The notes beneath the pieces were generated by a model. That model saw only the letters and a program-made list of their open reading frames with translations. It searched no databases and was not told where the DNA came from. From Clostridiales bacterium (lineage in GTDB: Bacteria > Bacillota > Dehalobacteriia > UBA4068), in assembly GCA_009783415.1 (NCBI GenBank), contig WRHF01000003.1, forward strand, positions 1 through 35,649: DNA of 35,649 bases. The letters are read 5' to 3'. Both the position numbers and the translations under genes were made by a program. This document shows positions 1 to 35,649 of the stretch, in pieces (the first letter of the stretch is position 1; the number at the start of each line of letters is the position of its first letter).

Positions 1-205
1 CTGCGACCGCAAGTATTCAGGATTCAGTATTCAGAAATCAGAATGCGGGTAACTTTTCGCTTCGCGAAAACTATTGAACAAAATTCTTGTTTTTTATTTA
101 CGAAACGAGTTCGTAAGCTACTATAATTAAATCTCTTAAACCTTAAATCTCAAATCTCAAATCTCAAATCTCGGGCTGCAAGGCAGCCCGTCAGGGGGTG
201 ATAAG

Positions 206-3200
206 ATGGCTTTGCGTCCGCCTTTGCTGGATGCCCGCAGTTTTTCCGACATACTTGCCCAATTGAATGAAAGTGCTGAACGTCATTTTCCGCAATGGCA
301 ACCTGGCGATGAAGCCGACCCCGGCGTTATGCTGCAGCATACTTTTGCCAGGTTGATGGAAATCATTATTGAGCGCTTGAACCGGGCGCCTGAAAAGCAT
401 ATGCTTGCCTTTTTGGCTGCTATGGGCATCAGCCCCTTGCTTCCGGTTCCCGCCCAAACAGCCCTGGTCTTTTCCCTAAAAAAAGACGCCCTTTTAGCTT
501 CAGTACCAAAAGGAACAGCCATTACTGCTATAACTACAGACGGAGGGCCCGCCCTTACTTTTACAACTAAAGAAAATCTTACGGTCTTGCCCACGGCCAT
601 AGGCTGTGCCTATACCTATGAACCCGGTTGCAGCCGCTATGGCGACTATACCGGCTGCATAAACGGAGAGGGTTTTACCCCTTTCTGCGGCGACAGGGCT
701 ATACCTGATGCCTTTTATTTTATTGATGATATTGCTCTTTCTATTGAGCAGCCCACAAAAATCTATCTTGTCCTCAATTTTAAACAGAAAATCCTGGGCT
801 CCCTGATCAGAAATTTTCTTAATAACCTGAATTGGTTCTATAGTGACGATGAGGGCCTAAGCCGGTTTTATCCGAAATTTTCTCTTGATAATATAACCTA
901 TTATACTTCACTTAAGCTGGAGATGGATCCTCCATTTGCTCCCAGCCCTGCAGTTCATCTGGGTGGCGGCTGCGAACCGCCGGCGGGGCGCTATTTTAAA
1001 TGCCTGCTCAAAAACAGCTTTGAGGCTAAAGCCGCGGCGGAAAAAATAGCGGTTTCTTTTGCCGAAATTGAAGTGTGGGGGCAAGAATGCCAGCCACAGC
1101 ATCTTTTTTTCAACAAAACCCGTTTGGATCCGGATAGTTACTTTTTACCCTTTGGCGACCGCCCCCAAGACGGCGATACTTTTTATATCGATATGGGCGA
1201 CTTTTTTAGCAGGCCGGGGGGCGCCGTCTTTTTGAATATGAATCTTACCTCCGGATTGGTAGGCCGAGACAGACGCTGGTGTCAGCTTAACTGGTCCTAT
1301 TTTGCACCGGACGGCTGGCAGCCTATTGCTGTGGAAGAAAGTGGCAGCTGGTTTAGCGGCAATTATATTAGCTTGGTTTTTATCAGCCCCGACAATATGA
1401 CCCAACGCAAAGTAAATGGGGTGAACGGTCATTGGTTGCGGGTCGTACTGCCTCCCGGAGATTATGGCAGTGAAGCCAGATATATTTTGCAAGGCAGTAC
1501 TTATGTCCTGGCGGAAGGCAGCGGGGTATTTTTATATCCTAAAGTAAAGTCAATATACCTAAAAACCAAATATGGGGTGACGAAGAACATAAATCGGGCG
1601 ACCTGCCGGGCTTATCGGCAAAGAGGGCACATTTATTCGCCTATAAATGAGGCAGCACCCTCGCCGCTCACAAACCCCGAGCTATCGGGCTCTTATTTCT
1701 ATTTAGGTTTTGATCACCTTCTCCCTCAAGAACCTATTTCCCTTTATGCCGATGCCGAACCAATAGGGGTAAGAAAATCCATTACTGCGGCAGTTACCTG
1801 GGAATACTTGTCAAATAACGGTTGGCAGACTCTTTATGTCCAAGATGATACCTCAGACCTCTCCCGTTCCGGCATGGTGCGCTTTTCTTCTCCGGCGGAT
1901 TGCGTATGTGAGCCCATCTTTGATAATACGGCTCGCAGCTGGATCCGCCTCTCCAAAAGCGGCGATGTCCGCCTAAAAGGGATTTATTTAAATGCGGTCA
2001 CTGCCGAGCAAGCCGTTGCTGTACCGCGGGAAGCCCTTGGTTCCTCTAATGGCAGCCCGGATCAGAGTTTCCATTTGCGCTGGGTTCCGGTGCTGAAAGA
2101 ACAAAAGATCTGGGTACGGGAGGCTGAAGCCCCCACTGCTGCCGAATTGGTGGAGACTCTGCTGGAGAAGAGGCAAAACCAGGTTACCCAGGAAGAGGAA
2201 TATTGGGTACTCTGGCAGGAACAAAACAGCTTCGGCGCTTCGGAGGCTTTCAGCCGCCATTATGTTCTGGATCATAATAGCGGCGAGATCCGTTTTGGCG
2301 ACGGCAGCCGGGGTATGATCCCGGAAAAAGGTTCGGCTATAGTCGCCCAATATCGTTTTGGCGGAGGGGTGCGGGGAAATCTGCCTGCTGCTGTCATTAC
2401 CAAACCTACCACGGTTCTAAAAGGTATTGAGCGGGTTTATAATCCCATTCCTGCAACAGGAGGAGCTCAGTTAGAAGAGATCATGAGTATTTTGGAGCGG
2501 GGACCGATGGCTCTGCGTCACCGCGGCCGGGGCGTCACAGCTTTGGATTTGGAGTGGTTGGTCAAAGAAGCTGCAGGGGAAGCTCTTGACCGGATCAAGT
2601 GCCTGCCCGGCGAAGGCAAGCAGCCTTCAACCCTTTTATTACTCCCTGCCATCGGCGGTCTGCGGCCACTGCCTGACGGTACCCTTGCGGCCAGGATCCA
2701 TGATTACCTTGCATCCAGGATTCCGGCGGCAACAGGCGGCGGCAATGCTTTTAAGATTATTGGCCCGCGTTATCTCAAGGTTGGAGTATCTGTTGACCTG
2801 ATTCCTGCCAACCACTTGGAAAGCAGCCTGGTGCGGGAGCGGACAGTTCATTGTCTTCACACTTACTTGCATCCCCGCCGGGGCGGTAGGGACGGCTTGG
2901 GTTGGCCGTTTGGGCGGAATGTTTATCTTTCCGAGATCTGTGCGGTCCTTGAAGAGGTGGAAGGAGTTAGCCGGGCTTTGGCTGCTACAGTTTTCCTCTA
3001 TCCGGCCGCGCTTCAGCGCCAACTGAGTCTTGAGGTGACGGATGCCCGGCTCTCAATTGCCTATCCTGCCGGGAGCCTGATCTCCCTTAACGATCCCTTG
3101 GGCCGGGTCAGCTGCCAGTGGCTGCTGGCAGAGGCGATCGAAACTGATTCTCTGCCCAATGCCATCAATATTACCGGCCTGCGTGAAGGCGATTTACTTG

Positions 3201-3745
3201 ATATCACCTATCCTTTTATTTACAGCGGGGGCAATTTTAGCAAAGAAGCTCCGATCGATTTTCCCGGCGGCAGCCTGGCGCGGTTTAGCGATGGGGCTAC
3301 GACTACCCTGAAACAGGATCTGCCCAAAGGCGAACGGCTAAAAGGAACAATGCTAAATGATCCCGGGGAGATCAAGGAGGGTACAGTAATTACCTTGATC
3401 TATCCTGATGCTTTGCTGATCACTGATTTATCAGACAATGAGAGCGGTTATTCGGTCAGTGCCTCCTGTCTCCGTGAAGAGGCGCCGCTGGCCAAGGATC
3501 TAATTCTGGAATGCAGCCAAAGCAAGGTAAAAGCCGAGCTGAAAGAGGCCCTTTGGGATGGCAGCCAAGTATCGCTTCAATTCCCGGATATTGCTCCGGG
3601 TCAATTCAAACTCTCTCATCCGGAAGGTTTGTCCGACCCGGTCACCATGAAAATCAACTCGGTTCAGCCGATAACTGATATCGTATATCTCTTTGAACAC
3701 GAACTCTGTACACCCGGGGTTATTGAATTAAGAATTAAGAATTAA
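206..3745 (+). CDS. Putative baseplate assembly protein (baseplate J-like, TIGR02243-type; contractile tail / eCIS)
   Basis: 1179-aa ORF; N-terminus (LDARSFSDILAQLNESAERHFPQWQ..DPGVMLQHTFARLMEIIIERLNRAPEKHMLAFL) and C-terminal region (RFGDGSRGMIPEKGSAIVAQYRFGGGVRGNLPAAVI) typical of large J-like baseplate proteins; followed by other tail genes. Confidence 0.8.
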   Translation: MALRPPLLDARSFSDILAQLNESAERHFPQWQPGDEADPGVMLQHTFARLMEIIIERLNRAPEKHMLAFLAAMGISPLLPVPAQTALVFSLKKDALLASVPKGTAITAITTDGGPALTFTTKENLTVLPTAIGCAYTYEPGCSRYGDYTGCINGEGFTPFCGDRAIPDAFYFIDDIALSIEQPTKIYLVLNFKQKILGSLIRNFLNNLNWFYSDDEGLSRFYPKFSLDNITYYTSLKLEMDPPFAPSPAVHLGGGCEPPAGRYFKCLLKNSFEAKAAAEKIAVSFAEIEVWGQECQPQHLFFNKTRLDPDSYFLPFGDRPQDGDTFYIDMGDFFSRPGGAVFLNMNLTSGLVGRDRRWCQLNWSYFAPDGWQPIAVEESGSWFSGNYISLVFISPDNMTQRKVNGVNGHWLRVVLPPGDYGSEARYILQGSTYVLAEGSGVFLYPKVKSIYLKTKYGVTKNINRATCRAYRQRGHIYSPINEAAPSPLTNPELSGSYFYLGFDHLLPQEPISLYADAEPIGVRKSITAAVTWEYLSNNGWQTLYVQDDTSDLSRSGMVRFSSPADCVCEPIFDNTARSWIRLSKSGDVRLKGIYLNAVTAEQAVAVPREALGSSNGSPDQSFHLRWVPVLKEQKIWVREAEAPTAAELVETLLEKRQNQVTQEEEYWVLWQEQNSFGASEAFSRHYVLDHNSGEIRFGDGSRGMIPEKGSAIVAQYRFGGGVRGNLPAAVITKPTTVLKGIERVYNPIPATGGAQLEEIMSILERGPMALRHRGRGVTALDLEWLVKEAAGEALDRIKCLPGEGKQPSTLLLLPAIGGLRPLPDGTLAARIHDYLASRIPAATGGGNAFKIIGPRYLKVGVSVDLIPANHLESSLVRERTVHCLHTYLHPRRGGRDGLGWPFGRNVYLSEICAVLEEVEGVSRALAATVFLYPAALQRQLSLEVTDARLSIAYPAGSLISLNDPLGRVSCQWLLAEAIETDSLPNAINITGLREGDLLDITYPFIYSGGNFSKEAPIDFPGGSLARFSDGATTTLKQDLPKGERLKGTMLNDPGEIKEGTVITLIYPDALLITDLSDNESGYSVSASCLREEAPLAKDLILECSQSKVKAELKEALWDGSQVSLQFPDIAPGQFKLSHPEGLSDPVTMKINSVQPITDIVYLFEHELCTPGVIELRIKN

Positions 3746-3771
3746 GAATTAAGAATTGTGGAGGGGAGATT

Positions 3772-4641
3772 ATGCCTATACCGATACCTGATTTGGGTGA
3801 CCGCAATTATGATCAGCTTTTAAGTGAAACATCGAGGGTTATTGACCGCTATTTTCCAGAATATTCTGACATTGGCCCCTCTGACCCGGCTACTACCGTA
3901 AATGAGCTGTTTTGTTATTTATTTGATATTGCCTCCTCCCAATTAAATCGGATATCAGCGGAAACCCGGCTGAATTTTGCGGTTCTTTTGGGCATAGAAA
4001 AAGTTTACGGCCGTCCGCCCGAAGAAGCGGTCCGCTTGGCCCTAAACTCTTTGTCCCGAATCGAACGTGCTGTTACAGCTGATGATATTGTCACCGTCAT
4101 CAAAAATACTTCTCAAACCCCCAAAGCCGGATATAGCGAGCCGGTTGTCCGGGCTTATGTGCTTTCCGGGGCGCCGGTCACAGTATTTGTAGTGCAAAAG
4201 GGCGCCGTAACGGGAGGGATCACAACCGGCCACAAGCAGGATCTGATCCTGCTTTACAAAGCCTTGCGGACCTCAAGCCCTATTTGTACCCGCTATTTAC
4301 TGCGCCATGCGCCGGTACTCACATTTGATCTGGCGCTTGAGATCAGCAAACGCCGGGATTCTACCCTTCCCGAAGCCAGTCTTATTACAAAAGCAAAAAA
4401 TACTCTCAGCGCCTTTTTTGATCCGCTGAAAGGAGGCGATTCGGGAACCGGCTGGGAATTTGGCCGCGCCGTATCGCGCAGCGAAATCTATGGATTGATA
4501 GAAAGGATACCGGAGGTCGACCATGTTGATTTGCTTCGGATCAAAGAAAGCGCCAAACCTAATTATGAAGGCGCAGATGAACTGCAACCCGCACTGGGAG
4601 GCCTGGTAAAAATGAAACAACCGACAATTAAAGTGGTTTGA
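3772..4641 (+). CDS. Baseplate J-like protein, shorter paralogue
   Basis: 289-aa ORF; N-terminus IPDLGDRNYDQLLSETSRVIDRYFPEYSDIGPSDPATTVNELFCYLFDIASSQLNRI parallels the upstream J-like protein; GWEFGRAVSRSEIYGLIERIPEVDHVDLL matches the J C-terminal pattern. Confidence 0.7.
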   Translation: MPIPIPDLGDRNYDQLLSETSRVIDRYFPEYSDIGPSDPATTVNELFCYLFDIASSQLNRISAETRLNFAVLLGIEKVYGRPPEEAVRLALNSLSRIERAVTADDIVTVIKNTSQTPKAGYSEPVVRAYVLSGAPVTVFVVQKGAVTGGITTGHKQDLILLYKALRTSSPICTRYLLRHAPVLTFDLALEISKRRDSTLPEASLITKAKNTLSAFFDPLKGGDSGTGWEFGRAVSRSEIYGLIERIPEVDHVDLLRIKESAKPNYEGADELQPALGGLVKMKQPTIKVV

Positions 4642-4653
4642 GAGGTGTGAATC

Positions 4654-5739
4654 ATGCCAAAAAATAACCGGCCGCTTAATTCCATCAGTTTTCTGGACAA
4701 TTTACCCGCTCTTTATTCCCGGGACTGGGAGGAAGGCGGTCCCTTGTTCAGGGATTTTCTCAAACAGTTCGAGGAAGCTTTTGATGCTTTGGAAGCCTCT
4801 ATTATCGGCGATGCCCTTACTCTTGTCTATAAGGGTAAGGGTGATATTGAGGGAGATCCGGAAGTTACCGGTTATCCCTTACTGGTGGAGACCTTTGATG
4901 CCGGCCGGCTGGGCTATCCCAAGGGTTCTCAGGCCTTCATTTCCGGCGATCCTGTTGCGACCCTATTATCCCATCCTATTGAGGCAGACGGAGAGAATAT
5001 AGGACTGATCAGGATCAGCGGCGCCAGTTTTTTTAAACGCCTAAAACCGGGAGATCAGCTGGTAGTACGCAGCGGCAGCGGTCTTACGGGGCTGACTTCC
5101 ATCCGCGAGATGCCGCCTCCAGGTTTTCGCCATCGCGGCGGTCAGGATAAACTGCTCTATTTGCAGTATCTTGCCTCCTGGATCGGCTTGCCCTTGCGTT
5201 CGGACAAAACTGTCAGCTGGAATCGCCGCTTTTTCCGGGAAGCAATAGCTCTGGCCCCCAACCGCTCCACCTTGTCCGGATTAACTGCACTATTAAAATC
5301 CTGGCACCACGAAGAAACCGCGGCAGCCGAGACAGTTGTCACCGATCTTATTGCTCCGGAAAATGGCCTGAACACTGTTTTTTGCCTGGAAAGGAGCCGG
5401 ATCGGGATCGATACGGTGCTGGGTGAGGGGCAGCCGTCACACTTTTATGTCCATCTGACGGCAGATCCTACCGATGTTTCCATGCGCAGCCCCAAAAAAA
5501 TCGGGGCAATGAAAGCGGCAGCCAAACTGATCCTCGATCTGGAAAAACCTGCCAATACCAGCTACACTCTCAATATCCATTTTTACACCATGCAACTTGC
5601 CCCTGACGCCCGCATTGCGCCCTATAAGCAAGCAAACCAAGTAAGAGATCCGGAATTCATTGATGATGATGAGCTGGCAGTAAAAGATACCAACACCTTT
5701 GCCCGCATAGGCGTCACAACTTTGATAGGTAATAGGTAA
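4654..5739 (+). CDS. Phage tail protein (gpI-like, TIGR02242-type)
   Basis: 361-aa ORF; SFLDNLPALYSRD.....LFRDFLKQFEEAFDALEASI and YLASWIGLPLR... RRFFREAIALAPNRSTLSGLTALL patterns of tail protein I-like eCIS/phage proteins; colinear with J genes. Confidence 0.7.
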   Translation: MPKNNRPLNSISFLDNLPALYSRDWEEGGPLFRDFLKQFEEAFDALEASIIGDALTLVYKGKGDIEGDPEVTGYPLLVETFDAGRLGYPKGSQAFISGDPVATLLSHPIEADGENIGLIRISGASFFKRLKPGDQLVVRSGSGLTGLTSIREMPPPGFRHRGGQDKLLYLQYLASWIGLPLRSDKTVSWNRRFFREAIALAPNRSTLSGLTALLKSWHHEETAAAETVVTDLIAPENGLNTVFCLERSRIGIDTVLGEGQPSHFYVHLTADPTDVSMRSPKKIGAMKAAAKLILDLEKPANTSYTLNIHFYTMQLAPDARIAPYKQANQVRDPEFIDDDELAVKDTNTFARIGVTTLIGNR

Positions 5740-5753
5740 TAAGGAGGTTTATT

Positions 5754-7067
5754 ATGAGCAGTTTGGAAACGGGTTCCAAGAAAACCATTCAGCGTTATTA
5801 CATGAAGATGAAGTATCAGGAGCGGCAGTTTTTGCGGGCTCAGGATTTTCAGGATGAACAGGATTATCATGTGCAAAAAATGAAGGATCATAACCGCTTG
5901 CTGCATACCAGGGGTGTCTGTGAGGGTTTGCTGGTCACCGCCTCCAAAACCGAATTATGCGTTGATGTCAGCGCCGGTTCGGCTATAGACGCCATTGGTA
6001 ATCCGATCATGCTGGCCGAAAAGGAAACAGTTGACCTCAGCAAATCCTGCCCGGGGGCGACATCGATCGTCCTTACCATCCGCTATGGCCAGGCCAATGC
6101 CCCGGACAAAGAATACAATCCGGATGAAGGCGGCTTCAGCGGCTGCACCCGCACCCTGGAAAGGCCGGTCTTCGAAGCCTGGCCCGCCGCCAGTCCCAGT
6201 ACCGACGCCAACTGTTTACTGCTGGCTGCGATCACCCGCAATGCAGCCGGCACGATCCTGACCTGCAATTCCAGTCCTTTGGGCCGCCTGACAGCCGGTG
6301 TGCAATTGAGCGCGGTAGGTTCCGGCGAGCTGCTTGCCCAAAGCGTGACCACCGATAAGATCAAAGACGGCGCCGTAACGGAAATCAAACTGGCAGGCAA
6401 TGCCGTAACTGCAGCCAAGCTGGCTGTAAACGCTGTTACCACCGAGAAAATCAATGCTGCTGCCGTTACCGATCTCAAACTGGCAACCGATGCCGTGATC
6501 ACCGCCAAAATCAAAGACGCTAATGTAACTTCGCTTAAACTGGCTAACAATGCCGTTACCACTGAAAAAATCAATTCTGCTGCCGTCACTGATGCCAAGC
6601 TGGCAACTGATGCCGTGATCACCGCTAAAATCAAAGACGCTAACGTAACTGCGGGTAAACTGGCTAACAATGCCGTAATCACCGATAAAATCAATTCTGC
6701 TGCTGTTACCGATCTCAAACTGGCAACAAACGCCGTAACTACTGCCAAAATCAACACTGCGGCCGTCACCGAAACCAAACTGGCAAGCAAAGCCGTTAGT
6801 TTTGATAAAATCAAATGTACTCCTTCTGTAGGCACCTATACCATTCAAGCAGGTGGTACATACACTACAGGTTCCTCGTTTACTGAGGAGCAGATGACAA
6901 GCTTATTATTTTTACGCAGGCTTTGGGTGAATACCGAAGGAGGACGGGCCAGCTTTACAGAGTATTCAACTAAGCCCGGCGCCAACTCTTATTATCAACA
7001 TATATTAATCAAGAATGAAAGTTCTTTTACAATTGAGGTTAAGTCGGTAGTCTATCGTATTACTTAA
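5754..7067 (+). CDS. Tail fibre-like protein with 16 tandem decapeptide repeats
   Basis: 437-aa ORF in the tail operon; central AVTxxK(I/L)xxx repeats, unique N- and C-terminal domains. Confidence 0.65.
   Translation: MSSLETGSKKTIQRYYMKMKYQERQFLRAQDFQDEQDYHVQKMKDHNRLLHTRGVCEGLLVTASKTELCVDVSAGSAIDAIGNPIMLAEKETVDLSKSCPGATSIVLTIRYGQANAPDKEYNPDEGGFSGCTRTLERPVFEAWPAASPSTDANCLLLAAITRNAAGTILTCNSSPLGRLTAGVQLSAVGSGELLAQSVTTDKIKDGAVTEIKLAGNAVTAAKLAVNAVTTEKINAAAVTDLKLATDAVITAKIKDANVTSLKLANNAVTTEKINSAAVTDAKLATDAVITAKIKDANVTAGKLANNAVITDKINSAAVTDLKLATNAVTTAKINTAAVTETKLASKAVSFDKIKCTPSVGTYTIQAGGTYTTGSSFTEEQMTSLLFLRRLWVNTEGGRASFTEYSTKPGANSYYQHILIKNESSFTIEVKSVVYRIT
6342..6821 (+). repeat. 16 x 30-bp coding repeat (AVTTEKINxA / AVTDLKLATD decapeptides), with a 120-bp higher-order unit
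   Basis: Direct reading: AVTEIKLAGN AVTAAKLAVN AVTTEKINAA AVTDLKLATD AVITAKIKDA NVTSLKLANN ... in frame with 5754..7067. Confidence 0.9.
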
Positions 7068-7081
7068 GGAGGTGATGATCT

Positions 7082-7300
7082 ATGGTTACATACGTTATCT
7101 GTAATTCTGCCGGTGAAATTATTACAGTTTGCCGCTGTGAGGAATTACCCAACGAGATCGAGCGCGAATTTAACATTCCCGAGGGCGGCTTCATTATCGA
7201 CCTTACCGGACAAAAGCCCTTTGAGACCCTGGAAGTTTTGGAAATCCATAACGGCTATCAAGCCGATGCAAAAAAGAAAAAACTGATTCCAAAACCCTAA
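7082..7300 (+). CDS. Small protein at the end of the tail operon, function unknown
   Basis: 72-aa ORF preceded by aaggaggtgatgatct; same strand and directly after the fibre gene. Confidence 0.6.
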   Translation: MVTYVICNSAGEIITVCRCEELPNEIEREFNIPEGGFIIDLTGQKPFETLEVLEIHNGYQADAKKKKLIPKP

Positions 7301-7330
7301 ACCCTAACCCGGACAAGCCGGAAAAGCACC

Positions 7331-7398
7331 GTCATTGCGGACTTGATCCGCAATCCCCCGGTAATACGCAGGGGATCCCGGGTCAAGCCCGGGATGAC
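7331..7398. repeat. Dispersed palindromic element, copy 1 (GTCATTgCGGactTGATCCGcAATC...GGGGATCCCGGGTCAAGCCCGGGATGAC)
   Basis: Two back-to-back hairpins bounded by GTCAT/ATGAC; related copy at 34044-34111; lies between convergent genes. Confidence 0.8.
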
Positions 7399-7412
7399 GT
7401 GTATGATAATTT

Positions 7413-9446
7413 TTATCTATAATTTTGCCATTTTGCGTCGAATTTCGCTAGTAAGAGCCTAACTAACGGCAAATAATACTGTTCCAGCCGGACATCGGTC
7501 AAAATATAGCTGAAAAGCCAGCCCTCATCTTCTGAGAGTATTCTTTTTTCCAGTTTAAGGGGTTCTTCATCTACAATAATTTCCGGGCTGTGATACCACT
7601 CTTTCATGGCCTTGGATTCATCTTCAGAGAAATAAGCGGTTTCGTAGGAAAAGGAGATTTTGTCTCCTTTTTTGATTTTGTCCAGACCTTTTTGAATCAA
7701 ATAACCGTCTTCGTGCCGGCTGCCCAAGACGGAGCCATGGCTGGAACATAAGGGGAAATAGACCACAATATCGACATCCTCTTCATTAAGGCTGGCAGGG
7801 ATCACATAAATGTCACCGCCTTCCGAACTGTTGATTTGATGAAGGCAAACCGGCTGGCCGGCAAGGAAGGGCCAGCTTTCGCCCCAGGTGACATTTTGCG
7901 GGTCTTCCTCGTCTTCCAGATATTGCAATGCCGCCAGATAATAGTGATCATCCTGCCCTGGGAGTGGCTTCCAAGCTGCCAGACCTACATTCAGCAGGCT
8001 TTCTTTATCATCCTGGAGTAATTGAACAGCCCGGGTTTTGCCGGATCCGGATTTGGGGGGGGGCGCAGGATCGCCTGGGGGCGAACCTAAGAGATGTGAG
8101 GCAAAAGAGTATAAATAATCTGTATACTCCGGGCTCATATTCAGGGATTCGTAGACGGGGAGGGTATTTTCCGCATCATCCTTGCCGCCAAAAAGATAGA
8201 ATGTACTTAAGCCGCCCAAGTTGATTTCGGAATTGTCCCGGGTATAAAGAACAGCCTTATCCAGAGCCGAAAGCAGATCATTTGCTTCTTTTTGATAAAG
8301 ATCTTTCAGCTTATTGGCCATATCGGCCAGATCCACCATATCGCAGTCATTATCCCTGGGGCTGCCTTCCCCGAATGTTTTGGTGCGGTTACGCTTTTGG
8401 GAGAGGGTTTTAAAGGATAGGCCCTGATTTTCCAGCAAATGAGCGGAGCCGCGGCTCATCAATTGCCCCATAGCCCCCATTACCAGACCTACCCGGGATA
8501 GATCCGTAACCGAAAGAGTCAAATTCTCTTCATCATAAAGCCCGGCATCCAGATAGTACTCAATAAAATAATCTATAATATGCTTACCCAAGCCGGCGCC
8601 GCCAAAGCCCGGATCATTATTTAGTTCGGAAAGGAAGTAATAATCCCAGCCTTCGCCGGGTTCCAAGTCCTCCGAAGCGATCAAATAGCGGGCATAAGGA
8701 GCGGCCACCAGAGCCATTTCCACCGTGGCCATCAGGCAGGCGTCATAACCCAGAAATTCCAATTTATTCCTGTCTAGACCGCCTTGCTGAAAAGCATATT
8801 CCATCTCCAAAAGGCTAAGGCGGGCATTATTAAATTTTTCATCATGACCATAGCCGGCAATGGAGCCGCCGCCATGATCCCAAAAGATCAAGCCGTATTT
8901 ATCTGCGGGGAAATTTTCCAAACCAAATTGAATAAAGCTGGCCAAGGTGCCGGGATCCCCCATATTTTTAAGTCCGATCCCGCTGATTTTTTCTATTTCT
9001 TCTCCTCTGATCTGCCAAAGCGCGCATTCCTTGGCGGAAATCAGCTCATTCTGCCAATAGTTAGTCCCACCGGTCAATATTATCAGATTGATCAGATCAG
9101 CATCTATATTTGCCTCCAGCATTTCCTCAATATCATCGGTAGCGGCGCCGTTTTCACTCTCCAAATCCGACCCATTCATATAGATCATAATAGTATAAGC
9201 TTTTTTTTCTTCTACCTTTACTTGGGCAGAGGCGGCTTTGACATCCCAAGGTGTAAAGGTAAAGCCGCTGAAATCAATACTGCTGTTATCCCGGCGGAAT
9301 TCAGGAAGCGTTTCCGCCTGGCGGGTAAGATGCTCCGGCCCGGTTTTGGGCTCCCGGATTATTCCTATAGTTAATATACCGAGAGAAAAGACAATAAACA
9401 GGGAGAAAAATAAAAGAATAGACCGGAATCTCCTCATAAGAAACAC
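7413..9446 (-). CDS. Clostripain-like C11 cysteine peptidase with N-terminal membrane/signal segment
   Basis: AYTIMIYMNGSDLES, YGLIFWDHGGGSIAGYG and KLEFLGYDACLMATVEMA (His and Cys catalytic motifs of family C11). Confidence 0.85.
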   Translation of the reverse strand: MFLMRRFRSILLFFSLFIVFSLGILTIGIIREPKTGPEHLTRQAETLPEFRRDNSSIDFSGFTFTPWDVKAASAQVKVEEKKAYTIMIYMNGSDLESENGAATDDIEEMLEANIDADLINLIILTGGTNYWQNELISAKECALWQIRGEEIEKISGIGLKNMGDPGTLASFIQFGLENFPADKYGLIFWDHGGGSIAGYGHDEKFNNARLSLLEMEYAFQQGGLDRNKLEFLGYDACLMATVEMALVAAPYARYLIASEDLEPGEGWDYYFLSELNNDPGFGGAGLGKHIIDYFIEYYLDAGLYDEENLTLSVTDLSRVGLVMGAMGQLMSRGSAHLLENQGLSFKTLSQKRNRTKTFGEGSPRDNDCDMVDLADMANKLKDLYQKEANDLLSALDKAVLYTRDNSEINLGGLSTFYLFGGKDDAENTLPVYESLNMSPEYTDYLYSFASHLLGSPPGDPAPPPKSGSGKTRAVQLLQDDKESLLNVGLAAWKPLPGQDDHYYLAALQYLEDEEDPQNVTWGESWPFLAGQPVCLHQINSSEGGDIYVIPASLNEEDVDIVVYFPLCSSHGSVLGSRHEDGYLIQKGLDKIKKGDKISFSYETAYFSEDESKAMKEWYHSPEIIVDEEPLKLEKRILSEDEGWLFSYILTDVRLEQYYLPLVRLLLAKFDAKWQNYR

Positions 9447-9502
9447 CTCCGCTTGAAGCTGTGTTTAGTATGGCTCTAAACGGGGGTGATTATTATAACA
9501 GA

Positions 9503-9609
9503 AGTGTGGAGTGTGAAGAGTGGAGAGTGGAGTTTTTTATTTAAATTAAATAAAACGCGGAGCGTTTTTACAACAACTCCACACTCCACTCTCAACACTC
9601 CACTCTAAA
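9503..9609. repeat. Inverted pair of heptad arrays (AGTGTGG-type left 9503-9532; CACTCCA-type right 9575-9609) around hairpin AAAACGC-GGA-GCGTTTT (9552-9568)
   Basis: agtgtgg agtgtga agagtgg agagtgg ... aaaacgcggagcgtttt ... aactcca cactcca ctctcaa cactcca ctctaaa. Confidence 0.85.
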
Positions 9610-9626
9610 ACAAGAGAGCTTCAGTC

Positions 9627-10226
9627 CTAAGCCTCTAAGTCTCTTAAGATAGGTAAAGCCTTAACAAGTGCCTGAGCCCGGTGGCTTATTTTGTTTTTTT
9701 CTTCGTTGCTGAGCTGGGCCATGGTGCAGCCGTAGCGGGGCAGGTAGAATAGGGGGTCGTAGCCAAAGCCGTTTTTGCCGCTGGGAATGTAGGCAATTGT
9801 TCCTTTGCATGATCCTTGTACCGCCCAGGTTTTTCCGTCAGGTTTGGCTATAACAATGGAGCAGACAAAAGCCGCCTGCCGTTCTCCCGAGGGCGTTTTG
9901 GCCAGCAATTCCAATAGTTTTGCATTATTCAGCCCATCATCCTTGGCCTCTCCGGCAAAGCGGGCGGAATAGATCCCGGGGGCGCCGCCTAAGGCTTTTA
10001 CCATCAAGCCGCTGTCATCCGCCAAAGCCAAAAGACCGCCAGCTTCAGCCGCTGCCAGGGCTTTGATTTTAGCATTAGCCTCAAAGGTAGAACCCGTTTC
10101 CGGCGGTAATTCGATATCGGGAAAATCCCGCAAGGTATAAATATGCCAGCCGCTATCCTTAAGCATGGACTGAAGCTCCATCTGTTTGTGGAGGTTGGCG
10201 GTGGCTAGGAGTAACTTTTTTGTCAT
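9627..10226 (-). CDS. rdgB: XTP/dITP diphosphatase (RdgB/HAM1 family)
   Basis: KLLLATANLHKQMELQSML..., ADDSGLMVKALGGAPGIYSARFAG, GKNGFGYDPLFYLP, hallmark motifs; start set at MTKK rather than the upstream M of the ORF track. Confidence 0.92.
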   Translation of the reverse strand: MTKKLLLATANLHKQMELQSMLKDSGWHIYTLRDFPDIELPPETGSTFEANAKIKALAAAEAGGLLALADDSGLMVKALGGAPGIYSARFAGEAKDDGLNNAKLLELLAKTPSGERQAAFVCSIVIAKPDGKTWAVQGSCKGTIAYIPSGKNGFGYDPLFYLPRYGCTMAQLSNEEKNKISHRAQALVKALPILRDLEA

Positions 10227-10501
10227 AGTAACCTCGCTATGCAATTCACAATTCACAATTTTTTCTGCTAATGGTCAAAATGACCATCAGCAGATTGGGG
10301 GTATTATAAAACTTGTGGTTGTCTTCCTCATAGTGGCTTTTGCCCTCAACTCACTCGAATAAGGGTTAGGAGCTTTGTTACGAGAAAGATATGTGCCCTC
10401 AGTTACTTAGTGAGACTTTAGGGCCGGCGGCGCCGGGACAAACCCTCGCCGGCTATGCCGGCGTCCCCTTTCAAAAGGGGGCTTGAGCTGGTTGATTTGT
10501 T

Positions 10502-11302
10502 TTACCTCCGTCCTCTGTCCTCTGGTTTCTGTCCTCTGCTTTGCCATGCTTTAAAGAAGCAGCCTCTGGCGCCGTTGTATTGCGGGTCGGGTAGGACTGT
10601 TACTTTTTGTCCCAGATTTTCTTCCAGTAATTTATGAATAGCGGCATTTGCGGCTACGCCGCCGCTGAAATAAATGTGCGGGGTAGGGGAGTAGCGGGAA
10701 ATCAGAGGTAGGATCCTCAAAACTACAGATAAGTTAGCTCCTGCCGCCAGGTTTCCCAGAGGCACGCCTGTGATGATTTTGCCTACCAGTTCCGACTCGC
10801 CGAAAACGGCGCAAGTGGAGCTGAGGGGTTCGGGGTTTTGCCAATAATTACCAAATTCTGCCAGGCTGAGATCCAGAGTACGGGCGGCGTTTTCCAGATA
10901 GCGGCCGCTGCCGGCGGCGCATTTATCATTGGTGGAAAAGTCGGCTACCTGGCCATTTTTTACCAGAATGATTTTACTGTCCTGCCCGCCCAAATCTATT
11001 AAGAGAAAATCCCGGCAATTATTAAAAATCCGGACACCCAAAGCATGAGCCTGGATCTCAGGAATAGCGACTGCCCCGCTAATAGCTGCAGCCTGACGGC
11101 CATAACCGCAGGCCACGACCTGATCAGCCTCCAAACCCAGATCTTTAAAATTGATCACAAAACCATTTTCACCGGGCCGGCAATATTCCTGATAAAAATG
11201 AATAGTGTCGAAAATCCTATATTTTATCAAAGGCCACCCCTGAGATGGCGCCGCCAAGGCAATCTTTACAAACCGGCTACCTAAATCTATCCCAATTATC
11301 AT
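10502..11302 (-). CDS. BadF/BadG/HgdC-type ATPase (2-hydroxyacyl-CoA dehydratase activator / DCCP reductase-like)
   Basis: MIIGIDLGSRFVKIAL, DLGGQDSKII, NDKCAAGSGRYLE, CAVFGESELVGKI, YFSGGVAANAAI. Confidence 0.88.
   Translation of the reverse strand: MIIGIDLGSRFVKIALAAPSQGWPLIKYRIFDTIHFYQEYCRPGENGFVINFKDLGLEADQVVACGYGRQAAAISGAVAIPEIQAHALGVRIFNNCRDFLLIDLGGQDSKIILVKNGQVADFSTNDKCAAGSGRYLENAARTLDLSLAEFGNYWQNPEPLSSTCAVFGESELVGKIITGVPLGNLAAGANLSVVLRILPLISRYSPTPHIYFSGGVAANAAIHKLLEENLGQKVTVLPDPQYNGARGCFFKAWQSRGQKPEDRGRR
10505..10539. repeat. Heptad array, 5 units (CCTCTGT/CCTCTGG family) within the 3' end of the activase ORF
   Basis: cctccgt cctctgt cctctgg tttctgt cctctgc, exact 7-nt spacing. Confidence 0.8.
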
Positions 11303-11387
11303 AATCTTCTCCTAAATAAATCCATACTACTTGTTTAGCCAATCGGACACGGCAAGCCGTGTCCCTAAATGCAATGTCATTTTAAAC

Positions 11388-11414
11388 AACTCCTAACTCC
11401 TAACTCCTAACTGT
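11388..11414. repeat. Heptad array AACTCCT x3 plus a partial unit, containing the stop codon of the 11400..12512 CDS
   Basis: aactcct aactcct aactcct aactgta. Confidence 0.85.
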
Positions 11415-12512
11415 AGTTTTAAGCATAGTTACAAATGTCTCCAAGCGCATCTTAGTCCTGGCATCCATAGGTCCCGGATTTTCTCCCTCGATTGTCAAGA
11501 GGGGGAGTTTCAGATGGCGGCGGAATAAGATATCCTCAATTTGGCGGAAACAGAAACTCTGGCAATAATGAATGATCCCATCGATTTGCCGGCGGGCTAT
11601 TTGCTCTTGGATATCGGCAATACGATGACGTATATGATAGGGATAGGTATAAAGTAAATACTGTTCGGTCAGATCTTTTGCTAGATAAGGCATAGCAAAC
11701 TGACGTTGCACCTCGTTAAAAAAAATATTGCCTTTTAATTCCTGGACAATATGGAATAAATTGGTAATTATAGGGGGTACTCCAATATAGGCCAAGCGGG
11801 GGCCAGCCTGGCGCCTGCCGGCTCCCCGGCTTTCAGCGATAAATTTTTCGGCTTTTTGAGCAAAGCTCTCGGGATTTCCCTCAAAGTCGCTGCAAGAGAC
11901 TTGAAAGAGATGATTATCATAGCCGCCGACCAGATTTTCCTCATAGGTCAGACGGTCGATTTCCCGGACCAGGCGGCGCACTTCATCCAGGCGCTTTTTT
12001 TCGGCCTCTGCAGCTGCCAGATCAATGCCAAAACGATCTGCCAAGGCAGCCAACTGGTATTTGATCAGCTGCGGCTCCCTGCTGAAAGGGTAGGAAAAAG
12101 GGATGACATCAATACCCCGCTCCTCTAAAGTTTCCATCAGAGCATGGGTTTGCGAGCAATCCCCTTCGGTAACGGCTATCAGTCTCTTGATCAGATGATT
12201 GCCGGCGACCAAGCCATAGATACCTTTGATCCAACCGCAAACAGTACGGGGATAACCCTCCATTTCAGCAGCCTGCAAAGCCCGGTTCATAGTGTTTTCC
12301 TCTGCTGTAATAAAGAGATTATTCAGATCTGAAGGAATATAGCCGGCAGCGAAAACTATCTCTACCGGAATCGTTGTGGTAATACCAACTATAGGGCTGC
12401 CTTGCAGCCCTAGTTTTGAGTTTTGAGTTTTGAGTTTTGAGTCTGACCCAAACCTTTTGTTATTTGTTGAATCTTCATTCTCACTGGCTGTTAGTCTATC
12501 TGGTAATTTCAT
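11400..12512 (-). CDS. 2-hydroxyacyl-CoA dehydratase (HgdB/FldB-like; possible double-cubane cluster protein)
   Basis: GITTTIPVEIVFAAGYIPSDLNNLFI, GDCSQTHALME, IDGIIHYCQSFCFRQIED, PLLTIEGENPGPMDARTKMRLETF; paired with HgdC-like activase downstream. Confidence 0.85.
   Translation of the reverse strand: MKLPDRLTASENEDSTNNKRFGSDSKLKTQNSKLGLQGSPIVGITTTIPVEIVFAAGYIPSDLNNLFITAEENTMNRALQAAEMEGYPRTVCGWIKGIYGLVAGNHLIKRLIAVTEGDCSQTHALMETLEERGIDVIPFSYPFSREPQLIKYQLAALADRFGIDLAAAEAEKKRLDEVRRLVREIDRLTYEENLVGGYDNHLFQVSCSDFEGNPESFAQKAEKFIAESRGAGRRQAGPRLAYIGVPPIITNLFHIVQELKGNIFFNEVQRQFAMPYLAKDLTEQYLLYTYPYHIRHRIADIQEQIARRQIDGIIHYCQSFCFRQIEDILFRRHLKLPLLTIEGENPGPMDARTKMRLETFVTMLKTTVRS
12392..12440 (-). repeat. 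Composite element: heptads (ACTCAAA)x4 plus TAGGGCTGC-CTT-GCAGCCCTA hairpin, inside the 5' coding part of 11400..12512
   Basis: gttttga x4 at 12413-12440 adjoining the 9-bp-stem hairpin at 12392-12412; the same GGGCTGC-AAG-GCAGCCC hairpin next to heptads at 172-190. Confidence 0.85.
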
Positions 12513-12527
12513 TTATCTTATATTTCC

Positions 12528-13949
12528 TCACTGCTGGATAAAGTATTGACGGATCCCTTCCGCTATGCCGTCTGCAACTTTTTGGCGGAATTCAGGGGTG
12601 GCCAGCAGGGCTTCTTCCTCGCGGTTGGAAATGAAAGCCGTCTCGATCAGGGCGGAAGGCATAGCGGTTTCCCGCAGTACCACAAAACGATCTTCCCTGA
12701 TCCCATAATTGGCAAGACCGGTTGCGGAAAGTATGGCATTTTGCAGGCACTGGGAGAGGGCCAGCCGGGCAGTACGGTCAAATTTTTGATCGCCGGCGGG
12801 AGCATAGAACCAGGTGGAAAGTCCTTTGGCTGATTTACTGGTGGCAGAATTGCAATGGATACTGATAAAAAGATCGGCCCGGGCGGAATTGGCCATAAAG
12901 GCCCGCTCGCTGAGGGTGAGAGGCATTCCATCGCTCACCCTGGTCATACGTACTTCCGCGCCCAGTTTTTCCAGGGCAGCCTTGGCTTTAAAGGCTATAT
13001 CCAAAACAACATCTTTTTCCTGCAAGCCGCCGGCACCTGGGGCGCCCCCGTCAGTATAGCCGTTTTCGTTAAGACGGCCATGACCGGGATCCAGATAAAC
13101 CAGTTTCCCCAGTAAAGAAGAGGGGCTGAGAGACAAAACGAGCTGGCGTCCGTCCGGGGATTCTTTGATTTCGTAGTATATCGGGTTGCTGGAAATTATT
13201 TCCAGTCGATTATTGCAAGGACCGTTGATCAGGGCTTGTCCTTGAGAAAGCGCAGGGAGCTGGCCGCTGATTTTCATATCCGTGATCAAGATCAGCTTCC
13301 GGCGGCTATTCTCTTCCTCCAACCGGTAATTGATAAAAGTATCTCCCTTGAGGGTCAAGCTGGAGACGGAATTGGTTTCCTGAAAGCTCAAGGTAATATT
13401 ACCCTGGCTTTTTTCGCTTTCCTGCCAAATGGGAAGGCTTGAACCGGGAGGATCATAAGCAGAGGAATCCACATTGAGCAATGTTACATACTCAGCATAA
13501 ATCCAGCCGGATAAGCCTCCGGCTCCGCTGATCTGATACCAGTCGCCTTCCCGCTGATGAATAGTCAGCCGGTCATTTTTGCTGACCGTAGTCAAAATCT
13601 TGCCGCTAAAGCTGGCTTGATTGCGGATATTGATTTTATCATCATTTACTATTCCCTGCTTGCTTCCGCTAACATATGCGGCGGTTTCTCCCAGCACCAC
13701 CACATATGTAGCAATGACCCAGCCGCTTTTGCCTCCGGGCAAGCTAATTTTATACCAACCGTTTTCCTCAGCCAAGATAGTGAAAACCTGACCGCGCCCG
13801 GCGCTGTCGACCTTGGCATAATCAGTACCGGGCCCGCTGCGGATATTGATGGAATCAGTATCAATACGCAACTGATCAGCAGCCCAAGCCGTTGGTGCGA
13901 TGAGGAAGATTACGGTGATAATGAGGAGTGGGAGTAGGTATTTTTTCAT
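12528..13949 (-). CDS. Secreted N-acetylmuramoyl-L-alanine amidase (amidase_3) with two N-terminal bacterial SH3 domains
   Basis: Signal peptide MKKYLLPLLIITVIFLIAPTAWA; DSINIRSGPGTDYAKVDS...; KLVYLDPGHGR...; DLFISIHCNS; ALIETAFISNREEE. Confidence 0.9.
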   Translation of the reverse strand: MKKYLLPLLIITVIFLIAPTAWAADQLRIDTDSINIRSGPGTDYAKVDSAGRGQVFTILAEENGWYKISLPGGKSGWVIATYVVVLGETAAYVSGSKQGIVNDDKINIRNQASFSGKILTTVSKNDRLTIHQREGDWYQISGAGGLSGWIYAEYVTLLNVDSSAYDPPGSSLPIWQESEKSQGNITLSFQETNSVSSLTLKGDTFINYRLEEENSRRKLILITDMKISGQLPALSQGQALINGPCNNRLEIISSNPIYYEIKESPDGRQLVLSLSPSSLLGKLVYLDPGHGRLNENGYTDGGAPGAGGLQEKDVVLDIAFKAKAALEKLGAEVRMTRVSDGMPLTLSERAFMANSARADLFISIHCNSATSKSAKGLSTWFYAPAGDQKFDRTARLALSQCLQNAILSATGLANYGIREDRFVVLRETAMPSALIETAFISNREEEALLATPEFRQKVADGIAEGIRQYFIQQ

Positions 13950-13970
13950 GAGAATGTCCTTTCTTTTAAA

Positions 13971-14164
13971 TGAGGAATGAGGAATGAGGAATGAGGAATT
14001 GTTGTGGCTTCGCTCCGCGAAACTTTTTATTTTATGAAAAGAAAACATTGATTATTTTTTTTGGGTTTAAAATAGCAAGCTTGTCTTTGTTTTAATAAAA
14101 TTAGGAAAACGCGGAGCGTTTTTTCAATAATTCCTCATTCCTCATTCCTCATTCCTAATTCCCT
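13971..14164. repeat. Inverted heptad-pair element: (TGAGGAA)x4 left, (ATTCCTC)x3 plus ATTCCTA and ATTCCCT right, with two short-loop GC hairpins at the inner edges
   Basis: 13971-13998 tgaggaa x4; 14009-14021 TTCGC-TCC-GCGAA; 14106-14122 AAAACGC-GGA-GCGTTTT; 14130-14164 attcctc arrays. Confidence 0.85.
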
Positions 14165-14878
14165 CGCGTTGCAGGGGCGGAGTATGCCCATGGGGGTGGA
14201 TTCATCCGTTTGTCCCAAGGGGTTTTGAGTTAAAAGTTCCAGCATTTTGGGTTTGTCCACATCTTTGGTAGAGACTCCCAGGATTTGTCCGCCCAGATCG
14301 TTTAAGTCTACTATCAGCACGGTAGCGCCGCCCAGGAGGCGGCTGGCTTCCAGTGCGGTTTGATCCGGATCCGTTGGTCCCAGTACCACATAGCGGTTAT
14401 AGGGGGGAATGGTCCAGTGACAGGGCCCGTCTATAGAGGCGGCTTTGTAGCCTGCTACTCGGTAAAACCAGCCTTTGCGGCCAAACAGCTTGCCTATGAT
14501 TCCTATCACAGATGCAAATAATATGCGCAACAAGCCGCATTCGTCAATAGCGCATTGCATAGTTTCCGGCATGGCCAGACCAATGCCGCCGGGATTTTTA
14601 GTCACATGACGGGAGAGGAAGCGGGCCCAAAAACCGGGCTTTATCTCTTCCAGAGGGATGGCTCGTCCCTGCAAGCAGGAGATCATTTTTTCCGCAATAA
14701 AGAGAATATCTCCCTCCTGCAAAAGGGGCCGGGCATACTGATCTAAGATTTCTTCCAGCTTATCCTCGGCGGAAACCACCCTGGTTTTGATAGCAAAGCA
14801 ATAAAACCGGTCCGCCTCCGAACCGACGATCAGTTCCTTATCCTCATTAACCAGAAAAGCAGAAGTATCCATCAACAA
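14135..14878 (-). CDS. CofE-like (coenzyme F420-0:gamma-glutamyl ligase family) protein
   Basis: VVSAEDKLEEILDQYARPLLQEGDILFIAEKMISCLQGR, NDLGGQILGVS, TPMGILRP; overall CofE-like layout. Confidence 0.65.
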   Translation of the reverse strand: MLMDTSAFLVNEDKELIVGSEADRFYCFAIKTRVVSAEDKLEEILDQYARPLLQEGDILFIAEKMISCLQGRAIPLEEIKPGFWARFLSRHVTKNPGGIGLAMPETMQCAIDECGLLRILFASVIGIIGKLFGRKGWFYRVAGYKAASIDGPCHWTIPPYNRYVVLGPTDPDQTALEASRLLGGATVLIVDLNDLGGQILGVSTKDVDKPKMLELLTQNPLGQTDESTPMGILRPCNARELGMRNEE

Positions 14879-15032
14879 TTACCCCCAGCTTTTATTATAC
14901 CAAAATAGGCGCTTATTTTACAAGTACTTTCAAAAATGTCTTAGCGGATTTATTTAGTTAGTCTGGATTTTTCTTCATTTTGTTGCCTTGCGGCTCTTTT
15001 TTTCTGTTGAATTGAGGGTTTTTTACGCCTCA

Positions 15033-15101
15033 TTTTGTCGTAAACTTATTTGTCCCCTGTTGCTTTCTGCGACAGGATGCGCAAGGGAATGCGTTTATAA
15101 T
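15033..15101 (+). promoter_or_regulatory. Candidate Spo0A-dependent long-spacer sigma-A promoter of spoIIE
   Basis: TTTTGTCGTAAA (15033-15044) and TGCGACA (15068-15074, reverse of TGTCGCA) resemble 0A boxes; GCGACA (15069-15074) lies 21 bp from TATAAT (15096-15101). Confidence 0.5.
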
Positions 15102-15165
15102 CTTGTTATAAGCAGACAGCAAAAAAAAGAAAAAATAACAGCCAATAATGGCGGAGGTGAAGCGG

Positions 15166-17553
15166 ATGGCGGGAAATCCTAAAGTTTATCCCTTTCGCAG
15201 GAAAGAAAAGGAGAAAATCAGGGTTATAAATAAAAATTCTTGGAAGACCTGCCTATTTCTGGGAATTGCCGCCTTTTTTTTAGCCCGGGCTGAATTATTG
15301 GGGGCGCTTTATCCTTTGGCGCCGGCTTTTTTGGCGGCGGCGGTGGCTGCTTACCGGCGGCAGGGCTTGATCTATCTGATCCCTTGTGTCCTGGGCTTGG
15401 CTACAGTTTTGCCGCTTAATCTCTTATTTGCCAATACTTTGGCTCTAATTGTTTTAGGCTTGGTTTTTGCTCTTTATCCGGTGGACGGGCGTAAGCAATG
15501 GTTTATTGTCCCCGGCATGGTTTTAGCCGTAGTGGCGGTAACCAAAGGGCTGGCCCTTTCCCTCAACGGCTTTGAAAACTATTTACTGCTTATCAATATT
15601 TTTGACAGTATTTTTGCCGCCGGATTTTCCTTGATTTTTCTGGTAGTATTTGGCGCCCTGGGGCGTTATCAAACCCAGCGCCGTTTTAATATGGATGAAA
15701 TAGTTTGTATATTTATTGCCGCTATGGGTTTGGTTTGCGGCATGGGCGGTCTTGCAATCGGTACGATTGAGGTCCAAAAAGTTGTGAGCAGCTATTTGGT
15801 GCTGCTGGTGGCTTATTTGGCCGGAGCCGGAGGAGGGGCGGCTCTGGGAGCTATGGTGGGTATTGTGCCCAGCCTTTCCCAAATCGTAGCCCCGACCATT
15901 GTAGCTACATATGCTTTTTCCGGTCTATTGGCCGGGATTTTTAATGGTTTTGGCCGGATAGGCACAGTACTTGGTTTCATCTTGGGTCACTTGATTTTAG
16001 CCCTTTATTTACTGGATGCTGTACAGATCACGGCAGGGCTGGGCGCCGCCCTTATTGCCGGGCTGATTTTTTTCTTGATTCCCCAAAAATATTATCGCCG
16101 TCTGGGGGTAGCTTTTGCCACCAATGGCTTTAAAAGCAGTTTGGAGGATAAAAATGAGCGGCTTTTAGGCATTGCCCTGCGGCGGATGCGCCGGGCCGGC
16201 TGGATTTTCAGGGATTTGAGCAGCTCCTTGATGGAAATCAGTGAAGATCAGGAAAACATTGACGAAAACAATAACCGGATCATCCTCAGCCATTTGTGCC
16301 GCCAGCTCTGCAATCAATGCTCCCTGCGGGATATTTGCTGGGAAATCGACTATAAAAACACTCATGACGGTATTTTAACTCTATTTAAACGTATCGAAGC
16401 TAAAGGTCTGGCCAGTATGAAGGACATGCCTGGCAATTTTGTCAAGCGTTGTCCCCATCTCAAAGAGCTGCTGGCAGTAGCCAATTGCCTCTATGAAATG
16501 TATTGCCGCAACAATTATTGGCAAGCCCAAAGGCAAAGCAGCCGCAAGCTGCTCAGCCGCCAACTGGGGGGCATGGCCGAGGTTTTCGATAATATGGTCG
16601 GAGAAATATCCGAATACAGTGAGGAACGGGAGCTTTTGGAAAGGGAATTGGCAGCGGCTATAACCAAGCGGGGTATTTTTGTAGAAATGGCGGGAGTACA
16701 AGCCATTGGCAGTAAATCACTGGAATTATGGCTGCAATACGGTCAATGTCCGGGAGAATGGCGCTGCCGTCAGGCCCTCACGGCGGAAGTAGAGCGTTTG
16801 CTGGGCCGCAGCTTTCATATTCATGAGCAGCATTGTGCCCCGCAAAGCAATCCCGGAGAGCGCTGCCGCTATCACTTTCTGGCCAAAGGCGCCTATGGCA
16901 TAGATATTGGCCGGGCTCAGCTGAGTCAAAACGAAGGCAAAGATGGAGGTATTTGCGGGGATAGCAGTGATGCTATTCTTTTGGAAGAAGGGCGCCAGCT
17001 GATGATCATCAGCGACGGTATGGGGGTGGGGGCAAAAGCTGCCAGCCAGTCCGGCAATGCTCTTTCTTTGATCAGCCGCTTGATGCAGGCCGGTTTTATC
17101 AAAGATACGGCTATTGACACTGTCAATGCGGCCCTGGCGCTGCGCAGCAACGAGGAAAGCTTTGTCACCTTGGATCTATGTATCCTGGATCTTTACAGCG
17201 GCCAGGCCGAATTTATCAAAACCGGAGGAGCGCCCAGTTTCATAAAAAGGGGCTCCAGTGTGCGCACCATCAACAGCTCAAGCCTGCCTGCGGGTATCCT
17301 GACTAATATAGATAAAGAGGTCGTAGAGGCTCAGCTGCAGCCGGGAGATATTATTGTTCTGGCTTCCGACGGCCTTTTGGAAATAGGCCATAGGAATGAT
17401 TTGGAAAAATTAGTCAGGATAATCTCTGCCGCTGATACTCAAACTCCGCAAGAGCTGGCGGAATATTTACTAACGGAAATTATCCGTTTGAATGAAGGGA
17501 AGATCAGGGATGATATTACGATAATGGTCGCCCGGCTCAATCCTGCTGCTTGA
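15166..17553 (+). CDS. spoIIE: Stage II sporulation protein E (membrane PP2C-type serine phosphatase)
   Basis: N-terminal multi-TM region, C-terminal PP2C domain (LMIISDGMGVGAKAASQS, IIVLASDGLLEIG, IRDDITIMVARL); GGAGGTG just upstream of the ATG at 15166. Confidence 0.9.
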   Translation: MAGNPKVYPFRRKEKEKIRVINKNSWKTCLFLGIAAFFLARAELLGALYPLAPAFLAAAVAAYRRQGLIYLIPCVLGLATVLPLNLLFANTLALIVLGLVFALYPVDGRKQWFIVPGMVLAVVAVTKGLALSLNGFENYLLLINIFDSIFAAGFSLIFLVVFGALGRYQTQRRFNMDEIVCIFIAAMGLVCGMGGLAIGTIEVQKVVSSYLVLLVAYLAGAGGGAALGAMVGIVPSLSQIVAPTIVATYAFSGLLAGIFNGFGRIGTVLGFILGHLILALYLLDAVQITAGLGAALIAGLIFFLIPQKYYRRLGVAFATNGFKSSLEDKNERLLGIALRRMRRAGWIFRDLSSSLMEISEDQENIDENNNRIILSHLCRQLCNQCSLRDICWEIDYKNTHDGILTLFKRIEAKGLASMKDMPGNFVKRCPHLKELLAVANCLYEMYCRNNYWQAQRQSSRKLLSRQLGGMAEVFDNMVGEISEYSEERELLERELAAAITKRGIFVEMAGVQAIGSKSLELWLQYGQCPGEWRCRQALTAEVERLLGRSFHIHEQHCAPQSNPGERCRYHFLAKGAYGIDIGRAQLSQNEGKDGGICGDSSDAILLEEGRQLMIISDGMGVGAKAASQSGNALSLISRLMQAGFIKDTAIDTVNAALALRSNEESFVTLDLCILDLYSGQAEFIKTGGAPSFIKRGSSVRTINSSSLPAGILTNIDKEVVEAQLQPGDIIVLASDGLLEIGHRNDLEKLVRIISAADTQTPQELAEYLLTEIIRLNEGKIRDDITIMVARLNPAA

Positions 17554-17712
17554 ACCGGTTGCCGATTGTCAGTTGCCGGTATAGTAAATAATGTATTTTT
17601 AGAGGGTCGTTCAGTCGTTTGGGTAATTATGGATTGGCAGCATTTGCCTATATTGAGAATCTGATTTGTTAACTTTGAGAAAATCCGAGAATGATGAAGA
17701 AGGTTCAGATAT

Positions 17713-17750
17713 GGATAGGGGGGCAAGAGGCCCTCCTATCTCTTTTTTTA
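17713..17750 (+). terminator. Rho-independent terminator after spoIIE
   Basis: GGATAGGGGGGC-aaga-GGCCCTCCTATC followed by TCTTTTTTT. Confidence 0.75.
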
Positions 17751-17793
17751 GAAGTATTGCATTTTTAAAGAAAATAGGATAAAATAAAAAAAA

Positions 17794-18210
17794 CTATGTA
17801 TCAAGCGTCAGCTGCGAGGTGCAGGCAGGGCAGCGGGTGGCTTTTTCATGCAGTTCGGTTTTGCAGAAGGGGCAGGTACGGGCGGGAGCTTTGGCAGGCT
17901 CCTCCTTTTTACCTATTGACAGCAGCCTGTTCATACCTTTAACCATTAAAAAGACTACAAAAGCCATGATAATAAAATCAATTACACTTGTAATAAATGC
18001 TCCGTATAAAACAGATACGCCGAAGATATTTAAGACCAAAGCATCAAAATTACTGCCTGCAAATAACCCTAGTATTGGGGATAATATATTGGTAGTCAAT
18101 GAGCTAACAACACCTTGAAAGGCGCCGCCGATTATAATACCTACAGCTAAAGCCATTACATTGCTTTTTAAGGCAAATTCCTTGAATTCCTGAAAGAATT
18201 TTTTCATCAT
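17794..18210 (-). CDS. mscL: Large-conductance mechanosensitive channel with C-terminal zinc-ribbon tail
   Basis: FFQEFKEFALKSNVMALAVGIIIGGAFQGVVSSLTTNILSPILG; tail TCPFCKTELHEKATRCPACTSQL. Confidence 0.95.
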   Translation of the reverse strand: MMKKFFQEFKEFALKSNVMALAVGIIIGGAFQGVVSSLTTNILSPILGLFAGSNFDALVLNIFGVSVLYGAFITSVIDFIIMAFVVFLMVKGMNRLLSIGKKEEPAKAPARTCPFCKTELHEKATRCPACTSQLTLDT

Positions 18211-18335
18211 TAATACCTCCAGTCATTTTTGTAATTTCTAAGATGATTATAGTATATTAATACGATAATTGCAAGCTGCACTGCGGGAAAATATAATTGA
18301 GGTGAAGTGGGATCAAAAATATCCGTACGTCTTTA

Positions 18336-19268
18336 TTGACTATAGTGAAAAAATTTATTAGCAGGTATCAGCTTTTTCAACCCGGGGATAAATTGGTGCT
18401 GGCTGTTTCCGGTGGGATGGATTCTTTGGTGATGCTGGATATGCTTTGCTGCCTTGCTGATGAACTGGGCATTACTGAGATGAAAGTGGCTCATTTTGAT
18501 CATCATTTGCGTCCGGCAAGCGCTGAGGAAGGGGACTTTGCGGAGAAGGAGGCCGGGCGCCGGGGTTTGGCTTGTTGTCGCGGCGGAGCTGATATCGGGG
18601 CTTTATCCGGTAATCTGGAAGATAATGCCCGCCGGGCCCGTTATGCTTTTTTTCGGGAGGTTGCAGGCGATATGGGCAGGGCAAAAATTGTCACGGCTCA
18701 CCATGCCTTGGATCAGGCAGAAACAGTGCTGCTTCATCTGCTGCGGGGCAGCGGTACCGAAGGTCTTGCAGCCATCTCTCCCGCGGAAGGGGACTTGATC
18801 CGGCCTTTGCTTTGTCTTTCCCGGGAGGAAATTGAAATATACCAAAAGGAAGCCGGTATCGGTTTTTGCCGGGATGAAAGTAATTTTTCCCTGGAATTTC
18901 AGCGTAACCGCCTGCGTTTGGAGTTGATTCCAACTCTCCTAAAATATAATCCCAAAGTGATAAGCGCTCTTTGTGCCACGGCGGAAATTTGCCGGGCCGA
19001 TAATGAGTATCTAGCAGAGGAAGCAGCCTGCCTTTTCCCGGATCTATGGCATGATCAGGAGTTGAGACTGAATGACCAACCCTTGGCTTTGCGCCGGCGC
19101 TTACTTCGCCTGGCCTTTCGCCAAGCAGGAGGAGGTGAATTATCTTTTGCTCAAACCGAAGCAGTCTTGGCTCTCAAAGAGGGACAGCGCCTGGCCCTGC
19201 CGGGGAGGATTCAGGCATCTTATCGGATGGGGTCTTATTCTTTTTCTTCAACCCCAGTCAGGGATTGA
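18336..19268 (+). CDS. tilS: tRNA(Ile)-lysidine synthetase
   Basis: LVLAVSGGMDSLVMLDML, VAHFDHHLRPASAEE, TAHHALDQAETVLLHLLRGSGTEGL, IRPLLCLSREEIE, CRDESN; start may be TTG 18336 or GTG 18345. Confidence 0.93.
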   Translation: MTIVKKFISRYQLFQPGDKLVLAVSGGMDSLVMLDMLCCLADELGITEMKVAHFDHHLRPASAEEGDFAEKEAGRRGLACCRGGADIGALSGNLEDNARRARYAFFREVAGDMGRAKIVTAHHALDQAETVLLHLLRGSGTEGLAAISPAEGDLIRPLLCLSREEIEIYQKEAGIGFCRDESNFSLEFQRNRLRLELIPTLLKYNPKVISALCATAEICRADNEYLAEEAACLFPDLWHDQELRLNDQPLALRRRLLRLAFRQAGGGELSFAQTEAVLALKEGQRLALPGRIQASYRMGSYSFSSTPVRD

Positions 19269-19333
19269 TAGAATCCCTCATGATAAAAATAGTAACAAAT
19301 AGAAATTCAACCGGAGTATAGCATTCCGGCAAA

Positions 19334-19363
19334 AGAGGAGTACAATGTGCGGCCTCTTTTTTT
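19334..19363 (+). terminator. Intrinsic terminator after tilS
   Basis: AAAGAGG...CCTCTTTTTTTT. Confidence 0.65.
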
Positions 19364-19515
19364 TGCCTCTCCAATAAAAGCATTTAGACACAAATTTTCT
19401 GCATTTAAACTTATAATTTCCAAAAATAGGATATACTATGCTATAATAATTCTTGAGTTAAAAGACTTAATTAATATAATTTCTTAATTATGGAGATTAA
19501 ATAAAACAGTAAAGA

Positions 19516-20793
19516 GTGATTGCAATGCTTATTCTTTTTCTTATCGGTATTAGTTTTATACTGCTATTCGTTCTGGGTTTTCTTGATATGTATAAAAATC
19601 AAAATTACCTGGATAAAATTAGGATTCGCGTTAATGTTAACGGGATCAGAGGAAAATCTACTGCTACACGATTGATTTCAGCTATTTTTTCCGAAGCGGG
19701 CCTAAATACTATCGGGAAAACCACCGGAACTGCCGCCAGATTTATTATCCCGGCCGGTAAGCAGGAAATTCCTATTAAACGTCCTCCTGAGGGCCCGAAC
19801 ATAAAAGAGCAAATGAAAATTATCAAACGCGCCGCTTCTTTGGGAGCTGAAGCGCTTGTCTGCGAATGTATGGCTGTCAAGCCCGAATATCAGGACATCT
19901 ATACGAATCGCATGTTTAAGGCCAACGCGACGGTTATTGTAAACGTACTGGAAGATCATCTTGATATGATGGGCCCTTCTCTGGATGAGGTCGCCCTTGC
20001 CTTTTCCCGCACTATACCTCATAACGGTAAACTAGTAACAGTAAGAGATAAATACACTGAGTTTTTTACCGATATTGCTGAATCCAGAGGAACTCAGGTT
20101 TTTATCGCCGACTGTGATAAGATCCCGGAAGGCTATTTGGATAAATTTGACTATGTTTTGTTTCCGGATAATGTTGCGCTGGGTTTGGCCTGTGCGGAAG
20201 CCTTTGATATCGACCATGAAACCGCTCTAAGAGGAATGCTCAAGGCCCGGCCGGACCCTGGTGTTTTGAAAATAACTAAACTGGACGAGGAAATATGGGG
20301 CGGGGCTGTTTTTGCCAACGGATTTGCCGCAAACGAGCCGGCATCAACCCTTTTGATTTGGAAAAGGCTGAAAGAAAACCATTCCTTTTCCGGGGAAATT
20401 GTGGTGCTTTTTAATGGCAGGCCGGATCGGGTCGATAGAACAAAGCAATTCGTAAATGATTTTTTTCCCCATCTGGAAGGCGCATTTTTGATTGGGATGG
20501 GACAGGAAATACGGGATATTCAAAGAGCTTGGGAAAACGGGAAGTTTCCCGGGATTTCGGAATATTTGCATTGGGAAAATTACTCTGTTGATGAGCTTTT
20601 GGAGAACATAAAGCCGTTTATTAGAAATCGCCTGCTTTTTGGAGTGGGTAATATTCATGGGGACGGGGAAGGGTTTGTTGAGCGCTTGCTTGAACCTGGA
20701 GAATCTGTCCCTGAACAAGCCGAGGCCGTTTATAAAAAGGATCCGTGGGAAAGAAGCGAAGAAAAAGCAACTGCAAAACTTGCTTCAATATAA
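19516..20793 (+). CDS. pgsB: Poly-gamma-glutamate synthase PgsB/CapB
   Basis: RVNVNGIRGKSTATRLISAIFSEAGLNTIGKTTGTAARFI, VIVNVLEDHLDMMGPSLDEVA; followed by pgsC and pgsA. Confidence 0.93.
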   Translation: MIAMLILFLIGISFILLFVLGFLDMYKNQNYLDKIRIRVNVNGIRGKSTATRLISAIFSEAGLNTIGKTTGTAARFIIPAGKQEIPIKRPPEGPNIKEQMKIIKRAASLGAEALVCECMAVKPEYQDIYTNRMFKANATVIVNVLEDHLDMMGPSLDEVALAFSRTIPHNGKLVTVRDKYTEFFTDIAESRGTQVFIADCDKIPEGYLDKFDYVLFPDNVALGLACAEAFDIDHETALRGMLKARPDPGVLKITKLDEEIWGGAVFANGFAANEPASTLLIWKRLKENHSFSGEIVVLFNGRPDRVDRTKQFVNDFFPHLEGAFLIGMGQEIRDIQRAWENGKFPGISEYLHWENYSVDELLENIKPFIRNRLLFGVGNIHGDGEGFVERLLEPGESVPEQAEAVYKKDPWERSEEKATAKLASI

Positions 20794-20820
20794 TTTTTGA
20801 TTAGATAGGAAGGATTGATA

Positions 20821-21273
20821 ATGTATCTCAGTGATCTTTACATAGCGCTTTTAATAGGGCTTACAGTCAGTCTCTTAGCTTCGGAATTTTTCGGAGTACT
20901 TCCGGGGGGTATTATTGTTCCCGGGTATTTGGCTTTGGTTTGCGATACGCCCTCAGTGGTGTTACTGGCAATTTTGATAAGTATAATCACCTATTTTCTT
21001 GTCAAGTATCCCCTGGCAAAAGTAATGATTTTATATGGGCGTAGAAGATTTGTTGCTATCTTGATTATTGCGATCCTGATCAAGCTTGGGCTCGAGTTCT
21101 TTTTCCCGGTTCTGCCTTTTGCGGAGTTTGAGTTTAGGGGGATTGGTATTGTTGTGCCGGCGCTTATCGCCAACTGTTATTTCAGACAAGGTGTAAAGCT
21201 GACCTTAACTGCTACGACAGTTACAACTTTAGTTACGTTTGGTTTTGTTTCGGTTTTCTATTATCTCTTTTAA
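20821..21273 (+). CDS. pgsC: Poly-gamma-glutamate biosynthesis protein PgsC/CapC
   Basis: Small multi-TM protein MYLSDLYIALLIGLTVSLLASEFFGVLPGGIIVPGYLAL between pgsB and pgsA. Confidence 0.92.
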   Translation: MYLSDLYIALLIGLTVSLLASEFFGVLPGGIIVPGYLALVCDTPSVVLLAILISIITYFLVKYPLAKVMILYGRRRFVAILIIAILIKLGLEFFFPVLPFAEFEFRGIGIVVPALIANCYFRQGVKLTLTATTVTTLVTFGFVSVFYYLF

Positions 21274-21295
21274 GCTTTGTTTAGGAGGTTGCTTC

Positions 21296-22594
21296 ATGAA
21301 AGTGCAAAAAAATATCAGACATAAGAAAGCTTCCTTTTTGCCCGCAAAAAAGCCAAATAGCGACGATCATTTTTATGATTATTATTTTCCTGAAAATGAG
21401 CTTTCTTTGAACCTTAAAGAACGCGTCATGAAATACAAAGCCCGTCTTAAGCCCCTAAGCTGGCAGGCTTGCTGTATAAGCATAGCAATACTATTCGCCG
21501 TTTTGGTTGGAATCAATCATTATAGTCTTCGTCATGATCGCTGTCAAGAAAGCAGCTCTTTGCAGTCTTTGCTTGCACATTTCAAATCCGGCTCTAAAAT
21601 TGCTTTCAAAGGAGCATTTGTCGGGGATATTATTTTAGGAAGAAGCATCAGCCAAATCGGCAAACAATACGGATATGATTTTATTTTTAAGTATGCAAAA
21701 GATTATTTCACAGATTGCAATTATGTTCTCGGTAATTTTGAAAATCCTGTTTTAGAAGATAATAAACAGTATCATAAAGCTGCCGAAAAAGATATCCTAT
21801 TATCCTGCAGCAAAAACTCTTTGCCATCGCTAAAAAATGCCGGGTTTACACTTATGGGTATTGCAAATAATCACATGTTGGACTATGGGGAAGAGTCCTG
21901 TACCGACACTCTGAAAGCCTTTGATGAATCACCATTATCAATATATGTAGGTGCGGGAAAGAATTTAATGGAAGCGGCAAACGCTGTGGTTGAAGATTTT
22001 AACGGGCTAAATGTCTCAACAATAGCTTTAGCTGACAGCAGTATTTGCTTTTCTTATAATGCAGCACAAGATGATAAAACTGGAGTTTTTCTTACCAGCA
22101 ATAAAAGCCCGACTTACTTGGAGGCAACTGCGCTTGCAGCATCGTCATCAGATTTTGTGATTGTTTTTATCCATTGGGGTCGTGAATATACTTCAACAGT
22201 CTCTCAAAGGCAGAGAGATATTGGAAGAGAACTGATAGATGCCGGGGCAGATATTGTTGTAGGCTCTCATTCCCATACTCTTCAGCCTGTTGAAATATAT
22301 AGGGATGGTATAATTTTTTATAGTTTAGGTAATTTTGTTTTTGATCAGGGATGGAGCAGGACAAAGGATTCGTGCCTGCTCAGGTTTGCTTTGAGCTTGG
22401 ATGGGGAAAGGGTTTTTGAGGCTGTTCCAATGAGAATTGAAAATGCGCAGCCAGCCGAAACAAAAAACCCGGTTTTTACGAAGAGGATTTTTCGTACTTT
22501 GTCAAAGTATTTAGAAAAATCCAGTTATAAAATAGAAAATAATAGGCTCTATATTTACCCTCCGATTTTTAAAGAACCTGGCAGGATGCATTGA
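21296..22594 (+). CDS. pgsA: PgsA/CapA family poly-gamma-glutamate synthesis protein (metallophosphatase-like)
   Basis: FVGDIILGRSISQ, NFENPVLEDN, GIANNHMLDYGEE, IVFIHWGREYT, DAGADIVVGSHSHTLQPVEIYRDGIIFYSLGNFVFDQ; aggaggttgcttc before ATG 21296. Confidence 0.9.
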   Translation: MKVQKNIRHKKASFLPAKKPNSDDHFYDYYFPENELSLNLKERVMKYKARLKPLSWQACCISIAILFAVLVGINHYSLRHDRCQESSSLQSLLAHFKSGSKIAFKGAFVGDIILGRSISQIGKQYGYDFIFKYAKDYFTDCNYVLGNFENPVLEDNKQYHKAAEKDILLSCSKNSLPSLKNAGFTLMGIANNHMLDYGEESCTDTLKAFDESPLSIYVGAGKNLMEAANAVVEDFNGLNVSTIALADSSICFSYNAAQDDKTGVFLTSNKSPTYLEATALAASSSDFVIVFIHWGREYTSTVSQRQRDIGRELIDAGADIVVGSHSHTLQPVEIYRDGIIFYSLGNFVFDQGWSRTKDSCLLRFALSLDGERVFEAVPMRIENAQPAETKNPVFTKRIFRTLSKYLEKSSYKIENNRLYIYPPIFKEPGRMH

Positions 22595-22619
22595 CAGATT
22601 CCATAAAAATGTTTATAAT
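22591..22619 (+). promoter_or_regulatory. Consensus sigma-A promoter TTGACA-17-TATAAT
   Basis: ttgaca 22591-22596, 17-bp spacer, tataat 22614-22619; -35 overlaps the pgsA stop codon. Confidence 0.8.
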
Positions 22620-22692
22620 CTAAAAAGAGTCCGGTCATGAAGGCTGGGAATACAGCTTATAATTGATTATCTTTTTACACTTCAAACATATT

Positions 22693-22734
22693 AAGCCAAG
22701 AAGGCTTTCACCTGGAAAGTCTTTTTGGCTTTTT
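22693..22734 (+). terminator. Leader terminator upstream of cbiM (attenuator candidate)
   Basis: AAGCCAAGAAGGCTTTC-ACCTG-GAAAGTCTTTTTGGCTT: 17-bp stem with two G-U pairs, followed by TTT. Confidence 0.7.
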
Positions 22735-22758
22735 AGTTTCTGTAAAGGAGTTGATCTT

Positions 22759-23652
22759 ATGCATATGGCTGATGCTTTACTATCTTTTCCGGTGGCTGGG
22801 GTTATGCTGACTGTTAGCGGTGCTTCTTTAGTTATTGCCGGGAAGAAATCCGCTTATTTGGGAGAAGAAAAAATTCCCCTCTTGGGGGTGATGGGAGCTT
22901 TTGTCTTTGCCGCCCAAATGGTAAATTTTACCATCCCTGGGACGGGCGCCAGCGGACATATCGGCGGCGGCATTTTACTGGCTGCCCTTTTGGGGCCTGC
23001 TCCGGCTCTTTTGGTAATGGCGGCTGTGCTTTTGATCCAATGCCTCTTTTTTGCCGACGGAGGTTTGTTGGCTTATGGCTGCAATCTCTTCAATCTGGGG
23101 ATTTGCTCTTCTGCGCTGGCTTATTACTTAGTATACCGGCCTTTGGCAGGCAATCCTAAGCGGCTGAGCCTGGCCGCCATACTCTCTGCGGTGGTTGGCT
23201 TGCAGCTGGGTTCTTTGGCTTTGGTTGGGCAGGTTTGTCTTTCCGGGATGACCAAACTGCCTTTTGGGGCCTTTGCTGCCTTAATGCAGCCAATTCATCT
23301 GCTGATAGGCTTGGCGGAGGGCTTGATTACAGCCGGGGTATTGATTTTTATCCGGCGGGTCCGTCCGGAGCTCCTCTATAGCAGGGAAAAACATAGTTTT
23401 GCCTGGAAAAAGCCGGCAGTTGTTATTCTGGTTATTGCCGTACTTTTGGCCGGAGGCTTGTCTATCCTGGCCTCGGCTCAGCCGGATGGCTTGGAATGGG
23501 CTTTGGAAAAATTAGGTTTTCAGCCCGGTGAGGATGATGCTTATGGCAGCCCTTCTCTGAATCTGTTGGGCAGCGGAGTTGTTCTGATTTTCCTGACTGT
23601 GCCGGGCTATCTGCTTTGGCGGCTCAAAAAACGCCCCCGGGGTGAAAATTAA
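22759..23652 (+). CDS. cbiM: Cobalt/nickel ECF transporter substrate-binding component CbiM with C-terminal CbiN-like segment
   Basis: MHMADALLSFPVAGVMLTVSGA, FTIPGTGASGHIGGGILLAALLGP; C-terminal PDGLEWALEK...GSGVVLIFLTVPGYLLW; RBS aaaggag before ATG 22759. Confidence 0.9.
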   Translation: MHMADALLSFPVAGVMLTVSGASLVIAGKKSAYLGEEKIPLLGVMGAFVFAAQMVNFTIPGTGASGHIGGGILLAALLGPAPALLVMAAVLLIQCLFFADGGLLAYGCNLFNLGICSSALAYYLVYRPLAGNPKRLSLAAILSAVVGLQLGSLALVGQVCLSGMTKLPFGAFAALMQPIHLLIGLAEGLITAGVLIFIRRVRPELLYSREKHSFAWKKPAVVILVIAVLLAGGLSILASAQPDGLEWALEKLGFQPGEDDAYGSPSLNLLGSGVVLIFLTVPGYLLWRLKKRPRGEN

Positions 23653-24419
23653 TGGCCGGCCTTCAAAAGCAGGCAGCCGGCCTTTATCAACTGGAGCAGC
23701 TGGCTTTGGCCGATTCACCCTTGCATCGTCTTCATCCTCTAGCTAAGCTGCTTTCTACTCTGGTTTACTTGGTTGCGGTTATTTCCAGACCTCCCGGTGA
23801 GATCTTAACTCTTTTGCCCTTTGCCCTTTTCCCCGGCCTGTTGCTGGCTTTTTCCCGAATTTCTCCCAAGTATATCCTGGGGCGGGCGGTCCTGGTTTTG
23901 CCTTTTCCTCTTTTGGCCGGTCTGGGAAATCTATTTATTCTGAAGGATCCCGTCTATTATCTGGGTCTATTTGCGGTCAGTCAGGGAATGCTTTTTTTAC
24001 TTTCCTTGCTGCTAAAAGCCCTGTTTACCGTTTCCTCCCTGATTTTACTGATTGCCTGTACCAGCCTGCGGGATTTGGGCGGGCAATTACTGCGCCTGAA
24101 AATACCCAAGGCTTTTTGCCTGCAGCTATTTTTGACCTACCGCTACCTTTCCCTGCTTCTTTTGGAAGCAGGCGCTATGTTTCAAGCCTATCTATTGCGG
24201 GCCCCGGGCCAAAAGGGGATCAAAATCAAGGATATGGGCAGTTTTTTAGGGGCTTTGCTGCTGCGAAGCTTTGAACGGGCCAATCGCATTTATCAAGCTA
24301 TGCAATGCCGGGGTTTTGCCGATTTTGCCCCAAAGGGTTCAAACCGCAAATTGATCTTGGCGGATTGGATTTATCTGCTGGGTGTGTTTGGGGCTGCGGC
24401 GGGACTTGTTTTTTTGTAG
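23652..24419 (+). CDS. cbiQ: ECF transporter transmembrane component CbiQ
   Basis: SPLHRLHPLAKLLSTLVYLVAV, ...TYRYLSLLLLEAGAM, AMQCRGF; overlaps the cbiM stop (TAATG). Confidence 0.9.
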   Translation: MAGLQKQAAGLYQLEQLALADSPLHRLHPLAKLLSTLVYLVAVISRPPGEILTLLPFALFPGLLLAFSRISPKYILGRAVLVLPFPLLAGLGNLFILKDPVYYLGLFAVSQGMLFLLSLLLKALFTVSSLILLIACTSLRDLGGQLLRLKIPKAFCLQLFLTYRYLSLLLLEAGAMFQAYLLRAPGQKGIKIKDMGSFLGALLLRSFERANRIYQAMQCRGFADFAPKGSNRKLILADWIYLLGVFGAAAGLVFL

Positions 24420-24510
24420 AGTGGAGTGTGGAGTGTGGAGTGTGTAGAGTGGAGTGTGGAGTGTGGAGAGTGAAGGGTGGAGAGTGAAGTGTTAAGAGTG
24501 GAGAGTGGAG
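24420..24510. repeat. Heptad array of 13 consecutive 7-mers (TGTGGAG/AGTGGAG variants) starting directly after the cbiQ stop codon
   Basis: agtggag tgtggag tgtggag tgtgtag agtggag tgtggag tgtggag agtgaag ggtggag agtgaag tgttaag agtggag agtggag. Confidence 0.95.
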
Positions 24511-24520
24511 TTTGTTTGTT

Positions 24521-25594
24521 TTAGGTGATTTCGAATATATTGCTGTATACCCACAGTGCTGGATATACTAGGCTTAAGTCATTGATTCCCATTTGGAAAA
24601 CTCTGCCTGTCATCCAGAGATTAGAGGCATAATTACTGTTATTTCCCGGAGAACGCAACCATATTCCGTAATAGCCTGCAACATCAGGAGAGAACGCTAT
24701 TTTGGCAAAATTACTTTGGGCAATTGTATTGCTCGGCGTATTTACACCGCCGTCCCATGCATATTCAAGAGAAATGAAATTGGCGGCTTCACCATAACTC
24801 AAAGCGAATGCTACATCATAACCTACGCCATCATGCTGATCGACCGGTTTGCTGATCCCATTATTTATTCCTGCCGGAACAGGACCGGAACCGATTGCCG
24901 AAAGCGCGGTGTTCTGTACGGTGTAGTCACGCAGGACTGCATCAGCAGGCAAGTTGTCTGCCGCCGCAGGAGCTATTCCTCTGAACCATTCATTGATTTT
25001 ATTGCGCAGGTAGGAAGGCGCGTAATTATTATTGATTCCGAAGATGACTCTTTGCCAAAAAGGATCACCATAATCGTTTGCTTGGGTGTATGTGTTAATA
25101 AAGTTTTTGCGTATGATCAGAGAAAAATCGCCGTTTCGGGCGATTTCGATCCAGTCAGAAGAGTCGCCTACCTTGCCGCCTTCGAGAGTCTCTCCATCCA
25201 CACCAATAGTTGTGCCATCTTCTTCGCCTCCGCCTCCGTTACCTCCGTTACCGCCGTTATTGCCGTTGCCGTTATTGGCGGAGTCATTCGCTGTCTTAAA
25301 ATAGGCATTCAAGGCAGTAGACATCTTCGCAAACAAAAATATCTGATTCAGGGATATCTTTTCCAGCATATCCTTTACACTTTCATTTACTTCGATTATT
25401 TCAGCGATAGAAGAGGGTTGTACAGCGTTGTTTGCTCCTTCAAGAGTTCCTAAAACATATTGGATTTTCTCACCCTCTGCGTTGATAATATGACTAAGCC
25501 CAAGTTCTTCCATCGCAATGGAAGTAAGGATTTGGGATAGCGAATCTTCTATTTCATAACTTTCCGATCTTGGCGGAAATTTTGCCATTGACAT
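24521..25594 (-). CDS. Putative spore-surface/exosporium-type protein: conserved N-terminal motif, Asn/Gly linker, DUF6273-like/C-type-lectin-like C-terminus
   Basis: N-terminus DSLSQILTSIAMEELGLSHIINAEGEKIQYVLGTLEG; linker NNGNGNNGGNGGNGGGG; C-terminus YYGIWLRSPGNNSNYASNLWMTGRVFQM..VYPALWV. Confidence 0.55.
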   Translation of the reverse strand: MSMAKFPPRSESYEIEDSLSQILTSIAMEELGLSHIINAEGEKIQYVLGTLEGANNAVQPSSIAEIIEVNESVKDMLEKISLNQIFLFAKMSTALNAYFKTANDSANNGNGNNGGNGGNGGGGEEDGTTIGVDGETLEGGKVGDSSDWIEIARNGDFSLIIRKNFINTYTQANDYGDPFWQRVIFGINNNYAPSYLRNKINEWFRGIAPAAADNLPADAVLRDYTVQNTALSAIGSGPVPAGINNGISKPVDQHDGVGYDVAFALSYGEAANFISLEYAWDGGVNTPSNTIAQSNFAKIAFSPDVAGYYGIWLRSPGNNSNYASNLWMTGRVFQMGINDLSLVYPALWVYSNIFEIT

Positions 25595-25769
25595 AGTATG
25601 TCCTCCTTAAGTTTTTAGAGGCGTCCTTAGAGTACATATTATGAATTGATCGGACAAAATGTTACAAGCCTTTGGATTCGCAATGGTATAAGACAACCCG
25701 CTACCAGTTAGGAACTTACTCCCGAAATTCTGCGTAAAATAGCAAAATTTTCGTGCCGCCATATTCCTA

Positions 25770-25800
25770 CTCAAAACACAACACTCAAAACTCAACACTC
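25770..25800. repeat. Heptad array CTCAAAA/CTCAACA x4
   Basis: ctcaaaa cacaaca ctcaaaa ctcaaca ctc. Confidence 0.75.
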
Positions 25801-25813
25801 CGGCTTGTCCGGG

Positions 25814-27469
25814 TCAAGGCTTGTCCACAAGTGCAGCGGCATTATTAACAAGCAGGGTGCGGACTGCATTTATATCTGTTTGGTTGAAATTCAAGGGGTG
25901 TTTTGAATTATTAATGGCATAGGCGGCGGCTATCCCGGCGGCATCCCCCAGTACGCAAAGATTGGGAATGACCCGGATCTCCGACCAGCCCAGGGCGGAT
26001 ACTCCTGCTGCGTATCCGGGCAGGAGCAGATTTGCTACATAATTGGTCGTCAATGCCTTATAGGGTACATAAACAGGGTGGTCGGGTTTGCTTGAGCCTA
26101 TTCCGACCGCATCTTGTCTCAATTTTTCCGTAACCTCATGGCTCCAGATATAATTGCCGCAGTTATCCAGTAAATCCTGGTGCTTATAGGCGTTGATATC
26201 CAAATAATAATAATTGAGGCCTATCCTTGCCGGATGCATTTCCTGGTCAGCGCCGGGTGTGATACTTGATCCGGCATTGCGGCAGGCATCTGTTGTCAGC
26301 TCATAATTTGAATTCTCCGTATCATTTCCCCTGATAGCGGAGTTTTTTGCCATATGTACGGTTTCGCGGATATACATTACCTGCCCGGTTAAAGGATAAT
26401 TGTTTTCCATGACAAATTGAACATTATTGAATCCGTCAAACTGGCGCAGAGCCTGCAAAAACTCGGCGGCATTGTTTTTAAGGAAATTTCTTGCCTCCAC
26501 CCAGGCCCTGTCCACGGTTTTGTAATCAGCTCGCATATCGGCGGGGAAGAGGGTTGTTTCCCGGGCGCGCTCATTGGGCCGGACATCCACGTTAAATACC
26601 AGGAAGGCATTGATCCACCATTGGTCTGTGTCCGGGCCGTTCCTTGCGGCATTCAATGGTTTGAGGGCATAACCTTGGGGCCTGTACTTATTATTAAAAT
26701 TTAAAATTACGGAATTATTTCTATATGCCTGATATCCGCCATAGGCGCCATTGAATTGGCCGGCCGGGTCCTCGGTAAAATCCATATATTTCCATTTATT
26801 GCCATCCGGCGTTTTTGTTTCAACACCTTTTACCATAAACATCAAAGTAGCAGCTTGCTGGCGGGCTTTGCCTGCCGGGCCTTTTTCATCATCATCCAAA
26901 AGCTCCGCCGGCCAATCATGGCGCCCGCTGGTTCCCGCAAAATTAACAAGCCGGGCCAATCTGCCGTCATCGGAGGCATCAATAAATACACTCCCGGCAA
27001 CCGTCCTTCTGGTAGAGACATCCTTCCAACGGACATAGCCGCTGAGAGGATCCCTTTCGATGCCGCGCACGGTAACGGATGTCAAACGGTAGGGACTTGA
27101 TGCTACGGTAAAGCTTTCGATATCCTGGGCGTATAGGGGATAGATCTTTGTAGGGTAATTTTCAATACCGGCTTTGAGTAGGGCTGCCATGGCTTCTGTA
27201 TTATAAAATAATCCCTGTTGGGATCGCCACCAATTAAAGGTACCGCGGGTGGCATATTGCCCGGATTTGGGCGGGTATCCCTTGACATCAAAATAATTCT
27301 GCCCCCCGGCTGTCCCGATCCCTCCCAGCATAGGTTCGATCCCGTCCGCCATTTTACTGACATCCGGCACTATCAGACCTACCGTTTTACCCGAACCAAT
27401 ATTAGCAGCCGCTTTAGCAGCCGCTGCAACCCCGGCAAATGTCCCGCCATAGATCACAATATCAGCCAT
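25814..27469 (-). CDS. FAD-dependent oxidoreductase (PF12831-like)
   Basis: N-terminal DIVIYGGTFAGVAAAAKAA dinucleotide-binding motif; C-terminal VIPNLCVLGDAAGIAAAYAI. Confidence 0.8.
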   Translation of the reverse strand: MADIVIYGGTFAGVAAAAKAAANIGSGKTVGLIVPDVSKMADGIEPMLGGIGTAGGQNYFDVKGYPPKSGQYATRGTFNWWRSQQGLFYNTEAMAALLKAGIENYPTKIYPLYAQDIESFTVASSPYRLTSVTVRGIERDPLSGYVRWKDVSTRRTVAGSVFIDASDDGRLARLVNFAGTSGRHDWPAELLDDDEKGPAGKARQQAATLMFMVKGVETKTPDGNKWKYMDFTEDPAGQFNGAYGGYQAYRNNSVILNFNNKYRPQGYALKPLNAARNGPDTDQWWINAFLVFNVDVRPNERARETTLFPADMRADYKTVDRAWVEARNFLKNNAAEFLQALRQFDGFNNVQFVMENNYPLTGQVMYIRETVHMAKNSAIRGNDTENSNYELTTDACRNAGSSITPGADQEMHPARIGLNYYYLDINAYKHQDLLDNCGNYIWSHEVTEKLRQDAVGIGSSKPDHPVYVPYKALTTNYVANLLLPGYAAGVSALGWSEIRVIPNLCVLGDAAGIAAAYAINNSKHPLNFNQTDINAVRTLLVNNAAALVDKP

Positions 27470-27508
27470 TTTTACACCTCCATCTTATCAATTCGCAATT
27501 ATGGCCAT

Positions 27509-28951
27509 TTATTGCCTGCTTGCATATGTCTGCTTCGAACTTTTTGGTTTATCCGGCAACGTCAAACGCAGTAATCCTGCATTCACCAATGGCTGAATAA
27601 CTCCGTTCATGGTATGGGTTCGGGAAAAGCCTGTAAATGTGGTTATTTCTTCCCTTGTTTTTGGTATATTACAGAATTCAAGGAGTTCTTTTTGCAGCGT
27701 TTCTCTGCTTCGTTTGTTTTCTGCCTGAAAAATATTATTTTTAAAGATGACTTTAAATTCTCCGCGGCGCACCTCAAAAACCGGCGCAGGGATACCTGCC
27801 TTTGCGCATTCGGAGCGTATTGTGGGGATGCCGGAATAACGGTTTTCCGTCACATCCAATAATTCCAAAATATTTGCCAGCGCGGAGTTTCGCGTATCGG
27901 GGCGCACCTTGCCCAGGGAGTCAATCGTTATTTTTCCATATAGCCCGCCGCTGTTGATGATCTCCATCCGGTCCCGGTACATTTCTATGCGTACTGGTAT
28001 ATTTTGGGAATGAACGCTGTAGTCACGGTGTACCAGGGCATTTAGAACCGCCTCCCTGACTGCTTTAGGCGGGTATTCCAATTTATCACGGCGCTTGCCA
28101 TCGTCATCAATAATAGTTTTATTACGGCTATTTCTGCGCACAAAATCAACAGCAGGCTCTATCATATCGGGAATGGACCCGGTAATGCGCTGATTATCTA
28201 TAAACCGTTCATCATCATCCCCCAAATCGCCCATTAACAGGCCGGGCAGGGAAACGGCGGTGATACAGAGCTGCGGGAAATAACCCTGGGGGTATTTGGA
28301 AAAGGACATGATCCCCGCAATAGTAGGCACACCCTCGGCAGTTACTCCCATCAGCTCCATGATCTCGTCATCAGGCACACTTTCGGCCAGATTCTTCCGC
28401 TCTCTCTTTACGGCGGCTAAATAATTGTTAAATTTTACCTCATCAAATAAAGATAACTTAGCCTTTTCCACCCGGCGCAAATCGTCCTGAACTTGTTTGC
28501 GGAAGGCTTCATAGCTGTAAATCTCATATTCACTAATAGGCTCATCCGATTCACACACCCGGACATAAGAGCCTTTGATTTTGCCGACGCCCCGATAATA
28601 AACAGGACGCTCCGAAATATCCACCGCCGGGATTTCTGCCGAAACAATCATTTCTCCATCCATCTCGGCAACAGTAAAAAGAGGCCGCACCTGAGGCTCC
28701 ATTTGCTTACACTGCTCGGTAACCTTCTTCTGCAGATCCTGAGCATCATAAACCCCCACAAGCTTAAATTTCTCTTTCTCATCCAAGCCAAAAAGAATGA
28801 TCCCCCCGTCATCCTGATTAGAAAAGCCGGACAAAGTTCCATACAGCTTGGTTGGGCAACCGCCCTGCGCAGCTTTTACTTCAATCGTTTGCGTTTCGCA
28901 TTGGATCCTTTGGATGCGTTTAGCTAAGGCAATTAAATCAGCCTCTTGCAT
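27509..28951 (-). CDS. ATP-binding protein with AlbA_2 (Schlafen-like) N-terminus and HATPase_c_4-type domain
   Basis: QTIEVKAAQGGCPTKLYGTLSGFSNQDDGGIILFGLDEKEKFKLVGVYDAQDLQKKV; YPPKAVREAVLNALVHRDYSVHSQNIPVRIEMYRDRMEIINSGGLYG. Confidence 0.85.
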   Translation of the reverse strand: MQEADLIALAKRIQRIQCETQTIEVKAAQGGCPTKLYGTLSGFSNQDDGGIILFGLDEKEKFKLVGVYDAQDLQKKVTEQCKQMEPQVRPLFTVAEMDGEMIVSAEIPAVDISERPVYYRGVGKIKGSYVRVCESDEPISEYEIYSYEAFRKQVQDDLRRVEKAKLSLFDEVKFNNYLAAVKRERKNLAESVPDDEIMELMGVTAEGVPTIAGIMSFSKYPQGYFPQLCITAVSLPGLLMGDLGDDDERFIDNQRITGSIPDMIEPAVDFVRRNSRNKTIIDDDGKRRDKLEYPPKAVREAVLNALVHRDYSVHSQNIPVRIEMYRDRMEIINSGGLYGKITIDSLGKVRPDTRNSALANILELLDVTENRYSGIPTIRSECAKAGIPAPVFEVRRGEFKVIFKNNIFQAENKRSRETLQKELLEFCNIPKTREEITTFTGFSRTHTMNGVIQPLVNAGLLRLTLPDKPKSSKQTYASRQ

Positions 28952-29156
28952 GTTAATCCCTCCTTGTTTTTACCAGTGTAGCAAAAAAATAAGGGGATGT
29001 CAAGAAAAATTATAACTAAATCTGCCATTATGATAACATAATTTAAATTTATGATAATAATTCCGAGGATAAAATAAAAAATATTTAAGGCATAGTAACT
29101 GTTATTATCTTTACTTCGTTTCATCAAGTTCTTTAATGCAACAAGGGGTGGCAGCA

Positions 29157-29219
29157 ATGGATAAGAATATTTCCTCTGTTATCGCAATGATAACCCCTGT
29201 TGGGAAGGGTTACACATGA
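29157..29219 (+). CDS. Tiny ORF (MDKNISSVIAMITPVGKGYT), possible small protein or gene remnant
   Basis: AAGGGGTGG upstream; its TGA overlaps the next ATG (ATGA). Confidence 0.3.
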   Translation: MDKNISSVIAMITPVGKGYT

Positions 29220-29275
29220 CAGGCCCGCTGTATACCATCGACAGTATTGATGAGTATATTAAAAACCACGTATAA
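29216..29275 (+). CDS. Tiny ORF (MTGPLYTIDSIDEYIKNHV), possible small protein or gene remnant
   Basis: ATGA overlap with the preceding ORF; ends just before hairpin module copy 1. Confidence 0.3.
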   Translation: MTGPLYTIDSIDEYIKNHV

Positions 29276-29281
29276 AGCTAA

Positions 29282-29430
29282 CTTACAGAGGTTAATGTTC
29301 ATTTTGAGCATCAACCTCTGTGAGTTGATTTTTCCTCTTCTAGATATTAGCCACTGAGGTTCGAGCGAAGCATGAATTGGTAAAAATACCTCATCAACAG
29401 ACCTTTAGTCGGGTCTGTTGATGAGGTATT
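29282..29430 (+). repeat. Two-hairpin module, copy 1
   Basis: Stem 1 CTTACAGAGGTTAATGTTC/GAGCATCAACCTCTGTGAG; linker with GAGTTGATTTTTCCTCTTCT and CGAGCGAAG; stem 2 AATACCTCATCAACAGACC/GGTCTGTTGATGAGGTATT (19 bp perfect). Confidence 0.9.
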
Positions 29431-29452
29431 AAAACATGCTCTTGAAAAATAC

Positions 29453-29481
29453 TTGATTCTGTCCTGCATATAGGGTATACT
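29453..29481 (+). promoter_or_regulatory. Promoter of the toxin/antitoxin operon, with an inverted repeat over the -10
   Basis: TTGATT (29453-29458), 17-bp spacer, TATACT (29476-29481); TATAG..CTATA dyad overlapping. Confidence 0.6.
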
Positions 29482-29504
29482 ATATCAAGAAGGAGCGTAG
29501 CCAT

Positions 29505-29852
29505 ATGAAAAGAGAATTCATAGCAACTACAGTTTTTGACAAGCGATGGAAAGGTTTGGATTTATCTGATGAAGATTTAAGTAGACTTGAAAACTACATC
29601 ATGGATAATCCTGCAGCGGGAAACATGATAGAAGGCACAGGAGGAGCGATAAAACTAAGATATGCCCTGCCTGGGCAAGGGAAGAGTGGTAGCGTTCGAG
29701 TTATTTTTATTGATATTATCAAAGCTGAAAAGGTATATTTTCTGACTTGTTATCCAAAATCAAGGCAGAATAACTTATCGGACAATGAAAAAGCAGCTAT
29801 CAAGGAAGTTGTCAAACGTGTACTGGAACGGGAAAGGGAGGTGTTGCAATGA
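29505..29852 (+). CDS. RelE/HigB-like type II toxin
   Basis: 115 aa: DKRWKGLDLSDEDLSRLENYIMDNPAAGNMIEGTGGAIKLRYALPGQGKSGSVRVIFIDI..KVYFLTCYPKSRQNNLSDNEKAAI; aaggagcg RBS; ATGA overlap with the next ORF. Confidence 0.85.
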   Translation: MKREFIATTVFDKRWKGLDLSDEDLSRLENYIMDNPAAGNMIEGTGGAIKLRYALPGQGKSGSVRVIFIDIIKAEKVYFLTCYPKSRQNNLSDNEKAAIKEVVKRVLEREREVLQ

Positions 29853-30055
29853 GTGATAACATCAGTGTTTTCGATGATATTATGCAAGCATTGAGTGAAG
29901 TAGAGGAACACCAAAAAGGTAACATTCAGCTAAAATCAACATTTGTCGAGCGCCCCGATGACGACATTGGATCTATGTTTGAACAATTGGAAGAGGGCGA
30001 TAAGCACCTCGTTATAGGCATGGTTAAGAGACTGCTTGTTGCAGGCAGTAGATAA
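29849..30055 (+). CDS. Short antitoxin-like partner (68 aa) without a recognisable HTH
   Basis: Coupled to the toxin; N-terminus ISVFDDIMQALSEVEEHQKGNIQLKS resembles the start of HigA/XRE-type antitoxins; no HTH segment visible. Confidence 0.6.
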   Translation: MSDNISVFDDIMQALSEVEEHQKGNIQLKSTFVERPDDDIGSMFEQLEEGDKHLVIGMVKRLLVAGSR

Positions 30056-30106
30056 AGTGGGAAAGTTTGCATGTTGATGTGTACATCAGAAACTATGCTA
30101 ATAGGT

Positions 30107-30258
30107 AACTCAAAGAGGTTGAGTCTCATTTTGAGACTCAACCTCTTTGAGTTGATTTTTCCTCTTCTGGCTACTGGGATGCGAGCGAAGTATTTGTTGG
30201 CAAATTATCTAAATATCCCATCAGCAAACCTTTGAAAGAGTCTGCTGATGGGATATTT
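30107..30258 (+). repeat. Two-hairpin module, copy 2 (direct orientation relative to copy 1)
   Basis: Stem 1 AACTCAAAGAGGTTGAGTCTCA-ttt-TGAGACTCAACCTCTTTGAGTT (22 bp perfect); same linker motifs; stem 2 AAATATCCCATCAGCA/TGCTGATGGGATATTT. Confidence 0.9.
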
Positions 30259-30286
30259 TATGTATGGAATAATTGTCCCCTGCAAT

Positions 30287-31918
30287 TTACTCAACTTCAG
30301 CTAAGTCTTCCCTGGGAAGGATTTCTTTGGGCTCGGCTGCAATTGCCGGATCCGGTTCATCTGCACTTTTGCCGAGGAATTCCGGTAATTTCATTCCGGT
30401 CATTTCGAACAGTTCATTGAGGGGCGGCAGGGATTTCATTAGGCCTGATAAAAAGCCGGCTGTGGCGGTTTTGTTTTCTGTGCCGCTTGCGCCTCCGTCC
30501 CAAACGGTGACTTTATCAAATTTAATATTTTTGATTGCATCCACTTGAATGCGCATAAGTTGCTCCATTTTATCAGCCAGCATCAAACGCAGGGCGCTTG
30601 AGGGATCGCCGCCGGCGGATTCTACAATACGGGCTAAACCTTCGGCTTGACGGGTGAGTATTTCCTTTGTACCCTTTGCCTGAGCTTCCATTTTGGCAAA
30701 GATAGCGTCAGCCTCGCCTTTGGCATATCTTCTCACGACCTCAGCCTGGGCTTCTGCATCGATCTCGGCTTGTTTCTTTTGAATTTCGGCTTTGACAACA
30801 ATGTCAGCCTGCTGGGTGGCGCGCTCAAGTTCGGCTCTGACCATTTCGGCTTTTCTTTTTGCCTCATAGGCTTCTTCATTGGCCTTTGCAGCCTGAACGG
30901 CCTCAGCTGCCATTGCCAGCTTCAAAGCTTCTGCTTCTCTTTCCCGCCGATTTGAATCCGAGCGGGCGATTTCGATTTTTGCATCGTTCTCGCCCTGGAC
31001 AGCAACGGCATTGGCTGCCGCAACTGCGATACGTTGTTCACGTAAAGCCTGGGCTTGGCCGATACTACCGTCTCTATCTCTTTCGGCAATAGCAATTTTA
31101 GCTTCATTTTCAGCTTTGGCCTTGGCCTCTGCTTCCAATTGCATCCGCAAGGCTTCCGAGCGGGTGATTTCCACCCGGGCATTGTTTTCCCCCTGGACAG
31201 CCGTGGCATTAGCCGCGGACACCTGAACGCGCTGGTCACGGACGGCGTTGGCTTCGCCGATGGTACCATCACGGTCCTTTTCAGCGACACTGCGCTTGGC
31301 ATCGTTGATAGCTTGGGCGGCGGCTTCGCGGCCCAGAGCAATAATATAGCCGGATTCGTCATTGATATCAGTAATATTGACATTGATCAAACGCAGTCCG
31401 ATTTTACGCATTTCCGTCTCTACATTGCGGGAAACGGCCTCCAAAAACTTATCCCGGTCAGCATTGATATCTTCAATTTCCATAGTAGCAATGACCAGAC
31501 GCATTTGGCCCACTATGATATCTTTAGCCAATTCCTGCACTTCAGAGAGTTTAAGCCCCAACAGACGCTCGGCGGCATTTTGCATGATCCCATGTTCGGT
31601 AGAAATACCCACGGTAAAGCGGGAGGGGACATCGATCCGGATATTTTGCTTGGAGAGGGCGCTTTTCAAATCCACACTGATGGAAATAGGCGTCAGATCC
31701 AGGTAACGGTATGCCTGAACAACCGGCCAGATAAAGGCTGCACCCCCATGGACACAGCGGGCGGTCCGGGCAGTGCCGTCCTTATTGCTGCCCACATTAC
31801 CATAAATTACCATGATTTTATCGGAAGGACATCTCCGATAGCGGCTGAGAAGCATAATAAGAAAGGAAAAGAAAAGGATAACGAGGACACAAACTAAAAC
31901 TACAATATAAGGTTGCAT
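30287..31918 (-). CDS. Flotillin-like SPFH/band-7 membrane protein (YuaG/FloT-like)
   Basis: N-terminal TM, YLDLTPISISVDLKSALSKQNIRIDVPSRFTVGIS, Ala/Glu-rich coiled coil, KFDKVTVWDGG. Confidence 0.88.
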   Translation of the reverse strand: MQPYIVVLVCVLVILFFSFLIMLLSRYRRCPSDKIMVIYGNVGSNKDGTARTARCVHGGAAFIWPVVQAYRYLDLTPISISVDLKSALSKQNIRIDVPSRFTVGISTEHGIMQNAAERLLGLKLSEVQELAKDIIVGQMRLVIATMEIEDINADRDKFLEAVSRNVETEMRKIGLRLINVNITDINDESGYIIALGREAAAQAINDAKRSVAEKDRDGTIGEANAVRDQRVQVSAANATAVQGENNARVEITRSEALRMQLEAEAKAKAENEAKIAIAERDRDGSIGQAQALREQRIAVAAANAVAVQGENDAKIEIARSDSNRREREAEALKLAMAAEAVQAAKANEEAYEAKRKAEMVRAELERATQQADIVVKAEIQKKQAEIDAEAQAEVVRRYAKGEADAIFAKMEAQAKGTKEILTRQAEGLARIVESAGGDPSSALRLMLADKMEQLMRIQVDAIKNIKFDKVTVWDGGASGTENKTATAGFLSGLMKSLPPLNELFEMTGMKLPEFLGKSADEPDPAIAAEPKEILPREDLAEVE

Positions 31919-31938
31919 TTTTATACCTCCTTTTTTTA

Positions 31939-31975
31939 TTCATGATTCATGATTTTTTTTCATGAATTATGAATT
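31939..31975. repeat. Inverted heptads ATTCATG x2 / CATGAAT-TATGAAT
   Basis: attcatg attcatg attttttttcatgaat tatgaat; contains the stop codon of 31960..32622. Confidence 0.6.
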
Positions 31976-32622
31976 TTTTTAGCTACAAGCAAGGTGTTGG
32001 GGCTTGCCAGGCCTATTACGGTGACTTGATGGTTGGGGAGCAGGTCTGTTTTTTCGTCTGTCAGGGCATCTGCTTCGATATATGAACCTTGAACGATTAG
32101 ATTAACTTTGCCCCGTCCTGCACGATCGGCGGGAACCCGCATATAAACCGAGGCTGACTTGCCTACGGCATTTGCCATGCTGAGGGTGCCGCTGCTTTGA
32201 AGGCCCAGGGCGGCTCTCAAGAGCAGGGCGATAATGACCATTGAAGCCAAGCCTGCTATAAAAGAGATCAGAACGCTGAGGGAAATGTTTATGTCTCCCT
32301 GAAGGCAGGCCAGGCCGCACCAGCCGAAAACGCTGAAAAAAGCAACAAAACCCCGAACCGTAAATATGCGCAAGCCATGGTCATAGGAATTAGTATTGTC
32401 ATGATCATGGTCAGTAGAGACATCATGATCAGCCTGGTCAAACGATATATCATGGCCGGCAGGGTCAAGGGCGGAATGGTCGGCTTCCAGATCGGCGCCA
32501 TGGTCGCCGCCCAGGCCAAAGATCAGTAAAACGGTTTGGATCAGTAAAAGCAGGGTAGCCGGGATAGCCATCAAGGCAAAAACCTGCTCTATACCGGTCA
32601 AAGAATTCCACCATGCAGTCAT
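31960..32622 (-). CDS. NfeD/YuaF-like (DUF1449-type) membrane protein partnered with flotillin
   Basis: Multi-TM plus C-terminal OB-fold-like segment, directly upstream of the flotillin on the same strand; His/Asp-rich loop after TM1. Confidence 0.7.
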   Translation of the reverse strand: MTAWWNSLTGIEQVFALMAIPATLLLLIQTVLLIFGLGGDHGADLEADHSALDPAGHDISFDQADHDVSTDHDHDNTNSYDHGLRIFTVRGFVAFFSVFGWCGLACLQGDINISLSVLISFIAGLASMVIIALLLRAALGLQSSGTLSMANAVGKSASVYMRVPADRAGRGKVNLIVQGSYIEADALTDEKTDLLPNHQVTVIGLASPNTLLVAKKIHNS

Positions 32623-32654
32623 ATGTAATACCCCCTTACGCCCCGTTAGGGCGA

Positions 32655-32708
32655 GTTTTGAATTTTGAATGCTGAGTTCTGAATTGCGGATGTTTTGCTT
32701 CGCAAAAC
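32655..32708. repeat. Heptads GTTTTGA/ATTTTGA/ATGCTGA/GTTCTGA plus hairpin GTTTTGC-TTC-GCAAAAC
   Basis: 32655-32682 four 7-mers; hairpin at 32692-32708; CGCCC-CGTTA-GGGCG on the other side. Confidence 0.75.
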
Positions 32709-32750
32709 GATTTTATTCAAGATAAAAGCTTTAGGTCTAGCTTCCGGTCT

Positions 32751-33314
32751 CTATTTGTAGTCTAAGTGGGCAAACATTTCTTGGGCTTGACTTTTGATTT
32801 GTCCGGCTTCATAGGCGGTGATCATAATTTCCAATACTTGAAACAGATGTTTTACCGCGCCGGGGTAGGGGCTTTGATAGTTTGCTATTACTTTGCGGAT
32901 AATCTCACTTATCCTACTGGGATCCAAACGGGCGGGGGCGCCTAATAGAGCCAGACAGTCTACCAGATAGGAATAGAGTTTACTGTCGTCGATCATATTA
33001 GCGGTTTTGATCAGCACGTCGCCATTGATATAAGAAAGCAAAACAGAGACTTGCTCTAAAGAGAAACTGTCTTTGAGCAGATTTATGTTGAAAATCCGGC
33101 ATAACTGACTTTGGTTATATTTTTTATGTTCCGGATGAGAAATATATTTCCTTTTCACCCAATTCTGGATAATATAGCCCTCCAAACCTGCCAGTTGGCA
33201 AACTTGGGAAAGCACCAGCCCGCCTCCAAAGAACATAGGCTCCAGGTGGCGGTCGGCAACCCCCGGGCTAAGCACTGTTTCAATTGTAGTTCCCGGTAAT
33301 TTTGTCAGCCGCAT
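32751..33314 (-). CDS. DUF1836 family protein
   Basis: FFGGGLVLSQVCQLAGLEGYIIQNWVKRKYISHPEHKKYNQSQLCRIFNINLLKDSFSLEQVSVLLSYING. Confidence 0.75.
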   Translation of the reverse strand: MRLTKLPGTTIETVLSPGVADRHLEPMFFGGGLVLSQVCQLAGLEGYIIQNWVKRKYISHPEHKKYNQSQLCRIFNINLLKDSFSLEQVSVLLSYINGDVLIKTANMIDDSKLYSYLVDCLALLGAPARLDPSRISEIIRKVIANYQSPYPGAVKHLFQVLEIMITAYEAGQIKSQAQEMFAHLDYK

Positions 33315-33333
33315 TGTAATACACCTACTGTTT

Positions 33334-33368
33334 TAGAAGTTAGAGGTTAGAAGTTAGAGATTAGAAGT
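33334..33368. repeat. Heptad array TAGAAGT/TAGAGGT x5
   Basis: tagaagt tagaggt tagaagt tagagat tagaagt. Confidence 0.85.
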
Positions 33369-33515
33369 TGTTTGGAGAATAGTGGTATCTTGATTTTATC
33401 ACATGGTCATTTGATTGTCAATAGGGTTCGGAAGATTTTTTATTGGTGTATGAGTATAAAACTTGTCTTTTTTTCCCATAAATATAGTAATATATATGAT
33501 GAAGGAGCGGTAAGG

Positions 33516-33986
33516 TTGAAGAAAAGTAGCGGGTTGCCTTATTGGTTTGAGGAAGCGGGACGGATGGTTAAGATTTCCTTAGTGGTGGTTTTTGGGCTGC
33601 TGCTTGTCTTTCAGGTACAGATTTATGGGCGGGAAGCCGAGGAAAATCCGCTTTTGCCGGAAGCAAGTCCCTTGAGCGAGGTCTTGCCGGTCAATTATAG
33701 TGAAGAGCGGCTTTTTGCTAATATCTGCCTGGAAGTATTGGACTGCGCCAGCCTGCCCCTAGGTTATGTTCTGATCAACGGCCGCCGGGCCGGGGACTTT
33801 GGTCAAAAAGAGGTAACGATACGGGTCTATGAAAACGATCTGGTAGAAATTGATAGCTCTGCCTATCAACCGAGCATCCGTTTTGGGGTGAAGCACTGTT
33901 CGGTGAATCTGGACCAAAGCGGGTGGTCTCAAGATTTGCGGAGCCGGGAAGGCAAGGCGGTTTTAGGGTTGATCAAATTCAAATAA
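33516..33986 (+). CDS. Single-TM hypothetical protein
   Basis: Probable TTG start after ggagcggtaagg; TM segment MVKISLVVVFGLLLVFQVQIY; soluble C-terminal domain. Confidence 0.55.
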   Translation: MKKSSGLPYWFEEAGRMVKISLVVVFGLLLVFQVQIYGREAEENPLLPEASPLSEVLPVNYSEERLFANICLEVLDCASLPLGYVLINGRRAGDFGQKEVTIRVYENDLVEIDSSAYQPSIRFGVKHCSVNLDQSGWSQDLRSREGKAVLGLIKFK

Positions 33987-34043
33987 AATGGTAAAATATA
34001 CTAGTAGGCTGTGACATCTAAAACCATACACTTTCGCTTTCCC

Positions 34044-34111
34044 GTCATTCCGGGCTTGACCCGGAATCTCCCGGTGACAAGCAGGGGATCCCGGATCAAG
34101 TCCGGGATGAC
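34044..34111. repeat. Dispersed palindromic element, copy 2
   Basis: GTCATTCCGGGCTTGACCCGGAATCTCCCGG...GGGGATCCCGGATCAAGTCCGGGATGAC; related to 7331-7398. Confidence 0.8.
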
Positions 34112-34152
34112 GTTAGGACTGATTTTGTAAAGATTTAGTTGACACATGGTAC

Positions 34153-34317
34153 TAGGGCGTGTTTAAAAACTGTCTATGGTGCCTGAAACGTCTCTTTTTC
34201 CGCCAGACATCGTTGTCAGCTCCTCGGATAGCCCAGCTATGATTCGTCGCTTGCCGCCTTGCCTGACGAAAAAATAGCTCGTTTGATGCACCACAGCCAG
34301 TTTTCAAACACACCCTA
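34153..34317. mobile_element. MITE-like element, 165 bp, about 38-bp imperfect terminal inverted repeats
   Basis: TAGGGCGTGTTTAAAAACTGTCTATGGTGCCTGAAACG ... reverse complement of right end TAGGGTGTGTTTGAAAACTGGCTGTGGTGCATCAAACG. Confidence 0.8.
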
Positions 34318-34403
34318 ATTAAAGCCAAAAACACAGCCTACTTGCAACAATTTTCAAGCAGGCGGTGTTTTTTATCAAAGATAATACTTAGTGGTCTTAA
34401 CAA

Positions 34404-35649
34404 TTATTCAACCAGTTTCTGCATCCGGTGGACCATAGCCGCAAATTGAGCCCGGGTGGCATCGCCTTTGGGATTGATATTATTTTCGCCCACCCCCTGA
34501 ATGATCCCTAATTTATATAAAGCTTGGATCGCATCCATGGCATAGTCAGAAATTTGAGTCTCATCTGCAAAAGTTACATATTGAATGTTAGTCATATCAA
34601 CACTCATTTTGGTAGTTTTAATGTAACGAAAGAGGATAGCAGCCATTTGCTCCCTGGTAATATTGTCGTTGGGGCCAAATTTCCCATTGCCGTAACCAGT
34701 TACAATATCATTTTCCGACGCCCATTTAATCGCATTGGTGTACCAGGTGTTACCTATATCAGAAAAAGCATTATCAAGTCCGGCCGTATCCGGCTCTCCT
34801 GTCAGGCGATAAAGTACAGTCACCACCATGCCCCTGGTCAAGGTCAAGTTCGGACTGAATTTATCATCAGATGTGCCAAGCATCAGGCCGTTTTCATAAA
34901 CGTATGCCACATTGTCATAGAACCAGTTACTTTTACTGACATCGGTGAAGGGTAGAGGAGCTTTGTTTTCTATCTCTGTCTTCGCTTCAGTCCATTTTGC
35001 ATACAAAGTAAAGCCGATAGTCACAGTTTTCTCAAAATCATAGGCTTGCAGCAGTTCTTTATCAATATGCCAGCCGGCAAAGACATAGCCTGTCTTAGTT
35101 GGGTCTGTCGGTTTTGTTAGCTTACCGCCGGATGGAATAGTAGCACTTGATATCGTACTGCCGCCATTGGTCTCGAACTTTACGGTAAAGCCGCTCGTTC
35201 CGCCGCCACCACCACCGCCAGAGAAAACAGGCGGATCGCTGCCGGCAGCCGCAACAGTGATTCTAAACCAAAACGCAAAATCTTCATTTTCAGCTTGGCC
35301 ATTTCTAACTACAGCAATCAGATATGCTGTTCCCGGAGATATTGCTTTAAATACATTGCCATCAAAGCTTGCTCCGGTTTCGTTAGCATAATCATCATCA
35401 AGGAACCATCCTGTGATCGTTTTATTAGTTGCATCGCTGGGAACAACGGTGCCTGAAAGTGTTAATGAATCACCCGCTTTGACCGTAGTAGGCAGGTTGA
35501 TAATACCCGTTGCGGCAAAGAAGCCTTCCTGGTGTTGCGGTGAAAAGTGATAATTGCCGGTATCCCATGTTTCGCTGAAACCAATAACATCATTCTTATC
35601 CGCTATATAATTATATGAGCAGTCGATGTAATATAAGTTCAGGCTGGTT
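34404..35649 (-). CDS. Surface protein with Ig-like/InlB B-repeat-like region, poly-Gly linker and C-terminal SLH domains (5' end outside the window)
   Basis: FTDVSKSNWFYDNVAYVYENGLMLGTSDDKFSPNLTLTRGMVVTVLYRLTGEPD and a second SLH unit; my translation of the same frame stays open upstream to the window edge (...GGGGGGGTSGFTVKFETNGGSTISSATIPSGGKLTKPTDPTKTGYVFAGWHIDKELLQAYDFEKTVTIGFTLYAKW). Confidence 0.85.
   Translation of the reverse strand, partial: TSLNLYYIDCSYNYIADKNDVIGFSETWDTGNYHFSPQHQEGFFAATGIINLPTTVKAGDSLTLSGTVVPSDATNKTITGWFLDDDYANETGASFDGNVFKAISPGTAYLIAVVRNGQAENEDFAFWFRITVAAAGSDPPVFSGGGGGGGTSGFTVKFETNGGSTISSATIPSGGKLTKPTDPTKTGYVFAGWHIDKELLQAYDFEKTVTIGFTLYAKWTEAKTEIENKAPLPFTDVSKSNWFYDNVAYVYENGLMLGTSDDKFSPNLTLTRGMVVTVLYRLTGEPDTAGLDNAFSDIGNTWYTNAIKWASENDIVTGYGNGKFGPNDNITREQMAAILFRYIKTTKMSVDMTNIQYVTFADETQISDYAMDAIQALYKLGIIQGVGENNINPKGDATRAQFAAMVHRMQKLVE

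Follow-up and report, generated by a model that had tools for sequence, protein, structure and literature searches.

Tandem terminator-like palindromes on both sides of a HigB2-type toxin/antitoxin operon in a Clostridiales bacterium

Intrinsic (Rho-independent) terminators, including bidirectional ones, combine a hairpin with a T-run in an intergenic position 3′ of genes, and their stems may diverge by compensatory change, as documented for Bacillus cereus (PMC5381666). Bidirectional terminators are also documented in connection with the uptake signals of Neisseria and Pasteurellaceae, where a repeated motif in inverted orientation forms the terminator stem (PMC1852404). Families of stem-loop repeats, moreover, are well described in bacterial genomes and include REP and MITE-like elements, palindromes that are scattered over the intergenic spaces of a single genome and restricted to it (PMC2267715). 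The two-hairpin modules analysed here come from a stretch of 35,649 nucleotides of a Clostridiales bacterium (GenBank assembly GCA_009783415.1, contig WRHF01000003.1), henceforth called the window, and share the features just listed with each of these systems while differing from all of them. Compared with intrinsic terminators, they have stems of 18–25 pairs, a core common to several loci, hairpins in tandem, and one copy lying between divergent genes; compared with uptake-signal terminators, their paired core was counted at only ~13 loci (17 places at up to 3 mismatches) versus ~1,000 or more copies of the uptake signals; and compared with REP or MITE-like elements, their copy number is low, a Y1 transposase was not found, and neither terminal repeats nor target duplications were noticed around the modules. 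HigB2 is known from the superintegron of Vibrio cholerae, and our locus resembles integron attC sites in that direct copies of a foldable site flank a HigB2-type toxin/antitoxin (TA) operon. However, the module stems are nearly perfect, there is no cassette array, and the attC core sites RYYYAAC/GTTRRRY are not matched by the module ends, which by eye read AGCTAAC / GTTGATT in one copy and AGGTAAC / GTTGATT in the other.

The two copies are direct repeats at 29247–29430 and 30074–30258, spaced 827 bp apart, and bracket the TA operon (table 1). Each comprises a hairpin 1 with 23 stem pairs and a loop of 3 nt, then ~57 nt of linker, then a hairpin 2 of 18–20 pairs, and the folding z-scores of all four hairpins range from −6.7 to −10.7. 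The local alignment of copy 1 with copy 2 scores 171, against 51 for the highest of 300 shuffles, with an identity of ~75%; the direct repeat at the module starts, D1, reaches 78% over 100 nt. A preliminary description of this DNA had placed the modules at 29282–29430 and 30107–30258, which is right, even if the homology begins ~33 bases farther upstream, at 29247 and 30074. It had also recognized a RelE-type TA pair between the copies, and the toxin does belong to the RelE superfamily (PF06296), its nearest PDB entry being Toxin HigB-2. Tandem duplication of the entire TA operon was considered separately and rejected, the flanks outside the modules being no closer than shuffles.

Table 1. Coordinates of the modules, the TA operon and associated features in the window
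Feature	Positions	Strand	Remarks
Third member of the hairpin 1 family	10264–10294	.	Palindrome family; without clear T-run
Upstream arm, copy 1	29247–29278	+	Common to copy 2 (30074–30105); direct repeat D1
Hairpin 1, copy 1	29279–29327	.	23-pair stem, 3-nt loop (CATTTTG); −29.3 kcal/mol, z = −7.5
T-run after hairpin 1, copy 1 (ATTTTTCCTC)	29328–29337	+	Terminator-like tail, read from sequence
Linker fragment CTAGATATTAGCCACTGAGGTTCGAGCGAAGC	29340–29371	+	Homologous to dispersed MITE-like repeat
Hairpin 2, copy 1	29385–29430	.	19–20 pairs; −33.5 kcal/mol, z = −10.7
Promoter-like site TTGATT, 17 nt, TATACT	29453–29481	+	Consensus scan; upstream of TA operon, downstream of copy 1
HigB2-type toxin, RelE superfamily, 115 aa	29505–29852	+	PF06296 E = 1.7e-13; PDB Toxin HigB-2 E = 2e-15
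Putative antitoxin, 68 aa	29849–30055	+	By position; ATGA overlap with toxin
Upstream arm, copy 2	30074–30105	+	In 3′ UTR of TA operon; direct repeat D1
Hairpin 1, copy 2	30106–30154	.	Perfect stem, 3-nt loop; −37.9 kcal/mol, z = −7.9
T-run after hairpin 1, copy 2	30155–30164	+	Read in the same way
Hairpin 2, copy 2	30211–30258	.	18 pairs; −26.5 kcal/mol, z = −6.7
Band_7 ORF	30287–31918	−	Convergent with TA operon; ends at 30287

The 68-aa partner ORF of the toxin has no Pfam or NCBIfam match and is not recognizable as an HTH (HigA-type) antitoxin; it may represent an antitoxin that is short or of an unusual type. The promoter-like site that separates copy 1 from the toxin gene is a candidate promoter of the operon. 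On the other side of copy 1, a minus-strand gene of Schlafen/AlbA_2 type has its start at 28951. The gene starts flanking copy 1 are divergent, with tiny ORFs only upstream of it. Two of these stand just before the module, at 29157–29219 (MDKNISSVIAMITPVGKGYT) and 29216–29275 (MTGPLYTIDSIDEYIKNHV), with an ATGA overlap; their layout is TA-operon-like, and they are possibly the relic of an earlier operon. The Band_7 gene runs convergent to the TA operon and, therefore, copy 2 is situated between convergent genes, with its hairpin 1 ~50 nt past the stop codon of the putative antitoxin and a gap of 28 nt between its hairpin 2 and the Band_7 gene end. Elsewhere in the genome there is a second HigB2-like toxin gene (G000:C2:24327–24656, L191), 41% identical, which is probably a pseudogene because it has an internal stop codon.

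In our assessment, the modules are probably tandem, long-stem palindromes of terminator-like type, of which copy 2 would end the TA operon and copy 1 would be a relic or diverged duplicate. Their appearance is that of ordinary hairpins for stopping transcription, not of a new kind of RNA or a mobile element. A GC-containing stem-loop with a T-run immediately behind it on the transcribed strand is present in copy 2 at hairpin 1; in copy 1 the same arrangement is visible by eye, but hairpin 2 shows it only weakly, its T-runs being poor. Terminator-like sites in the region number 7 versus 1.2 expected, and the strongest on the + strand is precisely hairpin 1 of copy 2. Location 3′ of a gene applies to copy 2 as well as to most members of the palindrome family discussed below. 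Functionally, hairpin 1 would produce intrinsic termination on the strand in which the T-run follows it, and in both directions at some places; copy 2 would end the HigB2-type TA mRNA, and the transcript of the convergent Band_7 gene may also be stopped, by its hairpin 2. As a putative duplicate or relic upstream of the TA promoter, copy 1 would shield the operon from upstream transcription. Position, fold, tails, family membership and retained pairing are all observed here; termination, insulation and the history of duplication are inferred. Against the terminator reading stand the stems, which are long for intrinsic terminators, the position of copy 1 between divergent starts, a place in which a terminator would serve none of the present genes, and the third family member in the window with its lack of a clear T-run.

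Long hairpins alone are not rare in this genome. In a sample of about 400–435 kb, stems of at least 17 bp occur ~6 times per 100 kb, and those of at least 18 bp 16 times per 400 kb versus 2 after shuffling; what is unusual is to find two such long hairpins within 60 nt, twice over. Stems of at least 13 bp number 15 in 7.5 kb of convergent intergenic DNA, 39 in 31 kb of codirectional and 12 in 11.5 kb of divergent, and the hairpin density in convergent intergenic DNA is ~1.6–1.9 times that of other intergenic DNA.

Hairpin 2 is found only in the two copies of the window. Hairpin 1 of copy 1, by both pattern and covariance model, is a member of a dispersed palindrome family that has the core TGATGNTCATTTTGANCATCA, repeated with variable outer stems, at ~13 intergenic loci of this genome and is private to it. 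BLAST finds five additional places for hairpin 1, the core pattern gives 10 matches versus 0 in the reversed control, and a shorter paired core allowing up to 3 mismatches gives 17 versus 3 in the reversed control on each strand. A covariance model built from six hairpin 1 copies yields 27 matches in the same genome, corresponding to ~13 loci; in the alignment of these six copies, 11 of the 23 pairs are altered on both sides and the covariation score exceeds all 500 shuffles. Since this genome is 85% complete, split into 240 contigs and has several repeat copies at contig ends, the family counts are lower bounds. A separate palindromic repeat family (GTCATCCCGGACTTGATCCGGGATCC...), with stems of at least 30 bp, is present at L213 19817–19892 and L226 12989–13058.

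Three copies of the family occupy spaces between convergent genes: that of C68 separates a MazF-type TA operon from an SLH gene, that of C5 a VapC-like pair from an SLH gene, and that of C92 an SLH gene from two small ORFs. Those of C87, C226, C176 and C56 are 3′ of genes. Wherever a gene ends at a copy, the T-rich tail is in most cases on the strand of that gene, and the tail TTGATTTTTCC of copy 1 hairpin 1 recurs at C101 and C176. SLH surface-protein genes are the commonest neighbours, accounting for 6 of 42 ORFs scanned versus 1 of 57 near another repeat, among the matches listed. Only three loci of the family have a recognizable TA operon next to them, namely the HigB2-type operon of the window (C3) and the MazF-type one (C68), both recognized by Pfam, and the VapC-like pair (C5), recognized by similarity to a VapC-annotated protein of a Leptospira plasmid (31.6% identity, with the same gene order). 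Most other copies stand beside unrelated genes. The small ORF pair of C92 (L179 1743–2223, G000:C92), which has a hairpin and a half module next to it, consists of overlapping frames of 73 and 94 aa, of no known family.

How have the stems of the two copies diverged while keeping their fold? Comparison of 23 + 18 = 41 stem pairs (hairpin 1 plus hairpin 2) reveals 10 differences in the left arms and 6 in the right arms, and all six of the latter are opposite left-arm ones, forming six complete pair swaps (hypergeometric P = 4.7e-5 under random placement); zero swaps remain when the register is slid by 1–3. Hairpin 1 has three full swaps (C-G to A-T, T-A to G-C and G-C to T-A), in addition to two one-sided changes of T-G to C-G, and in copy 1 it contains an A-C mismatch. 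Hairpin 2 has three others (C-G to T-A, T-A to C-G and A-T to G-C), and in copy 2 one of its pairs is lost (G-C to A-C). In total, one pair is open in each module copy. The three swaps of hairpin 2 and the first of hairpin 1 had already been noticed, and the pairwise comparison confirms them. They had been taken as the signature of a selected structure: the retained fold with compensating changes stands, but the signature is weaker than claimed, because hairpin stems can arise and be repaired through template switching during replication, with no selection involved and multi-base compensatory changes included (PMC8794818), and terminators themselves evolve by compensatory change (PMC5381666). 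Given these two processes, covariation does not demand an ncRNA.

The linker adds a second repeat to the picture. That of copy 1, CTAGATATTAGCCACTGAG, differs by two mismatches from a 19-nt motif that occurs 11 times exactly in the genome (control 0); these occurrences belong to a MITE-like repeat of ~170 bp present in ~50 places. Aligned with one version of this repeat, the copy 1 linker has a local score of 40 versus a shuffle maximum of 31, and the link is weaker for the copy 2 linker. Two dispersed repeats thus seem to have been combined in the module. The MITE-like repeat itself, for example in L096 (G000:C85) 255–430, contains the minisatellite CTAGCCACTAGATACTAGCCACTGGG, inner hairpins CCTTTCGCGAAGCGAAAG and GGGCTGCGCC...GGCGCAGCCC, has mosaic variants and is frequently located at the ends of contigs. 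It is conceivable, if unlikely, that the modules are non-functional composite palindromes of MITE-like nature, with replication template switching between the arms rather than selection keeping the pairing and the TA operon lying between the copies by chance. Besides the linker, this would accommodate the recurrence of the hairpin core with variable outer stems, a copy 1 without a gene to terminate, and the adjacent double swap at hairpin 1 pairs 18–19, which fits one template-switch event (PMC8794818). However, neutral spread does not predict that the copies are intergenic and mostly 3′, with T-runs on the expected strand. Under the terminator reading, conversely, a core that is common to several terminators still needs an origin, either the spread of a repeat or gene duplication.

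Could the modules instead be the recombination or insertion ends of a TA cassette, with hairpin loci at which small accessory operons enter? We consider this improbable, even if operons of TA type are next to the family at the three loci mentioned above and two other loci contain half modules. A surface-protein gene in C101 is homologous at its 3′ end to the one in C5, but the hairpin switches near its centre to a right half of C3 type with linker, after which a two-gene unit follows; C92 likewise retains the right half module only (score 44 versus a shuffle maximum of 33). Such half modules hint at breakage at palindrome centres, which does not imply the movement of cassettes. Moreover, a Y1 transposase was not found in this genome, the operons of C68 and C101 have no second module on the other side, HigB2 homologues elsewhere are not flanked by such hairpins, and the two module copies are just ~75% identical. 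The two-gene unit of C101 (L153 7001–8418), which sits between two paralogous surface-protein genes, has overlapping genes for proteins of 322 aa, with a winged-helix region, and 150 aa; the second protein has ~50% identical homologues, with function unannotated, on plasmids of Pseudomonas and Shinella, and the unit reads like a TA or defence pair. The chimeric hairpin of C101 and the half modules of C101 and C92 also suggest, at a level that we regard as highly doubtful, that genome-specific palindromic terminators are preferred break and join points for the insertion or exchange of small accessory operons, TA included.

Beyond this genome, DNA searches for the module found nothing in 100 related genomes, phages or plasmids; Rfam gave 0 matches above the gathering threshold and mostly microRNA-type noise at low threshold; and the covariance model of hairpin 1 had at most 3 matches in any of 60 relatives, as opposed to 27 in its own genome, most of the matches in relatives being ordinary terminator-like hairpins of other sequences. 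The preliminary description had proposed a structured ncRNA or, alternatively, a folded ssDNA substrate for transposition; the former is not supported by these results, nor is the latter by the count of Y1 (HUH) transposases (PF01797), which is 0 in this genome (85% complete) while control genomes are positive. Loci with HigB2 homologues in other genomes lack paired hairpins, and a partnership between the modules and the TA operon is likewise not supported. Exact matches to the pattern CAACCTC-N3-6-RTTGATTTTTCC in genome contigs (54 stretches) and viral contigs (9) were dismissed as chance because the left arm is absent in every case. That the modules encode a structured regulatory ncRNA acting as partner of the TA operon, which would account for the retained pairing and for two copies flanking the operon, is barely credible, with no Rfam match, no module relatives beyond this genome and most hairpin 1 copies lying beside other genes.

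The terminator reading of these modules carries a wider message, namely that compensatory changes between two hairpin copies alone do not indicate a new ncRNA, since long palindromic terminators and template-switch repair produce an identical compensatory picture. Should it be true that palindromic terminators constitute preferred break points, they would provide TA operons with a simple route to settle between genes without disturbance.
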